From: an uncultured Fodinibius sp.
GTDB lineage: Bacteria > Bacteroidota > Rhodothermia > Balneolales > Balneolaceae
Reading direction: 5' to 3'
Assembly: GCA_913056455.1 (NCBI GenBank)
Contig: CAJXMJ010000001.1
Location: forward strand, 1,054,001 to 1,118,000
DNA: 64,000 nt
In this document: in pieces, positions 1 to 64,000 of the stretch
How the letters are laid out: every line of letters starts with the position of its first letter
Position numbering within the stretch: the first letter of the stretch is position 1
Notes under the pieces: generated by a model
What the model was told of the DNA's origin: nothing
What the model saw: the letters and a program-made list of their open reading frames with translations, nothing else
Database searches by the model: none
Position numbers and translations under genes: made by a program

Positions 1-580
1 CGATCATTTTAATCAGGTTTATGCCAACGATATCAGTGAAGAACAGCTCAAACATGCTCCGGATAAATCTAATATTACCTACTTAAATACTCCTGCAGAA
101 CAACCAGAGGTCCCTGATAATGCTTTTGATCTTATAACAATTGCTCAGGCTATTCACTGGCTCGATTTCGACCAATTTTATGACGTTGTCCGCGAAAAAG
201 CTCATAACAAATCGATATTGGCCATTATTGGATATGGGATGATTCGAATCAATGATAAACTAAATCCCATTATTGATGATTTATACGAAGAATCTTTTAG
301 TCAATATTTCAACAATAACCGGAAATATTTGGATCAAGAGTATCAAACTATTCCGTTACCCTTCGAGGAAATTCCAACACCTGCCTTTAAAATTACCTAT
401 AAATGGGACATTAATCACCTGGAGGGTTATTTCAATAGCTGGTCAGCCATCCAAAAAATAAAATCAGAACAAGGCTATAATCCGGCAGATAGTACAGTCG
501 CAAAAATAAAATATGAAGTGAGCAATTCCGAGACTTTGAAGGTCAGATTCCCAATTTTCTTGCGCCTGGCAAAGATTTAA
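1..580 (+). CDS. Class I SAM-dependent methyltransferase, C-terminal part
   Basis: The frame is open from base 2 to a TAA at 578-580, so the N-terminus lies outside the window. The visible 192 residues contain FDLITIAQAIHWLDFDQFY, the post-motif segment of Methyltransf_11-type enzymes (trans-aconitate methyltransferase-like family), which transfer a methyl group from S-adenosylmethionine. The glycine-rich SAM-binding motif I must lie upstream and is not visible, so the substrate cannot be named. An apparent TTG start at 218 is internal to the domain and is rejected. The stop codon abuts the end of a convergent small gene at 581. Confidence 0.85.
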   Translation, partial: DHFNQVYANDISEEQLKHAPDKSNITYLNTPAEQPEVPDNAFDLITIAQAIHWLDFDQFYDVVREKAHNKSILAIIGYGMIRINDKLNPIIDDLYEESFSQYFNNNRKYLDQEYQTIPLPFEEIPTPAFKITYKWDINHLEGYFNSWSAIQKIKSEQGYNPADSTVAKIKYEVSNSETLKVRFPIFLRLAKI

Positions 581-730
581 TTACTTATCTAACTCAATTT
601 TTTTATCTCGAGGCACATCTTGTTCTTCACCGCTGTACATCTCTTTAAACTCTATGACTGTATGGAAAACCCCGATTGCAAATAGTATAAATACGAAAAT
701 ACCAATTATAAAAATATTTATATCATCCAT
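581..730 (-). CDS. Small single-span membrane protein (49 aa), unknown function
   Basis: This short minus-strand frame starts at ATG 730-728 and is preceded by GGGAGGCAAC, a good ribosome binding site. The protein begins MDDINIF, has one hydrophobic span at about residues 5-24, and ends in a charged tail (EEQDVPRDKKIELDK). Its start overlaps the end of the upstream small gene by 8 bases (ATGGATGA), a typical coupling arrangement. I do not recognise the family. Support for a real gene is the ribosome binding site, the overlap and the sensible membrane topology; the short length is the main doubt. Confidence 0.6.
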   Translation of the reverse strand: MDDINIFIIGIFVFILFAIGVFHTVIEFKEMYSGEEQDVPRDKKIELDK

Positions 731-902
731 GGTTGTTGCCTCCCGAAATAACTTTTAGGTATATCCCTAACCCTATGATTGATGGAACCCATAGCCCTAC
801 AAATAATCCTGTATCCTTATTTCCGGTAAACCATAGCGCTATTGATAAAATGAGCGAAATAATTGCGGCAGAAAGGATATAATAATCTGATTTCTTAAAC
901 AT
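723..902 (-). CDS. Small two-span membrane protein (59 aa), unknown function
   Basis: The frame runs from ATG at 902-900 to TGA at 725-723. The protein starts MFKKSDYYILSAA and has two hydrophobic spans, at about residues 8-26 and 33-51, separated by a polar GNKD turn. It ends GGNNHG. It sits 99 bases downstream of nfo on the same strand and overlaps the next tiny membrane-protein gene by 8 bases, so the two are probably made together and may form one complex. No family is recognised, and the ribosome binding site (CTGGTGATAA) is weak. Confidence 0.58.
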   Translation of the reverse strand: MFKKSDYYILSAAIISLILSIALWFTGNKDTGLFVGLWVPSIIGLGIYLKVISGGNNHG

Positions 903-1001
903 TTATCACCAGTATTTATTAAAGAGATTGTAAAGTCTGCTATTGTAAGGGGATTCGAATAGAAATAATTCCAAGAATTGAAAATTATCTCCAATGTGTT
1001 G

Positions 1002-1844
1002 TCAGTCAACCAGATCGTAGAGAAGTTCAATCTCTTCCGGCCAGCGTTCGGTATTAGGTGTTTCCAAAATCATTGGTATATCATTTAGCCGTTTATCCTT
1101 CATCAACAGCTCAAATCCCTTGATCCCAATTTTACCTTCCCCAATATTATCATGTCGGTCAACTCTGCTCCCACATTCCTTTTTGGAATCATTCAGATGC
1201 ATACCCTTGAGATATTCAAAACCGATTAGCGCCTCGAATTGGTTCCACATTTTATGGTATCCCTTTTCTGTTGATAGGTCATAACCTGCTGCAAAAGCAT
1301 GACAGGTATCGATACATACCCCCACCCTGCTTTTATCATCAACGCCATCAATAATGCGAGCCAAATATTCGAACTTATATCCAACACTGGTGCCCTGACC
1401 AGCCGTATTCTCAATAACTGCTGTCACCCCGTTGGTTTTCTCCAGCGCCCAATTCAGGGATTCCGCATTTCGGTCGAGGCATTCTTCAACGCTTATTTTA
1501 TTTAGATGGTTACCCGGATGAAAGTTCAAAAGCTTTATACCCAACTGCTCGCAGCGTTGTATTTCATCCAAAAAAGCATTTCGGGACTTCTGCAACTGTT
1601 GTTCCTCTGGATGTCCAAGATTAATTAGATAGCTGTCATGCGGCATCACCTGGCCCATTGAATACCCCAAGTCTTGACAACTATTTTTGAACCCCTTGAT
1701 ATTTTCTTTCGTGAGCGGCGGACCTTCCCATCTGCGCTGATTTTTCGTAAATAAAGCAAAGGCTTTAGCTCCTATCTCGTGAGCGCGCTCCGGGACATTT
1801 TCAACACCGCCCGCAGCACTGACATGGGCACCAATATATTTCAT
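1002..1844 (-). CDS. nfo: Deoxyribonuclease IV (endonuclease IV)
   Basis: This is an AP endonuclease of the Nfo/Apn1 family. It cuts the backbone 5' to abasic sites and removes 3' blocking groups in base excision repair. The 280-residue length matches the family. The trinuclear zinc ligands all fall at E. coli-like positions: His69, His109, Glu145, Asp179, His182, His216, Asp229, His231 and Glu261, within [42 protein letters not shown] and ILETP. The ATG start gives [13 protein letters not shown], the usual N-terminus. Two small membrane-protein genes follow on the same strand. Confidence 0.97.
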
Positions 1845-2011
1845 CGTAGCTACTTATTGATTATAAGATTACGTAAAAGAGTGCTAAATAATCTAAAAAG
1901 GCAGGCAAATTCAAATGAAGATGAGCTACTTATCAGCTCGAAAAGTTGAATTACATTATACATTCCTGAACCAGATCAGCTCTACAGATATTTTGACAGT
2001 TACCAGCATTT

Positions 2012-5000
2012 CTAAGTACTCACATTATTACTTTTTGAACTGCTTGGAAAAACCAAAGTAAAAGTAGCTCCCTTTCCTTTCCCATCGCTTTTTACTTTGA
2101 TTTCCCCACCCATACTTTGCATGTAGTTGGCACTACTGTGAAGGCCGAAGCCATGCCCCTCATTCTTTGTTGTAAAACCCTGAGTAAATATTTTATCAAT
2201 ATGTTCTTTTTCTATCCCATGACCATTATCAGAAATAGACAGGTGTACTTTACTACCTTCTTGCCATGTTTTTATTTTAATAAGCTTCTCTTCGGGTTCA
2301 TTATCAACCATAGCTTCTTTGGCATTTTTGAAAATGTTAACCAAAATATGGATTAACTGTGTCCGGTGAGCAGTTATTGGATCAATTGGCTTTAAGTCTT
2401 TCTTAATTGTTAGCCCATGGCGTTCAATAGACCCTGATTGTAAAGTCAAAGCATCATCTACCATTTCATCAAGCGAAGCCTTGTCCGCTTCCATGCTTGC
2501 TCCGGCATAACTCTGCTGGGCTGCTATAACCTCACTTATCAAATCTACTTTTTCTGAAAGTCGCTTTGACTGATTCAACATCTTTTGCCGTTCCTTCTTA
2601 ATCGGTTCTTCCAGCTTTAGATAATAGTTAAGTAATTGTTTGCCTTTTGGATTCTCAGCAATAAATTCTTCGATTCGATCGATATTTTCTCTTAATAATT
2701 GATTCGCCTTTGAAAAGCCTTCCACTTTAGATTGCCGTACAGTATCCTCAATTACTGTAGCAGATGTATTAACGCTGTTCAATATATTCCCCACATTATG
2801 CAATACGCCAGTGGCTATGTCGGCCATACCGGCTTTATGTGCCTTTTCAACAAGCTCATCCTTAGTTTCTTCAAGTTCTTTTAATGTGCTTTTTAAATCA
2901 TTGTTTTTCTTATTTAGCTCATCAGTCCGGTCTGCAACCTCTTTTTCAAGTCGTTTGCTGTATTCTTTGATCCCCCGCACTCTTACTCGATAACCCGTAA
3001 TTATAATTCCGGTAATAAAGAGCGCCGACAACAAATAAAACCAAGTGGTACGCCAGAACGGTGGATTGATTATCATTGCCAATGACGTACCCTCTTCGTT
3101 CCAGACCCCATCATTATTTGACGCTTTGACCCTGAAGGTATACTCCCCGGGCGGTAATTCTGTATACGTAACAAAATTTCGATCACCTATATAATTCCAC
3201 TCCTTATCAAATCCTTCCAGTTTATAGGCATATTGATTTTTTTCCGGGATTGTATAGTTCAAAGCAGCAAACTCGAACGAAATAACATTATCAGAATAAG
3301 AAAGGGTAAGTGTATCAGTATAAGTGATAGATTTGTCTAACAGTTTTCGTTCCTCACCATCAACCTCTACACTTTGGTCGATAGGCACTGAATCATTATA
3401 TAGCTGAAAATCAGTTATAACTACAGGGGGAGGATTTGGGTTGCCGGTAAAATCGGAAGGAGAAAACTTATTGAACCCGTTAGTACCTCCCATATAAATG
3501 TCTCCCGATGATGAGGTAAAAGCAGCTCCGGCATTAAACTCATTTCCCTGCAAACCATCTCTTTTGTCAAAAGTGTTAAATGTCATCGCTTCTGAATCCC
3601 AAATTGCTAGACCCAGTGTAGTACCCATATACATATTTCCATTTTCATCTTCCGTAATACCCCAAACGATATCATCGGGGAGACCATCTTTTAGGGACAT
3701 ATATCTTAGTACTTCATGAGTTTCTATATCCAATACATTTGCCCCCATTATAGTACCAACCCAAAGCCTTCCCTTTGCGTCCTCATGTATATCTATAACA
3801 ATACCGGTGTCAAGACTGTGTGGATTTTTGGAAGTATGCGGGAACTTCTTAAAGGTATTTGTTTCAGGCTCATATAAATTCAACCCATTCCGTGTGCCCA
3901 CCCATATTTGTTCCCTGCTGTCAATATATACATCAGATACATAGGATGCACCTAAGCTCTTAGGATCATCGGGATCATGGTTATAATGTACAAAGGTTTC
4001 GGTTTCGGGATTGAGCACATTTAGCCCCCGTCCTCTTGTCCCTATCCAGATATTACCTGTGGAGTCAATATCTACTCCCCATAATGTATTATAGCTTATA
4101 GAATTTTCATCATCCGGATCATGCAAGTATCGCTGTGTGCTTCCTGTCTTCGGATCAAATTTATTAAGCCCCTCAGGAGTGCTCATCCACAAATGCCCAT
4201 GACGGTCAATCTCAATATTGTAAATGCGGTTACTACTAAGTGAATTGGGATTATCGGGATCATGATAAAAGTGGTCAAATTGTTCAGTCTCCGGGTCAAA
4301 CCTATTCAACCCCTTGTCTGTACCTATCCAGATATTACTACTTTCATCCTCAACAAAGTCCCAAATATTATTATCGCTGATACTGTTTTCATCATCCGGG
4401 TAGGTAAAATAGTGTTTAATACCTTTCTGATGATAGCTAAACTTGCTGATCCCATTAGACCAAGAACCTATCCACAAGGTATTATGTCTGTCTTCGTAAA
4501 TACTATTAACACGATTGGACTTCAGGCTTTGATCATCTTTGGGGTCTGCCTTCAACCTGATAAACTCATCCAGATCAGGTTGGTATAAATTTAACCCATT
4601 TTCTGTACCCACCCATAAATTAGACCGACTGTCCTGATAAATAACATTCACGTGGTCATCACTTAGAGAAGTGTTATCATGGGTCTCATTTTGATAAATT
4701 AAAGCCTTTGAGCGATCATTATTGATACGAATCAAGCCGGCTTCGGTACCCACCCACAGATACCCATGTCCTTCATGAATTGAGTTGATTATTTTATTCT
4801 CTAAAATTGGCAATTGGCTACTGACCAATTGTTCTTCTTCTGGATCGAGATGATAAAGACCTCCCCCAAAGGTTCCGGCCCACAAAATACCTTCCTCATC
4901 CCTGTAAACTTCCTGGAAGTTTTGTTTCCCGTCCTTAACTTCTATGTTTTTGAATGTCCCTTTCTGCTTGTTTATAAGCTTATCTAAGCCCTGATCAGTT

Positions 5001-5458
5001 GCAATCCATACCGCGCCATCCGGATCGCACTGGACTGCATTTGCAGAATTATCGCTAAGACTTTCCGGGCCGTCATTTTCATAGAAAACTCTAAACTTCT
5101 CGGTTCTTATATCAAAAAAGGAAAGCCCATTTACAGTACCAATCCAAAGATCACCATCTACATCAATACAAATGTCGGTAACTTGCTTATCACTGAGACT
5201 ATTATTGTCAATCAGATCACTACGATAAACAACCATCTGTTGGCCATCATAGCGATTTAGTCCACCGACAGTGCCAAACCATAAAAACCCCTTATCATCT
5301 TGAACAATAGAATTAACTGTTGCTTGTGACAAGCCATCTTCGAGCCCCAGATGTGTAAACTGATAGGAATCAATCTGAGAAAAAGCAGGTTGCCATAACA
5401 TTAAAAAAAGAGCTCCTTTTAAGCATAGAGCCAACACATATTGCTTTAATCGCTTCAT
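2012..5458 (-). CDS. Two-component propeller sensor histidine kinase
   Basis: This is a membrane sensor kinase of the hybrid two-component-system architecture, 1148 residues. A signal peptide (about residues 1-27) is followed by a periplasmic beta-propeller made of many Reg_prop repeats (pattern LWxGTxxGLN) to about residue 690. A Y_Y_Y domain follows at about 725-795, a transmembrane helix at about 803-823, a coiled coil, and a kinase core. The likely phospho-accepting histidine is near residue 888 in VLHNVGNILNSV. The HATPase_c domain shows ISDNGHGI and GHGFGLHSS. There is no C-terminal receiver or AraC domain, so it must signal to a separate partner; the hybrid kinase upstream on the same strand is a candidate. 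In characterised relatives the propeller senses carbohydrates; the ligand here is unknown. Confidence 0.95.
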   Translation of the reverse strand: MKRLKQYVLALCLKGALFLMLWQPAFSQIDSYQFTHLGLEDGLSQATVNSIVQDDKGFLWFGTVGGLNRYDGQQMVVYRSDLIDNNSLSDKQVTDICIDVDGDLWIGTVNGLSFFDIRTEKFRVFYENDGPESLSDNSANAVQCDPDGAVWIATDQGLDKLINKQKGTFKNIEVKDGKQNFQEVYRDEEGILWAGTFGGGLYHLDPEEEQLVSSQLPILENKIINSIHEGHGYLWVGTEAGLIRINNDRSKALIYQNETHDNTSLSDDHVNVIYQDSRSNLWVGTENGLNLYQPDLDEFIRLKADPKDDQSLKSNRVNSIYEDRHNTLWIGSWSNGISKFSYHQKGIKHYFTYPDDENSISDNNIWDFVEDESSNIWIGTDKGLNRFDPETEQFDHFYHDPDNPNSLSSNRIYNIEIDRHGHLWMSTPEGLNKFDPKTGSTQRYLHDPDDENSISYNTLWGVDIDSTGNIWIGTRGRGLNVLNPETETFVHYNHDPDDPKSLGASYVSDVYIDSREQIWVGTRNGLNLYEPETNTFKKFPHTSKNPHSLDTGIVIDIHEDAKGRLWVGTIMGANVLDIETHEVLRYMSLKDGLPDDIVWGITEDENGNMYMGTTLGLAIWDSEAMTFNTFDKRDGLQGNEFNAGAAFTSSSGDIYMGGTNGFNKFSPSDFTGNPNPPPVVITDFQLYNDSVPIDQSVEVDGEERKLLDKSITYTDTLTLSYSDNVISFEFAALNYTIPEKNQYAYKLEGFDKEWNYIGDRNFVTYTELPPGEYTFRVKASNNDGVWNEEGTSLAMIINPPFWRTTWFYLLSALFITGIIITGYRVRVRGIKEYSKRLEKEVADRTDELNKKNNDLKSTLKELEETKDELVEKAHKAGMADIATGVLHNVGNILNSVNTSATVIEDTVRQSKVEGFSKANQLLRENIDRIEEFIAENPKGKQLLNYYLKLEEPIKKERQKMLNQSKRLSEKVDLISEVIAAQQSYAGASMEADKASLDEMVDDALTLQSGSIERHGLTIKKDLKPIDPITAHRTQLIHILVNIFKNAKEAMVDNEPEEKLIKIKTWQEGSKVHLSISDNGHGIEKEHIDKIFTQGFTTKNEGHGFGLHSSANYMQSMGGEIKVKSDGKGKGATFTLVFPSSSKSNNVST

Positions 5459-5648
5459 ATAATTGCTGTTAATTTAGTAGCAGAAGGCAATTTTATTGCC
5501 AGAAAATTATTGTTTTTATTGGGACGCTTTACATATTGATAAAAGCAATGAAATTGCTAAAGTCCCCAATTAGTACCTGTAAAAATGAATTTCATTTTTT
5601 TAGAGGATTCCTAACTTAAAAATATAAAGGAGCCCGTGATATCCACTT

Positions 5649-7409
5649 TTACTTATTTGCCAATCTAAAATCTCTTTCTATCACATTTTTAATAGTTGCT
5701 ATCAAATCCTGTTTATCTACCGGTTTGGCTATATAATCATCCATCCCGGCCTGCAAACATAGATCCCGATCTTTTTCCATCGCAGAGGCCGTCAACGCTA
5801 AAATGGGAATATGGCCCCCAGTCCTTTTTTCTATTTTCCGGATTTTTTCAGTTGCTTCATACCCATCCATTTCAGGCATCTGGATGTCCATAAGGATAAG
5901 GTCATATGTATTCACTTCATTCTGTTCCACCGCCTCAGTTCCTGTCTCAACAATATCTACGGTAAACCCTTCGCTTTCCAACATCTTAGTTGTAACCATT
6001 TGATTCACTTTATTGTCTTCAGCTACCAGAATCCGTAATGATCTATCAAGCGATTCTAATCCCTTTTCCCCATTTTGGATATCAGAATCAGTTTTCTTTT
6101 CGGATGGGACTTTTTCCAGGGGCACCGTAAAATAAAAGCTTGATCCTTCCCCTTTTTTACTCTCCAAACCGACTTCCCCATCCATTAACTCCGCCAATTG
6201 TCGACAAATAGCTAATCCTAATCCTGTTCCCCCGAACTTTCTGGTTGTCGATGAATCCGCTTGAGAAAAAGAACTGAATATTGTGGATTGTTTTTCTTCA
6301 GCAATTCCAATACCTGTATCATTAACAGTTAACCTAATAAGTTGTTTGCTTCCAGCCGACTCAAGGAGGTCCGCCTCAAATAGAATATTTCCCTTCTCAG
6401 TAAATTTTACGGCATTGCTACCATAATTTATTAGTACTTGTCGTAACCGGGTTGGATCCCCTAACAACCTATTAGGAATGTCATCATCGATAGTGAATTC
6501 AATTGATAGTCCCTTTTTATCAGAAGATAGTGATATCATTTCAACCACCTCATTGACAAGATCTCGAATATTGAAAGGAACAGATTCGATATCCATCTTT
6601 CCGGCTTCTACCTTGGAAAAATCCAATATGTCGTTAATAACTCTCAATAGAGACTCTCCACTTCTCTTTGCCATTCGTGAAAGCTCTTTCTGCTCCTTAT
6701 TCAAATCCGTCTCCAACAAAAGATCCGTCATCCCTATCACACCATTCATCGGGGTGCGTATTTCATGACTCATATTGGCAAGAAAAACACTTTTAGCTGC
6801 TGAGGCTTTCTCAGCCTTATTCTTCATTTCTTTATGCTTTTCCACTAATTCATTTAACTCGCTTGTACGCTCCTCAACCTCCTTCTCAAGCTTTTCCGTA
6901 TAAGAAATAGCTTCCTGTTGCAGTTTCCATTTTGTGGTAAGGGTCAGTGCTATTTGTTTTAAAGCCGTAGCATCAAAAGGCTTTTTCATAAACAATAATT
7001 TATCTGTGCTTCCTAAATTGGAAACAATCTTATCCCACGAGTAGTCGGAATAAGCCGTACAGATAACAATCTCCGTGTAAGGATAATCTTCCCAAATCTG
7101 TTTTATGGTTTGAATGCCATCTATACCCGGTGGCATCCTAACATCCATAAATATTAGAGCATAGGGATTCCCTGTCTCATAGGCTTCGGAAACCATCTCA
7201 ACAGCTTCCATCCCCTGATATGCATGATCAATTTCATAATTGACTATATTACCAGCTTTTTCCTGCTCATTTGGTGAGCTACCAAAAAGCTCGTCTTCTA
7301 TACCTTTTAATTCTTCATCTTCTTTACTGACAGAATTTGATAAAATTGATTCAATATCCTCATGGATGGATTCATTATCATCCACAAGTAAAATATGATT
7401 GTAACCCAT
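5649..7409 (-). CDS. Hybrid histidine kinase, REC-HisKA-HATPase-REC
   Basis: This is a soluble phosphorelay protein of about 586 residues with no membrane span. The N-terminal receiver has the acidic pair in LLVDDNESIHED and the phospho-acceptor Asp in IFMDVRMPPGIDG. A coiled coil leads to a HisKA domain with the phospho-His in MSHEIRTPMNGVIG. The ATPase domain shows NDTGIGI and GGTGLGLAI. The C-terminal receiver carries the acceptor Asp in LILMDIQMPEMDG. I prefer the ATG at 7409, which has GAGG 5-8 bases upstream, over the GTG at 7421. The N-terminal receiver suggests input from another kinase, possibly the propeller kinase 190 bases downstream. No output domain is visible. Confidence 0.94.
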   Translation of the reverse strand: MGYNHILLVDDNESIHEDIESILSNSVSKEDEELKGIEDELFGSSPNEQEKAGNIVNYEIDHAYQGMEAVEMVSEAYETGNPYALIFMDVRMPPGIDGIQTIKQIWEDYPYTEIVICTAYSDYSWDKIVSNLGSTDKLLFMKKPFDATALKQIALTLTTKWKLQQEAISYTEKLEKEVEERTSELNELVEKHKEMKNKAEKASAAKSVFLANMSHEIRTPMNGVIGMTDLLLETDLNKEQKELSRMAKRSGESLLRVINDILDFSKVEAGKMDIESVPFNIRDLVNEVVEMISLSSDKKGLSIEFTIDDDIPNRLLGDPTRLRQVLINYGSNAVKFTEKGNILFEADLLESAGSKQLIRLTVNDTGIGIAEEKQSTIFSSFSQADSSTTRKFGGTGLGLAICRQLAELMDGEVGLESKKGEGSSFYFTVPLEKVPSEKKTDSDIQNGEKGLESLDRSLRILVAEDNKVNQMVTTKMLESEGFTVDIVETGTEAVEQNEVNTYDLILMDIQMPEMDGYEATEKIRKIEKRTGGHIPILALTASAMEKDRDLCLQAGMDDYIAKPVDKQDLIATIKNVIERDFRLANK

Positions 7410-8265
7410 AAAGCCTCGCACTCCAATTACTGTAATTTATTCCGAACATAGCCACTCCTATTTGGTTTATTCGGTTATCTATAATATAAGCGAATTGGGA
7501 AGTATTAAAAATTCTTAATGTTTGTATTTGGGCCGCTACAATTATCGTATATAATTCATCCAACCTTCAGTTTCTTTTCAATTTATATTTATCCCATCAC
7601 TTTAGAATAACTGCAAAAGTACCAATAGAAAATTGGGGGGGGGAATTGCCACAGAATTGTATCCATAAATCCAATCTTCCAACGAGAATTAAATTCGTAA
7701 GTAACCAGTTTTCAAAAACCAGCTGCACTGGATTATAATTATTTTAGAAATTTTCTATAAGTACATGATAAAAAGTAAATTAAAATACTTTTCTAACATA
7801 ACTATAGAGCCAAAGAAACGTTTAAAATTAGTGCGCACTCTACAAATACTACTGGGCAGTTAAGTTTATAGCGCTTACAAAACAAATACTCCCCATGTGT
7901 AATAGAAAATGCTACAGACACTTCCTGTTTTCTCCTACAGACAGTAACCCTATTAACAATTATGTTTTATACAGACGAAAGCGAGAGAGTTTGACATATT
8001 AAAATTGCACAATCTTATGAATGCTACGGCATAAATACTAAGGTAAGTCCAAATCAATGACCGGAGACTTCGGCTGGAATTGGCCTAAATCAGGCATTTC
8101 AAGTGGTGTGCAACGGTCTATTAATTATCGATATGTAAATATCGAAATTGAGCCAACAGTTGAGGGTGCTTTGAGAAATCGAGGCTGAGATCATACCTCC
8201 AACACTTAATTCGGGTAATTCTGAAATAAGGAAACTGTTGGCTTTTTTTATTGATTCAACTGATT
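7410..8265. other. Gene-free intergenic region with RNA-like structure
   Basis: No convincing coding frame is seen on either strand over about 850 bases between the hybrid kinase start and the end of a P-type ATPase gene. It holds a run of nine G at 7635-7643, short AT-rich palindromes, a hairpin with 6-bp arms and GTAA loop at 8129-8144, and the TPP-riboswitch-like element at 8152-8249 on the plus strand. TTGACA at 7991-7996 could be a -35 box, but no good -10 lies at the expected distance. Confidence 0.7.
8152..8249 (+). promoter_or_regulatory. Orphan TPP-riboswitch-like RNA with terminator-like tail
   Basis: On the plus strand the element shows GGGTGCTTTG (8164-8173), then GGCTGAGATCATACC (8183-8197), the signature of the pyrimidine-sensing arm of the thiamin pyrophosphate aptamer (THI element). 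A P4/P5-like arm follows at 8204-8232 with CTT/AAG pairing and a TTCGG/CTGAA stem. That arm differs from the usual CCTGATC and GCGTAGGGA consensus, including positions known to contact the pyrophosphate. P1 is a perfect 10-bp stem, GCCAACAGTT (8152-8161) with AACTGTTGGC (8233-8242), followed at once by seven T. No plus-strand gene follows for 19 kb. It may be a decayed riboswitch or a stand-alone RNA. Confidence 0.55.
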
Positions 8266-10926
8266 TCAACGTCGATCCAAAAACTTCCACAATTGTCCCA
8301 CCAAAAGAGGAATTCCACTCATAACAAAAACCACTGTCCACCCGGCTAGCGTTGGAGGTGTAACTTTTAGGACATCACTAAAGATCGGGACGTAAACCGC
8401 CATAAATAACAACCCGGTACATAGCAGCAGGGCTCCCCAAACATAGATATTTGTCGTGATCGTATTATCCCAAAACCTGGAATCATTGCTCCGCATGTTA
8501 AAGACGTGCCATAGCTGTGCAAAAGCAAGCGTTAGAAACGAAAGTGTTACAGCTTTATCACCGCTTAAATGCAGATATTCCATCCCAATAAAGAGTGAAC
8601 CTAATACCGATAAGGTGATAATAAAGGCATAACCGGCTATCCCTATCCACTCACCACTACCCAAGATAGGCTGTTCGGGATTGCGCGGTGGCTTTTGCAT
8701 AATTCCTTCTTCCCCCTTACCAACCCCCAACGCCAATGCAGGGAAAACATCAGTCACCAAGTTTAAAAAGAGAATCTGTAGTGGCAAGATAGGCAAAGCA
8801 GTACCAATTATGGTCGCCATAGCAACCACCATTACTTCACTAACATTGCATGACATCAAATAATAAATAAAGCGGCGTATATTATTAAAAATGACGCGCC
8901 CCTGTTCTATTGCACTCACAATGGTAGAAAAAGCATCATCAGTAAGTACCATATCGGAGGCTTCTTGCGCCACCTGAGTTCCCCGCTGACCCATAGCAAT
9001 ACCAATATCGGCCTTTTTAAGAGCCGGTGCATCATTAACGCCGTCACCTGTCATCGCTACAATTTGCCCTTTCTTTTGGAACAGTTCGATAAGATCCAAT
9101 TTTTGATTGGGACTCACACGCGAAAAGACCGATGTGCGATAGATCCGGGTCGCTTCGGTGCTGTCGATATCCAGCTCTGTAATATCGGGCAGATCTCTTC
9201 CATGTATTGCTTGTCGATTATCTAAATCGATGCCTACAGCTTCTGCAATTGACTCGGCTGTTGCCTTTTGATCACCCGTTATCATCACCACTCTGATGCC
9301 GGCCTGCTGACATCGTAAAATTGCAGGTTTTACATCGCTCCGAGGCGGATCACTTAATGCTACGAAGCCAATTAGTGTCAACCCCTCATAGGGATTCCCT
9401 TCCGTCGTTTCGGTTGTTTTAAATGCCAAAGCCAACATGCGCAGCCCTTCCCGACCAAGCTTTAGGTTAAGCTCATTCCACTGTTCTAAATCTTTCTTTT
9501 CAAAAGATTTCACTTCTCCGTCCACCATTACGGAGCTACAGGCATCTAAAACTGCCTCGGGTGCTCCTTTTACACTTACCCGATACCCTTTTTCTTTCTG
9601 TTGATTCCAAGTGGCCATCATTTTTACATCCGCATCGAAAGCTTCTTCACGTACTTCGGGATGTTGTGATAAGAAATCTTCAATATCTATTTCAACCTTT
9701 TTAGCGGCTTCAAGTAAGGCAACTTCCAACGGATCTCCCGTCCCACCCTTTTCTTTATGATGCAACGATGCATTATTACAAAGTACGCCCACCTCCAGTG
9801 CCAACCTCAGATCACTATTATCCACTAGCGCCTGCGCTGACAACGGTATGTCCTGTTCTCCTGACAGATAGATACCGGTGGCCGTCATTTTATTTTCCGT
9901 CAACGTACCGGTTTTATCTGTGCAGATAATACCGGTAGCTCCCAGCGTTTCTACGGATGAGAGCCGGTTAACCAGCGCATTTTTCTTAGCCATTAACCGA
10001 ATCCCCTTAGCCAAAGCTATAGTGGCTACAATGGGCAAGCCCTCAGGAATGGCCGCTACCGCAAGAGCAATGCCCGTTTCAACCATTAAATACAATTCTT
10101 TTCCCGCCCAAATACCCGAGCCAACAACAACAGCAGCAATCAGCAGTGTAATAGCAATCAGTCGATATCCAAGTTTATCCAGCCGCTCTTCAAGTGGAGT
10201 TTGCTCTTGATCGGCTTCTTCCACAAGCGATGAAATTTCTCCCAACTCAGTATCTAATCCGGTTGATATCACAACAGCTTCACCGGATCCGCGAGTAATC
10301 GCAGTTCCTTTATAAAGCATACTACTGCGCTCTGCCAGTACCGTATCAGCGGAAATAGCCTCAGCCTGTTTTGATACCGGTAAACTTTCTCCCGTCAGTG
10401 CTGATTCATCAGCCTGGAGCTTGGATTGCTGAAGGATGCGCAAGTCTGCGGTGATAATATCACCTCCTTCAATAACAACCACATCTCCCGGCACCAATTC
10501 TTCGGCATCAATTTTAATGATTTTGCCCGCCCGGCGGACCCTCGTACTCACTTTTCCCAGCTTAAAAAGAGCTTCCATGGAACGAACCGCACGCAGCTCG
10601 GTGAAAAATCCAATTCCGGTATTTATAGATATAACGGCTATAATAGCCCAGCCGTCCACATATTCTCCCAGCCAAAATGCAAACAGTGCTGCAGCGACTA
10701 AAAGTACGATTATAATACTCTTAAGCTGATCAATCAGAATTCCCAAAATACTTCGCTTCTTGTGCTTGCGAAGCTGGTTGGGGCCATACTTTTGTTGACG
10801 TTTTGCAACTTTTTCGGCTGACAGTCCAGATTCCGAATCAACTTCTAAGGCTTTAAGTACTTCATTAGTATCCAGTGCCCAAGGGGATTTTTCAAAGAAT
10901 GGATTGGCTTCGGCTGATCGGTCCAT
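8266..10926 (-). CDS. P-type cation ATPase, P2A (calcium-pump-like)
   Basis: This is an ATP-driven cation pump of 886 residues in the inner membrane. In order it has an N-terminal cation ATPase domain, the actuator TGES motif (178-181), the M4 motif PEGLP (294-298), the phosphorylation site DKTGTLT (Asp337), and the hinge TGDGVNDAPALK. Residues matching SERCA calcium ligands are present: Glu in PEGLP, Asn and Glu in SCNVSEV (M5), and Asn, Thr and Asp in NLVTDV (M6). Calcium, or manganese as in PMR1 relatives, is therefore plausible. It lies 43 bases downstream of the CheB-like gene on the same strand, probably in one operon. A second, different P-type ATPase lies at 21397-24114. Confidence 0.93.
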   Translation of the reverse strand: MDRSAEANPFFEKSPWALDTNEVLKALEVDSESGLSAEKVAKRQQKYGPNQLRKHKKRSILGILIDQLKSIIIVLLVAAALFAFWLGEYVDGWAIIAVISINTGIGFFTELRAVRSMEALFKLGKVSTRVRRAGKIIKIDAEELVPGDVVVIEGGDIITADLRILQQSKLQADESALTGESLPVSKQAEAISADTVLAERSSMLYKGTAITRGSGEAVVISTGLDTELGEISSLVEEADQEQTPLEERLDKLGYRLIAITLLIAAVVVGSGIWAGKELYLMVETGIALAVAAIPEGLPIVATIALAKGIRLMAKKNALVNRLSSVETLGATGIICTDKTGTLTENKMTATGIYLSGEQDIPLSAQALVDNSDLRLALEVGVLCNNASLHHKEKGGTGDPLEVALLEAAKKVEIDIEDFLSQHPEVREEAFDADVKMMATWNQQKEKGYRVSVKGAPEAVLDACSSVMVDGEVKSFEKKDLEQWNELNLKLGREGLRMLALAFKTTETTEGNPYEGLTLIGFVALSDPPRSDVKPAILRCQQAGIRVVMITGDQKATAESIAEAVGIDLDNRQAIHGRDLPDITELDIDSTEATRIYRTSVFSRVSPNQKLDLIELFQKKGQIVAMTGDGVNDAPALKKADIGIAMGQRGTQVAQEASDMVLTDDAFSTIVSAIEQGRVIFNNIRRFIYYLMSCNVSEVMVVAMATIIGTALPILPLQILFLNLVTDVFPALALGVGKGEEGIMQKPPRNPEQPILGSGEWIGIAGYAFIITLSVLGSLFIGMEYLHLSGDKAVTLSFLTLAFAQLWHVFNMRSNDSRFWDNTITTNIYVWGALLLCTGLLFMAVYVPIFSDVLKVTPPTLAGWTVVFVMSGIPLLVGQLWKFLDRR

Positions 10927-10969
10927 AGATGAATAAAATCATATTCTGCATGATGTATCTATGGACAAT

Positions 10970-12106
10970 CTAAAATAAAAAATTGGTATTTATTACATCT
11001 TTTTCCTGTCCTTCATAGTAATCACTACCAACAAGAGAGGAATACTTAATTATTTGCTGCGCAATATTTTGCGGGGTACAACATGTTTTAGTGAGTCCCC
11101 GCGAAATGGCGGAGAGCGCTAAATCAGGAGCAATAGAAGACCGGGGATCCTGAACAATAATTTGTCCGGAGTGTTTTTTAACTTGTTCAGCACCGCTCAA
11201 ACCATCAATACCACAACCACTAAGCAAAATTCCGAGAGCTTTACTACCGTATATTTTAGCTGTAGAACGGAACAACACATCAATAGATGGGCGCATGTTG
11301 TTTTCTCGTGGTCCGCGGTGTACTGAAGCCACGATACCCGCGGGTGATTGCTTAACCTCACACTGATATCCCCCGGGAGCAATATAAACAGCACCGGTCT
11401 CTAGTTTATCTCCGTTCTGTGCTTCCCGGACCGCAATATTACAATAAGAGTCCAAGCAAGTAGCCAAATATCCGGTGTAGGTTCGCGGCAAATGCTGTAC
11501 AACTACCACAGGCATTGCCAAATCTTCTGGCAATTGATTCAGTATTGAAAACAGAGCCTGTACTCCGCCCGTACAACCGCCCATAACCACAATTTCGGCA
11601 GGGTGTTGATCGATTTTATCCGTGTTCAAATTGCCAAAGCTTTTCTGAGGCTGAGTTAGCGTCTCAAGCATCAAATGATCCATATCTTGACGCTCTCTTA
11701 TCTTGTAAACAGCATTAAGTAAAGGATCCAATCGTTTTTTTAGATGCCGCTCTGCAAAGAGTATTAGATTCTTTGAATCAGGCTTGGTAATAAAATCAAT
11801 AGCCCCAAGTCGAAGTGCCGTAATTGCCGCTCTTGCTCCCTCCTCGTTGCGCGGACTTATAACAATAACCGGTAAACTGTTAAATTCTGCGTTTATTTTC
11901 TGTAGTACATCCAACCCTTCGTCTTCGATATTATCAATGCTTAATAAAACAATATCAGGTTGTTTACTACGAACCATGGTTTCAACATTATCGAAATCCT
12001 CGTGCGACCAAAACACATGAAACTGCTTCTGCTTTTGCAATATGGTTGTTATTGCTCTTCTTACAAGAATATTTTTATCGATAATCAGAACCTTTATGGT
12101 TTCCAT
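10970..12106 (-). CDS. CheB-like methylesterase with degenerate receiver and Cys nucleophile
   Basis: The 378-residue protein has a receiver fold (about 1-125), a linker and a CheB methylesterase domain (about 170-365). Both halves depart from the norm. The receiver has Asp10-Lys11 where an acidic pair is expected, and Ser56 (IVLLSIDN) in place of the phospho-acceptor Asp. In the esterase the usual GxSTGG is GGCTGG, so Cys178 replaces the catalytic Ser; His205 (QHLP) and Asp301 (GCGIDG) of the triad remain. No CheR, receptor or flagellar gene is nearby. It sits between the glucan synthase and a P-type ATPase, so classic chemotaxis is unlikely. Substrate and activity are unknown. Confidence 0.88.
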   Translation of the reverse strand: METIKVLIIDKNILVRRAITTILQKQKQFHVFWSHEDFDNVETMVRSKQPDIVLLSIDNIEDEGLDVLQKINAEFNSLPVIVISPRNEEGARAAITALRLGAIDFITKPDSKNLILFAERHLKKRLDPLLNAVYKIRERQDMDHLMLETLTQPQKSFGNLNTDKIDQHPAEIVVMGGCTGGVQALFSILNQLPEDLAMPVVVVQHLPRTYTGYLATCLDSYCNIAVREAQNGDKLETGAVYIAPGGYQCEVKQSPAGIVASVHRGPRENNMRPSIDVLFRSTAKIYGSKALGILLSGCGIDGLSGAEQVKKHSGQIIVQDPRSSIAPDLALSAISRGLTKTCCTPQNIAQQIIKYSSLVGSDYYEGQEKDVINTNFLF

Positions 12107-12239
12107 GATAAATATATTTTGGGGCAGTCAAATTGGTATTCTGTGCAAAATAAATATATATAAATGTCCTTCGAGCAGTTGTACGTGCTACGATATGGTT
12201 GATGTAATGATTTCTACCACACTATCGATACAACAATAC

Positions 12240-15200
12240 CTACTCCTCGATTACGATTCGCAATTCATGTTCTCCTTTTGAATCGAGCATTGAGCAGGTT
12301 ACCACATCATTTTTTACGGCAACGGGAGAACCGTCAAGTGATGCAGTAACTGTTCCTTCGGATAATTTATTGGGATTCATGATCCGGATATGCAACACGA
12401 TACCATGCTCTCTATTCCTGAACGTACACTCGTACTTTTTCCATGACGAAATGATAGTAGGCGTAATCTGAACCTTGTTTCCTTCAACAATGGTTATTCC
12501 TAAAATAGATTCCAGAATCACACGATACATCCATCCCGCTGAACCTGTGTACCAGGTCCACCCACCCATTCCCACCAGCGGATGCTCTCCATAGATATCA
12601 GCCGCAACGGCATAGGGCTCAACCTGATAGCACTCTACATCTATACTATTTAAAGAATGGTTGACAGGTAACAGCATCTTCATATGTGAAATGGCCTTTT
12701 CCATTTGTCCTGCTTCTGCAAAAGCTTTAACCAACCAAAGAGCAGCATGAGTATACTGACCGCCATTTTCGCGAACGCCGGGAATATAACCTTTGATATA
12801 ACCGGGATTTTTCTCGGTCTGATCAAAAGCTGGAGTTAATAATTTGATGATTCTATCCTGCTTTGTTACCAGATGCTGTTCCGCAGCAAGTAGTGCCTTT
12901 TCTGTTTTCGAAGGCGTACCGGCTCCGGAAATTACCGACCAAGCCTGAGCTATAGCATCGATGCGACACTCATCGCTTTGAGAAGAACCCAGTGGTGTAC
13001 CATCATCATAGTAAGCCCGTCTATACCATTGGCCATCCCAGCCCTCTTCATTGAGATGTCTTTTCAGTTCTTTTTTATAGGTGCGATACTTTTTAAGTCG
13101 GTCAGCATCATCAAACTTTTGAACAATCGGAATAAAATCATCCAAAATGGCGTAAAGAAAGAATCCCAACCAGATGCTTTCTCCTTTGCCATCAATACCC
13201 ACTTTGTTCATACCGTCATTCCAGTCCCCGCCTCCCATTAACGGCAATCCGTGTTCACCCTTCGTCAATGAGCGATCGATAGCCCTACAGCAATGTTCAT
13301 ATAAGGACGCCTGTTGATGCGACACCTCCGGCTGCAAGTAGGCTTCATGTTCCCCCTCATACAATTGGCGTGCCTTCAAAAAAGCAACCTGTTCATCTAA
13401 AATAGCTGAGTCGCCGGTTTTATCGATGTAAAAAGCTGTAGTATATGGCAGCCAAAGCAGATCATCGGTAATAAGCGAGCGAATACCTCGGTCGGTAGGG
13501 GGATGCCACCAGTGCAGTACATCACCCTCTTCAAACTGGTGCGCAGCATGCAACAGAATTTGTTTGCGTGTAAGTTTAGGATCCAAATAACAGGCAGCTG
13601 TGGCATCCTGCAGCTGATCCCGGAACCCGAATGCACCACCCGCCTGGTAGAAACCTGTTCGTCCCCACATTCGACAGGCTATATTCTGATATTGCAACCA
13701 GCCATTCATTAATACATTTAGTTCTGGCTCCGGAGTCTTAACGCTGATGCCATCCAGCTTTTTTCTCCAGAATGCTCCAACATCACTGAGCGACTGTTCA
13801 ATAACTTTGGGATTCTGATACTTGTCAATTAGCGCACGTCCTTCTTCTTGATGCCGCTCTTCGCCTAGGTAGAAATAGATTTCAGCTGATTCGCCTGATT
13901 TTAATTCCAATGAAAATTGATGGGCAGCACACGACTCGAACCTCATTCCAAAGCGTCCATTCAAAGAACTCGTTTCACGAACTGCTTTAGGATTTTGCAG
14001 GTTTCGGTTACGTCCAACAAATGATTGACGATCAGAAGAATAAGAAATGGAATAAAGATCTTGCCTTGAAACAAATCCCGAAAACGCCATCCGACCGGCA
14101 AACTCATTGTTATAATGATTTTGAGCAAAAATAGTTTGCAGGTTTTCATCCACCGATGTTACAATCTGCCGCGTACTCTTTTCCTGAAATACTCCCAATA
14201 CCCATTCAGTATATCCAAAAAGCGTTAATTTTTTGTTCATCAAGCCTTGATTAGACAATCTGAGCTTTACGAATTTTATGGGATCCTCTTTATCGACCCA
14301 AGTACTTACCTCCTGCTCAATATTCATCGTGGTACTTCGATAGATGGAATACCCATGTCCATGTCTTATTTCATAATTAGCACTTCCCGGAACCGGTTGC
14401 GGCATGGGTGACCAAAATAGCTTTTCATCCTCATCTCTTATGTAGATAGCCTCTCCGGATGGATCTAACACCGTATCATTCGACCACGGGGTTAGCTTAT
14501 TCTCTCTGCTATTTTTGCTCCAGCTGTATGTAGAGCCTTTCTCCGTAGTCAAAAAACCAAAATCAGGATTTGCAATAACATTGATCCATGGAGCCGGCGG
14601 AAAGAGCAACTCATTAGTATCGGGATCAGTCCTCAGCCTAATGACATATTCACGTCCGTTAGCCGAAAACCCTCCATATTCGTTATAAAACCGTAAATCA
14701 TCACCAATATCGGTGGTTATATTTTTCGTATGAGCATATTTCACCGGCTTGAAGATTGATCTCTCTATTTCAGGAACTTCTACACAATATTGCTCTTTCA
14801 ACTGCGTGAAATTCGGCAAGATTCCGGTAAGAACCACATGGGCTACCGTATTAATCAGGATATTGTCTTCTCGGCTTAGCTCATCACTACGAAGGATAAA
14901 GACGCCTCCCTTATCACGCTGCGTATGTCGCTCGGTGGTTTGTTGCAGCTGCTGCTGAATTAATTCCTGTAGCTCATTTATATAAGACGGAGGATGATCA
15001 TTCATGAAAACCAAATCGACCTTTAGGCCCCGTTGACGCCAAAAATGATGTGCTTTGAGCAAAAGCGTTACTTCTCGCATATACTTTTTATCATCAATAT
15101 GATAAACCAAAATAGGTACATCTCCTGATATTCCGTGTGCCCAGAGACCCGATTGTGTTTTCCTATTTTGTGTTATAGTATCCTCATCCGCACGAAAGGT

Positions 15201-18200
15201 TTCGCAGTTATACACAAGGTAACTCGTGAGATGCTGAATATACTGGGCTTGCTCACCGCTAAGCCCCACATGCTCCAATTCCACATTGCCATAGATAGAT
15301 GCAAGTTCAAAAACACGATCTGTAGCATAGGGATTATCATATCGGTCGCCCATGGCCACCGCTTCATCACGATTGGCAACCCTTCCCAATCCAAAAGTAA
15401 TATTCTTTTTTTCGCCGGAGTCCAGCGTTATTACCCTACGAATACTTACGATGGGATCTTTTACATTCCCAACCCGACCACTAAGACGTACTCCTTTATC
15501 CATAACCCGAGGTTCCTGCATAGACCGGTTACGCCCGATAAATCGTCCGCGATCCGTTTCAATCTGCAGCTCTTCGGTATACCTTTCGGCATCCTCACTG
15601 GCAATAGTATGTACCAGCCAAATAGGATCTTCGTCCTCTGCACGCGGCCGACGTTTGGCCAATATTGAATGATGTTCCTGCAGGTATTCGGTTTGTACAA
15701 ATAAATTTGAAAAAGCCGGATGGGTCCGATCAGCTTGCTGCGTATTTAAAACGACTTCGGCATAACTGGTAATCTCTATCTTCCGTTGTCGCTCGGAATA
15801 GTTTGTCAACGTGATTTTGCGCAGCTCAATATCATCTTCCGGGGAAACACATACCTCCATGAATGTTTCAATCCAGTCATCCACGCGAGCAATCTGCACT
15901 TTGCCCGCATGGAACCATGAATCATATCGATCAGCTTTTCGCTTAACCGGTTGATGACCTGCTGACCAGTAATTGCCACTTTCCAAATCCCGGATATAGA
16001 AAAACATGCCGTAATGGTCGGTCACTACATCCGGTAGCCACCGGGTAAGCATGGTATCGTCTGAATAGGAGAAACCGGTACCCGAATGGGTAATTAACGT
16101 CGAATAATGCCCATTTGAAAGAGTATGAACTCGAGGCGGTGAATTATCCAAATCCTCTATGCTGGCATGATCTACTATATTCCTGGTTTTTTCCTCTTCG
16201 GCCGGCTCAAGTTCCACGTCAATTGGACGCGGTTCTTTAATGGGGATTCCCCTTGGAATACGCTCCTGTAAAAGCAATTCGCAAGCTCGAACCAGGGAAT
16301 GATCATGAAATAAATGCTGTATGTGGTTATTATCCAATACATTTACCAAAGCCAGTAAGCTCATACCCTGATGATGCGCCATGTACATTTTTACGATGGC
16401 ACTGTTACTGCCATTATTCTCGGATAGATGTCGCGGCGTATAATCTACCGCTTCATAAAAACCATTGGAACCATAAGCCCCTTCTTCGCGCAATTTCTGC
16501 AAGTTATTGAGCGCATGCTTTGGATCAACCATCAGCGCCAGCATACCCGCATAAGGTGCCACAACGTAATCTTCAGCTAATCCCCGGCGCAATCCCAATC
16601 CCGGAACACCAAATGCCCGGTATTGATAATGCAGTTCCATATTTCGGACATTATACCCACTTTCAGAAAAACCCCAGGGCTTGTTTCGCAGTGATCCATA
16701 ATTTCGCTGCCAGAGAACGACATTTTTATAGGTATTGCTGAGCAGCGTATTTTCAAACTGAGACATAAAAAGCAGGGGCATAAGATATTCAAACATCGTT
16801 CCACCCCACGAAAGCAGAATTTCATTGCGCTCGATACTGGTCAATCGTCTACTTAATCTAAACCAGTGCTCTGGCGGCACCTCGCCCTTCGCTATCGCTA
16901 TAAACGATGCCAGCCGTGCTTCACTAGCCAGCAGGTCATAATTGCTGTTATCCTGATGAGCCTGATCTACGTTATAGCCAATACTAAATAGCTCACGGTC
17001 GGAGTCATATACCAGTGAAAAATCCATCTCTTGAACCATACGCCGACAGGTACTACTCAATTTTGAAGCCCTGCCAAGAAGATCTGAATAAGCCACTTTA
17101 TCAGGGGTTTCTTTGCTATGTGGCGATTTACTATTAACGCCCACTAATACCTCAATTTCATCTAGTTGAGCTTGTATCTGGATTAATGGACGTTGAAGCC
17201 AGTCACTCCATTCATGATTTTGCTGATCTTCTAACATATTTTCCAAAATGCGGGCAGAAAGCTGATCCAATTGTTGAGCATCCTCCCGAAGTTCTAACAA
17301 AATATCCTTCCATTTTTCAGTGAATTTCGGTGGACTTTGAGGCATTTTCCTACTCATTTGTCTTACAATAGCAATCGCTTCATCCGCCAAGCCTTTAAAA
17401 TTTTCACTCTGCTTTAGCCCTACAAAAAGATCCTCCAGCACATATAGAGTATCCTCCAAACCAGTCCAAAACACCGGATTAGGCCAAGGCTTTCTGTCCA
17501 ACTGGTTCAACGCCTGTTCAATAACTAAGAGTGTAGCTGCCAAGTTTCCAGAATCAACAGTGGAAACATAGTTTGGATTCAAGACAGCCCCCAGTTTTGT
17601 ACTGTACCAGTTATAGAAATGTCCCCGATACCGGTCCAGCTCTTCCATTGACGAAAGCATTTTTTCAAGCCAGGCAATCATTTCAGTCTGTGTTAAATAC
17701 CCCCTATGAAAAGCAGAATAAACGGCCGTCAACGCCAGTCCCATATTTGTTGGAGAAGTACGACCTACTGCCCCGATATAGGGCTCTTCCTGTACGTTAT
17801 CCGGCGGTAGCCAAGATTGTTCTTCGTTGACATACTGCTCAAAAAAGTGCCATGTTCTGCGTGCGTACTGCCGAAGCTCTTTGTATTCCTTTTTTGATAA
17901 GGAATATTTTTCTGATTCAACGGGCCGTCCCAAAAAGTACATCCCATAAGGGACCACGAACCATCCCAAACAAATGGGAATGGCAATAAATAACACAGAA
18001 GCGCTAAAAATACTTACAAGCCCCAAACAAAGCCCGCTCCATATCAAATTGGGCATCATCTTTTTCCAGTAATCCCATAGCGATCCATTGGCATGTTCTT
18101 TTTCAACCTGAGTAGCCGTAGTCCATTCCATTAAATATTTTTTTGAAACAAACAACCGATAGAGTGATCGAAATATGGCATCTGAGGAGATAAAAGCCCG

Positions 18201-20858
18201 GTGTGGAAGATTCAAAAAACTGGTGATTGATTGAATGGTATTCATTTTAATATCAACACGAATTTTGTCCAGATATAAACGCCACCCTACCCGCTGCGGT
18301 CGCTTAAAAATATCGGCTGAGAAGGTGGAATAGATGGGAAATGCCAAAATGCCAAATACTGCGGCTGTCCATATTAAAGCTGATCCGGGCAGAAAAATCC
18401 ATCCGGCTAATAAGAATAATAGCAATGCAGCCGGATTCACAGATCGACGCAGGTTATCAAAGATCTTCCATCTCGATACACTGTTAATAGGATTCTTCTT
18501 CGTTTTTTCGTCCCCTTTCGGTACTCGACCAAACAACCAGAATAAAATCTGCCAATCACCACGAATCCATCGATGAAGACGCTTGGAAAAACTCAGATAG
18601 GTTGTGGGATAATCATCAAAAAGCTCAATATCAGTGAGCAAGGCCGCCCGCAGGTAAGTGCTCTCCAACAAGTCGTGTGATAGTATTTGGTTCTCTGGGA
18701 AGCTATTTCCGAGCACAGACTCAAAGACATCTAAATCGTAAAGACCCTTGCCGGTAAAAACGCCTTCCCCAAACAGATCCTGGTAAATATCGGAGACCGC
18801 AGTGGTATAGGGATCAAGCCCAACGTTGCCAGAATAGATTTTGGCAAACAGGGTTTTATTGGCAGATTTCGGCGGAATGGATATGCGGGGCTGAAATATG
18901 CCGTATCCTTTCGTTACAATGTTTTTTTCGGGATCTATCTCTGCTCGATTGAGCGGATGTGCAGCTGTACCAATTAGCATTTTGGCACTTCCCGGCGGCA
19001 ACTTGGTATCTGCATCCAGCGTAATTACAAATTTGATTGGAAACCTGTTGATTGACGCCAAAAAATCATCCGGGATCTCAATAAAGCTCGTTTGGGCATC
19101 TTTGTTTTTTAATAGCTGGTTAAATTCTTCAATTTTACCCCGCTTACGCTCCCATCCCATCCATTTCTGTTCTGCATTATTCCATAATCGCTTTCGGTGA
19201 ATAAACAGAAACTTATCGCCATACTTACTATGGTACTGTACATTCAGTCGATTGATCTGCTGTCGGGCAGCGTCTAAAATGGCTTCATCGTTGGCTTTGG
19301 TCTCCGTCTCGGCATCAAGAAAATCTGAAACAATGGCAAACTGCAGCGATTCGTTGGTATTCGCCAAAGCACGGATTTCAAGCCGTTCAAATTGCGCTTC
19401 AACATCAGCAGGGGAAGACAACATCGTGGGCACAATTACTACAGTCCGATACTCATCGGGAATAACTCCTTGAAACTCGAGTTTAGGCAGAATACGAGGC
19501 GGAATGAGAAAAGAAAGCAATCGATTAGTGGAAACAATAGCTAAGTCGAGAGCCGGCAGCCAGGATATTAATAGCGTGAGGATAATCAACCAGCTTTCAC
19601 GGCTTAACAAGTTTACAACAAGTCCAATTATGGCAATAAGGATGACAAAATGAATCCCAATAAAGAAGAAATATATTGCCGGATATTCTTTTACCAGCTG
19701 GCGCAAGCGTTCATCAAACGGTTTTTGATACGCAAGCTTTTGACAAAGATCGGCATATCCCTCATCAATTAGATAGTAGCCAATGTGCATTTTTTTACCC
19801 TGCTGACTTGTGCCATTCTGAGCCGCTCCTTCGGCCATCATCAACGCCTGTTCTGCTACTTCCTGTTCGCTGAATTCGGAATGGGCACTGAGTTTCTCAA
19901 CTATCTTGCGATACCGGTCTCGCGTACTAAAATCCATACGAGCATACATATCAGCAGGATCGAACCGCAGAATTCGTTCTACGACCGAGCAACTTTCTAC
20001 AAAAATCGCCCAGTCGGTTTCTGAGACTTTTCTCAGCGACGATATGGCATTTTGGATACTGAGATGCAGTCGCGATGTTTGTTGGATTCGGCTCCGAAGC
20101 TGCTCCTCCAGGTTGGTTTCCCAACGCGATAGTTTGTAATCGAACCAGCGGCGTTCATTTTCAGTGAACATTCCACGCGACTGCAGGCGCTGGGCCAATA
20201 TTACCAAATAGCGTTTGGAATCTTGCTGCTGATCAACGATTTCGGAGAGTTTTCGAAGCAGAAATCCGGGCTCATCCATATTGCCCGATATTTTATCATT
20301 TAACAGTGCATCGATATCTTCCTGAATCTTTCGATCTCTGAGAAGTTTTTTACTTCTATCGGCCAACCGAACAATAAGAGCCAATCGATTCATGAGCGGC
20401 ACCGACCACATCTCTGCCAAATTCAAAATATCTACTTCCTGATAAGCCCGAATGGCAATGGTCGTATTTTCCCGGTCAATAGTGTTATCACTTATCGATG
20501 CCAGCAGCTGGATAATCTCGTAGGTTCTCGGATACCCTTTAAACTCCCCCTGAGTTAGCCGAGGTAATTTTTCGTAATACGACTTAGGCAGATCAGCCTG
20601 CAGCTGTACAATCTGTTCTTGTATTATGTAGAAATTATCAATAAGCCATTCCCCGGCCGAACTCAACTCACGATTGAGCTTGGCGGCCCGTGCCAATACC
20701 GTATATGTTTCTGTGAGAGTTTTTTTGGCCGAGACAAGTATTTCATCAATAGATTGCATCGGCTTGGCATCAAGGGTAAACTGCTGCAACTTAGCGAGTT
20801 TTCGTATCTCCTCTTCAAGATATTGTTTATTAAAGTGGACTTGTGTTTCTATAGCCAT
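12240..20858 (-). CDS. ndvB: Cyclic beta-1,2-glucan synthase-like protein (GT84-glycoamylase-GH94)
   Basis: At 2872 residues this is close to Brucella Cgs and rhizobial NdvB, which polymerise, trim and cyclise UDP-glucose-derived beta-1,2-glucan. An N-terminal helical region is followed by membrane spans around 390-450. The glycosyltransferase domain has LDADTK near residue 614, HDLLEST near 727 and HRWIRGDWQ near 763. More spans follow (about 820-870 and 950-1000), then a glycoamylase-like domain (LLSWGGTMFEYLMPLLF near 1349). Two GH94-type carbohydrate-binding modules lead to the phosphorylase-type catalytic domain (GGGDWNDGMN near 2541-2550). Known products are periplasmic osmoregulatory glucans. 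Its place beside ion pumps and Hsp20 fits a stress or osmotic role, which is inference. The symbol is by family likeness only. Confidence 0.93.
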   Translation of the reverse strand: MAIETQVHFNKQYLEEEIRKLAKLQQFTLDAKPMQSIDEILVSAKKTLTETYTVLARAAKLNRELSSAGEWLIDNFYIIQEQIVQLQADLPKSYYEKLPRLTQGEFKGYPRTYEIIQLLASISDNTIDRENTTIAIRAYQEVDILNLAEMWSVPLMNRLALIVRLADRSKKLLRDRKIQEDIDALLNDKISGNMDEPGFLLRKLSEIVDQQQDSKRYLVILAQRLQSRGMFTENERRWFDYKLSRWETNLEEQLRSRIQQTSRLHLSIQNAISSLRKVSETDWAIFVESCSVVERILRFDPADMYARMDFSTRDRYRKIVEKLSAHSEFSEQEVAEQALMMAEGAAQNGTSQQGKKMHIGYYLIDEGYADLCQKLAYQKPFDERLRQLVKEYPAIYFFFIGIHFVILIAIIGLVVNLLSRESWLIILTLLISWLPALDLAIVSTNRLLSFLIPPRILPKLEFQGVIPDEYRTVVIVPTMLSSPADVEAQFERLEIRALANTNESLQFAIVSDFLDAETETKANDEAILDAARQQINRLNVQYHSKYGDKFLFIHRKRLWNNAEQKWMGWERKRGKIEEFNQLLKNKDAQTSFIEIPDDFLASINRFPIKFVITLDADTKLPPGSAKMLIGTAAHPLNRAEIDPEKNIVTKGYGIFQPRISIPPKSANKTLFAKIYSGNVGLDPYTTAVSDIYQDLFGEGVFTGKGLYDLDVFESVLGNSFPENQILSHDLLESTYLRAALLTDIELFDDYPTTYLSFSKRLHRWIRGDWQILFWLFGRVPKGDEKTKKNPINSVSRWKIFDNLRRSVNPAALLLFLLAGWIFLPGSALIWTAAVFGILAFPIYSTFSADIFKRPQRVGWRLYLDKIRVDIKMNTIQSITSFLNLPHRAFISSDAIFRSLYRLFVSKKYLMEWTTATQVEKEHANGSLWDYWKKMMPNLIWSGLCLGLVSIFSASVLFIAIPICLGWFVVPYGMYFLGRPVESEKYSLSKKEYKELRQYARRTWHFFEQYVNEEQSWLPPDNVQEEPYIGAVGRTSPTNMGLALTAVYSAFHRGYLTQTEMIAWLEKMLSSMEELDRYRGHFYNWYSTKLGAVLNPNYVSTVDSGNLAATLLVIEQALNQLDRKPWPNPVFWTGLEDTLYVLEDLFVGLKQSENFKGLADEAIAIVRQMSRKMPQSPPKFTEKWKDILLELREDAQQLDQLSARILENMLEDQQNHEWSDWLQRPLIQIQAQLDEIEVLVGVNSKSPHSKETPDKVAYSDLLGRASKLSSTCRRMVQEMDFSLVYDSDRELFSIGYNVDQAHQDNSNYDLLASEARLASFIAIAKGEVPPEHWFRLSRRLTSIERNEILLSWGGTMFEYLMPLLFMSQFENTLLSNTYKNVVLWQRNYGSLRNKPWGFSESGYNVRNMELHYQYRAFGVPGLGLRRGLAEDYVVAPYAGMLALMVDPKHALNNLQKLREEGAYGSNGFYEAVDYTPRHLSENNGSNSAIVKMYMAHHQGMSLLALVNVLDNNHIQHLFHDHSLVRACELLLQERIPRGIPIKEPRPIDVELEPAEEEKTRNIVDHASIEDLDNSPPRVHTLSNGHYSTLITHSGTGFSYSDDTMLTRWLPDVVTDHYGMFFYIRDLESGNYWSAGHQPVKRKADRYDSWFHAGKVQIARVDDWIETFMEVCVSPEDDIELRKITLTNYSERQRKIEITSYAEVVLNTQQADRTHPAFSNLFVQTEYLQEHHSILAKRRPRAEDEDPIWLVHTIASEDAERYTEELQIETDRGRFIGRNRSMQEPRVMDKGVRLSGRVGNVKDPIVSIRRVITLDSGEKKNITFGLGRVANRDEAVAMGDRYDNPYATDRVFELASIYGNVELEHVGLSGEQAQYIQHLTSYLVYNCETFRADEDTITQNRKTQSGLWAHGISGDVPILVYHIDDKKYMREVTLLLKAHHFWRQRGLKVDLVFMNDHPPSYINELQELIQQQLQQTTERHTQRDKGGVFILRSDELSREDNILINTVAHVVLTGILPNFTQLKEQYCVEVPEIERSIFKPVKYAHTKNITTDIGDDLRFYNEYGGFSANGREYVIRLRTDPDTNELLFPPAPWINVIANPDFGFLTTEKGSTYSWSKNSRENKLTPWSNDTVLDPSGEAIYIRDEDEKLFWSPMPQPVPGSANYEIRHGHGYSIYRSTTMNIEQEVSTWVDKEDPIKFVKLRLSNQGLMNKKLTLFGYTEWVLGVFQEKSTRQIVTSVDENLQTIFAQNHYNNEFAGRMAFSGFVSRQDLYSISYSSDRQSFVGRNRNLQNPKAVRETSSLNGRFGMRFESCAAHQFSLELKSGESAEIYFYLGEERHQEEGRALIDKYQNPKVIEQSLSDVGAFWRKKLDGISVKTPEPELNVLMNGWLQYQNIACRMWGRTGFYQAGGAFGFRDQLQDATAACYLDPKLTRKQILLHAAHQFEEGDVLHWWHPPTDRGIRSLITDDLLWLPYTTAFYIDKTGDSAILDEQVAFLKARQLYEGEHEAYLQPEVSHQQASLYEHCCRAIDRSLTKGEHGLPLMGGGDWNDGMNKVGIDGKGESIWLGFFLYAILDDFIPIVQKFDDADRLKKYRTYKKELKRHLNEEGWDGQWYRRAYYDDGTPLGSSQSDECRIDAIAQAWSVISGAGTPSKTEKALLAAEQHLVTKQDRIIKLLTPAFDQTEKNPGYIKGYIPGVRENGGQYTHAALWLVKAFAEAGQMEKAISHMKMLLPVNHSLNSIDVECYQVEPYAVAADIYGEHPLVGMGGWTWYTGSAGWMYRVILESILGITIVEGNKVQITPTIISSWKKYECTFRNREHGIVLHIRIMNPNKLSEGTVTASLDGSPVAVKNDVVTCSMLDSKGEHELRIVIEE

Positions 20859-20950
20859 AACCGGGGAATATTAATCCGGACAATCCAAAACAAAATACGT
20901 GTATTATTAGCCGTACTTTTTTATGTTTCTGTCCTTTTTGATATTTCTGT

Positions 20951-21277
20951 TTATCGGATGTCGATGATACTTTTCTCACCATCTCGACGAACCACCATCA
21001 TCCCAGTTAGCCAACCATTGTCTTCTTCATTTACGTATATTTCCTCCGGATGTGATATAAGGTGATCCAACTTCTCGATCTGTATCTCCAGGATATCACT
21101 TTTGGAATCATAAGTGATCCCTTTGAGAGGCGTCCAACTTATCTCATGCTGTGCTCCCATACCCTCCGAAAGTACCTGTATTTCAATGTATTCCGGCTGT
21201 TCATCTTTCAAGTATTTTAATGAAAAGGTATCGAAATACTTTTGCCACTGACGCTTACTAATTTTTTTTGATTTCAT
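20951..21277 (-). CDS. DUF5335-like protein
   Basis: This small soluble protein of 108 residues starts MKSKKISKRQWQKYFDTFS and resembles the DUF5335 family in length and pattern: an N-terminal helix with RxxWxxYFDxFS, then alternating beta segments ending in IDIR. The function is not known. No signal peptide, membrane span or catalytic motif is visible. It lies 92 bases upstream of the glucan synthase start on the same strand, so it may be the first gene of the run through CheB and the P-type ATPase. The context suggests a stress-related role, as an inference only. Confidence 0.75.
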   Translation of the reverse strand: MKSKKISKRQWQKYFDTFSLKYLKDEQPEYIEIQVLSEGMGAQHEISWTPLKGITYDSKSDILEIQIEKLDHLISHPEEIYVNEEDNGWLTGMMVVRRDGEKSIIDIR

Positions 21278-21396
21278 AACGACCCTCTCTGTTTAACAAG
21301 TTGCTTTATCTATAGATATGTATAAAAAAAGGCAATGACTTAATACAGGTATTACCCCACTTCATTGTCAGTTTTACCATTACAAGAAGTTGAGGA

Positions 21397-24114
21397 TCAG
21401 CCAATAAACTGCTTGCGCCAGTGGTTAACTATTTTGTCGATCTCACCGCCCAGTATCACCAGAGAACCGACCCCAAATATCATAATCCATTGATCGATTG
21501 TAAGAGGAACCGTTCTAAAAATAGTCTGCATAAAATCTACGTAAAGCAGCGAAATATGCGCTAATAATGCCATTAACAGGCTGGCAAATAAAAATTTGTT
21601 TGAGAAAAAATTGATCTTGAAGAGGCTTCGATCCAATGATCGGCAATTGAGAACGTGGAAAAACTGGAAAACAACCATCTGGGTCATTGCTACTGTTCGA
21701 GCCATATCCAAATCATTGGTCTGTTCCATCGTCTGCCAAAACATGTACAGCGTGCCTGCAGCCAAGACAATTCCTACACCACCGAGTCGCTCAATCAACC
21801 TGCCGGTTAAAATACCTTCTCCCGAAACTCGTGGCTTTCGTTTCAGGATTCCCGGTTCACCCGGCTCAAAGGCCAGCGCAATATCCTGTAACCCATTGGT
21901 TACCAGATTTATCCAAAGGATCTGCACGGCAATGAAAGGCAACGGCCAGTTCATCAAAATGGCAATAAAAATGACGATTAATTCGCCAACAGCCGTTGAG
22001 AGCAGGAAAAAAGTCACTTTTCGGATGTTTGAAAATACAATTCGTCCCTCTTCAATAGCCGCTGTAATGGTAGCAAAGTTATCATCAGAAAGTACCATAT
22101 CAGATGCTTCGCGTGCTACATCGGTCCCTCCTTTCCCCATCGCCACACCGAGGTGTGCGGCCCGTAACGCCGGAGCATCGTTGACGCCGTCACCGGTAAC
22201 AGCTACTACATGATCGAGTGCTTTTAATCGTTCTACGATGCGAAATTTATGATCGGGCGTTACCCTCGCAAAGATATTAACATTCATCAGCTTCAGGTCC
22301 AGCTCTTCATCGGAAAGCAAATCCAGGGCTACTCCCTCTAATGCACCCTGCTCGTCCGAATCGATTCCCAGCTGGCGTCCTATAGCCACGGCCGTATCTG
22401 CATGGTCTCCGGTAATCATCACTACCCTTATACCCGCCTTATGAGCTGTCTGTACCGCCTCTTTCACTTCGGGCCGAATGGGATCTTCCATCCCCTGTAG
22501 GCCGGCAAAAATGAACTGATTATTGCTGAACGAATCCTCAAAAAACATTTCTGAGCTACTCTCTTGATACGCCATTCCCAATACGCGCAATCCCTGTGAG
22601 GCCATTTCCCTGGCTGCTGCTCGTATTTTTGATCGATCAATAGGTACAAGTTTCCCATCCACCAACTGCTGTGAGCATTTCTCCAGTATCTTCTCCGGAG
22701 CACCTTTGATAAAAATAAACTGCCCATTCTCATTTTTATTCAGAGTAGCCATAAATTGTCTTTCCGGTTCAAAAGGAAGAATATCCACCTCTTGCATTGA
22801 TAATCGAATATCGGACAGCGGAAACCCACCTTTATAAGCGGATACATGAAGCGCAATTTCTGTAGGATCGCCCTGTGGTTCACCGGATTCAAGCGTACTA
22901 ACATCCACTTCATTCGCCAGCGTACCGGCAAGCAATGTTTTATAGAGGCCGTTTTCTCGTTTTACTGAAATCGGCTCATCACCATCAAGTATTGTTCCCC
23001 TTAGCTGATAGCCCGTTTCACTGGTGATATAAAACTGGTTATCAGCCCAAATTTGTCGCACCGTCATCTGGTTTTGGGTAAGCGTTCCCGTTTTATCGGA
23101 ACCGATTACCGTAGTACTGCCCAATGTCTCCACAGCGGGCAGCGATCGAATAATTGCATTCCGATTTGCCATCCTGCTTACACCAATAGCCAATGTTACG
23201 GTAAGAACCACAGGTAGTCCTTCCGGAATAGCGGATACTGCCATAGCCACAACCGTAATAAATACTTCGTTGGGACTCATCTCATTAATAATCCCAATAA
23301 CAGCAATAAGCACCGCAAAACCGATAATCAAGTAACCTATGTAATGCCCAAGCTCGTCCACCTTTTCTTGTAGAGGAGTCTTTACACTTCCGATGTTTTG
23401 AACGGTAGTGGCAATTTTGCCCAGCTCTGTTGCGCCTCCTGTACGAACAACTACCGCCTTCGCACGACCTTTAGCAACAATTGTGCCCGCAAAAACCATA
23501 TTTATTTGATCCGCCGGCAACAGTGAATCCTTCTCTAAACGATCACTGGTTTTTCGAATAACCGCTGATTCTCCGGTAAGGGCCGATTCATCTACTTCTA
23601 ACCCTTTAGCAGATATTAGCCGCATGTCGGCCGCAATACGCCCCCCTGAACTCAGCAACACAATATCACCGGGCACCAAGGCACTGCTCGCAATTTCCAT
23701 CTCCCTTCCCTCGCGTATCACATGAGCTCTGGGAGCGCTTAATTTAGCAAGCGCCTGAATGGCACTTTGGGCCTTGATTTCCTGAATGTATCCAATTATT
23801 GCATTGAGTAGTACAACCGCCATAATCACGGTCGAATCAAGATAATCTTGTAAAATAAGCGTAACAAAGGCCGCGACTAATAAAATATAAATAAGTGGAT
23901 CTTTAAACTGATGAAACGCAATCTGCCACCAGGTTAAGCCTTCCTCAGCTTCAATTTTATTAGGGCCCCAATATGACAGTCTTTCATTGGCTTCAACATG
24001 ATCCAATCCCTGAAGCTTAGATGTATTAAGGTTCTCACAAATATCTTCAGCTGACAAATGATAATATGGATTGGTTCTACCACGTGGCTCTTCTATTCCA
24101 GCGCCCTCATACAT
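21397..24114 (-). CDS. P-type cation ATPase, second paralogue
   Basis: This inner-membrane cation pump of 905 residues has an N-terminal cation ATPase domain, TGES (180-183), PEGLP (297-301), the phosphorylation site DKTGTLT (Asp340) and TGDGVNDAPALR. It differs from the pump at 8266-10926 in the ion-binding helices. M5 reads STAVGEL, with Ala where SERCA has Asn768, and M6 reads NLVTNGLQD, with Asn where SERCA has Asp800. The transported ion may therefore not be calcium. The ATG start gives MYEGAGIEEP with only a weak ribosome binding site. It lies upstream of the DUF5335-glucan synthase-CheB-ATPase run on the same strand, and is separated from hsp20 by a terminator. Confidence 0.92.
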   Translation of the reverse strand: MYEGAGIEEPRGRTNPYYHLSAEDICENLNTSKLQGLDHVEANERLSYWGPNKIEAEEGLTWWQIAFHQFKDPLIYILLVAAFVTLILQDYLDSTVIMAVVLLNAIIGYIQEIKAQSAIQALAKLSAPRAHVIREGREMEIASSALVPGDIVLLSSGGRIAADMRLISAKGLEVDESALTGESAVIRKTSDRLEKDSLLPADQINMVFAGTIVAKGRAKAVVVRTGGATELGKIATTVQNIGSVKTPLQEKVDELGHYIGYLIIGFAVLIAVIGIINEMSPNEVFITVVAMAVSAIPEGLPVVLTVTLAIGVSRMANRNAIIRSLPAVETLGSTTVIGSDKTGTLTQNQMTVRQIWADNQFYITSETGYQLRGTILDGDEPISVKRENGLYKTLLAGTLANEVDVSTLESGEPQGDPTEIALHVSAYKGGFPLSDIRLSMQEVDILPFEPERQFMATLNKNENGQFIFIKGAPEKILEKCSQQLVDGKLVPIDRSKIRAAAREMASQGLRVLGMAYQESSSEMFFEDSFSNNQFIFAGLQGMEDPIRPEVKEAVQTAHKAGIRVVMITGDHADTAVAIGRQLGIDSDEQGALEGVALDLLSDEELDLKLMNVNIFARVTPDHKFRIVERLKALDHVVAVTGDGVNDAPALRAAHLGVAMGKGGTDVAREASDMVLSDDNFATITAAIEEGRIVFSNIRKVTFFLLSTAVGELIVIFIAILMNWPLPFIAVQILWINLVTNGLQDIALAFEPGEPGILKRKPRVSGEGILTGRLIERLGGVGIVLAAGTLYMFWQTMEQTNDLDMARTVAMTQMVVFQFFHVLNCRSLDRSLFKINFFSNKFLFASLLMALLAHISLLYVDFMQTIFRTVPLTIDQWIMIFGVGSLVILGGEIDKIVNHWRKQFIG

Positions 24115-24265
24115 TATTCACTGCCATTATTTTTAATATTTTTAGTAGTGATACTAACACTACTATTCTATTTCAAAATTACTCTATCAGGATTTTTGAT
24201 AAATAGTATCCATACCTAACCAACAATACCCACCGCATTTCTATATCAATATAGTTATATAACCA

Positions 24266-24299
24266 ATAAAAAGGGCCACGCTTTGTTGCGCAGCCCTTA
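24266..24299 (-). terminator. Intrinsic terminator after hsp20
   Basis: Read on the minus strand, AAGGGC and GCCCTT arms enclose an inner GCGC/GCGT pairing and the hairpin is followed by TTTTTATT. It lies about 25 bases past the hsp20 stop, which makes hsp20 a transcription unit separate from the P-type ATPase gene downstream. Confidence 0.7.
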
Positions 24300-24323
24300 A
24301 ATTAATCCATTTGAAAGATGTTA

Positions 24324-24776
24324 CTATTCAATGGGTACTGTTTTACGCTTGCTTTTTTCAGCTTTAGGGACGGTCACTCTCAAAACTCCCTCTTTAAACG
24401 AAGCTTTAACTTTATCTTCAATAATTGTAGCCGGTAGAATTATGGAACGTTTAAAAGCTCCAAATGAACGTTCGCTTCGCAAGTATCCCGGACGTTCTTC
24501 TTTATGATCCTGTTTTCGTGCCCCTTCAATGGATAATACATTATCCTGGCAGTTGATCTGAATATCTTTTTTGCTAAGTCCCGGCAACTCAACTTCAACA
24601 ATATATTCTCCATCCGTTTCAAACATATCCGTAGTTGGGGTCCAAGCAGTCATATCGGTTTCAGTTTCATCAAGTCTCCAACTAAAAGGGATAAGCTCAT
24701 TAAAAATACGATCCATTTCTCTTCGTAGATTGCTGACCGGGGCAGTCGAGGGCTGATATCTTGTTAATTGTTTCAT
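24324..24776 (-). CDS. Small heat-shock protein, Hsp20/alpha-crystallin family
   Basis: This ATP-independent holdase chaperone of 150 residues has its alpha-crystallin domain from about 45 to 140: VEVELPGLSKKDI, then LSIEGAR, and the hallmark GVLRVTVPKAE near the C-terminus, ending in KTVPIE, an I/V-x-I-like oligomerisation tail. The start chosen is ATG 24776, with AGGAGC seven bases upstream. A longer frame to 24866 adds 30 residues that do not resemble the family. A GGGATAATCCC palindrome sits about 40 bases upstream and may be its operator. The terminator at 24266-24299 makes it monocistronic. Confidence 0.95.
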   Translation of the reverse strand: MKQLTRYQPSTAPVSNLRREMDRIFNELIPFSWRLDETETDMTAWTPTTDMFETDGEYIVEVELPGLSKKDIQINCQDNVLSIEGARKQDHKEERPGYLRSERSFGAFKRSIILPATIIEDKVKASFKEGVLRVTVPKAEKSKRKTVPIE

Positions 24777-24813
24777 AATAGCTCCTATTCTTCTATTTAT
24801 GTTATTGGCTATT

Positions 24814-24824
24814 GGGATAATCCC
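24814..24824. promoter_or_regulatory. Palindrome GGGATAATCCC upstream of hsp20
   Basis: An 11-base inverted repeat (5-base arms, one-base centre) lies about 38-48 bases upstream of the hsp20 ATG. A close relative, GGGGATATTCCCC, occurs at 27250-27262 between the NarL-system kinase and the hydrolase gene. NarL-family regulators bind short palindromes of this size, so the adjacent response regulator is a candidate binder. This is inference. Confidence 0.45.
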
Positions 24825-24997
24825 ACTGAAACTAAATTTATAACATGAAAGGCAGTAGATGTGCAATAACTTCTATGCAAAAGCTGTGAGAAAAAGAGAG
24901 GTTTGTGAACAGGTAATTTACCTACATGAATTCGGCTGAATTCAGTCTCTTTATATAAATGGCAAGTAAGGTTCTCAAATTCTCTGTTAAGGAAGTT

Positions 24998-25669
24998 TTA
25001 ATAAATACCAGAATGCTCGTTTTCTACCCATTTGACCGCATGAACCATTAGTTCGGTAGCATTCTCCAGGTTAAGCTTTGTTTTTATCCGGGCCCGGTAC
25101 GATTCTACCGTTTTTACAGAAAGATGTAGCTTTTCAGCAATGTCACGTGTAGTATTACCTTTGCCGGTCAATTCGAAAACCTCTAATTCACGATCACTCA
25201 ACTTTTCAATAGGCGATTCCATCACCTCTTTTTGACCGCGTGCCATCCCTAGCAGTAGCCGCTCGCTCACCTCTTCACTTACATAAATACCGCCCTTTAA
25301 AACCTTTCTAGCGGCTTTAAGCAATACTTCACTTGCTTCCAACTTCATTACATAACCTTTTGCTCCAGCCCTTATCACCCGTTCGGCATAAAGCGATTCA
25401 TCGTGTCGTGAGACCACCAGCATTTTCTGATCCTCTTTTTGTGATACTACATGCTTCACTAATTCTAAACCACTCATGCCGGGAAGCGACACATCCACAA
25501 CAATCAGATCGGGATTGAGTTCATCAAGCCGCTGAATAAGTTCTTCCCCACGGTCAAGTTGCTCAATGACCTCATACGCCGGATCGGAATCAAGGGTAAG
25601 AGCAAGCCCCTTCCGCATTAAGGGATGATCATCAACTAAAACGATACGTTTTTTAAAAATGGTCGACAT
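24998..25669 (-). CDS. NarL/LuxR-family response regulator
   Basis: The 223-residue transcription factor has an N-terminal receiver with Asp13-Asp14, phospho-acceptor Asp59 (LIVVDVSLPGMSG) and Lys109. The C-terminal LuxR-type helix-turn-helix lies at about 155-215 (LSDRELEVFELTGKG, then VKTVESYRARI). It starts 17 bases after the PAS kinase on the same strand, so it is the evident cognate regulator. It likely controls hsp20 and neighbouring stress genes; the shared palindromes at 24814 and 27250 fit but do not prove this. All residues needed for phosphorylation are present. Confidence 0.95.
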   Translation of the reverse strand: MSTIFKKRIVLVDDHPLMRKGLALTLDSDPAYEVIEQLDRGEELIQRLDELNPDLIVVDVSLPGMSGLELVKHVVSQKEDQKMLVVSRHDESLYAERVIRAGAKGYVMKLEASEVLLKAARKVLKGGIYVSEEVSERLLLGMARGQKEVMESPIEKLSDRELEVFELTGKGNTTRDIAEKLHLSVKTVESYRARIKTKLNLENATELMVHAVKWVENEHSGIY

Positions 25670-25686
25670 GGAAATTCACCATTATT

Positions 25687-27078
25687 TTAAATGTTAAATG
25701 GAATGGTGCATACAACTTTTGTTTCTTGATTATCCGTTTCGAAAATTTCAATTCGTCCAGATAAAATACTGGCACGATACCGCATTATATTGATGCCCAT
25801 CCCCGGTTTCTTCTTTTTCTTTTGAGATTCCGTAAACCCAATTCCGTCATCCTTTACTGAAAGTTGCAAAGAACCGTTTTCCTTTTTTAAATCGATCGTA
25901 ATATTATTGGCTTTACCATGCTTTACAGCATTACTAATTGACTCCTGAGCTATTCTATATAAATGCATGCCCTGCATGTTATTACTAAGACTTATACTGT
26001 CCTTGTTATTTACTAAACAGTTTACGTCAAAAAGCTTTTCGATCTGTTGCGTCAACTGTTCTAAGGCCGCTTCGAGCCCCTCCTCCTTAAAATCAACATT
26101 GACCATACCATGCGCCAGTGCCTTTGCATATTCATCGGCTTCTTTTACTAAATCAGATATTTCCCGTACTTCATCAGAGCCGGGAATTCCTTTGGATTCT
26201 AACTTCTGAGCTAAATTTTTACTGATCAGATGTATACCTGTCAACATTTGCCCGAGTCCGTCATGTAAATCTTGTCCCAGATTTCTGCGCTCCTCCTCCG
26301 AAATTCGAAGTATTTCACGCTCAAGACGGCGTCGTTCACTAATATCATTAATTACCGCGGTAAATAAGCGTCTTCCCTCCCATTCAACTTCACTTATTGA
26401 CAACTCTAAAGGGAAAGTTTCTCCATCTTTACGGCGGCCCATCATTTCCCTACGATATCCGACCTCTCGTTGTTCAACTGTTTCTGAATACCGATTCACA
26501 TAATTATCATCCGAACTGTGGGGTTTCGGTATAAGCACATTCAGATTTTGACCTACGATTTCTTCTTCGCTGTAACCAAACATGCGACAAGCAGAATGAT
26601 TGAAATTCAAAATCTGCCCTTCAATATCCGTTGTAATAATTCCATCCACCGTAGTCTCTAAAATGGCCTGTGCCCGAGCCTTATTTTCTTTCAGTTTCTG
26701 TTCAATATTCTTCAATTCTCCAATATTATGTGCTGAAGCAATAAAAGCCTCGGGCTTTCCATTATCCCGCATCAGTGGTTTGGCATAAACATCGATCCAA
26801 ATAATCTCACCCTCTTTAGTAATACTTTTCCATTGTCCCTGTACTTCTTTTCCAGACTTTAGTTTTTGAATATCCTCATAATATCTTCGTTCCGCTACGA
26901 AGGGATATATTTTACTTAACGGTTCATTGATCATTTCCTCACTGGAATAGCCAAATATTTGTTCGCATGCGGTATTCCAGAAGGTTACAATTCCATTCAA
27001 ATCCGTACTAATAATCCCCTGATTTATGTGCTCCAAAATCTGGCGTGGATCAGGAATTTCTATCATCTGTTTCCGCAT
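25687..27078 (-). CDS. PAS-domain sensor histidine kinase, HisKA_3 type
   Basis: This soluble kinase of about 463 residues has two PAS domains (about 12-125 and 135-250, the second with a PAC end, VINDISERRRL). A HisKA_3 dimerisation domain follows with phospho-His in LGQDLHDGLGQM (about residue 272), then an HATPase_c domain (VKDDGIGF, KPGMGINIM). No membrane span is present, so it senses a cytoplasmic signal such as redox state, oxygen or a small ligand. No haem or flavin ligand can be assigned by eye. The preferred start is ATG 27078, behind GGGAGAAAAA; a GTG directly before it is possible. It partners the NarL-type regulator downstream. Confidence 0.94.
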   Translation of the reverse strand: MRKQMIEIPDPRQILEHINQGIISTDLNGIVTFWNTACEQIFGYSSEEMINEPLSKIYPFVAERRYYEDIQKLKSGKEVQGQWKSITKEGEIIWIDVYAKPLMRDNGKPEAFIASAHNIGELKNIEQKLKENKARAQAILETTVDGIITTDIEGQILNFNHSACRMFGYSEEEIVGQNLNVLIPKPHSSDDNYVNRYSETVEQREVGYRREMMGRRKDGETFPLELSISEVEWEGRRLFTAVINDISERRRLEREILRISEEERRNLGQDLHDGLGQMLTGIHLISKNLAQKLESKGIPGSDEVREISDLVKEADEYAKALAHGMVNVDFKEEGLEAALEQLTQQIEKLFDVNCLVNNKDSISLSNNMQGMHLYRIAQESISNAVKHGKANNITIDLKKENGSLQLSVKDDGIGFTESQKKKKKPGMGINIMRYRASILSGRIEIFETDNQETKVVCTIPFNI

Positions 27079-27081
27079 CAC

Positions 27082-27428
27082 TTTTTCTCCCTTTTAAAAA
27101 GATAATACACCTTATTTACACAAAAATCACTATTCCATCCTTATCGTCGATAAAAACGTAAATCAATAAATATCAAATCGAATACAGCTTTTACTACTAT
27201 ACCAATCAGATAAGACAAGAAAAATAATCAAACTTCCCTTACAATATGCGGGGATATTCCCCACATTAATTTAATACTCCTAAACCAATGTAAGTCAGAG
27301 AATCCCTACAGGGTATTTCTTACATAGTTTCAATCTTTTATAAAGAAGAATGACATACTCTTTGGCATCATTAATATTAAGTCGCATTCAATATTTAACA
27401 GCAATCAAAATATAATCAGTATGGTATT
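27082..27428. promoter_or_regulatory. Divergent promoter region between kinase and hydrolase
   Basis: About 350 bases without a coding frame separate the divergently read kinase and hydrolase genes. They hold the palindrome GGGGATATTCCCC at 27250-27262 and a second dyad around CCCTACAGGG (27304-27313). The latter lies inside TGTAAG/CTTACA outer arms (27290-27325). Two such dyads in a shared promoter region suggest autoregulation of the two-component system; exact promoters cannot be assigned. Confidence 0.5.
27250..27262. promoter_or_regulatory. Palindrome GGGGATATTCCCC
   Basis: A 13-base inverted repeat with 6-base outer arms (GGGGAT/TTCCCC, near perfect) lies 170 bases upstream of both divergent starts. 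It shares the GGGATWWTCCC core with the site in front of hsp20. The adjacent NarL-type regulator is the likeliest binder, as an inference. Confidence 0.45.
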
Positions 27429-28085
27429 ATGTACGAGATAAAACTTCAGTTACCTTTTAATGGCTTTCATATTACCGGCACAATGGTTTTACCTGTGAAG
27501 GCACACTCTTTGGTAATATTTGCCCATGGATGGGGAAATACTTCGGAAAGTCCGCATGAACAAATCATTGCCAAACATTTGCAAAGCGAAGGTATTGGCA
27601 CACTCATGTTTGACCTGCTGGATGTACATGATAAACAGCCAGACCACCTTAAAGATATGAGCCTTTTAACCGAGGGGCTTCTAAACGCTACCCAATGGAT
27701 TAACGGTCATTCACAATACCAAAAACTGCGTATTGCTTACCTGGGAAGTGGAACTGGAGCAGCAGTTGCTATTCAAGCTGCTAATAAATTGCCATCTCAT
27801 TTGGTGAAGGCCATTATTTCAGTAAGTGGACGGCTAGATCTTGTTCGCAAAGAGCTTGCTAGGGTGTCCTGTCCAACTCTTTTAATTGTAGGTGAGCTTG
27901 ACTTCCAAATTGTAAATATTAATCGGCATGCCATAAGGTTTTTAAAGAGACAAACACAGCTGGCCATCATTCCCGGTGCTTCTCATTTATTTGAAGAAGC
28001 CAGGAAACAAAAAGAGGTTGCGCTTATCATCAGCTCATGGCTAAAAAAATACTTGTCTGACAAAGAAGTGAAAATAACGATATAA
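27429..28085 (+). CDS. Dienelactone-hydrolase-like alpha/beta protein lacking the Ser nucleophile
   Basis: The 218-residue protein has the alpha/beta-hydrolase fold of the DLH-type proteins often found in stress clusters: oxyanion region FAHGWGNTSES, acid Asp158 in VGELD and His186 in GASHLFEE. At the nucleophile elbow the usual GxSxG is replaced by GSGTG (106-110), so position 108 is Gly instead of Ser. The neighbouring Ser107 is off register. It may therefore be non-catalytic or use a shifted residue. It is transcribed divergently from the kinase-regulator pair. No signal peptide is seen, so it is cytoplasmic. Confidence 0.88.
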   Translation: MYEIKLQLPFNGFHITGTMVLPVKAHSLVIFAHGWGNTSESPHEQIIAKHLQSEGIGTLMFDLLDVHDKQPDHLKDMSLLTEGLLNATQWINGHSQYQKLRIAYLGSGTGAAVAIQAANKLPSHLVKAIISVSGRLDLVRKELARVSCPTLLIVGELDFQIVNINRHAIRFLKRQTQLAIIPGASHLFEEARKQKEVALIISSWLKKYLSDKEVKITI

Positions 28086-28115
28086 AAAAGGGAGATGAGT
28101 GTTATCCCATCTCCC
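28084..28115 (-). terminator. Intrinsic terminator (minus strand)
   Basis: GGGAGATG (28090-28097) pairs perfectly with CATCTCCC (28108-28115), with TTTTTTATA following on the minus strand. It ends transcription arriving from the helical-repeat gene at 28287 and may also stop the convergent hydrolase transcript. Confidence 0.7.
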
Positions 28116-28286
28116 CAGGCGCACTGCTTCAAAGCATCTCCCTAAAACTCTGAAGCAAACACTCTCTCTAAACCTCCAATAAGTTGGTCGACTATTTCCA
28201 GTATAGACCTCAAAAATATCAGAAACAACTGTAATTTGTAGTTGTTTAATCTATTACTACTGTGGGATTTATCCTTAATTGGATGT

Positions 28287-29033
28287 TCAAATCTTACCCA
28301 GCCATTCATTCGCCCATTCCTTCTCCTGAGCCTGTAACGAATCTTTTAGCAAACTATTTTTCATGATAGTCTTTACCATCGGATGCTGCTCTTTCATCCA
28401 TCGCTCCATTTTCTGCTTTCCTTTTGCAGGATTTTCAGCAACTATCTTGGCCCAGCAGCGGGCAACCTCGTCCTGCAACAATTTATAATCATGATTCCAA
28501 TTCAGGCTTTCTACAAAGGTAGCCGTAATCCACTCTAATAGTTCTAAGGCCTTAAGCATATCCTCCTGATCTTTCAAAAGTTCAGGTGAACATACAGCAG
28601 CCAAACAGGTCCACTGCTCTAAAGCAGTCCCAGCTTTCCAATCATCCACGTAATTAATTAGCCGCTGAAAGTCTTTACGACCGATATATCGCAACGCTTT
28701 AATAACTGCTTGTCGAATAGTGATTCGGGGATCATTTGCTTGTTCCCGAAGCTGATCAAGTAGTCCTTGATCATAATATTTTGATAGGTAAACCCCGTAT
28801 CCCAATATTCCACAATATATCAAAAAAACCTCTGCTGATCTCTCATCTGATTGAATATGATCTATGCGGACAAACCGTTTAAAGTCCATCAACGTACCCA
28901 CTCGGGCAAATGTCTCTGCCAATTCAATATTTAACTCTTTCCCGGATACAAAAGCATTATCCATAAGAAATGTCGGCCATTGCTTGGGCGACATATTTAT
29001 CATAACCTCTTCATAACTCTCTGTTTTATTCAC
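28287..29033 (-). CDS. HEAT-repeat-like helical protein, unknown function
   Basis: The 248-residue protein appears all-helical, with no signal peptide or membrane span. A central part (about 90-150) has the pattern of HEAT repeats, for example DPRITIRQAVIKALRYIG, which suggests a protein-binding scaffold. The start is GTG at 29033 with GGAGG about five bases upstream, stronger than most sites in this window. It is transcribed toward the hydrolase gene and ends in the terminator at 28084-28115. Its neighbours suggest membership of the stress island, but no function can be stated. Confidence 0.8.
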   Translation of the reverse strand: MNKTESYEEVMINMSPKQWPTFLMDNAFVSGKELNIELAETFARVGTLMDFKRFVRIDHIQSDERSAEVFLIYCGILGYGVYLSKYYDQGLLDQLREQANDPRITIRQAVIKALRYIGRKDFQRLINYVDDWKAGTALEQWTCLAAVCSPELLKDQEDMLKALELLEWITATFVESLNWNHDYKLLQDEVARCWAKIVAENPAKGKQKMERWMKEQHPMVKTIMKNSLLKDSLQAQEKEWANEWLGKI

Positions 29034-29260
29034 CTGACCTCCCCTTTTTAGATTTATGGCTTTCAGAATACCAAATTCTGATCTCTCGTGGTATAAGGGA
29101 AAATCCTACAAATCATGCGTCTTCAGAAAGTCTATAACTCGATTAATTCATCGTTATCTTTTGGGGGAATTACAATCTATTCTTACCTTCAAAAGGATAT
29201 TAAAGTACATTTTTATGCTGTACTTGACGCTTGTCAGCATTAACAAAGAACAATTTTATT

Positions 29261-30160
29261 TTGAAGATTTCTGAAATCACAAAAACGGTACCCATCGACG
29301 AAGTTGGTGTTGAGGAACGGGTAGCACGACTCAACTCCCGAAGTATCAAAAAAGAATCAAAGGTACAGGCTCTAAAGTTGGCTCTTAGCATGATTGACCT
29401 TACCACGCTCGAAGGTATGGATACGCCCGGAAAGGTTATTCAGCTCTGCCAAAAGGCCAAAGAGCCTCATGCAGCTCTTCCCGACCTGCCTACTGTAGCC
29501 GCCGTCTGCGTCTATCCCAATATGGTCCCGGTCGCCAAAAAGGCACTGCGTGGCACTAACATTAATGTTGCAAGTGTAGCCACGGCTTTCCCCAGTGGGA
29601 TGAGTACCCTCGATGCCAAACTCGAGGAGACCCAACAGGTTGTCGAAGACGGTGCCGATGAAGTGGACATGGTTATATCTCGCGGAGAATTTTTGAAGGG
29701 TAATTACAGCTATGTGTATGATGAGATTGTAGCTGTCAAGGAAGCCTGTGGTGATGCTCATCTCAAAGTAATATTGGAGACCGGAGAACTGCAAACCTAC
29801 GAAAATGTACGGAAAGCAAGCGATTTGGCTATGCATGCCGGTGCCGATTTTATTAAAACATCTACCGGTAAGGTTAAGCCGGCCGCCACCCAGCCCGTGA
29901 CATTAGTGATGCTAGAAGCGATCCGGGACTACTTTTATGATACCGGTCGAATGGTGGGCATGAAGCCGGCGGGCGGTATTCGCAAAGCGAAACAAGCCAT
30001 TCAATACTTGGTGCTTGTTAAAGAAACGCTGGGCACCGATTGGTTAACGCCTGAATATTTTCGTTTTGGCGCCAGTTCGTTGACTAATGATCTACTGATG
30101 CAGATTGTAAAACAACAAACCGGTGTCTACCAAGGGGTTGAATACTTTTCAAATGACTAA
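29261..30160 (+). CDS. deoC: Deoxyribose-phosphate aldolase
   Basis: This cytoplasmic class I aldolase cleaves 2-deoxyribose 5-phosphate to glyceraldehyde 3-phosphate and acetaldehyde. Family motifs are AAVCVYPNMVP, VASVATAFPSG, the substrate-binding Asp in ADEVDMVI, the Schiff-base Lys in ADFIKTSTGK and the second Lys in GMKPAGGIR. The start taken is TTG at 29261 (MKISEITKTVP); another in-frame TTG at 29231 would add ten residues, and no in-frame ATG is near. Two aldehyde dehydrogenase genes follow on the same strand and would oxidise the acetaldehyde released, giving a deoxyribose-use operon. Confidence 0.95.
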   Translation: MKISEITKTVPIDEVGVEERVARLNSRSIKKESKVQALKLALSMIDLTTLEGMDTPGKVIQLCQKAKEPHAALPDLPTVAAVCVYPNMVPVAKKALRGTNINVASVATAFPSGMSTLDAKLEETQQVVEDGADEVDMVISRGEFLKGNYSYVYDEIVAVKEACGDAHLKVILETGELQTYENVRKASDLAMHAGADFIKTSTGKVKPAATQPVTLVMLEAIRDYFYDTGRMVGMKPAGGIRKAKQAIQYLVLVKETLGTDWLTPEYFRFGASSLTNDLLMQIVKQQTGVYQGVEYFSND

Positions 30161-30212
30161 CTTTCCCCTGATATTCGAATATGATTAATTAACTTTTATA
30201 GAACTTATCGCT

Positions 30213-31733
30213 ATGTCTGAAGACTCAAAACAAGCTGAAGCTGTTGAAGAAAAACCGTATAAACCTACCTCCCCAAGTACGAAACTGAATTTTGACGGAT
30301 TTTGGGATTATGATGATGCTCCCCAAAGTGCCGATCATGTGGAATATAAAGATCAGTACGAGCTGTTTATCGGTGGTGAGTTTGTGGCTCCCGAAAAAGA
30401 CCGCTATTTCGATTCTTTGAATCCCGCTACGGAAGAAAAGCTCACTTCTTTTGGCGAAGCTACTCAGCAGGATATTGATAAGGCAGTTAAATCCGCACGT
30501 AAGGCTTTTGATAAAAGCTGGTCAACGCTGGAGCCTAAAGAACGTGGTAAATACATTTTCCGTTTAGCACGACTTATTCAGGAGCGAGCTCGTGAGTTTG
30601 CCGTACTCGAAAGTATGGACGGAGGCAAGCCAATCCGTGAATCGCGCGACGTCGATGTACCGCTTGCTGCGGCACATTTTTTCTATTATGCCGGATGGGC
30701 GGACAAGCTTGATTACGCTTTTCCCGGGAAAAAAGCTAAACCGTTGGGCGTAGCGGGACAAATTATTCCATGGAACTTTCCTTTGCTGATGTTGGCCTGG
30801 AAAATTGCCCCTGCCCTTGCAACGGGTAATACTGTTGTTCTTAAGCCGGCCGAAACGACTTCCCTAACAGCCTTGAAATTTGCAGAGTTATGTCAGGATG
30901 CAGGCTTACCTGATGGCGTGGTTAATATTGTTACGGGTGCCGGACAAACGGGGTCTGCAATTGTCAATCATGACGACATAGATAAAATTGCATTTACCGG
31001 ATCTACCGAAGTTGGAAAGATCATCAAAAAATCACTGGCGGGCACAGATAAACGCTATACGCTTGAGCTTGGTGGCAAAGGACCTAACATCATTTTTGAA
31101 GACGCTCCCCTGGATCAAGCCGTTGAAGGCATTGTTAATGCCATTTTCTTTAATCAGGGGCATGTCTGCTGTGCCGGTTCGCGTCTGTTTGTACAAGAAG
31201 GGATTGCCGATACTGTAGTCCAAAAGCTGCGTGACCGTATGGAAACACTGATTGTTGGCGATCCGCTGGATAAGAACACCGATATCGGAGCCATTAACTC
31301 CGAGCAGCAGTACAACAAAATCAATGAGTATCTCGAAATTGGCGTAAATGAAGGGGCCGAAATGTATCAAAGTTCTTGTAAAATTCCTGAGACAGGCTAT
31401 TTCTGTCGGCCTACCTTGTTTACTAATGTGGGGCAGTCGAATCGAATTGTACAGGAAGAAATTTTTGGGCCGGTATTAACCGTCCAAACATTCCGTACAG
31501 CCGAAGAGGGAATTGAGAAAGCCAACAATACCCCCTATGGGCTGGCCGGCGGCGTTTGGACAGACAAAGGATCCAAGATATTTAAAACCGGCAGTGAGAT
31601 TCGAAATGGGGTGGTTTGGTCAAATACCTATAATAAATTTGATCCGACCTCACCCTTTGGCGGCTACAAAGAAAGCGGCGAGGGTCGTGAAGGGGGACTA
31701 CAAGGGTTGTATCCTTATGTAAACCTGCAGTAG
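30213..31733 (+). CDS. NAD(P)-dependent aldehyde dehydrogenase, catalytic (ALDH16-like first half)
   Basis: The 506-residue enzyme has the full ALDH catalytic set: Asn188 (PWNFPL), general base Glu285 (LELGGKGPN) and catalytic Cys319 in NQGHVCCAGSR, with Rossmann motif FTGSTEVGK. A 45-residue N-terminal extension (FDGFWDYDDAP region) precedes the domain. It follows deoC by 52 bases and is followed 54 bases later by a half-length ALDH homologue. Together the two proteins total 795 residues, close to the two-domain ALDH16 family, so this is probably ALDH16 encoded as two genes. The likely substrate in this operon is acetaldehyde from deoxyribose. Confidence 0.94.
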   Translation: MSEDSKQAEAVEEKPYKPTSPSTKLNFDGFWDYDDAPQSADHVEYKDQYELFIGGEFVAPEKDRYFDSLNPATEEKLTSFGEATQQDIDKAVKSARKAFDKSWSTLEPKERGKYIFRLARLIQERAREFAVLESMDGGKPIRESRDVDVPLAAAHFFYYAGWADKLDYAFPGKKAKPLGVAGQIIPWNFPLLMLAWKIAPALATGNTVVLKPAETTSLTALKFAELCQDAGLPDGVVNIVTGAGQTGSAIVNHDDIDKIAFTGSTEVGKIIKKSLAGTDKRYTLELGGKGPNIIFEDAPLDQAVEGIVNAIFFNQGHVCCAGSRLFVQEGIADTVVQKLRDRMETLIVGDPLDKNTDIGAINSEQQYNKINEYLEIGVNEGAEMYQSSCKIPETGYFCRPTLFTNVGQSNRIVQEEIFGPVLTVQTFRTAEEGIEKANNTPYGLAGGVWTDKGSKIFKTGSEIRNGVVWSNTYNKFDPTSPFGGYKESGEGREGGLQGLYPYVNLQ

Positions 31734-31787
31734 ATAATTTATTTTCGGTAATGCTCGAAAACCACAATGATTTTAAAATAGAATACT

Positions 31788-32657
31788 ATGTCAGACAGAA
31801 TTGAAGTTTTGAAAACCTATAAAACATATGCCGGTGGAAATTTTCCACGGACAGAATCTGGTCGTTATTACAAGGTATACGATGGTAATGACAATATTTT
31901 AGCCAATGCTTGTCAATGTTCGCGAAAAGATCTTAGAGATGCTGTTGTTGCAGCTCGTAATGCACAGAAAGGCTGGAATGGGCGCAGCGCTTATAACCGC
32001 GGCCAGATTTTGTATCGCATCGCCGAGATGCTCGAAACGCGTAAAGCTCAATTTATTGAAGAGCTGGAAACAATTGGCTATAAAACAAAAAAGGCAAAGG
32101 CCGAAGTAGAAGCCTCTATCGATCGTCTGATCTATTATGCCGGCTGGTCGGATAAGTATCAGCAGGTATTTGGAACTATAAACCCAGTTTCAAGCTCTCA
32201 CTTCAACTTTTCAATGCCCGAACCGATGGGTGTTGTTAATGTTTGGGCGCCGGAAGAACGTCCGCTATTAGGATTGGTTTCGGTAATGGCTCCAGTTATT
32301 GTCGGGGGCAACACCTGTGTGATCCTCGCATCTGAGAAGTATCCGTTAAGCGCTATCAGTTTTGCTGAAGTACTAAATTCTTCGGACGTTCCCGGCGGAG
32401 TCGTTAATATCTTGACCGGGTTTAGAGATGAGCTTTTAGAACACATGACCACACATAAAGATGTAAATGCATTCTTTTATACCGATCCGAATATTGTTCA
32501 GGAACAACGGAAACAAATTGATGAGAATGCCACTTTAAACCTAAAGCGGGTACGACGTAAGCCCGTAGAGGATTGGGAGTCAGAAGAGGCTCAATCCCCC
32601 TATTACATCACTGATTTCCAAGAAACAAAGACAACCTGGCATCCTGTTGGACTTTAA
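31788..32657 (+). CDS. Half-length, non-catalytic aldehyde dehydrogenase homologue (ALDH16-like second half)
   Basis: The 289-residue protein aligns with the N-terminal and cofactor-fold part of ALDHs (YYAGWSDKYQQVFG, then EPMGVVNVWAPEERPLLGL, VPGGVVNILTG). It ends before the catalytic domain, so no active-site Cys or LELGG glutamate exists. PWNFP is replaced by APEERP. It does not look like a broken gene: it ends in its own tail (TTWHPVGL) and is tightly spaced between its ALDH partner and the next gene. In two-domain ALDH16 proteins the second domain is such a non-catalytic ALDH fold. I infer that it forms a complex with the preceding enzyme. Confidence 0.87.
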   Translation: MSDRIEVLKTYKTYAGGNFPRTESGRYYKVYDGNDNILANACQCSRKDLRDAVVAARNAQKGWNGRSAYNRGQILYRIAEMLETRKAQFIEELETIGYKTKKAKAEVEASIDRLIYYAGWSDKYQQVFGTINPVSSSHFNFSMPEPMGVVNVWAPEERPLLGLVSVMAPVIVGGNTCVILASEKYPLSAISFAEVLNSSDVPGGVVNILTGFRDELLEHMTTHKDVNAFFYTDPNIVQEQRKQIDENATLNLKRVRRKPVEDWESEEAQSPYYITDFQETKTTWHPVGL

Positions 32658-32661
32658 CCCT

Positions 32662-33273
32662 ATGAACAATTCTTTTCGTCACATTTCTCTCACAATTCTC
32701 GGACTGCTGTTGATAGGAGTCATCGGTTGTAAAACAACAGATCAAACATCAAAAGACCAAGAAGATCCCACTGTAACCGACAGTGATAAGCCATTGACTG
32801 AGTTTATGGCTGTTCTTGATGAAACCCGGAGCAGCTTGAGTGATGTGTATTTATCCCAAAAACAAGATATCCCCGAAATTTATCTTAAAGCTGATTCAGT
32901 CGGAGAGCAGATCAATCGAAATCCCTATGATGGATACCGAGTGCAAATACTTTCAACCCGCAATGTCGAACAGGCTGATTCAGTAGCTAATTCATTCCGA
33001 ATGTGGGCCGATTCGACCATTGCCAATTATAAAGCAGATGCCTATGTATCATTTCGACAGCCGCACTTCAAAGTACACGTAGGAGATTTTCAAATCAGAG
33101 AGCACGCCAACAAGTTTTCCCGGCTGATAAAAAAACGGTATCCCGACGCATGGGTTGTCCACGATAGAATAGAACCTTCGGATGTTCCCGCTGATACCGT
33201 AAACTTTAAAATAAAACAGCTTCAAACTTCAAGTACTAAAAAGGATTCACACAATAATAGAGCCAAGAATTGA
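32662..33273 (+). CDS. SPOR-domain lipoprotein
   Basis: The 203-residue predicted lipoprotein has signal peptide and lipobox LLIGVIGC (Cys at about residue 23), a polar linker, and a SPOR-like domain from about 90 to 175. That domain has the pattern YRVQILSTRN, then VHVGDFQIREHANKF. SPOR domains bind denuded peptidoglycan glycans at division sites. The chosen ATG at 32662 gives a clean signal peptide; a TTG at 32647 overlaps the preceding ALDH gene by 11 bases. It follows that gene by four bases, though a shared function is not obvious. Confidence 0.88.
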   Translation: MNNSFRHISLTILGLLLIGVIGCKTTDQTSKDQEDPTVTDSDKPLTEFMAVLDETRSSLSDVYLSQKQDIPEIYLKADSVGEQINRNPYDGYRVQILSTRNVEQADSVANSFRMWADSTIANYKADAYVSFRQPHFKVHVGDFQIREHANKFSRLIKKRYPDAWVVHDRIEPSDVPADTVNFKIKQLQTSSTKKDSHNNRAKN

Positions 33274-33428
33274 TTCAGTTAAATCTCTTCTTAATAAAAG
33301 CAGGTCAGAGCGCCCCCAAGTTCTACGATATCATCAAATAGTACTGATCTTTCTACCGGTTACTGGTCTAATAACTTATGGGAAACAATTGCATGGCCTA
33401 TATAAGTGCGTAAATGCCCCTATATTAG

Positions 33429-34523
33429 TTATACATTAAAGCGGAAAAGCATTACATCTCCATCCTGGACGATATAATCTTTTCCCTCCTGGCGCATTTC
33501 ACCGGCATTTTTGACGGCCTTTTCTGAACCAAGCTCTTTATAGGTCTCGTAGCTAACCGTTTCAGCACGGATAAAACCACGTTCAAAATCGCTGTGAATT
33601 ACGCCTGCTGCTTCGGGTGCCTTCGCTCCTTTTCGCACGGTCCATGCTCGTGTTTCTTTCGGTCCTGTTGTGAAGTAAGTGATAAGCCCCAATTCTTTAT
33701 AAGCTGCACGAACTAAGCGTTCTAATCCTGCACTCTCTACCCCGAGCTCTTCCAAAAACATTTGTCGCTCCTCTTGATTAAGTTCGGCAATTTCCTCCTC
33801 TATTTTTGCACAAAAAGTAACAACCTCATCATCAAAACGGGAGGCAATCTCCTTAACTTCATCTACCCACTCATTACCGTCATCAAGATCTTCTTCTGAG
33901 ACATTGCAAGCATATAGTACCGGTTTATCAGAAAGCAGAAACAACTCCCGATATGCCTTCCGCTCTTCTTCGTCGACATCGAAAGCCCGGGCAGCATTTC
34001 CCAGTTCAAGATGCTCCTTTAAACGTTCCACAACTTCCAGCTTTTGAAGTGTCTCCTTTTCGCCGCTTTTAGCTTCTTTTTTGAGCTTCTCATATCGTTT
34101 TTCAACGGTTTCAAGGTCTTTCAGGATAAGCTCATCTTCAATGATATGAACATCACGTTTGGGATTTACATCTCCTTCCACATGCACTACGTTTTCATCA
34201 TCAAAACAGCGCACCACATGCACGATCAAGTCCACTTCACGTATATGAGATAGAAAAGCATTTCCCTTCCCCTTGCCTTCTGATGCCCCTTTTACTAATC
34301 CGGCGATATCAACAAATTCGACGCTGGTCGGTATTTTTTCTTCTGATCCCACAATATCATACAACGTATCCAGTCGTTCATCAGGGACAGGTACTACACC
34401 GATGTTGGGATCAATAGTACAAAAAGGGAAATTAGCCGCATCGGCACCGGCATCACTTAACGCGTTAAACAAAGTGGACTTTCCTACATTAGGAAGTCCT
34501 ACAATTCCACATCGTAAACTCAT
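33429..34523 (-). CDS. ychF: YchF/OLA1-family ATPase
   Basis: This universally conserved cytoplasmic P-loop ATPase of the Obg family has 364 residues, the normal length. It has the Walker A motif GLPNVGKS, Walker B DIAGLVKGASEGKGKG, the altered base-specificity NxxE-type motif (ACNVSEED) that gives ATP preference, a coiled-coil insertion (about 135-175) and a C-terminal TGS domain. Known relatives bind ribosomes and respond to oxidative stress. It is the last gene of a minus-strand run after nusB and a phosphatase. Confidence 0.97.
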   Translation of the reverse strand: MSLRCGIVGLPNVGKSTLFNALSDAGADAANFPFCTIDPNIGVVPVPDERLDTLYDIVGSEEKIPTSVEFVDIAGLVKGASEGKGKGNAFLSHIREVDLIVHVVRCFDDENVVHVEGDVNPKRDVHIIEDELILKDLETVEKRYEKLKKEAKSGEKETLQKLEVVERLKEHLELGNAARAFDVDEEERKAYRELFLLSDKPVLYACNVSEEDLDDGNEWVDEVKEIASRFDDEVVTFCAKIEEEIAELNQEERQMFLEELGVESAGLERLVRAAYKELGLITYFTTGPKETRAWTVRKGAKAPEAAGVIHSDFERGFIRAETVSYETYKELGSEKAVKNAGEMRQEGKDYIVQDGDVMLFRFNV

Positions 34524-34570
34524 GTATTACAAGTAATTAAAAATATTAATCAATTAATTATTTAATAAAG

Positions 34571-35236
34571 TCAGTCAATTGCTTTTTGCTGCAAAAATTC
34601 TTCTTCGGGCAACAGTACAGCTGTTAATTTCCCGTATCCCACTCGATCATAAACACACCCGGTATCTATTCCTATCATATTCTTTTTCTGAATAGGTTTG
34701 GGTTGGGGCGTATGTCCAAACACAACCGTTTTTTCCCACGGGGTTTCAAATGCATTTAGATGAGAGCGTTCCCACAAAAATTCTTGTATCTCATTTTCAT
34801 CTTTTATACTATCGGCGATCGTCTTGGCAGGCGATAGTCCGGCATGGACAAAGAAATAATTTTCTGTATCATAATATAGACGTGTATTCTCATAGAATTC
34901 TCTATGTTTATCTGGCAGTTCCATATCCCCATCCTTCGACTCATAAGATGCTATTGTTGCCCTGCCTCCATTCATAAACCACATATTCTTTTGATCTTTT
35001 TGGAAGGCATCTAACAACATCTGTTCATGGTTGCCCCGCAAAAAAACACAGTCGACCTTGTCTTTAAAATCCAAAAGGTAATCTACGACCTGTTTAGAGC
35101 CTGGCCCTCGATCTATATAATCTCCAACGAAAACAAACTGACGATCATAGTACGGTTCTAACTTTTCCAAAAGTGCTTTCATGGAATGGAAGCAGCCATG
35201 AATATCACCAATCGCTATATATTTCTGCTCACTCAC
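34571..35236 (-). CDS. Serine/threonine protein phosphatase-like metallophosphoesterase
   Basis: The 221-residue enzyme has the PPP-family metal-binding signature in order: GDIHGCF (residues 8-14), GDYIDRGPGSKQ and RGNHEQM, followed by later histidines in FVHAGLSP and VFGHTPQ. This is the bacterial PrpA/lambda-phosphatase type, which dephosphorylates proteins or small phospho-molecules; the substrate is not known. It lies 12 bases after nusB and before ychF on the same strand. There is no signal peptide. Confidence 0.93.
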   Translation of the reverse strand: MSEQKYIAIGDIHGCFHSMKALLEKLEPYYDRQFVFVGDYIDRGPGSKQVVDYLLDFKDKVDCVFLRGNHEQMLLDAFQKDQKNMWFMNGGRATIASYESKDGDMELPDKHREFYENTRLYYDTENYFFVHAGLSPAKTIADSIKDENEIQEFLWERSHLNAFETPWEKTVVFGHTPQPKPIQKKNMIGIDTGCVYDRVGYGKLTAVLLPEEEFLQQKAID

Positions 35237-35248
35237 AATAGAATATCC

Positions 35249-35713
35249 TTATGAATTAAGGGACGATTCAATAAGGCCACGACCCTTTTTATTAATACGG
35301 CCATCCTCATTGAGCTGTTCAAGCGCAGAATCTAAAATACCATTAATAAAGTTACCTGATTTCTTTGTTGAATATTTTTTGGCAACTTCAATAGCCTCGT
35401 TAATCGATACTTTGGTGGGAATCTGCTCGTAATATAAAAACTCGGCAATAGCTATACGAAGTAGCAAACGATCGATTGCATTGAGACGACCTAATCGCCA
35501 GTTATTGAGGTGCTGTTGAATTATTTCGTCTATCTCATCTTGATTATTTACAATCTTGAGAAATAATCGTTCTGCGAATTTAAAGATCTCAGTATCATTA
35601 GATAGTCTCGGTTTAATCACCAATTTAATGATATCCTCCCATTTTCCTTTGCCAATCTCATTGGCATATAGGGCTTGTAAAACTGCTTCCCGTGCTTCTC
35701 TGCGTTGAGCCAT
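35249..35713 (-). CDS. nusB: Transcription antitermination factor NusB
   Basis: The 154-residue all-helical RNA-binding protein starts MAQRREAREAVLQALYANEIG, the usual NusB N-terminus with the Arg-rich helix. It continues with NAIDRLLLRIAIAEFLYY and KVSINEAIEVAKKYSTKKSGNF. NusB binds boxA with NusE to support rRNA transcription. It is first in the run nusB-phosphatase-ychF. A terminator at 35742-35777 separates it from the tRNA gene upstream. Confidence 0.96.
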   Translation of the reverse strand: MAQRREAREAVLQALYANEIGKGKWEDIIKLVIKPRLSNDTEIFKFAERLFLKIVNNQDEIDEIIQQHLNNWRLGRLNAIDRLLLRIAIAEFLYYEQIPTKVSINEAIEVAKKYSTKKSGNFINGILDSALEQLNEDGRINKKGRGLIESSLNS

Positions 35714-35741
35714 TTTCTGCTACCGTTTATCCGTCAAAATG

Positions 35742-35777
35742 AAAAAGCCTGTCATACCCTATTGGGCAACAGGCTTT
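35742..35777 (-). terminator. Intrinsic terminator after tRNA-Val
   Basis: On the minus strand AAAGCCTGT pairs with ACAGGCTTT, followed by T-rich sequence (TTTTTC). It lies ten bases past the tRNA 3' end and before nusB, so it ends the tRNA transcript. Confidence 0.8.
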
Positions 35778-35786
35778 AGCTGTATG

Positions 35787-35861
35787 TGGGTGCTACTGGA
35801 TTCGAACCAGTGACCTCTACCGTGTCGGGGTAGCGCTCTAAACCAACTGAGCTAAGCACCC
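35787..35861 (-). tRNA. tRNA-Val (anticodon GAC), C at position 33
   Basis: A complete 75-nt cloverleaf is seen on the minus strand: acceptor GGGTGCT/AGCACCC, D-arm GCTC/GAGC, anticodon stem CTACC/GGTAG, T-arm ACTGG/CCAGT with TTCGAAT, and discriminator A. The CCA end is not encoded. The anticodon loop is CCGACAC, which puts GAC (valine) at 34-36 but C at position 33, where U is almost invariant. The tRNA stands alone with its own terminator. Confidence 0.93.
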
Positions 35862-36042
35862 AAAATTAATGGGCATTACATTAATTCAAGAGCGCTAAAT
35901 ATACGTATCTTTTAGCTTTGATGACAACCTTCTTTCACCATTAATATGAGATCAATTTTCTCGATAAATAGAAAAAAATAACTCGCACTGACCTCTGTAT
36001 TTTGTTTTATTACAAATAAATATTTAAAAATCTATTGGTTCC

Positions 36043-36966
36043 ATGCTTAAGAAATCACCAACGATATTTTTTGGAGTTATTTTCATAACAATGAGTTTAT
36101 TATCAGGATGTCAGATGGGTGATTCTTCACAGATGAGCAAATCGGAGCAAAGAAGAATGCAATCAACCTTTAATTCATTACAAGAATCACATAGAGCGGC
36201 CCTTCAACAATTCAAAAAAGATTCCGCTTCGATGTCTGATGATATAAAAATACTCTATTTGCAAATGCAAGAGATGCATAAGCAGATGTCTATGAATCAT
36301 CGACACATGATGTCTGGCCATGATAATAAAGGCATGGGAATGCAGCAGGATAACAAGCAAATGCGAAAGCGCCGTCAAATGCGCAGACAGATCCAAAATA
36401 GAATGAGTCGAGAATGGTACGGGCAAATGCAGAGTATGCATAACCAAATGGCACGCCGACATGAGCAGATGAGTCATCCTAAAAGAGCGCGACAACATCG
36501 CAAAATGGGCGAAGGATACGGTAAGATGAAGAAGATGGTTCCAAGCAACGATGAATCTTCGAAGGAGCCTGTCAATGAAAATGCAGATCCTGCCTTCTTA
36601 AATGGAGCTAACCTCTATACTCAATACTGTGCATCCTGTCATGGTACCGACGCTAAAGGAATCGGTAAGGTCTTCCCGCCCCTTGTTAATTCAAAATGGA
36701 TAACCGGTGAAAAGTCAGTCCCTGTCCGAATCGTCAGGGATGGCGTGAGTGGCGAAATTCAAGTCAGCGGTAAAATCTATAATGGAACAATGCCTCCTTT
36801 TAAGGCCCGACTCAGCATGGCAGAAATTGCGGCTATAATTAACTACCTACGAGATAGCAGTGATGGCGATCATCCGCATATCACCCAAGATGATGTGATC
36901 GAAATATCCAAAACTTATCAAAACCGTAATAACCCGTGGCAACCCGAAGAACTATTAGGTGAATAG
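36043..36966 (+). CDS. Cytochrome c lipoprotein with Met/His-rich domain
   Basis: The 307-residue predicted lipoprotein (lipobox LLSGC, Cys23) has two parts. Residues 75-165 are helical and very rich in Met (18) and His (8), with Arg, Gln and Lys between them. Residues 185-275 form a class I cytochrome c domain with the haem site CASCH (196-200) and probable axial Met250 in GTMPPF. The Met/His pattern recalls copper- or silver-binding periplasmic proteins, so metal binding or copper delivery is possible; this is inference. No oxidase gene is adjacent. It is convergent with the efflux operon that ends at 37099. Confidence 0.88.
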   Translation: MLKKSPTIFFGVIFITMSLLSGCQMGDSSQMSKSEQRRMQSTFNSLQESHRAALQQFKKDSASMSDDIKILYLQMQEMHKQMSMNHRHMMSGHDNKGMGMQQDNKQMRKRRQMRRQIQNRMSREWYGQMQSMHNQMARRHEQMSHPKRARQHRKMGEGYGKMKKMVPSNDESSKEPVNENADPAFLNGANLYTQYCASCHGTDAKGIGKVFPPLVNSKWITGEKSVPVRIVRDGVSGEIQVSGKIYNGTMPPFKARLSMAEIAAIINYLRDSSDGDHPHITQDDVIEISKTYQNRNNPWQPEELLGE

Positions 36967-36995
36967 CAAAATATTTCCTTCATTGCACTATCTGC

Positions 36996-37027
36996 AAAAA
37001 AGAAAGCCGCACCTTTCACAGTGCGAC
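36996..37027 (-). terminator. Intrinsic terminator of the efflux operon
   Basis: On the minus strand GTCGCAC (37027-37021) pairs with GTGCGGC (37012-37006), followed by TTTCTTTTTT. It lies about 70 bases past the outer-membrane factor stop. Confidence 0.75.
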
Positions 37028-37098
37028 TCTCGTTAGGGATACCCGATAGATGGTTAGGCTACCGAGCTTTAGGTTATGAGGTAAAAAATACTATAGTG

Positions 37099-38541
37099 CT
37101 AATTTAATTCGCTTTGTTGAACAACAGATTTATTCCACCCGCCTCCCAAGGCACGGTAAAGATCTACTCCAGCTGTTAATTGCTGTAGTTTATTATTGAT
37201 ATTAGATAATTGGGCTGACAAATAATTCTGCTGGGCAGTTAATACCTCGGTGTAATTGGCTTCGCCGTATTGCAAGAGTTCTCGAGAGTATTCAACAGCA
37301 TTTTGTAAAGCTTTCAGTTGTTTTCTACTCAGCTCTCTTTTCTCTTCGGCATTGTTAAACGAACTCAACGCATTTGAGACTTCACTGCTGGCACTGATGA
37401 TTGTGCTGCGAAGTTCTAATTTTGACTGTTCTTGACGGGCTTTGCTTCGCTTTAACTGAGCTTTGTTTTGTCCTCTGTTAAAAATGGGCTGTGTAATACC
37501 GGCAATCAGGTTATAGAATACTGAACCCGGCTGGAAGAGATCGTCCGTTTGCAGACTTTGATAGCCGCCTTCCGCCGTAAGGCGAAACGAAGGGTAAAAT
37601 TGTGCCCTGGCATTGTTGGTCAGTTCAAAAGCAGACCGGAATGAATGCTCAGCAGCAATAATGTCCGGCCGATTTCGCAGCAACTGCGCCGGAACTCCGG
37701 TCGCAAGTGAATCGATGGGCGATTGATCCTCCAAGCTGTTACGTTGAATATCTCCGGGCGAACGACCTAATAATATACTAAGAGCGTGTTCCTGTTCCGT
37801 TATTCGCTGACGTAATTCAGGAATAGTAACCTCAGCTGCATATCTATTGGCGATACTTTGCTGAAGCGATACCCCCGTTACCAATCCGCTTTCTTTCAAA
37901 CTTCGAATAGCTTCAACATCCTGCCGACGATTCTCAACCGTTTCTTTAGTAATTTCAAGCTGTTTATCTAAGGCTAATAATCGGTAATATGAATTTGCCA
38001 CCTGAGCAATTAGGCGTGTTTGCACAGCACGTCGCGTTGCTTCTGCCTGTAGCAAAGCGGCAAAACTTGCCTGCTTGGCACTTGTCAGTTTTCCCCAGAC
38101 ATCAAGCTCCCAGCTGGAACTCATGGAAACCGAGTACCGCTCATTGGCTGGTATTGATCCCCCTGTGATACCACCAAAACTGTTGGCGTTATCGGATTGC
38201 TCATTATAGGAGGCATTTGCCCCCAAAGACAATGTCGGCAACATGCTCATTCGCCCCTGATAAAAGTCAGCTTCTGCAATACGAATTTGTTCGATGGCAC
38301 TCCGAAGCTGAAGATTATTTTGTAGGGCTTCCTGAATAAGATCTCGCAATTGCGGATCATTGAATACCTCTTGCCACGGCATATCGGCCAGCGTAGTGCT
38401 ATCCATCTCTACCTGCTCAAAGGGATACAAGTTTTCGGACTGCATTTCCGGCTGCTCATACGATTTTGTAGCAATACATGACGACAATGAAACCGTAATA
38501 ACCAGCACCGCTATCAATGTAGAATAATGACGAAAAAACAT
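37099..38541 (-). CDS. Outer-membrane efflux lipoprotein, NodT/OprM family
   Basis: This is the TolC-like outer-membrane channel of a tripartite efflux pump, 480 residues from the preferred start. The signal peptide ends in a lipobox (SLSSC), and two OEP repeats contain GxWELDVWGK, LRNRPDI and the C-terminal LTAQQNYLSAQL. I chose ATG 38541, which gives a basic n-region (FFRHYS). A GTG at 38577 overlaps the upstream pump stop as GTGA but would put two acidic residues into the signal peptide. It is the last gene of marR-adaptor-pump-channel. Confidence 0.93.
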   Translation of the reverse strand: MFFRHYSTLIAVLVITVSLSSCIATKSYEQPEMQSENLYPFEQVEMDSTTLADMPWQEVFNDPQLRDLIQEALQNNLQLRSAIEQIRIAEADFYQGRMSMLPTLSLGANASYNEQSDNANSFGGITGGSIPANERYSVSMSSSWELDVWGKLTSAKQASFAALLQAEATRRAVQTRLIAQVANSYYRLLALDKQLEITKETVENRRQDVEAIRSLKESGLVTGVSLQQSIANRYAAEVTIPELRQRITEQEHALSILLGRSPGDIQRNSLEDQSPIDSLATGVPAQLLRNRPDIIAAEHSFRSAFELTNNARAQFYPSFRLTAEGGYQSLQTDDLFQPGSVFYNLIAGITQPIFNRGQNKAQLKRSKARQEQSKLELRSTIISASSEVSNALSSFNNAEEKRELSRKQLKALQNAVEYSRELLQYGEANYTEVLTAQQNYLSAQLSNINNKLQQLTAGVDLYRALGGGWNKSVVQQSELN

Positions 38542-38573
38542 AGAGTCAGTTAAATAATTTGTAGTTTCGTTGA

Positions 38574-41500
38574 TCACGGATTTAGAATTTTTTCTCTTCG
38601 TTTTTTAACAACTTCGGGCGGACCTGAAATCTTTTCCTGAAGCTTTTGAAAGATGATGAAGAGTACCGGTATAACCAGCAATCCAACAAAGGTTCCAATA
38701 AACATCCCACCTGCCGTACCGATACCAATAGACTGATTCGCATTAGCATTAATACCGGTTGCCAGTGCTAATGGAAGCAACCCGGCAATAAAGGCAAAAG
38801 AGGTCATCAGGATTGGACGAAGTCGGGCTTCGGCCCCGTCAATAGCGGCCTTTACAATACTCATACCCTCTTCTCGGCGACGTTGAAGTCCAAACTCGAC
38901 CACCAGAATGGCGTTCTTAGCCAAGAGTCCCATCAACATAATAGCCGAAATTTGCAGGTAGATATTATTGGCTACCCCAAAGATGTTGGCAAAAATGAAT
39001 GATCCCATCAGTCCAATAGGAAGCGGTAAAATTACTGCCCAAGGCACTAAATAACTTTCATATTGGGCGCTCAGGAAGAAGTAGACAAAGAGAAGGCAAA
39101 GCGCAAAAATCACAATTTCTTGCCCGCTGGACTGACTTTCTTCTCTCGTCAGTCCGGAATAGGCATAGGAATAGTCACCAGATATTTCTTCTTCAAAAAT
39201 TTCCTCAATAGCCTGAATAGCGTCACCGGAACTGTACCCCGGATTGGTGGCACCCGTCACCTCCACAGCATTAAAGAGATTAAATCGCGATATATTTTGT
39301 GGCCCATATACGCGTTCAAGATCTACAAACGAGCTCAATGGTGCCATCTGGCCATTTTGATTGCGTACTGAAATCTGCTGTAAACTTTCTTTCGAGCCCC
39401 GAGCTTCGGCATCTGCCTGTACATACACGCGATACAGCTTCCCAAAACGAGTAAAATTGGAGACGTACAATCCACCATAATACGACTGCATCACATTCAT
39501 GATTGACTGAACCGAAAAACCCGCCCGCTGAGCCTTGGGCACATCAACATTTACCATATACTGCGGATAATCGGTCTGAAAATATGATGATGCATATTGT
39601 ATCTCAGGACGTTGAAACAATTTCTGTTGAACTCTTTTACTTACTTGGTCCAATTGTTCAAGCGAACCACTTGCTCGATCCTGAATATTTACCGTAAAAC
39701 CGCTGGTGTTTCCAAACCCCGATATAACCGGCGGTGCAAAAAAGGATATATTAGCCTCATTTAAACCAGACGTTTTTTCTCTTAACAAGTTGATGGCCGC
39801 GTTAACATCGATTTCTCGATCATCCCAATGCTTGAGCTTGCCAACAATAAATCCATACTGACTTCCGGATCCACTAAGAAGTCCGAATCCTGATATAGCA
39901 AGACGTGAATCGATAACTTCAGTATCCGCCATGATCTGATCGATCTCAGCCATCACGTCTTTGGTCCGTTCCAGCGAAGCCGAGGGCGGCAGACTTACAT
40001 TTGCAAAGAATGTTCCTTGGTCTTCATCGGGCACAAAACCAGTTGGCGTAGTCTGAAACAAAAAGCCAAAAATTCCGATAGCGACCATAACCACTGCTAC
40101 TGCTGCCCAGGCATTGCGCGTAAAAAAGCCCAATACCTTCCGGTAACGATACTTTCCTACTTCAAAAACCGCATTAAAAGCGATGGCAAAACGATCAACA
40201 AATGACTTCTTTTCACCGATCTGTTTTTGTTCAGGTTTAAGTACCAAAGCACATAATGCCGGACTCAGTGTCAACGCGTTAACCGCAGATATGATAATAG
40301 CCGTCGCCAGGGTAATACCGAACTGCTGAAAGAATACCCCCGTAGACCCCGTTATAAACGTTACGGGAACAAATATTGCTGCCATTACCAATGTAATGGA
40401 AATGATGGCGCCTGCAATTTCATCCATTCCCTCAATAGCAGCCTCCATCCCCGACTCGGCCCCCTCCTCCAGCTTGGCGTGAATAATTTCTACCACAATG
40501 ATGGCATCATCCACTACAATTCCAATTGCAAGTACCAACGCAAAGAGCGTTAATAAATTGACGCTATATCCAAATATGTTCAGGAAGAAAAAGGTGCCGA
40601 TAATGGACACCGGTACAGCAATGGCAGGAATTAAGGTTGATCGCCAATCCTGTAAAAACACAAATACCACAATAAATACAAGGACAAACGCCTCTAAAAA
40701 GGTCACAAATAGCTTATTGATAGATGCGGTCAAAAAGCTGTTCGCATCAAAAACGGTAGTATATTCGATATCGTCAGGGAAATTTTCTGATGCGGCTTCA
40801 ATTTCGGCTTTCACATTTTCGACCACTTCCTGGGCATTGGCGCCCGCTGTTTTAGACACAAACATCCCCACACTGGGTCCACCGTTGGCAGTACTGTGGA
40901 CACTGTAGGTTTGGGACCCCAACTCCACCTCGGCAACATCCTTGAGGCGAAGCATCTCCCCGTTTTCAGAACCCTCGCGGATAATAATATCCCTGTACTC
41001 CGGCGCCGTTGAAAGACGTCCCTTGTACTTCATAGTATACTGAAAAGCCTGTCCGCTATTTTCTCCGATGGTACCGGGAGCCGCTACAAAACTCTGATCA
41101 TTCAAGGCAGCTATGACATCCGAAGGCACCAAATTATAGGATGCCATTTTATCCGGTTTCATCCATATTCGCATCGAATAGGTATTAGCACCAAACGCAT
41201 CGGCAGTTCCCACTCCATTTACTCGTTGCAGGCGCGGAATCAGATTAATACGGGCAAAATTTTCCAAAAACGTGCCGTCATGAGTACCATTGGGACTATA
41301 CATTGTAAAGATCAATAGACGGCTCGTCTGCTCTTTCTGCGTGGTAACGCCGGTCTGTGTAACCTCTTGTGGCAGCAGATTGGAAGCCTGAGAAACTCTG
41401 TTCTGCACATTTACCGCAGCGATATCCGGATCGGTACCCAACTCAAAATAAACCTGAATTTGAGCACGTCCGTTATTGCTGGCCGTAGAGCTCATATAAG

Positions 41501-41726
41501 TCATACCCTCCACCCCGTTGATCTGTTCCTCGAGCGGGGCAACAACACTATTTAGCACTGTTTCGGCATTTGCACCCGGATAGGTCGCTGATACCTGAAT
41601 AGTTGGCGGAGCAATCTCTGGATAAAGTGAAACAGGCAGTGCGTTATAACCAAGGTATCCAAGAATAACTAGAATAATTGAGATAACCGTAGATAATACC
41701 GGTCGCTGTATAAATCGTTTAATCAT
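38574..41726 (-). CDS. RND-family efflux pump permease, AcrB/MexB type
   Basis: The 1050-residue inner-membrane, proton-driven drug exporter has the HAE1-family layout: N-terminal IKRFIQRPVLSTVISIILV, twelve transmembrane helices in two halves, two large periplasmic loops, and the proton-relay Asp pair in VLAIGIVVDDAIIVVE. The second half begins near residue 535, and its conserved segment reads LLAKNAILVVEF. The length is normal for hydrophobe/amphiphile exporters. It works with the adaptor upstream (45-base gap) and the outer-membrane channel downstream. Regulation is probably by the MarR protein at 43016. Confidence 0.96.
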   Translation of the reverse strand: MIKRFIQRPVLSTVISIILVILGYLGYNALPVSLYPEIAPPTIQVSATYPGANAETVLNSVVAPLEEQINGVEGMTYMSSTASNNGRAQIQVYFELGTDPDIAAVNVQNRVSQASNLLPQEVTQTGVTTQKEQTSRLLIFTMYSPNGTHDGTFLENFARINLIPRLQRVNGVGTADAFGANTYSMRIWMKPDKMASYNLVPSDVIAALNDQSFVAAPGTIGENSGQAFQYTMKYKGRLSTAPEYRDIIIREGSENGEMLRLKDVAEVELGSQTYSVHSTANGGPSVGMFVSKTAGANAQEVVENVKAEIEAASENFPDDIEYTTVFDANSFLTASINKLFVTFLEAFVLVFIVVFVFLQDWRSTLIPAIAVPVSIIGTFFFLNIFGYSVNLLTLFALVLAIGIVVDDAIIVVEIIHAKLEEGAESGMEAAIEGMDEIAGAIISITLVMAAIFVPVTFITGSTGVFFQQFGITLATAIIISAVNALTLSPALCALVLKPEQKQIGEKKSFVDRFAIAFNAVFEVGKYRYRKVLGFFTRNAWAAVAVVMVAIGIFGFLFQTTPTGFVPDEDQGTFFANVSLPPSASLERTKDVMAEIDQIMADTEVIDSRLAISGFGLLSGSGSQYGFIVGKLKHWDDREIDVNAAINLLREKTSGLNEANISFFAPPVISGFGNTSGFTVNIQDRASGSLEQLDQVSKRVQQKLFQRPEIQYASSYFQTDYPQYMVNVDVPKAQRAGFSVQSIMNVMQSYYGGLYVSNFTRFGKLYRVYVQADAEARGSKESLQQISVRNQNGQMAPLSSFVDLERVYGPQNISRFNLFNAVEVTGATNPGYSSGDAIQAIEEIFEEEISGDYSYAYSGLTREESQSSGQEIVIFALCLLFVYFFLSAQYESYLVPWAVILPLPIGLMGSFIFANIFGVANNIYLQISAIMLMGLLAKNAILVVEFGLQRRREEGMSIVKAAIDGAEARLRPILMTSFAFIAGLLPLALATGINANANQSIGIGTAGGMFIGTFVGLLVIPVLFIIFQKLQEKISGPPEVVKKRREKILNP

Positions 41727-41771
41727 TGAATCAGAATTCTAAACTTACAAAATCTTTAATTTGACAGGGTA

Positions 41772-42959
41772 TTATTCAGTGTTCGACAGAGACTGAAATA
41801 AACTATCAGCATCAACTGGTTTTGGCTGAATTTTTGTGCCGTCATCCAGCTGACCAATTCCAGAGCTAATAATACGATCCCCCTCTGACAGCCCTTCATT
41901 AACAACAAATAACTGTTTGGTATCGACAGGCAATAAGGAAACTTCCCTACTTTCAACCGTATTGCTATCCGTAACAACGTATGCAAAACGTTTATTCTGA
42001 ATTTCGTAAGTGGCTCTTTTAGGAATAACAATAGCTGCATCCTGATCAAAAGGTATCTGCACATTTCCCGACCCACCGCTTCGCAGAATTTCCTGTGGGT
42101 TTGGGAACGTAGCACGAAAAGAAGCAGATCCGGTTTCCCGGTCGATTAAGCCACTGGCCAATTTAAGCTTACCCTTATGCTCGTACTTCGTATTATCGGC
42201 AAGCAACAAATTCACTTCGGGCATTTCTGCCACACGTTGCTGTATTGTTTTATTTCCTTTGTTGCTGGATACAGTCTGCGCCATCTCCAACAGCTCACGC
42301 TCACTCATAGAAAAATACGCATACACCTCAGAGATATCAGAAACAATCGTCATTGGCTGAGCAATAGAGCTATTAACCAAACTTCCAATACGATATGGAA
42401 TAGTTCCAATAATTCCGTTAACAGGACTTTTTACTTTAGTATATCCCAGATTCACCTGAGCGTTTTTTAGTCGGGATTCAGCCTGAGCCAATGCCGCCTG
42501 ATTGGACTCTAATTCATTTTTTGCTGATTGAAGCTGATACTTACTGACGATCTCTTTGTCTACAAGACTTTGCAGACGCTCCACTTCATCCTCGGCTGTA
42601 CTAACTCTGGCTTTTGCAGCCTTTATGTCAGCCTTTGCCGACCGTACCTCCTGTTTATATTCCTCGTTATTTAATGTAAAGAGTACTTGATCTTTTGATA
42701 CCCAATCGCCTTCATCAATATGCATTTCTACAATATATCCCGGTACCCGGGGACGAATTTCCACTGTTTGTTTTCCTTCCAAAGTAGCCGGATATGTGCT
42801 TGTCAATTCAATACTGCGAGGCTGAAGATCAAGAACAGGAAATTGCTGCGCCTGTTGCTGTCCTCGTTGTTGATTTGCATCTCCGCAAGATAAAATTAAC
42901 AGAGGTATTATGGATATGGTAAACAAATAAGATATTCCCGAACTATACGACTTGCTCAT
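41772..42959 (-). CDS. RND efflux periplasmic adaptor (membrane fusion protein)
   Basis: The 395-residue predicted lipoprotein (lipobox LLILSC at about residues 20-25) is of the AcrA/MexA type. Segments in order are a beta-barrel/lipoyl part (VEIRPRVPGYIVEMHIDEGDW), a long alpha-helical hairpin (about 95-165), the second lipoyl half (VNLGYTKVKSPVNGIIG), and beta-barrel and membrane-proximal domains with the C-terminal GLSEGDRIISSGI. It bridges the RND pump and the outer-membrane channel. A MarR-type half-palindrome lies just upstream at 43003-43015. Confidence 0.95.
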   Translation of the reverse strand: MSKSYSSGISYLFTISIIPLLILSCGDANQQRGQQQAQQFPVLDLQPRSIELTSTYPATLEGKQTVEIRPRVPGYIVEMHIDEGDWVSKDQVLFTLNNEEYKQEVRSAKADIKAAKARVSTAEDEVERLQSLVDKEIVSKYQLQSAKNELESNQAALAQAESRLKNAQVNLGYTKVKSPVNGIIGTIPYRIGSLVNSSIAQPMTIVSDISEVYAYFSMSERELLEMAQTVSSNKGNKTIQQRVAEMPEVNLLLADNTKYEHKGKLKLASGLIDRETGSASFRATFPNPQEILRSGGSGNVQIPFDQDAAIVIPKRATYEIQNKRFAYVVTDSNTVESREVSLLPVDTKQLFVVNEGLSEGDRIISSGIGQLDDGTKIQPKPVDADSLFQSLSNTE

Positions 42960-43002
42960 GTCACTTTTGCTTATTCTAATTAATTATTTACTAAAACTTT
43001 AA

Positions 43003-43015
43003 TTGATGACGTCAA
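43003..43015. promoter_or_regulatory. Second MarR-type operator candidate
   Basis: TTGATGACGTCAA (inverted TTGA/TCAA arms) lies between marR and the adaptor gene, directly after the marR stop. Its minus-strand form AGTTGACGTCATCAA closely matches the palindrome at 43506-43528, suggesting a second site for the same repressor. Confidence 0.45.
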
Positions 43016-43462
43016 CTATTGATCACTTAAAAACTTATACATATTAGCCAACGCTTCTTCAAACTCTTTGGTTTCGATGTTTTCAATCTTTTCGGTTATC
43101 TCCTTGTCAAGTTGCTGATCTACGGCACGAGCTTTTTCCAATACTTTTATTCCCGGCTTAGTGATTAGTAACAACTTTCTTCGTTTGTCCTCATCATCTT
43201 TTACCCGTGTTACAAAATGATTTTTCTCTAACCCGTCAATATGACGAAGCACTGCTGATTTATCTCTGTCCACAATTTCAGCCAATTCCTGGAGAATAAG
43301 TCCATCTTCATTATCCAAAATATTAAGGATAAAAAACTGTTCTATGGTTAAATTAATTCCTTCCTCTTCAAAACGCTTCTTTATGCTCCGGATGATCTCT
43401 TTGACCACATATGCCATTCGGCATCCGGTTGTTTTGCAGTACAATTTTTGCTGTAAACCCAT
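43016..43462 (-). CDS. MarR-family transcriptional regulator
   Basis: The 148-residue winged-helix repressor has its DNA-binding core at about 50-105: LILQELAEIVDRDKSAVLRHIDGLEKNHFVTR, here quoted as LQELAEIVDRDKS and LEKNHFVTR. The wing is DDEDKRRKLLLIT. Two N-terminal cysteines (Cys9 and Cys14) could take part in redox sensing; this is only a possibility. It is first in the run regulator-adaptor-pump-channel. The perfect palindrome 44 bases upstream is its probable autoregulatory operator. Such proteins usually release DNA on binding phenolic or lipophilic compounds. Confidence 0.93.
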   Translation of the reverse strand: MGLQQKLYCKTTGCRMAYVVKEIIRSIKKRFEEEGINLTIEQFFILNILDNEDGLILQELAEIVDRDKSAVLRHIDGLEKNHFVTRVKDDEDKRRKLLLITKPGIKVLEKARAVDQQLDKEITEKIENIETKEFEEALANMYKFLSDQ

Positions 43463-43505
43463 AACTATAATCTATTCAAAAATAAGATTCGCAAATATAA
43501 CAATT

Positions 43506-43528
43506 ATTAGTTGACATGATCAACTAAT
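43506..43528. promoter_or_regulatory. MarR operator palindrome
   Basis: ATTAGTTGA and TCAACTAAT form a perfect 9-bp inverted repeat with a 5-base spacer, 44 bases upstream of the marR start. Size and position are as expected for a MarR dimer site controlling marR and the efflux genes. Confidence 0.65.
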
Positions 43529-43587
43529 AAATTAAAAATAATATCCTTTGGATAGGAAAAGCTCATTTATGAACACTTTTTACGATT

Positions 43588-43619
43588 TATAACAAGAAGG
43601 GCCAGTTTAGCTCCGCCCT
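43588..43619 (-). terminator. Possible terminator after galT
   Basis: On the minus strand AGGGC pairs with GCCCT (12-base loop), followed by TTCTTGTTAT. It lies about 27 bases past the galT stop. The stem is only five pairs and the T-run is broken, so this is tentative. Confidence 0.4.
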
Positions 43620-43645
43620 CTAAAAGTACAGGTGAAGTGTCCCCA

Positions 43646-44689
43646 TCACTGTTTTTTATAATGGATATCCGATAAGTCTTTAATGAGCTCTGCACTTGCC
43701 TCGGGCGTTATATCGCGCTGAGGAGTTCCGAGCATTTCATACCCTACCCGAAACTTTTTGACCGTTGCAGACCGCAGCAGTGGCGGATAAAAGTGCATAT
43801 GGAAATGCCATTCCGGGTGCTCTTTTCCATCGGTTGGGGCGGGATGGAATCCTGCTGAATACGGAAAGGAAACTTCAAAAATATTATCAAACTTAACCGT
43901 AATCTGCTTCACAATATCAGCCAAACCCTCTTTCTCTGCTTCAGTCATATCGGTAAAACGTCCAAACGGCCGGCGACTAATTAATAACGTCTCAAATGGC
44001 CAGAAAGCCCAGTACGGCACTACAACCACAAAATGCTCGTTGGATACCACCACTCGCTCATCCCGTTCTAACTCCAATTCCAGATAGTCAGAAAGCAACG
44101 TATTCCCGTGCTTTTTGTAATACTCCCTTTGTTGGGTCAGTTCCTTGGCAGGTTCATCGGGAATGGTATCCTGCGCCCATATTTGTCCATGGGGATGTGG
44201 GTTACTGCATCCCATGATTTCGCCCTTGTTCTCAAAAATCTGCACGTAATTAATATAGTCCCTATCTCCAAGCTCTTTATATTCTGTTGTCCACAAATCC
44301 ACCACATCACGAATTTGTTTGAGCTCCATCTCAGGCAACGTCAAATCGTGACGTGGCGAAAAGCAGATAACGCGACAAATGCCCTTTTCTCCCTTCGCCA
44401 CCAACAGGTCGTCTGTGTTAACCTCGTCAGATGGCACATCGGGTTTCAACGCACTAAAATCATTGGTAAATACAAACGTAGAATCGTATTCAGGATTACT
44501 GGCGTCCCCCGCACGATCGTTATCGGGACACAAATAACATTCAGGATCATATTGGGGCTTTTGCTCGCCCGGTGTTTCCTCCTCTTGTCCCTGCCACGGA
44601 CGTTTGGCCCGGTGCGGCGACACCTGCACCCACTCACCAGTTAAAGGATTCCAGCGACGATGAGAATGGTTATTAAGGTCAAGTGACAT
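43646..44689 (-). CDS. galT: Galactose-1-phosphate uridylyltransferase
   Basis: This is the Leloir-pathway enzyme swapping UMP between UDP-glucose and galactose 1-phosphate. The 347 residues contain the class I GalT features: N-terminal [23 protein letters not shown], the zinc-site [10 protein letters not shown], the nucleophile His in [14 protein letters not shown] and C-terminal [11 protein letters not shown]-like [11 protein letters not shown]. It is the last gene of the galactan locus, 22 bases after galK. The product glucose 1-phosphate enters central metabolism. No galE is in the window. Confidence 0.97.
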
Positions 44690-44711
44690 ATTTTTACTTT
44701 TGTATTATTCA

Positions 44712-45893
44712 TTAAGACGAAGTTACCTTCTGATCGGATATCAAGTGTGTACCGGATGATACCTTCGTTCGGTAAATTTTTATCTGTTTATCCATCTTCT
44801 GCTGGTATTTTTCTTGGATCTGTGTTTCAAAAGAATCCACATAAGCTTCTCGAACTAAATTGATAGTACAACCACCAAAGCCCCCGCCCATCATACGGGC
44901 ACCGAATACTCCTTGTAGATCACGAGCAATATCAACTAACACGTCAAGCTCTTCGCAGCTGACCTCATATTCATGGCGAAGTCCGGCATGCGACTGATAC
45001 ATGCGCTGCCCAAAGGAATCCATGGCCCCCTGGCGTAAGTCATTGCAGGCTTGGATGACCCGTTTATTTTCTTCCACCACATATTTACACCGCTTGAAGA
45101 TTGTTGGATCTATATCATCCTCATGCTGAAACAACAATGATAGTTCCACATCACGAAGACTCTCGATTTCGGGATCCCACTGTTGCAATATTTCTACCCC
45201 TTGCTCACATTGCTGTCGCCGAACATTATACTCTGATGAAGCCAGCTCGCGACGCACTTGTGTATCACACAAAACTATCTGGATGTCATCTCGGTTAAAA
45301 GGGAAATACTCATAATCAAGGCTGCGACAATCCAACTTCAGGGCGTATCCCTCCTTGCCATTTAAACTTGCGAACTGATCCATGATGCCACACTGCACAC
45401 CCACAAACTCGTTTTCTGCCTTCTGGGCGATCTTCGCCATTTCTACGGGTGGTATATCCCATCCGTTAAGCTCGGCCAATCCAAAGAGCACGCCCCCTTC
45501 CAACGCTGCTGACGACGACATCCCTGCCCCAATAGGTACATTCCCTCCAAAGACGCAATCAAAACCCCCAACCTCATAGCCGTGCTTACGGAGCTCATCG
45601 ACCACACCCAACAGATAGTTCGGCCATCCCATGTCACTTTTCCGAATATCACCGGAAATGTCAGTTTCATACGATTCTTCCATATCCGCCGCATAAAAAT
45701 GACAGACATTCGTCCCATTTGGATGTATAGCCAATACAATACTTTTCTCAACTGCCGCAGGAAGAACAAATCCATCGTTATAGTCGGTATGTTCACCAAT
45801 CAGGTTTACACGACCCGGTGACTGTATCAGCTTATATTCGTCGCCAAATCGACCTACAAATTCTTCTTCTATTTTTTGAATAACCTTCTTCAT
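44712..45893 (-). CDS. galK: Galactokinase
   Basis: This GHMP-family kinase phosphorylates galactose at C1 with ATP. Of about 393 residues, the N-terminal galactose-binding signature is GRVNLIGEHTDYNDGFVLP, the ATP-binding motif is VPIGAGMSSSAALEGG, the catalytic Asp lies in VQCGIMDQFAS, and the third GHMP motif is GARMMGGGFGGCTINL. ATG 45893 is preferred over a TTG three bases earlier. It lies between the symporter and galT in the galactan operon. Confidence 0.97.
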   Translation of the reverse strand: MKKVIQKIEEEFVGRFGDEYKLIQSPGRVNLIGEHTDYNDGFVLPAAVEKSIVLAIHPNGTNVCHFYAADMEESYETDISGDIRKSDMGWPNYLLGVVDELRKHGYEVGGFDCVFGGNVPIGAGMSSSAALEGGVLFGLAELNGWDIPPVEMAKIAQKAENEFVGVQCGIMDQFASLNGKEGYALKLDCRSLDYEYFPFNRDDIQIVLCDTQVRRELASSEYNVRRQQCEQGVEILQQWDPEIESLRDVELSLLFQHEDDIDPTIFKRCKYVVEENKRVIQACNDLRQGAMDSFGQRMYQSHAGLRHEYEVSCEELDVLVDIARDLQGVFGARMMGGGFGGCTINLVREAYVDSFETQIQEKYQQKMDKQIKIYRTKVSSGTHLISDQKVTSS

Positions 45894-45919
45894 CAATCAA
45901 TACTTAAAAATTCTTATTG

Positions 45920-47557
45920 TTACCAAAATACGGCGTAGAGCACTGCCACAATTACCAGAATAATATATGCCCCGATGTTAAAAGCCGGGCTGGTTTTAAA
46001 CATTTCAGATGTTGTGTGAATCGCCTTGGGATCCTCATCATGCGGATTCGTTGTCAAGCTTACGCCCATGATAATGACAATGGTGATAATGAGCGTATAC
46101 AACATCTGATCCAAAAACGGAAGCTGTACAGCAGGCGTTTTCAAAAATACGGCAATCACAATGGATGAAAGCACCCCGTATATCGCCCCCTTGGAAGTTG
46201 TCTTCTTCCAAAATAATCCCATTAAAAATACGGCCAATATCCCAGGACTTACCATCCCGGTATATTCTTGGATATACTGAAATACCTGGGGTACATTATC
46301 GAGCTGTGGTGCTACTATAATAGCTGTTATAAGTGCTATAGAAGCGGATATTCGCCCCATATTAACCGTCTGTTTATCAGTGGCATCTTTGTTAAAATAC
46401 GGGATATAAATATCCATTGTGAATATCGTAGCTACCGAATTCAACATCGAAGCCATGGACGAAACAATAGCAGCGGCAAGGGCTGCAACCACTAATCCTA
46501 AAAATCCCGGTGACAGGAATACTTTCATCAACCATGGATAAGCATTATCATACTGAATACTTCCATCCGGTTTTGTAAATACATCCACGACCCCAGAAAT
46601 TTGCGTAGTCCCCTCCGGCTGAGTAAACAATACGTATACGATGATTCCCGGGATAACTACAATCAAGGGTATGATCAATTTTAAAAAGCCGGCAAATATA
46701 ATTCCCTTTTGTGACTCCTTCAATGATTTGGCGGCCAACGTACGCTGGATGATATACTGATTGAATCCCCAGTAGTACAAGTTAGCTACCCACATCCCAC
46801 CGATTAATACGGCAATGCCCGGGAGGTTACTAAATTCAGGGTTTGACTGGTCCAGAATCATGTCGAACTTGTCTCCGGCCACCTCATAAAGATGTGTCAT
46901 GCCATTTAAAAGTCCTCCTTCCGGTGTCAGGTTATAGAGTCCCGCAAAAGTAACCACGCAGCCTCCTAAAACAAGCAATCCAACCTGTATCACATCAGTC
47001 CAGGCTACCGCAGAAAGTCCGCCGTACAGGGAATAAGCAGCGGCAATAGCCGAAAGACCAATAAGAGCATACATCATGAGGCTGCCATCACCGGTCCCCA
47101 TAATGGTATCAAGTGCCAAGGCACCGAGATAAAGCACAGTGGTAAGGTTAACGAATACAAACAGGGCTATCCAGAAAACTGCTAAAATCGTCTTTAAGGT
47201 CGTATTAAAGCGTTGCTCTACGAATTCCGGAATGGTGAAAATTTCCTTTTCAATAAAAATCGGCAGCAGGTATTTGCCGACAATGATAAGGGTAACTGCT
47301 GCCATCCATTCATAAGAAGCAATAGCTAATCCTACGGCAAAACCCGATCCGGACATGCCAATGATTTGTTCCGCCGAAATATTAGCTGCAATGAGAGATG
47401 CCCCGATAGCCCACCACGGCAGTGATTTACCCGCTAAAAAGTAATCCTCGGCCGTTTTTTGATGTCCCTTTTCATCCCGTGAGACCCACAGGCCAATTGC
47501 AACGATCATCAAGGCATAGGCACAGAAAACAATCGTATCAATTAAAGTAAATTCCAT
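45920..47557 (-). CDS. Sodium/galactose-type symporter (SSS family)
   Basis: The 545-residue inner-membrane transporter of the SSF family has about 14 transmembrane helices. It begins at IDTIVFCAYALMIVAIGLW and carries the sugar-symporter motif region GSGFAVGLAIASYEWMAA. The Na+-site helix includes SMASMLNSVATIFTMD. The family-typical AEDYFLAGKSLPWWAIG is near residue 45. By likeness to Vibrio SglT and by its neighbours galK, galT, the epimerase and galactanases, galactose with Na+ is the probable cargo. Use of sodium fits a marine or saline habitat. Confidence 0.93.
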   Translation of the reverse strand: MEFTLIDTIVFCAYALMIVAIGLWVSRDEKGHQKTAEDYFLAGKSLPWWAIGASLIAANISAEQIIGMSGSGFAVGLAIASYEWMAAVTLIIVGKYLLPIFIEKEIFTIPEFVEQRFNTTLKTILAVFWIALFVFVNLTTVLYLGALALDTIMGTGDGSLMMYALIGLSAIAAAYSLYGGLSAVAWTDVIQVGLLVLGGCVVTFAGLYNLTPEGGLLNGMTHLYEVAGDKFDMILDQSNPEFSNLPGIAVLIGGMWVANLYYWGFNQYIIQRTLAAKSLKESQKGIIFAGFLKLIIPLIVVIPGIIVYVLFTQPEGTTQISGVVDVFTKPDGSIQYDNAYPWLMKVFLSPGFLGLVVAALAAAIVSSMASMLNSVATIFTMDIYIPYFNKDATDKQTVNMGRISASIALITAIIVAPQLDNVPQVFQYIQEYTGMVSPGILAVFLMGLFWKKTTSKGAIYGVLSSIVIAVFLKTPAVQLPFLDQMLYTLIITIVIIMGVSLTTNPHDEDPKAIHTTSEMFKTSPAFNIGAYIILVIVAVLYAVFW

Positions 47558-47575
47558 AAAGGTTATCTTATAAGT

Positions 47576-48565
47576 TTAAGCGTCTATAGATTTTTTACCA
47601 TTATAAACTGCGATGCTTACTTCCCAGCACTTAATACTCAATGGAGAAATTTGCTGCTGATCCCCCCACCGACAGGCTTCATCAAGAGAATCGGGACGGG
47701 CATTACAGGGTTCTAAAGCCAAAGTAAACTCTTTATTTCGGCTTTCTTCCGGCCATCCTCCATAACACAACCAGAGTCCTAAAAAGGGAACCTGATCTGT
47801 ATCAAATGAAAACAACAACGTCTCATCCGTTTGCTGTTTATAAAGTCCGGCTTTTCCATTCCTCATACGATCGGTAAACACCTTGGCCGCAAATTTGGAT
47901 GATTTTTTCTGTACGTAATTAAAATCAATATTTGAATTATTCCCAAGTATTCTTGGCCATGTTAATCGATCTCCCAGGTCACCAACATTTGGATCCGACG
48001 CCCAGTTTAATAGTACTTCAGATATTTCATCCGGTAACAGTAGCTGATCCCCCTCTGCTATATCCAACAAGGGATGTGCAGACCAGATATATTCGAATGG
48101 CACCTCTTCCAAACTTTCCAATTCATACGTAATATGAATTTTTGGACCATCCAGCTCGATATGTTTTGCAAACCGATAATTTAACTGATCACCGTGAGTC
48201 CACAGTGAAATCGTATTCACATGTTTTTCGTACTTCCATGCTTTTGTCCAAAGCTCACCGTGATCCGGAAGTTCAATCACCTCTCCATTGAACTCATATT
48301 TCGATGGAGCAACATTCGGAAAACATTCATCAAATCCAGAAGCATAGGGTGGAGAAAATTTCTCCCCATACTTAGGTTGAGAAAAGAGATTGTAATCCAA
48401 AGATGGTTCTTGTAAAAACTGGGTACCCGTCTTTTTACTCTGCAGCCTAACCATTTTGCCGCCTAAATCCGGAATAACAGCAATCCTAAGCTCCTCATTT
48501 TCGAGCTCTACAACTGGCATTGTTTGATGTTTATGCTGTTCGAGATCTAAAATTTCTGAATCCAT
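47576..48565 (-). CDS. Aldose 1-epimerase-like protein (galactose mutarotase family)
   Basis: The 329-residue protein has the galactose-mutarotase-like beta-sandwich: IAVIPDLGGKMVRLQSK near the N-terminus, central FDECFPNV and DHGELWTK, the catalytic-type His in YIWSAHPLLD and C-terminal TLALEPCNARPDSL with a Glu in the expected place. It likely interconverts alpha and beta anomers of galactose before galactokinase, which needs the alpha form. It lacks some classic GalM residues, so another related sugar is possible. No signal peptide is seen, so the protein is cytoplasmic. It is 18 bases before the symporter gene. Confidence 0.85.
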   Translation of the reverse strand: MDSEILDLEQHKHQTMPVVELENEELRIAVIPDLGGKMVRLQSKKTGTQFLQEPSLDYNLFSQPKYGEKFSPPYASGFDECFPNVAPSKYEFNGEVIELPDHGELWTKAWKYEKHVNTISLWTHGDQLNYRFAKHIELDGPKIHITYELESLEEVPFEYIWSAHPLLDIAEGDQLLLPDEISEVLLNWASDPNVGDLGDRLTWPRILGNNSNIDFNYVQKKSSKFAAKVFTDRMRNGKAGLYKQQTDETLLFSFDTDQVPFLGLWLCYGGWPEESRNKEFTLALEPCNARPDSLDEACRWGDQQQISPLSIKCWEVSIAVYNGKKSIDA

Positions 48566-48617
48566 AAGAATTCGAGCCTTCTGTTAATTGAATAAATTTT
48601 CAGGAACACCCATAGTT

Positions 48618-49724
48618 TTAATCCGGTATACCCTGTTCTTCTTTTTGGCCAAGGCGATATTTGTCAAACACATTCATCACCGGTAATGCATTCCCCTCTT
48701 CATCGAAAAAACTGCGTGCCCCTAATCCACCCTCGACGGCTGGCTCCCACCAGAAAATTCCTTTTATTTTGGAGGATGAAATATTGAGCAGCGTTTCATT
48801 AACAGATTCCAAAAACTCCCGCTGTCCGGCCGGTGTTTCGGGATATGGAGCAATGGTATCTTTATATTCGGATGGCTGCCAGTGATACGCTGTTTCTACC
48901 AGAATAATATCCTTGCTAAAATTTTCGACGAGCGAGAGCAAGTTTTCGCGAAGCTCCAACAGATTACCATGCCACCATGGGTAATAGGAAAGCCCTATGA
49001 TATCATAGGGAATATTATAGGAGTTAAATTTGTCGTAATACTTCTTCGTACCATCAGCATCAGCGCCCTGATCGTAATGAATCATAATCAGCGGACGTGC
49101 GGCTTGTCCTCGTCCGGCATCCACACCATCGACACCGGCTTTTACCAGTTTGGCGAAGTTATCCCAATTATCAGGAAGCTTGCCTGTAGGCCAAAGCATC
49201 CCGTTGCGCGTTTCGTTACCGATCTGTACCATTTCGGGCATCACACCGGCTTCCCGAAAAGCTTCAATCGTTTTTTTCGTGTATTGATAGACCGAATCAG
49301 CCAATACATCTACCGATAATCCTTTCCAGGCGGCGGGAATCGGCTGCTTGCCGGGATCAGCCCAACTATCGGCATAGTGATAATCGAGCAAAAATTTGTA
49401 TCCTCGTTTCTCTGCTTCCTGCGCTAATTCAATAGTGTATTCCAAGTCATTGGGCAATTCTTCCGGGGAATGGAAAAGTCGCAGTCGGATCCAATTGTAA
49501 CCGTGAGCTTTAAAGATATCGAGCCCGGGTTTTACTTCGCCGCTGTCTTTGAACTGTTTGCCATTATCTTCGGCACTTTTCAGAAATGACATATCTGCCC
49601 CTACAGCATAAGTAATATCAACGGTGCCCTTTGGTTTAGTGGAGTCTTGGGTAAAGCCGGATTGAACTAATACCAAAACTCCTATTAGTGTAATCAGTGT
49701 CTTTTTTTTAAAAAGTGGAATCAT
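48618..49724 (-). CDS. GH53 endo-beta-1,4-galactanase, secreted
   Basis: This arabinogalactan endo-1,4-beta-galactanase has 368 residues with a signal peptide (KKKTLITLIGVLVLVQSGFTQ) and no lipobox Cys, so it is probably periplasmic. The GH53 barrel shows VGADMSFL, RLRLFHSP, FLLDYHYADSWADPGKQ, acid/base Glu171 (VQIGNET) and nucleophile Glu277 (ILVETAYHW). It is the second GH53 in the locus, and with the lipoprotein copy it could split galactan in two steps: surface cutting, then periplasmic shortening. The next gene in the operon is the epimerase. Confidence 0.95.
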   Translation of the reverse strand: MIPLFKKKTLITLIGVLVLVQSGFTQDSTKPKGTVDITYAVGADMSFLKSAEDNGKQFKDSGEVKPGLDIFKAHGYNWIRLRLFHSPEELPNDLEYTIELAQEAEKRGYKFLLDYHYADSWADPGKQPIPAAWKGLSVDVLADSVYQYTKKTIEAFREAGVMPEMVQIGNETRNGMLWPTGKLPDNWDNFAKLVKAGVDGVDAGRGQAARPLIMIHYDQGADADGTKKYYDKFNSYNIPYDIIGLSYYPWWHGNLLELRENLLSLVENFSKDIILVETAYHWQPSEYKDTIAPYPETPAGQREFLESVNETLLNISSSKIKGIFWWEPAVEGGLGARSFFDEEGNALPVMNVFDKYRLGQKEEQGIPD

Positions 49725-49748
49725 AAAATATAATTTAGTTACTGACTG

Positions 49749-49805
49749 ATCCCCCTGTCCCCTTTCGAAGGGGAAATACAGGTGCTTTTCCCGTAAAGGA
49801 GGATG
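49749..49805. repeat. REP-like palindromic intergenic element
   Basis: ATCCCCCTGTCCCC is followed by TTTCGAAGGGG, AAATACAGG and an end AAGGAGGATGAC, forming nested inverted repeats (CCCCTTTCGAAGGGG and CCTGT/ACAGG). Elements of this look recur between genes in Bacteroidota genomes. It lies between the GH2 and second GH53 genes and could affect mRNA stability or end transcription; only one copy was noticed here. Confidence 0.4.
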
Positions 49806-49819
49806 ACAATTTCTGATTT

Positions 49820-52228
49820 TTATTGTTTGTTAGATTCTATTTCTATCTGCTTATTTGCCTGTTCTAATTCCCCATTTGTTGCGGTAATTGTTACCGTTCC
49901 CGGCTCCTCTTCGGCTCTGAGCAGTATTGTTGCAATACCGGCTTCAGCGCTGATCGGATTCTGTCCAATCAGCTCAGCATTACCCTTAATCTCAAAATGG
50001 ATCTCATTTTTAGCATCGGGAACCACAGTTCCGTTTTCATCCACTACCGATGCATACACAAAAACCACATCTTTTTGCCCGGCCTGCAGCGGCTTATTAC
50101 TGAGATCTATATCCAAATCAATACCAGAAGGCTCCCCGGGCGTAGTTTGACTATGCTCGGCAACTTCTTCTCCATCGATATAGCCTATGGCCCGAAGCGT
50201 TCCCGGCTCAAATCCATCAATTTCAAAGGTAAACGGCGGGTGATTTAAGTGCGAAGAAACACGTCCGTTGTCGGGCGATTTACGTCCCAGTGATTCTCCA
50301 TTCAAAAACAGCTCAACTTCTTCGGCGTTGCTATATATTTTTGCAGTTGTATAATCTTCATCGGACCAGTAATTGGCGATATAGATCATCGGTTGGCTAA
50401 AATCAGCATCATCTTTCATATTCGGTCCGGCCTGACTCCGATAGAAATAGTAGGCAAACTTAGGAATACGGAAAATATCGCGAATCCCCGAAGCTTCCAG
50501 GTTATCTGCATAGCCACGATTGTAATCAAACATCACCCAGTTGGCATCTCCAAACGAATTCCCCTTTCGATTGCTGTTGTGCGCCTCCTGGAAATTGAGC
50601 GCCTGCTGCGCCAGCCGCTTTTGACCGTCCCCGCGCAGCTGACGAGAATTTCGTGCTTCTTCGGTCAGATCCTCAAATTCATCCTGATTAAATCCGGCGT
50701 TATGCGCATAGTATTCCCAGTCACCATATTCGGCAATGAAATAAGGTTTATCAGTCTCATAATTATTCCAGTACTCCGGCGGATCGGCATGCTGACGCGC
50801 GGGAATGAAGACATCATAGGCATAATCAATCCAACCCGAAGAATAAGTGTCATTAAACGGCAACTCTTCATGGACGATGGCATGGGCACTGTCCATAAAT
50901 GCTTCCGTCATATCGGATTCGTTCAGCGAAGCCTCCCAAAGTACAATGCTGGGATGATTGCGATCGCGGCGAATCATGTGACGGACATCATGATAGGCCA
51001 ATTGCTGAAATTCCTCACCTCCAAAAAACTGCCAACCCGGAATGGCATTCATAAACAGCAAACCAAGCTCATCGGCCGCATCCAGAAATGCAGGTGACGG
51101 TGGATAGTGAGCCGTTCGAATAAAGTTAAAGCCAGCCTTCTTTATATTGAATGCATCTCGGTACTGGGCGTTATCAGAAAGCGCATACCCGATGTATGGA
51201 TATGACTGATGACGGTTCGTGCCCCGAAGCCGTAGCACCTCCCCATTGAGCACAAACTGTCCGTCTTCATTAAAATGGAAGGTTCGAATACCTATCTTTT
51301 CCCGTTTGGAGTCAACTATTTTGCCATGCTTCTCCAGCGCTACGGTGACAGTATAAAGATACGGATTATCAGGAGACCACAAGCTTGGACTGGATACGGT
51401 AAAATTTTGCTCAACTTTCTGAAATTCACCTGCAGCAACGTCTTCCACAGATGTTTGAGCTTTCCCCACAACTTTGCCCTCTTCATCACGCAGCACCGTA
51501 TTTACCATCCCTGATTGCGGCTGATTTCCTGAATTCAAAAGATCAGTCTGCACGTGAACTGTGGCCAACTCATCCGTCACATCAGAACTGCGAACCAGCA
51601 ACCCTCCCCCGGCTGCTCGTTTTGCTGCAATGGGATCGGAAATATGTAATTGATTATCAATCAACAAATAAGCATTGCGATAGAGACCACTAAAATAGTT
51701 GAAGTCAAGATTTTTAATCGGTTTCCCGGGCGGAATCGTAGGATTATCTTCATTGTTGAGCTTTACCAAGAGTACATTCTCCTGATCGAACTCAACATCA
51801 TCGGTAATATCTACCACAAAAGGCAGGTAACCGCCTTTGTGTTTGCTCAACTTTTCCCCATTGAGATAGACATCCGCCTCATGCATCGCAGCTCCAAACT
51901 TGACGGCAATCTGTTTGTCGCTGTCCTCCGATGATATCTCAAAAAACTTGCGATAAAAGGCTGTGCCTTGCCATTGCTGATTTTTAATAACCAGTGGTTC
52001 AATATGGGCAGTATGTGGCAATGAAATATGCTCCCAATCGATCTCACTGTCCTTCTTAAAGTATTCTGCCACCACTGTAGTATCGATGCCGCGGACAAAC
52101 TGCCAATCGTTATTTAAATTGAGTGTCGTCTCGTCCTCATAATCTTGGTACGTGCTTTCTTCCGACTGACATCCCCAACTCAAAACGATTAAAATCAAAA
52201 ATAAAGGCAAAAGCTTTTTTATAGTCAT
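49820..52228 (-). CDS. GH2 beta-galactosidase, lipoprotein
   Basis: This 802-residue glycoside hydrolase family 2 protein has a lipoprotein signal peptide (lipobox VLSWGC, Cys about residue 20). Domains in order are the sugar-binding jelly roll (about 45-205), the immunoglobulin-like domain (about 215-320) and the TIM barrel. The barrel's acid/base Glu is in EASLNESDM and the nucleophile Glu in YFIAEYGDWE. C-terminal beta domains start at about residue 590 (DUF4982-like and invasin/Ig-like, with GIATILLRAEEEPGTVTITA). In this locus it most likely releases galactose from beta-1,4-galacto-oligosaccharides made by the GH53 enzymes. It may face the periplasm or the cell surface. Confidence 0.93.
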   Translation of the reverse strand: MTIKKLLPLFLILIVLSWGCQSEESTYQDYEDETTLNLNNDWQFVRGIDTTVVAEYFKKDSEIDWEHISLPHTAHIEPLVIKNQQWQGTAFYRKFFEISSEDSDKQIAVKFGAAMHEADVYLNGEKLSKHKGGYLPFVVDITDDVEFDQENVLLVKLNNEDNPTIPPGKPIKNLDFNYFSGLYRNAYLLIDNQLHISDPIAAKRAAGGGLLVRSSDVTDELATVHVQTDLLNSGNQPQSGMVNTVLRDEEGKVVGKAQTSVEDVAAGEFQKVEQNFTVSSPSLWSPDNPYLYTVTVALEKHGKIVDSKREKIGIRTFHFNEDGQFVLNGEVLRLRGTNRHQSYPYIGYALSDNAQYRDAFNIKKAGFNFIRTAHYPPSPAFLDAADELGLLFMNAIPGWQFFGGEEFQQLAYHDVRHMIRRDRNHPSIVLWEASLNESDMTEAFMDSAHAIVHEELPFNDTYSSGWIDYAYDVFIPARQHADPPEYWNNYETDKPYFIAEYGDWEYYAHNAGFNQDEFEDLTEEARNSRQLRGDGQKRLAQQALNFQEAHNSNRKGNSFGDANWVMFDYNRGYADNLEASGIRDIFRIPKFAYYFYRSQAGPNMKDDADFSQPMIYIANYWSDEDYTTAKIYSNAEEVELFLNGESLGRKSPDNGRVSSHLNHPPFTFEIDGFEPGTLRAIGYIDGEEVAEHSQTTPGEPSGIDLDIDLSNKPLQAGQKDVVFVYASVVDENGTVVPDAKNEIHFEIKGNAELIGQNPISAEAGIATILLRAEEEPGTVTITATNGELEQANKQIEIESNKQ

Positions 52229-52278
52229 AACTGCTTATCCATTATCATATACTATTTCATCATTTAAGTTTATACCCG

Positions 52279-53469
52279 CTAGTCACTTTCGTAGTCATAA
52301 TCCATATATTCGATGCCCATGTGGACATTGCCCTCAAAATCGAATAACGTATTATTTTCCCACGATGAGCCGGTACCCCACTTATCTTTCATATTCGATG
52401 TAATCCAGGCCGGCTCCCAATACATGAGTCCCGTTCCTCCGCCATTCATGATTTCTTTTGTTAGATTAATCATGAAATCACGCTGACCTTCTTTCGTGGC
52501 GGGGTACCCATCAACAAGGGCATTTTCACCAAATTGATTATTATAATCGTCAACATAATCCATCGTCCACGGATAAGCTGCTTCAACAATCATCACTTCT
52601 TTATTAAAAGCGTTTCGAAAATCGGAAACATGATCGCTAATTTGATTCAATGGAACATCTGACCAAGGGGTATAATAGGAGAACCCTATGATATCGAAAT
52701 TGGTGACATTGCCGGTAGTCGTCATATTATCGAACCACCATTTTACATTTTCGGGCTGAGCGATGTGTAGAATAATTTTTGTATCTACATCAGAACCAGA
52801 AGCTACATCCCGAACAGCCTGCATGCCACTGTTGATCACTTCTCCGGCATTAGACCAGTTATCACCATCACAGACATTGAGCGCAGGAAAGTCTTGCGGC
52901 GCATCACTGTACATCAACCCGCAGTTAATTTCATTACCTATTTGAACGTATTCGGGCATCAATCCTTCACTATTCAGATGTTCGAGGGTTTCCCTGGTAT
53001 AGTCATAAACCGCATCGTTAAGAGCATCCAAACTGGTAATATCACGCCACGCCTCAGGAACATTCTGCTGACTGGGATCAGCCCAAGTATCCGAATAGTG
53101 GAAATCCAAGGTTACAGCCATGCCGTTTTTCTTCGATTCGCGTATGGCCTCCGTCACATCACTCAGATCGCTATACATAGGGTTATTTTCCCCCTCGTAT
53201 ACCGTGGCCGTCCACTCAGGGTTATGCCACAACCGAAAACGGGCAACATCAGCCCCATAATCGCTGAATATTTTATAGGGATTTTCGACCGCACCAGAAT
53301 CCCTATACGCTCCTCCATGATCCAGAATCTGGTTTACATACGACAGATCGGCCCCCATCACAAATTCAGGTCTTTCTTCAACCGGTGGAGTCGACCCGTT
53401 GCCTCCATCCCCTCCACTATTGTCACCATTTGTAGATGAATCTCCCTGACAGGCCAATAATGAAAACAT
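52279..53469 (-). CDS. GH53 endo-beta-1,4-galactanase, lipoprotein with probable frameshift in signal peptide
   Basis: The catalytic part is intact. GH53 motifs are VMGADLSY, ARFRLWHNP, LDFHYSDTWADPSQQ, acid/base Glu180 (VQIGNEI) and nucleophile Glu296 (IVEAAYPW), numbered from the in-frame ATG. That ATG gives MFSLLACQG, a lipobox without most of a signal peptide. A much better start exists at 53501 (GGGAG then ATGGCCCGG), but it is one base out of frame. One extra T in the T-runs at 53463-53473 would restore a full lipoprotein signal (MARKFTVFII followed by FSLLAC). A Gly/Ser/Asp-rich linker follows the Cys. A LacI-type operator sits 53 bases further upstream. It is the first catabolic gene of the locus. 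Confidence 0.9.
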   Translation of the reverse strand: MFSLLACQGDSSTNGDNSGGDGGNGSTPPVEERPEFVMGADLSYVNQILDHGGAYRDSGAVENPYKIFSDYGADVARFRLWHNPEWTATVYEGENNPMYSDLSDVTEAIRESKKNGMAVTLDFHYSDTWADPSQQNVPEAWRDITSLDALNDAVYDYTRETLEHLNSEGLMPEYVQIGNEINCGLMYSDAPQDFPALNVCDGDNWSNAGEVINSGMQAVRDVASGSDVDTKIILHIAQPENVKWWFDNMTTTGNVTNFDIIGFSYYTPWSDVPLNQISDHVSDFRNAFNKEVMIVEAAYPWTMDYVDDYNNQFGENALVDGYPATKEGQRDFMINLTKEIMNGGGTGLMYWEPAWITSNMKDKWGTGSSWENNTLFDFEGNVHMGIEYMDYDYESD

Positions 53470-53553
53470 AAAATAATAAATACAGTAAATTTCCGGGCCA
53501 TAGATACTCCCACTAAAAGTTGAAAGCCGTTACACAGCAGATATTAACTACTT

Positions 53554-53569
53554 ATGTTAACGATAACAT
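53554..53569. promoter_or_regulatory. LacI-type operator upstream of the galactanase
   Basis: ATGTTA and TAACAT arms flank a central ACGA, giving the CG-centred palindrome usual for LacI-family dimers. It lies about 53 bases upstream of the ATG at 53501 and just after the lacI-family gene, in position to control the galactan genes. Confidence 0.65.
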
Positions 53570-53657
53570 TGCTGATTAAAAATATAAGACAATCAAGGAA
53601 TTTATCAAACAGTATTAAACCTGTATCTATAATTTTAGAAAAATACAGGTTCTAAAA

Positions 53658-54677
53658 TTAGCAACCGCAAGAAGAGCGTATCTTCAGTGAAGTAGGAATC
53701 TCTATTTTTTCGACAGTTCCATCATCCTCTTCAATAAAACTGATCAGCTTTTTCGCGGCTTCTTCTCCCATTTGATAGGCGGGCTGGTGAACGGTAGTCA
53801 ACGGAACATCAAGTAAAGAAGAGCGGATATCGTCCGTAAAACCAACAATGGCAATATCCTCAGGAATTGTCAGTCCATACTCTTTAATGGCTTTAATAGC
53901 ACCAATAGCAGTAGGATCATTTACAGCCACAACTGCTTCCGGATGGTTATCTCCTCCCCTCTCCAAGAGTGTAATCATCGCCTCGTATCCGGTCTCCTCT
54001 TTAAATCCTGCTTGAAGAATCCACTTTTCATTAATTGTTAAATTATGGGCATTTAGAGCATCCTTATATCCAAATAGGCGTTCTTTCCCGATAGAAACTT
54101 TCTGCGGTCCACTTAAGTGAGCAATTTTTGTATAACCATGTTCTTTAATTAGATGCTCCGTAATTTTCTTGCTACTCTCCCGATCATTTACGCTAACACA
54201 GCTGGCTCCAATATTTTCAATGCAACGGTCAAAAAATACTACTTTTGCTCCTCCCTCGATGATACTTTCATAAAATGAATAATCTTCACGAGTCAACGAT
54301 GATGAAATAAGCAATCCATCAACACGCTGGCTTCGTAATGTTTCAATTGCTTCCTTTTCACGGCTAAACAACTCGTTGGCATTGGTCAGAAAAAGTTGGT
54401 AGTCCGATTTATAGGCTACTTCTTCGATACCGCGAACCACTTCAGGGAAAAAAGCATGAGTAATTTCAGGGATAACAACTCCAAGCGTATGGGTTTTTCG
54501 TGACACCAAGCTTTTAGCCACACGGTTGGGGGTATAACCCATGCTTTGTGCTTTTTCGCGAACTCGCTGCTTGGTCTTTTCATCTACGTTATCCCGATCG
54601 TTAAGAGCACGGGATACCGTCATGGCTGAAACGCCGAGCGCCTCGGCAATATGTTTAAGTGTTACATTGGAGCTCAC
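53658..54677 (-). CDS. LacI-family transcriptional regulator
   Basis: This DNA-binding regulator of 339 residues has an N-terminal helix-turn-helix and hinge helix (TLKHIAEALGVSAMTVSRAL, NRVAKSLVSRKT) and a periplasmic-binding-protein-like sensor domain (HTLGVVIPEITHAFFPEV to the C-terminus). Its gene lies directly before the galactanase gene, with a CG-centred palindrome between them. It is therefore the likely repressor of galactan use, with galactose or a galacto-oligosaccharide as inducer. The inducer is an inference. Confidence 0.95.
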   Translation of the reverse strand: MSSNVTLKHIAEALGVSAMTVSRALNDRDNVDEKTKQRVREKAQSMGYTPNRVAKSLVSRKTHTLGVVIPEITHAFFPEVVRGIEEVAYKSDYQLFLTNANELFSREKEAIETLRSQRVDGLLISSSLTREDYSFYESIIEGGAKVVFFDRCIENIGASCVSVNDRESSKKITEHLIKEHGYTKIAHLSGPQKVSIGKERLFGYKDALNAHNLTINEKWILQAGFKEETGYEAMITLLERGGDNHPEAVVAVNDPTAIGAIKAIKEYGLTIPEDIAIVGFTDDIRSSLLDVPLTTVHQPAYQMGEEAAKKLISFIEEDDGTVEKIEIPTSLKIRSSCGC

Positions 54678-54770
54678 AAGATTTGTCTTAATTACCCTTT
54701 ATGCCTGCGTAAGGTAATTATAATTATCCTTTTTTATTAGGAGGCATTTAATGTCTGGTATTTCGGGTGA

Positions 54771-55814
54771 CTAAAAGGCCCAGTATAAAGTTAGCCTTGG
54801 AATAATATCGGTTCCAGGTGACATCCCTTGGTCATTTTCCCCATATATTATAGCTTCGATATTCGGCATCAGATGAATCCGATCAGAAAGTAAAAAGTCG
54901 GCTCCGCCTACCAAAAAGGTAGATTCCACCTCCTCGGCAAAAGGGATATACGAATTCCCACTTCCACCTCGATATCCGTCAAAAAGATGATCAGCGCGTA
55001 AATACCCTTTTGTTGAATCATTGATTTTAAAATTAGTAAATACTGATACGAGATCCAGGCTTTGTGCTGATAAACCAAGTTGCCCCTCTCGATAGTGGTT
55101 TGAATATAGTGCCCCAACATTCAGTACCTCCGACTGGTAACCTCCCAAAAGCTGGGCAGTGTAACTGTCGGGATCATCCGTCCGGTCATTATAATCCCCG
55201 TACCCTTGTAAAACAACATTATCATTTAGATGATAAGCCAATGAAAACATCACTTTCTTGCCCCGGTCAATTTCAGGCTTATTGCTATTACCATTCCCAA
55301 TGAAAAAATGATAATTGAGATCGCCGGATGGTGTCACATTTCCTTTTACGGATAATCCAAAATCCCGCGAACTGCCAAAATCGTAAAGATCCTGTGGAGA
55401 CTTCTCAACAGAACGATATCCCCAAATATCTTCCGTTAATCCCCAAGTGGGCGTTGAAGAAATCCCGGCTAAAATAGCATGATTTTCATTTTGCCATTTT
55501 AAGTAGGCGTCCTTGACATTCGGTATCATCTCCGGATCAGACTGAAAATCTCCAGCTGAACTCATCTCGAGACGAACCCTGGTAGAAAATCCCTCACTCA
55601 AATTATGATCGTAAGTTGCATAGATTCGGCGAAACCAAAAGCCGTTTTTCCCTTCGATGTCCTCATTATGGTGCTGAGCCATCCAGTAATAATCAGTAAA
55701 AATAGTGCCGCTTAAAGTAGCGTCATCCCCCAAGTCGACTTGAGCAACCGATTGAATACTAAAACATGTTAAAAATAAAAAACATAGTAATGCTATCCGT
55801 TTCATAACCATCAT
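54771..55814 (-). CDS. Outer-membrane porin-like beta-barrel protein
   Basis: The 347-residue protein has a signal peptide (RIALLCFLFLTCFSIQSVAQ). Alternating amphipathic strands continue to a C-terminal LTLYWAF, with the terminal Phe usual for outer-membrane barrels. Segments such as FRRIYATYDHNLSEGFSTRVRLE and VKDAYLKWQ recall phosphate-selective OprP/OprO-type porins. It lies between the pst operon and the galactan regulator, all on the same strand, so it may import phosphate or serve the sugar locus. The former fits the fold better. Starts at 55814 or 55805 (MKRIALL) are both possible. Confidence 0.82.
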   Translation of the reverse strand: MMVMKRIALLCFLFLTCFSIQSVAQVDLGDDATLSGTIFTDYYWMAQHHNEDIEGKNGFWFRRIYATYDHNLSEGFSTRVRLEMSSAGDFQSDPEMIPNVKDAYLKWQNENHAILAGISSTPTWGLTEDIWGYRSVEKSPQDLYDFGSSRDFGLSVKGNVTPSGDLNYHFFIGNGNSNKPEIDRGKKVMFSLAYHLNDNVVLQGYGDYNDRTDDPDSYTAQLLGGYQSEVLNVGALYSNHYREGQLGLSAQSLDLVSVFTNFKINDSTKGYLRADHLFDGYRGGSGNSYIPFAEEVESTFLVGGADFLLSDRIHLMPNIEAIIYGENDQGMSPGTDIIPRLTLYWAF

Positions 55815-55925
55815 TTTTGTGTGCTGATCTGTTTTATGTGCTAACTATAACTTACTGCAAGTTGTATAAGGTTCGGAGCGAAAAGTTAAAGAGTTTGCAG
55901 AAAGATTCCGTCTTGAACCATTACA

Positions 55926-56639
55926 TTAAACGGTAGAATTACCTGACTCTTCATTGCCGTTGTTATTTTTTGACTTCATTTTTTTATGCTTAAGCACCTT
56001 TGCCTCAATATAAAAAATGAGTTCTTCGGCAATATTCTTTGTCAAATCACCTACCCGTTCCAGTTTTCTGACAATGGAAAATAAATACAAGTAATTGTGG
56101 GTCTGACTCACATCGGCTTCAATAAGCTCAGCCGTCGATCCGGATACCTCCCTATTTATTTTATTTAACGTCTCATCCAACCTAAAAACTTTTCTGGCCA
56201 GATCGGTATCCTCAGTTATAAAGGCATTAAATACATTACTAACCATCTTATTAGCCGTACTGTACATTTCATCCAACCGCATTGTTTTTAACGTGTCTTC
56301 ATCGATTTTACGACCAAAATCAGCAATATATTTAGCAATACTGTTGGCATGGTCTCCAATACGTTCCAGATCAGAATTTATTTTAAAAGCAGCCATTACA
56401 AAGCGTAAATCTACCGCTACCGGATTGTGAAGAGCTAACAAATTCTCGCAATCACGGTCAATAGTAAGTTCCAGGCTATCAACTCTCTTTTCGTTAGCCA
56501 TAATCTCATGTGCAAGTTCCTCATCAAAATCGTGGAGAGCTTTTTGTCCCTTTTCAAGCTGATTTTTAACCAAAAACATCAGCTCTAAGACATTATCTTT
56601 TAATAACTTGAGTTCACTATCCAAATGTTGTGGTGCCAT
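55926..56639 (-). CDS. phoU: Phosphate-signalling protein PhoU
   Basis: The 237-residue protein has two PhoU three-helix repeats with the metal-binding ExxxD patterns (MANEKRVDSLELTIDRDC, SDLERIGDHANSIAKY, and in the second repeat RKLERVGDLTKNIAEE). PhoU links the Pst transporter to the PhoR/PhoB sensor system and limits phosphate uptake. It is the last gene of the pst run, 42 bases after pstB. The Lys-rich tail is longer than usual. No phoR/phoB pair is seen in the window. Confidence 0.96.
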   Translation of the reverse strand: MAPQHLDSELKLLKDNVLELMFLVKNQLEKGQKALHDFDEELAHEIMANEKRVDSLELTIDRDCENLLALHNPVAVDLRFVMAAFKINSDLERIGDHANSIAKYIADFGRKIDEDTLKTMRLDEMYSTANKMVSNVFNAFITEDTDLARKVFRLDETLNKINREVSGSTAELIEADVSQTHNYLYLFSIVRKLERVGDLTKNIAEELIFYIEAKVLKHKKMKSKNNNGNEESGNSTV

Positions 56640-56681
56640 CTTTCTAATATTTTGTGTAAAAGTTGACTAACTGATGAATTC

Positions 56682-57512
56682 TTATCCGAAACGTCCGGTA
56701 ATATAATTCTGTGTACGATCTTTCTCGGGATTCGTAAATATTTTTTGGGTATCGCCATATTCTACCAAATTACCCATATACAAGAAAGCTGTATTATCAC
56801 TTACGCGCGCTGCCTGCTGCATGTTGTGGGTCACAATAACAATTGTAAACTCTTTTTTTAGCTCATGAATAAGATCCTCAATTTTACCGGATGATATAGG
56901 GTCAAGCGCTGAAGTAGGTTCATCCATTAGTAAAACAGAGGGTTTCACTGCCAGTGCCCGTGCTATGCAAAGACGTTGCTGCTGTCCCCCGGATAACGAT
57001 AGCGCCTGCTTATCCAGATTATCTTCTATTTCGCTATAAAGGGTAGCCTGCTTCAGGGATTCAATGACTCGGTTTTCGATAAACTCTTCATCCTTAACAC
57101 CCTGTATACGTAATCCGTACGCTACATTTTCATAAATAGATTTTGGAAAGGGATTTGGTTTCTGAAAAACCATTCCTACTTTTTTGCGAAGCTCTTCTAC
57201 TTTTATCGACTCGTCATAGATGTTTTTATTATCTATCAGGATTTTCCCATTCATATGAAACCCATCAATATTGTCATTCATACGGTTAAACAATCGCAGA
57301 AATGTCGATTTTCCGCATCCTGACGGACCAATAAAAGCGGTGATTGAATTTTCTACAATATCAAGGCTGATATCCTTAATAGCCTGAAAATCATCATAAA
57401 AAACATCAATATTTTCAGCCTGTAATTTAAAAGAACGATTATTTGGGTTCAGTTTGGGCTTTGTTTCCACTTGTGATGTTTTGGGTTGTTGGCTTGTCGT
57501 TTCTGAATCCAT
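56682..57512 (-). CDS. pstB: Phosphate ABC transporter ATP-binding protein
   Basis: The cytoplasmic ATPase of the Pst importer has Walker [10 protein letters not shown], the PstB signature [19 protein letters not shown], Walker [14 protein letters not shown] and the switch His in [18 protein letters not shown] 57512 (MDSETTSQ) is preferred; a GTG nine bases earlier is possible. A 30-residue hydrophilic extension precedes the ABC domain, which starts at [14 protein letters not shown]. It follows pstA by 34 bases. Confidence 0.97.
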
Positions 57513-57546
57513 GCTGATCACTGAAAAATTTTTAAAATATTCGTTA

Positions 57547-58404
57547 TTACCACTCCATTTTGCTTTGCCACTTATTGCGTAAATAGACCGCTATCCCATT
57601 CATAATAAAAGTAATTCCCAGAAGCACAATAATAGCAGCGGCCGCATTGATGATAAATTCTTCTTGCGGACGCGATACCCAGTTATAAATTTGTACTGGC
57701 AATACCGTAAATTCATCCAGCGGATTTTGTGGTGCAAAAGGCACATATACCAGGGCTCCCACAACTATAAGAGGTGCTGTTTCACCAATAGCTCGTGATA
57801 GTGCCAGAATCACGCCCGTTAATATACCGCCGAATGAGGCCGGTAATATTTGGTGCCAGATCGTTTGCCACTTGGATGCACCCAACGCATTAGAAGCATC
57901 CCTGATAGAGCTTGGAACCGCTTTGATAGCTTCTCGTGTTGATACAATGATAATTGGCAAAATCAATAGCGATAAAGTGAGTGCCCCGGCTAAAATACTA
58001 TTCCCCATCTGCATCATGCGGACAAAAACCCCCAGACCCAACAGACCATAAATAATAGATGGCACGCTGGCCAAGTTTGAGATATTTATCTCAAGAAACT
58101 TACTCCAGCGATTTTCCGGGGCGTATTCTTCTAAATATATACCAGCACCCACTCCCAACGGAAATGAGATTAATGTTGTAAATACCATAATCCAGACAGT
58201 ACCCATCCATGCAGTATATATACCTGATTCCTCGGCAAATCGGGATGGCAACTGGACTATAAAGTCCCAACTCAGCCGTTGAACCCCCATATAGATTACA
58301 AAACCAATAAAAATAGCAAGAACCACAATGCCACTTATACTGGCTATGATACCCGTATACTTAAACGCCTTATCTTTCAATCTGTTAAACTTAGCGTTAT
58401 TCAT
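57547..58404 (-). CDS. pstA: Phosphate ABC transporter permease PstA
   Basis: This 285-residue inner-membrane subunit has six predicted transmembrane helices, the BPD_transp_1 domain and the ABC-contact loop in [26 protein letters not shown] second conserved stretch is [17 protein letters not shown]. Its ATG overlaps the pstC stop by 8 bases (ATGAATAA), so translation is probably coupled. It forms the phosphate channel with PstC and is powered by PstB. Confidence 0.96.
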
Positions 58405-59272
58405 ACTTTTCCTGATACCTGTTTTTAATCCAGAAACTGATATTATTCAATATAAATGTGACTACAAACAACATGATACCGGCGGCAAATATCGTTTGGT
58501 AAGCCACCGTTCCCTGGGGTACATCACCCGAACTAACTTTCACGATATAAGCAGTAATTGTTTCAATAGGTACTGTGGGATCGAAAGTAAATACCGGTGT
58601 CTGTCCTGCTGCAATAGCTACAATCATCGTTTCCCCAATGGCACGAGAAAGCGCTAAAATTATGGATACCATAATGCCCGACGAAGCCGCAGGAACCATC
58701 ACACGAAAAGCTGTTTGGAATCGTGTTGATCCCATCCCATACGAGGCCTGACGCAGCGAATCAGGAACTGCAGCCAACGCATCCTCACTTAGTGAAGAAA
58801 CAAAAGGGATAATCATAATCCCCATTACAATACCCGGGGAAAGAGCATTGAAACCGGATAAGTCGGTTATAAAAAGCTTTAGAAAAGGAGTTACAATCAT
58901 CAGCGCAAAGAAACCATACACAACGGTAGGCACTACCGCCAAGACTTCCAATAGTGGTTTTAGCACCTTTTTAAACCGCTTGGGAGCATATTCATTCAAA
59001 TAGATGGCAATAGTCAATCCAACCGGCAAGGCAACGGCAATGGCAATAAAGGTCGTTAGTAACGTACCCGATACCAGCGGCAGAATTCCGTAGTTTTTAT
59101 CTGCAAATAATGGCGTCCATTCGGTTCCGGTTAGAAAATCGGTAATGGGTACTTCACGAAAAAAGCCAAAGGACTCGTACAGTAAAACCGCAATAATACC
59201 GACAGTCGTGAGAATGGTAATCAAGGCACAAAAGGCCAGAACCTTCTCAATGATTTTCTCTTTGATATTCAT
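58397..59272 (-). CDS. pstC: Phosphate ABC transporter permease PstC
   Basis: This inner-membrane subunit of about 291 residues has six helices, a periplasmic loop (PITDFLTGTEWTPLF) and the ABC-contact loop EDALAAVPDSLRQASYGMG. I take ATG 59272 (MNIKEKIIEK). A longer frame from TTG 59308 adds 12 residues but its start lies inside the stem of the hairpin at 59295-59329. It overlaps pstA by 8 bases and follows pstS after that hairpin. Confidence 0.94.
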   Translation of the reverse strand: MNIKEKIIEKVLAFCALITILTTVGIIAVLLYESFGFFREVPITDFLTGTEWTPLFADKNYGILPLVSGTLLTTFIAIAVALPVGLTIAIYLNEYAPKRFKKVLKPLLEVLAVVPTVVYGFFALMIVTPFLKLFITDLSGFNALSPGIVMGIMIIPFVSSLSEDALAAVPDSLRQASYGMGSTRFQTAFRVMVPAASSGIMVSIILALSRAIGETMIVAIAAGQTPVFTFDPTVPIETITAYIVKVSSGDVPQGTVAYQTIFAAGIMLFVVTFILNNISFWIKNRYQEKYE

Positions 59273-59294
59273 GAGCCGGGTTAATGATTGAGTC

Positions 59295-59329
59295 CTCTGC
59301 TCACTCAAATTCTGAGCAAATGAGCAGAG
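59295..59329 (-). promoter_or_regulatory. Hairpin between pstS and pstC
   Basis: CTCTGCTCA (59295-59303) pairs perfectly with TGAGCAGAG (59321-59329) across a 17-base loop, without a T-run. It lies 12 bases past the pstS stop. Such hairpins usually protect the upstream message or weaken read-through, which would raise PstS over the membrane subunits. Confidence 0.6.
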
Positions 59330-59341
59330 AACTCTAATTAA

Positions 59342-60271
59342 TTAATTTACTGCTACCGTATCAGAGGCAAAGCTGCGGAATGCTGATTTCTGGGCCTTAA
59401 TATCCTCTTCTGGCATAGGTACGTAACCCACATCCTGAGCTAACTCCCCGGCATTATCAAAATAAAATTCCACAAATTTTTGTACAGCCGGACGCTTCGC
59501 AGCACTCTTAGCTACATAGATATATAAAGACCGTGACAACGGCTTATAAGTACCGTTTTTAACAGTTTCCAGCGATGGTTTAACGGGACCGTCTCCGGCA
59601 TCAATTCCAATTAGTTTCAGCTGATCAGCATTCTCTTCATAATAAGCCAGTCCAAAATATCCGAGCGAATATTTATCAGAAGATATCCCTTGTACTGCTA
59701 CATTGTAATCGGCCACGGCATTGAAATCAGTGCGACTGGCACCCGATTTTCCATTGATTACTTCCGTAAAGAAATCGTAAGTACCATGGGCTGTATTAGG
59801 ACCATATAGACGAATTTCTTCATCCGGCCATCCCTCACGAATATCGCTCCACTTCTGTACTTCGCTGTCAGCCTTCCAAATTTTGTTTAGTTCTTCCGGC
59901 GTCAGTGTATTAACCCAGTCATTATCTTGATGTACGACAATGGAAATACCGTCTAAAGCAATAGAAAATTGCTGATACTCAATGCCATTTTCTTCTGCCA
60001 ATGCTTTCTCCTCTTCGGATATTTCCCGGGATGAATTTGATATGTCCGTTTCTCCTCGAGTAAATTTCTTAAACCCGGCACCCGATCCTGATGAGCCAAC
60101 AGAAACCCGAATATCAGGATCTACTTTTCTAAATTCTTCGGCCACAGCTTCAGTTATGGGATAAACGGTCCCCGAACCATCAATTTTAATTTCTTGCTGT
60201 GATCCGCCCGAACCACAGGAGTAGAGAAACAGACCGCCAAAAAGGATGAGAGCAAATATTTTTTTAACCAT
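59342..60271 (-). CDS. pstS: Phosphate-binding protein PstS
   Basis: The 309-residue predicted lipoprotein (lipobox LFLYSC, Cys about 19) is the periplasmic phosphate receptor. Phosphate-site segments are DGSGTVYPITEAVAEEF, VGSSGSGAGFKKFTRGETDISNSSR and YGPNTAHGTYDFFTE. It starts at ATG 60271 and is the first gene of pstS-C-A-B-phoU. A direct repeat of TGTTAA with an 11-base period upstream (60356-60372) looks like a Pho box. Confidence 0.96.
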   Translation of the reverse strand: MVKKIFALILFGGLFLYSCGSGGSQQEIKIDGSGTVYPITEAVAEEFRKVDPDIRVSVGSSGSGAGFKKFTRGETDISNSSREISEEEKALAEENGIEYQQFSIALDGISIVVHQDNDWVNTLTPEELNKIWKADSEVQKWSDIREGWPDEEIRLYGPNTAHGTYDFFTEVINGKSGASRTDFNAVADYNVAVQGISSDKYSLGYFGLAYYEENADQLKLIGIDAGDGPVKPSLETVKNGTYKPLSRSLYIYVAKSAAKRPAVQKFVEFYFDNAGELAQDVGYVPMPEEDIKAQKSAFRSFASDTVAVN

Positions 60272-60653
60272 TATCTCAGATATTTTGTATTGACATTTTT
60301 AAATGTAGTGTACTGAAATTCAGTGCCTAAATGTATTTTAAAATTTCGAACCTTTTGTTAACTCAGTGTTAATTCTTGAATCCCAATTCTTTTCTATTAT
60401 CCACAGCAAGCCATTTGCAATGTATGGCTTATAAATCTGTGTGCTTAAAACGATAATTTATATTCGCAGCTTCAGTGCCTTTTTCAGTAAGCATATTCAT
60501 TTTTAGATTCAATTTTCAAATCATCAATTTTTTAAATTTTGGCAATTATCTGAAATCAAATTCCTCATCTTGGAGTTAGGCGCGAATATCGTAACTTATA
60601 AAGTTCTCTTAGAACGAAGAATCACAATAAATTCACATTGAGTATTTCAATTT
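60272..60653. promoter_or_regulatory. Divergent promoter region of pst operon and NYN gene, with Pho-box-like repeat
   Basis: No gene is seen in these 382 bases. At 60356-60372 TGTTAA occurs twice with an 11-base period (TGTTAACTCAG TGTTAA); on the minus strand this is TTAACA-CTGAG-TTAACA. Direct repeats of TTAAC with this period are the Pho-box form in several phyla. The site is about 85-100 bases upstream of pstS. The rest is AT-rich without recognisable motifs. Confidence 0.5.
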
Positions 60654-61397
60654 ATGGATCAGGATACATCGCATAAATTAGCAGTCCTAATCGATGCTGA
60701 TAATGCCCAGCCTTCAATTATAGAGGGACTTTTGGCAGAGATCGCAAAATATGGCACAGCCAACGTAAAACGTATTTACGGCGACTGGACTTCTACTAAA
60801 TTACGCGGGTGGAAAGAACATCTTCTGGATCACTCCATTCAACCCATTCAACAATTCGGATATACGACTGGCAAAAATGCGACGGATAGCGCTATGATTA
60901 TTGATGCTATGGACCTGCTTTATACCGGTCAATTTGACGGTTTCTGTATTATATCGAGCGACAGTGATTTTACTAAGCTGGCGGCTCGTATTCGCGAAGA
61001 AGGATTAGTAGTTTATGGGTTTGGTGAACAGAAAACACCGGATCCCTTTGTAGCAGCCTGTGATAAATTTATTTATACCGAAGTACTTCGCAGCGAGGAA
61101 GAAGCCGACGAAGATTCTTCTATCCAGCAGATGTCAACAAATGAGCTTAAGCAAGACACCAAGCTTGTTAACCTGATGCGCAATGCGATCGAAGCTTCAT
61201 CAGATGAAAGCGGCTGGGCACATCTGGGCCAGGCCGGCAGCTATATCGCCAAGCAATCTCCGGAATTTGATCCCAGAAATTATGGGTACCGGAAGCTCAG
61301 CAACCTGGTAAAGGCGGTCAAACTCTTCGAGATTGAGGAACGCTCCACTGGCGAAGGGCAATCGAAAGCTGTTTATATTAAGGATAAACGGAAGTAA
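60654..61397 (+). CDS. NYN-domain (LabA/DUF88) protein with LOTUS-like C-terminus
   Basis: The 247-residue protein has an N-terminal NYN/PIN-like domain (about 8-150) with the acidic metal-site residues of this RNase fold: VLIDADNAQPS, ATDSAMIIDAMDLL and IISSDSDFTKLA. The C-terminal part (about 165-245) fits an OST-HTH/LOTUS winged helix, quoted as LMRNAIEASSDESGW and YGYRKLSNLVKAV. LOTUS domains bind RNA, so an RNA-processing or RNA-decay role is likely; the target is unknown. Its stop is one base from the end of the convergent ftsX gene. Confidence 0.9.
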   Translation: MDQDTSHKLAVLIDADNAQPSIIEGLLAEIAKYGTANVKRIYGDWTSTKLRGWKEHLLDHSIQPIQQFGYTTGKNATDSAMIIDAMDLLYTGQFDGFCIISSDSDFTKLAARIREEGLVVYGFGEQKTPDPFVAACDKFIYTEVLRSEEEADEDSSIQQMSTNELKQDTKLVNLMRNAIEASSDESGWAHLGQAGSYIAKQSPEFDPRNYGYRKLSNLVKAVKLFEIEERSTGEGQSKAVYIKDKRK

Positions 61398-61398
61398 T

Positions 61399-62283
61399 TT
61401 ATTCTGAAATGGAAGTCTCCTTAATGAACCTTCGGGCAGCCCACTGACTGCCCCAGAATCCCATAAACATAGCCAGCAATAGCATTGCCCCACAGAGATA
61501 ATACCAGCGACCAAAAGGCCATTCTAAAACACCCAGCTGGGGCAGATATTCAGGGAGCAAGTAGTGAAATGTAGCATACATTACTCCTATTGATAGCAAT
61601 CCGGCAATCAATCCCTGTATAATCCCCTCTACCACAAATGGGCGTCGGATAAATCCATTGGTAGCCCCAACGAGTTTCATTGCTTTAATAAGGTCCCGTT
61701 TGGCATAAATCGTTAAGCGAATCGTATTAAAGACCAAAATCATAGAGGCCAATAAGATAAGGATTCCCAATCCCCCGCCAACCATAGCCGCGGTCTCGAA
61801 ATTTGATTCTATACGCTTCAATAATTTTTGATTAAACCGTACTTCGTCAACCCCCCGATAAGATTGAAGTTGGCCAACAAGCGAATCAACTTGCGAAATC
61901 CGGGCATTTGGATCAATATTCAGTTTAAAAGAAGCGGGCAAGAATTTTAGATCGGCCAGCGAACTACCCGCCGAGCCAAACTCTTTTTCAAAAACAGCCG
62001 CCGCACTATCCTTCGATATATACGTCACATCCTGAACAAGCTCCTCGTCCTTCAGTCGTTCCGAGAGCTCATCAGTGGTTCGCTCATCTAAATCCATCAA
62101 AAATACTTCTACATCAATTGATTTTTTAAGCGACTGCGCCACCTCATAGCCGTTATAGCCCAAGCGGGATAATAACCCTAACAGCAATACCGCAATAAAG
62201 AGCGAAAATATAGATGTAAATGCTGCGAGTTTTGCCCGGCTTATTCCGGCTATACCCTCTTTAACGACGTAACCTAAACTCAT
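61399..62283 (-). CDS. ftsX: Cell-division ABC-type protein FtsX
   Basis: The 294-residue membrane protein has the FtsX layout: a short cytoplasmic N-terminus, one helix (about 20-42), a periplasmic domain (about 45-165, with VEVFLMDLDERTTDEL and YISKDSAAAVFEKEFG), then three helices to the C-terminus. FtsX with FtsE controls cell-wall hydrolases at division. ftsE is not adjacent, which is common in this group. It follows the barrel-protein gene by 15 bases, so the two may be co-transcribed. Confidence 0.93.
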   Translation of the reverse strand: MSLGYVVKEGIAGISRAKLAAFTSIFSLFIAVLLLGLLSRLGYNGYEVAQSLKKSIDVEVFLMDLDERTTDELSERLKDEELVQDVTYISKDSAAAVFEKEFGSAGSSLADLKFLPASFKLNIDPNARISQVDSLVGQLQSYRGVDEVRFNQKLLKRIESNFETAAMVGGGLGILILLASMILVFNTIRLTIYAKRDLIKAMKLVGATNGFIRRPFVVEGIIQGLIAGLLSIGVMYATFHYLLPEYLPQLGVLEWPFGRWYYLCGAMLLLAMFMGFWGSQWAARRFIKETSISE

Positions 62284-62298
62284 TTTTATGGTTGTTTT

Positions 62299-64000
62299 TT
62301 AATTTCTGAAAAGTGCCCGCACGCTAAAAATAAATCGGCGTTGCGACATGGGATATTGAGCAGTCTCAAAGTAGCCGAGTTGACTAACATCGTCAAGCAC
62401 ATTTTCCCATCGTAAAATAAACATAATAGAACGAACCCGGGCCGAAATATCAACATCCAATCTATTGAATATAGGCAACTGCTGATCTTGACTCATCGAC
62501 TGCCAGTAATTCAACTCGGCATTATAATGATCGGCTTGGTATCGAAACGGGGCGGCCATTCCTGACACCCCCGCCTTTACGTATGTAGCCCTGTCAAACA
62601 GATATCCCTTCCAATAAGCACTACCCTTCAGCCAAACCCGTTCCCGGGGCGACATCGGAATGGTGCCGGATGGAGATAAATAACTATCTGCAAAGCGGTG
62701 AAATACAGCTGACCCTTCAAATTCAAAGTTTGTTAAGTCCCATTCAAAAAAGGCTGTAGCTGATTGCGAGGCATAGTTATCTACATTTGTAAAAAGGCTG
62801 TCTGCCATCATAATGCCGTCAGTAATCTCTTTATGCTGACTGCGAACACCTATTTTGGTATCAGGGTTAAAATGATAGCTCAGCGTTCCGCGAACATCCT
62901 GTATCTTTTCGTTTTTAAGATCCGGATTTCCCTTAAACTGTGAGGACTCCCAATATAGTTGTTGAGGGGTAGGGATAATGGAACCTGAGGATGCTCCCGC
63001 CGTCAAAGTAAAACCACCAGCAGAAATCTCCCCTTCGGCATTTATTTGATACGACTGGAATCCGTCGGAACGCATTTGTAGCTCAGCATCACCCATGATA
63101 TCAATAAATGGAAGAAACCCTACCAGTATACTTCCGTCTGCTTCCACTGTCGCCCAGTCGTCAGCAGGAAAGCTTCTGTTTGCCGATGTTTTATTAAAGG
63201 AATACTCAGCCTTGGCACCGGTCTCCAGCTGCAGACCGCCCCATCTCCACCACTTTCGGGCATTAGCGCCTACCGAGGTTAAGCTGTATCCGGTACTATC
63301 TCCCGGATAGGTTAAAAGGCGTTCATCACTTCGATGGAAAAGTCCCGTCCTGAAATTATCCTCTGTCTGCGTACTGTCGGGATTACGCTGATAGTAATTT
63401 AATGTCAGTATATTATTCTTCTGCTCGGTTGTAGCCGAAGACTGAACGGCCGAAGCAGAATAGCGATCAAAATTAAAAGTCCGCATATCCGACATGGTAT
63501 ACCCAAAAGGTTGACCGATATCATAGTTATTATTGATATAGTTAAGCTTTAGGTATTTATTTTGATCTAAATGATGACTGGCCTTTAAATAAATTTGACG
63601 CCCTGTAATTTCAGAGTTGCTGTATTCTCCGCCGGATCGCCGATCCCAGTAACTTAATTCAACATTGGTTCGCTGGGATAAATTATGGCTTACTTCAAAT
63701 TCCAGGTTCCGGTAGTTGAACTTGCTCTCACTGTAAATAAGCCTCGAAAGCGGTTTATTTATATAATACTGGTGATGATAAAAACGTGATTCGTGCACGG
63801 TCCCCAAATCATCGGTATAAAATTCAGCAATCTTGTTTTGAGGAATTAATTCCCAGTTGACAATTCCGGATACAGGATCATTAAACGAAATATCCTCCCA
63901 GTACAACTGCTGGTGTCGCGGTTCATGGGCATTTCGTTGCACGGCATTGGAACGAATATTTGTTCCCAATCGATAACTGATAACACCCGGTTCTCGATTA
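62299..64000 (-). CDS. Outer-membrane beta-barrel protein, TonB-receptor-like, N-terminus cut off
   Basis: The frame stays open to the window edge, so the N-terminus is missing; an apparent TTG start at 63969 is internal. The 567 visible residues alternate hydrophobic and polar positions as strands of a large outer-membrane barrel, for example NYRNLEFEVSHNLSQRTNVEL and GIVNWELIPQ. A late segment PIFNRLDVDISARVRSIMF resembles the end of TonB-dependent receptors, and the strand near the end is RRFIFSVRALF. The plug domain, if any, lies outside the window, so receptor versus porin cannot be settled. ftsX follows 15 bases downstream. Confidence 0.75.
   Translation of the reverse strand, partial: NREPGVISYRLGTNIRSNAVQRNAHEPRHQQLYWEDISFNDPVSGIVNWELIPQNKIAEFYTDDLGTVHESRFYHHQYYINKPLSRLIYSESKFNYRNLEFEVSHNLSQRTNVELSYWDRRSGGEYSNSEITGRQIYLKASHHLDQNKYLKLNYINNNYDIGQPFGYTMSDMRTFNFDRYSASAVQSSATTEQKNNILTLNYYQRNPDSTQTEDNFRTGLFHRSDERLLTYPGDSTGYSLTSVGANARKWWRWGGLQLETGAKAEYSFNKTSANRSFPADDWATVEADGSILVGFLPFIDIMGDAELQMRSDGFQSYQINAEGEISAGGFTLTAGASSGSIIPTPQQLYWESSQFKGNPDLKNEKIQDVRGTLSYHFNPDTKIGVRSQHKEITDGIMMADSLFTNVDNYASQSATAFFEWDLTNFEFEGSAVFHRFADSYLSPSGTIPMSPRERVWLKGSAYWKGYLFDRATYVKAGVSGMAAPFRYQADHYNAELNYWQSMSQDQQLPIFNRLDVDISARVRSIMFILRWENVLDDVSQLGYFETAQYPMSQRRFIFSVRALFRN

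Follow-up and report, generated by a model that had tools for sequence, protein, structure and literature searches.

Riboswitches are almost always cis-leaders of genes, and the question raised by the present locus is what a riboswitch-like RNA might do where no gene follows it. The window (the whole stretch of 64,000 nucleotides that was analysed, from an uncultured Fodinibius sp.) had been proposed to carry a TPP-riboswitch-like RNA at 8152-8249 on the plus strand. A covariance scan bears this out: in cmscan the RF00059 model aligned over its full length to this segment with 53.3 bits (E 2.6e-9). Since the gathering score of the family is 54.3, the window copy falls about 1 bit short and is missed at the default Rfam threshold; TPP-like matches that narrowly miss the Rfam threshold can be genuine elements. 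A tRNA at 35787-35861 (minus strand) is the sole RNA family above its gathering score within the window.

The details that had been read from the sequence also hold. P1 is formed by GCCAACAGTT (8152-8161) and AACTGTTGGC (8233-8242), ten perfect pairs followed by T7 (8243-8249). The J3-2 CTGAGA at 8185, which contains the pyrimidine-sensing UGAGA motif, is intact, P4 and P5 have changed bases with P4 of the CUU/AAG type, and the usual GCG near the pyrophosphate reads AAA. The minimum free energy fold of the element is the expected aptamer, P1 to P5 (z = -4.7), and none of 200 shuffles was equally stable. The lack of a downstream plus-strand gene was likewise confirmed: leaving aside ORFs antisense to a longer gene, the next one on the plus strand starts at 27429, 19 kb past the element. 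As predicted, the RNA points at the 3' end of a minus-strand P-type ATPase gene, of the cation type, which ends at 8266. The window element thus does not occupy the 5' UTR of any gene related to thiamine. Elsewhere, the same genome carries two above-threshold TPP riboswitches of the canonical kind, one of which precedes a TonB-dependent receptor gene. The P4 of the window copy differs from that of both. The element is not a one-off, nor does it look like a decayed copy.

Conservation among the aligned orphan elements extends approximately 150 nt upstream of the aptamer. MAFFT alignments of this region were curated through the structure string only, and the structure, a four-way junction with a pseudoknot, was obtained from RNAalifold with hand curation. 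This domain at 8004-8118, equally conserved and family-defining, had been missed by the original prediction. The parts of the RNA are as follows:

8004 to 8118, plus strand: structured RNA domain, a pseudoknotted four-way junction (covariance model R2 matches at 8004-8123, 75.4 bits, E 8e-16, the window copy having been in the training set; covariation with n=14 and n=50; no Rfam match).
8005 to 8011, plus strand: 5' strand of the closing stem, TTGCACA, pairing with 8107-8113 (helix 1 of alignment A2, double changes in 6 of 7 pairs, 96.9% of cells paired).
8012 to 8044, plus strand: second helix, in which 8012-8017 pairs with 8039-8044, and the UACG-tetraloop hairpin that caps it (8021-8032) (double changes in 6 of 6 and 3 of 4 pairs, helices 2 and 3 of A2).
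8045 to 8070, plus strand: third helix, AAGTC/GACTT, whose loop holds the pseudoknot strand GACCG (8059-8063) (helix 4 of A2, double changes in 7 of 7 pairs; 4 of 5 in the pseudoknot helix).
8071 to 8106, plus strand: fourth helix (8071-8076 with 8101-8106) (helix 6 of A2, double changes in 6 of 6 pairs, 71.7% of cells paired, mismatches in the window's own copy).
8107 to 8118, plus strand: 3' strand of the closing stem, TGTGCAA (8107-8113), and second pseudoknot strand, CGGTC (8114-8118) (A2 covariation and sequence).
8126 to 8145, plus strand: linker hairpin between the two modules, TATCGATATGTAAATATCGA (read from the sequence; relatives have a hairpin of different sequence at the same place).
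8152 to 8242, plus strand: TPP-aptamer-like module (RF00059 match, covariation in 28 class A aptamers and contact bases; G60, C77 and G78 replaced by A).
8243 to 8249, plus strand: U7 tract, which together with P1 makes an intrinsic-terminator-like 3' end (read from the sequence).

Pseudoknot included, 29 of the 35 junction pairs show double changes in 14 sequences and 90.6% of the cells are paired, compared with 33-39% when one strand is slid. In 50 sequences of many genera, double changes are found in 32 of 35 pairs, and 84.2% of the cells are paired against 35-44% after sliding. This level of covariation was reached by none of 500 shuffles. The pseudoknot, which lies outside both covariance models, joins the loop of the third helix to the strand 3' of the closing stem; it reads GACCG/CGGTC in the window, and AACCG/CGGTT and AGCCG/CGGCT are found beside GACCG/CGGTC among relatives. 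Four of its five pairs covary in both sets, with 96.8% (n=14) and 85% (n=50) of the cells paired. Rfam searches with the window at E up to 10 and with eight relatives at E up to 1 gave TPP only and no match for the upstream domain. The junction module is a previously uncatalogued structure, absent from Rfam.

In order to follow the element beyond the window, several searches were combined. Among 59 related genomes, a search at the DNA level located it in several of the genus without any covariance model, and RF00059 applied to all 12 genomes of the genus, together with sequence reading, gave 15 orphan elements of common appearance. Two covariance models of the junction domain, R1 and R2, were then used, their E-values being rough. 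R1 recovered the domain throughout the family. R2 found 81 copies in 49 of the 129 genomes of the order, all of them in Balneolaceae, the family of Fodinibius (49 of 92 genomes), with no match in the 37 genomes of the order's other families; in a phylum sample of 395 genomes the matches were again in Balneolaceae only. All 15 Fodinibius orphan elements match R2, and none of 29 loci with TPP matches but without an orphan element does so at E up to 1. Five domain copies outside the training set (in L202-L204) also match R2; RF00059 matches lie just downstream of the junction in L202 and L203, and a TPP-like aptamer is present in L204 too. On this comparison of sequences, the suspected stray riboswitch makes up the 3' module of a conserved RNA, apparently a stand-alone one, some 250 nt long. 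Within the genus, 11 of 12 genomes have the junction RNA, G006 being the only one without it by R1 or R2. In several genomes two or three copies stand in tandem, 400-1800 nt apart (L103, 5402-6326; L105, 5001-5544; L104, 4782 and a copy 451 nt downstream; L108, 3988-5907).

The copies fall into two classes. In class A, the TPP-like aptamer (module 2) lies 3' of the junction (module 1). Class B (e.g. L089, L101 and L116) has the same four-way junction and pseudoknot, as seen in A2 and with R2, and differs in that there is no aptamer and U7 directly follows the pseudoknot strand. A few copies (in L083, L103, L107 and L113) combine a class A-type upstream region with the lack of an aptamer. On a tree built from the junction only, which is weakly supported in places, the aptamer label needs 3 changes against a mean of 17 after shuffling, indicating that the aptamer is an old, mostly inherited trait with a few gains or losses. 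As many copies of the domain are found without the aptamer, it is dispensable to module 1. One class A-like copy on the minus strand of L097 (genome G103) has a seemingly degraded aptamer downstream of its domain at 1532-1646, where a TTAAGAGAGAG stretch and a terminator-like hairpin remain. A further TPP-like element, in L064 (genome G009; 1525-1622, plus strand, 52.2 bits), occurs without a junction and is followed by a terminator-like hairpin and no obvious gene.

Covariation in relatives, which had been named as a check on the prediction, was found in the aptamer as well: in 28 class A aptamers 89.8% of the cells are paired, double changes were counted for 19 of 26 pairs, and P1, P2, P3 and P5 covary. 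P4 is almost always CUU/AAG, too invariant to give covariation evidence; the canonical riboswitches examined in these genomes carry CCU there. The published contact bases of TPP are the UGAGA of J3-2 and G60, C77 and G78, the latter three making the pyrophosphate/Mg contacts (PMC3764141). As read by eye from the class A aptamer alignment A3, UGAGA is invariant, and G60, C77 and G78 are kept in most of the 28 sequences. G60 is lost only in the window, L006 and L007 (A in each) and in L008 (U), and these four also lack C77 and G78; G78 alone is also lost in L010 and in one L105 copy. In these four the P5 sequence differs with its pairing retained, and the helices and the terminator are kept. A DNA pattern of the aptamer, searched across all GTDB genomes, gave 81 stretches, mostly in unrelated phyla.

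These data bear on whether the window element is a decayed, inactive copy of a canonical TPP riboswitch that has lost its gene, as had been considered. Its score just under the gathering cut-off would fit such a history, as would the loss of G60, C77 and G78 in its subclade, where the RF00059 scores are 53.3, 52.4 and 39.1 bits (L007) with no match in L008; other relatives of the same class reach 70.9 (L035) and 67.9 bits (L041). However, compensatory changes maintain P1, P2, P3 and P5, the subclade retains P1 and the U-tract, P4 hardly departs from its CUU/AAG signature, which the canonical riboswitches examined do not share, and the upstream junction module is equally conserved. Because compensatory change in relatives keeps the helices and the terminator, we regard decay as an improbable account. 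The further proposal of an altered ligand choice may apply to the window's subclade only, most relatives keeping the contacts.

P1 followed by a U-tract is also present in L006, L007, L008, L010, L041 and L051. In several other members (L053, L060, L062) the immediate U-tract is missing and the apparent end is a separate terminator hairpin, so that the notion of P1 as the terminator is not universal.

The genomic neighbourhood was then considered. The window, L067 and L068 represent the same site beside the ATPase gene, the RNA lying 3' to 3' with it, and L069 shares flanking genes with the window site; other members are located elsewhere. Counting ORFs of 80 aa or more, and with orthologous loci of close relatives included, 18 of 25 class A loci face a convergent next gene; a same-strand gene lies 150-600 nt downstream in a few, and no thiamine gene was found downstream among the neighbours identified. 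Could the element nevertheless be an ordinary cis-acting TPP riboswitch, controlling transcription termination ahead of a distant gene or an unrecognised short ORF? The full set of TPP contacts in most relatives, the presumed ability of P1 or a nearby hairpin to terminate and the few same-strand genes are all compatible with it, but the mostly opposite orientation of the next gene and the absence of thiamine functions among the downstream genes identified speak against it. Moreover, no conserved antiterminator pairing was found, and the junction module was not seen before canonical TPP riboswitches. We therefore hold a cis riboswitch to be unlikely, if marginally less so than decay. At L085 (1501-1660) the junction stands immediately before an ORF start (ATGGCAACAGAT...), and this copy may act in cis.

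It had also been suggested that the RNA acts antisense to the pump message, and a role as antisense RNA or convergent terminator of the P-type ATPase gene would suit the 3' to 3' arrangement at the window site as well as the P-type ATPases near L086, L091, L103 and L113. The RNA, though, stops 17 nt short of the stop codon of the ATPase gene, no U-tract follows the stem on the element's minus strand, and Fodinibius members L008, L041, L010 and L051 adjoin other genes. As a general function this suggestion fails, and we consider it very improbable. What is well supported among the earlier proposals is a free-standing regulatory RNA: the element occurs at several genomic sites, with its own conserved upstream region, usually facing a convergent gene and without a thiamine gene among the identified neighbours.

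Recurrent neighbours of class A are the cation P-type ATPase, an MMPL transporter, a DksA/TraR zinc-finger protein, a phosphoribosyltransferase and a flavodoxin. None of these groups was found beside class B loci with TGTGG boxes, for most of which larger flanks were read. The class A neighbours resemble a stress gene set, which hints at a common stress-type regulon.

Upstream of the window's junction three further features were noted:

7911 to 7939, plus strand: two TACA boxes, GCTACA (7911-7916) and CCTACA (7934-7939), a putative activator site ahead of the presumed promoter of the RNA (sequence and class A motif count).
7968 to 7973, plus strand: TATACA, a putative -10 element, its position fitting the TATA-like elements of other class A copies.
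7991 to 8002, plus strand: recurrent 5' leader motif TTGACATATTAA (TTGACATANTGA in relatives), possibly a single-stranded leader (recurrence in class A-type upstream regions).

A sigma-70 scan gave no full promoter at the putative -10 site. The YTACA-N14-19-YTACA pair stands before 20 of the 30 class A-type copies (mean 0.46 and maximum 2 after shuffling) and before none of 21 class B copies, and the strict TTGAC..TGA form of the leader motif occurs in 14 of the 30. TGTGG[AG]WAA repeats are present upstream of 20 of 21 class B copies and in no class A-type upstream region; a promoter-like TTGAC...TAATTA pair accompanies 15 of the 21. The stricter pattern CYTACA-N16-CYTACA, which the window's own boxes do not fit, had no match in the window's genome, and no regulon was drawn for this reason. 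Upstream regions that differ by class in this way speak for independent transcription units and, together with the mostly convergent next gene, make the RNAs look free-standing rather than like leaders.

We consider it fairly likely, and the best explanation, that the locus encodes a free-standing RNA of some 250 nt built from two modules, in which a junction effector is followed by a TPP-aptamer tail forming the 3' end. The sensor appears to be built into the tail of a regulatory RNA rather than placed before a gene. To the observed modules, their linkage, conservation and distribution, and the lack of an evident gene under cis control, this explanation would add an own promoter, termination, TPP binding and action in trans. 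Transcription would start from a regulated promoter just upstream, module 1 would act as the effector, with a protein or a second RNA as its probable binding partner, and module 2 would, through P1 and U7, also make the 3' end. Since the junction is made before the aptamer, the aptamer cannot decide the synthesis of the junction; it would be free to act on 3'-end formation, stability or folding. In most members, TPP would stabilise P1 and thereby affect the 3'-end formation, stability or activity of an effector already transcribed, and for those with intact contacts a TPP-stabilised P1 is the simplest reading. The pyrophosphate contacts being gone in the window's subclade, module 2 is there most likely a ligand-independent structural terminator, or possibly a sensor of a non-phosphorylated pyrimidine ligand. 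Against the two-module explanation stand the P1 terminator that is not universal, the lack of a competing antiterminator fold and the aptamer-free copies. No switch in which the aptamer P1 competes with the junction was found. One candidate antiterminator, the CAACGGT after the closing stem paired with the 3' strand of P1, was dropped because pairing within the own copy was no longer than across copies (means 6.47 and 6.42).

Compared with known systems, the element shares with the TPP aptamer of RF00059 a full-length model match, P1-P5, the UGAGA of J3-2 and, in most class A members, G60, C77 and G78. It differs by its CUU/AAG P4, the lack of a downstream gene and its position at the 3' end of an independent RNA, and the window copy additionally by its score under the gathering cut-off and its missing pyrophosphate contacts. 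In Listeria, Rli55, AspocR (B12) and SreA (SAM) have a metabolite aptamer within a non-coding regulatory transcript, as here; there, a 5' aptamer decides the synthesis of the effector part, or the terminated leader itself acts (PMC8079631). In contrast to the Rli55/AspocR arrangement, where the aptamer is upstream of the effector, it is 3' of the junction in every class A copy read. The presumed effector would be transcribed first, leaving the aptamer, as a 3' tail, to act only on an effector already made. The HMP-PP (thiS) riboswitch likewise merges a thiamin-related aptamer with an intrinsic terminator (PMC6478431). It is, however, a small unrelated fold upstream of thiamin genes that switches them ON, whereas here the P1 of a full TPP aptamer would be the terminator stem and no gene follows. 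A literature search on TPP-linked non-coding RNAs or Balneola non-coding RNAs found nothing relevant.

More tentatively, and with somewhat more doubt than belief, we propose a new class of metabolite-gated non-coding RNAs. A pseudoknotted four-way-junction effector would have spread as independent copies in Balneolaceae, and one lineage would have gained a TPP aptamer as a 3'-end-forming tail, which would put the stability or activity of an RNA acting in trans under the control of TPP. The window's branch would then have lost the pyrophosphate sensor, leaving a tail that only terminates or that senses a different thiamin-related compound. A well-known aptamer would in this case have been taken up as the tail of a separate structured RNA, undescribed in Rfam, that occurs with and without it. 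The bare RNA, the RNA with an intact aptamer and the RNA with a contact-less aptamer form a natural series on which one can test directly how a non-coding RNA comes under ligand control and how it escapes from it.

The aptamer-free class B RNAs also differ in what precedes them, namely the TGTGG[AG]WAA repeats and a TTGACA...TAATTA pair. In L116 (about 5000-5103) and L089 (about 1410-1501), for example, two or three DnaA-box-like repeats (TGTGGATAAC..TGTGGAAAAGTTGTGGGAAA) stand before this pair, a possible tie to replication control.
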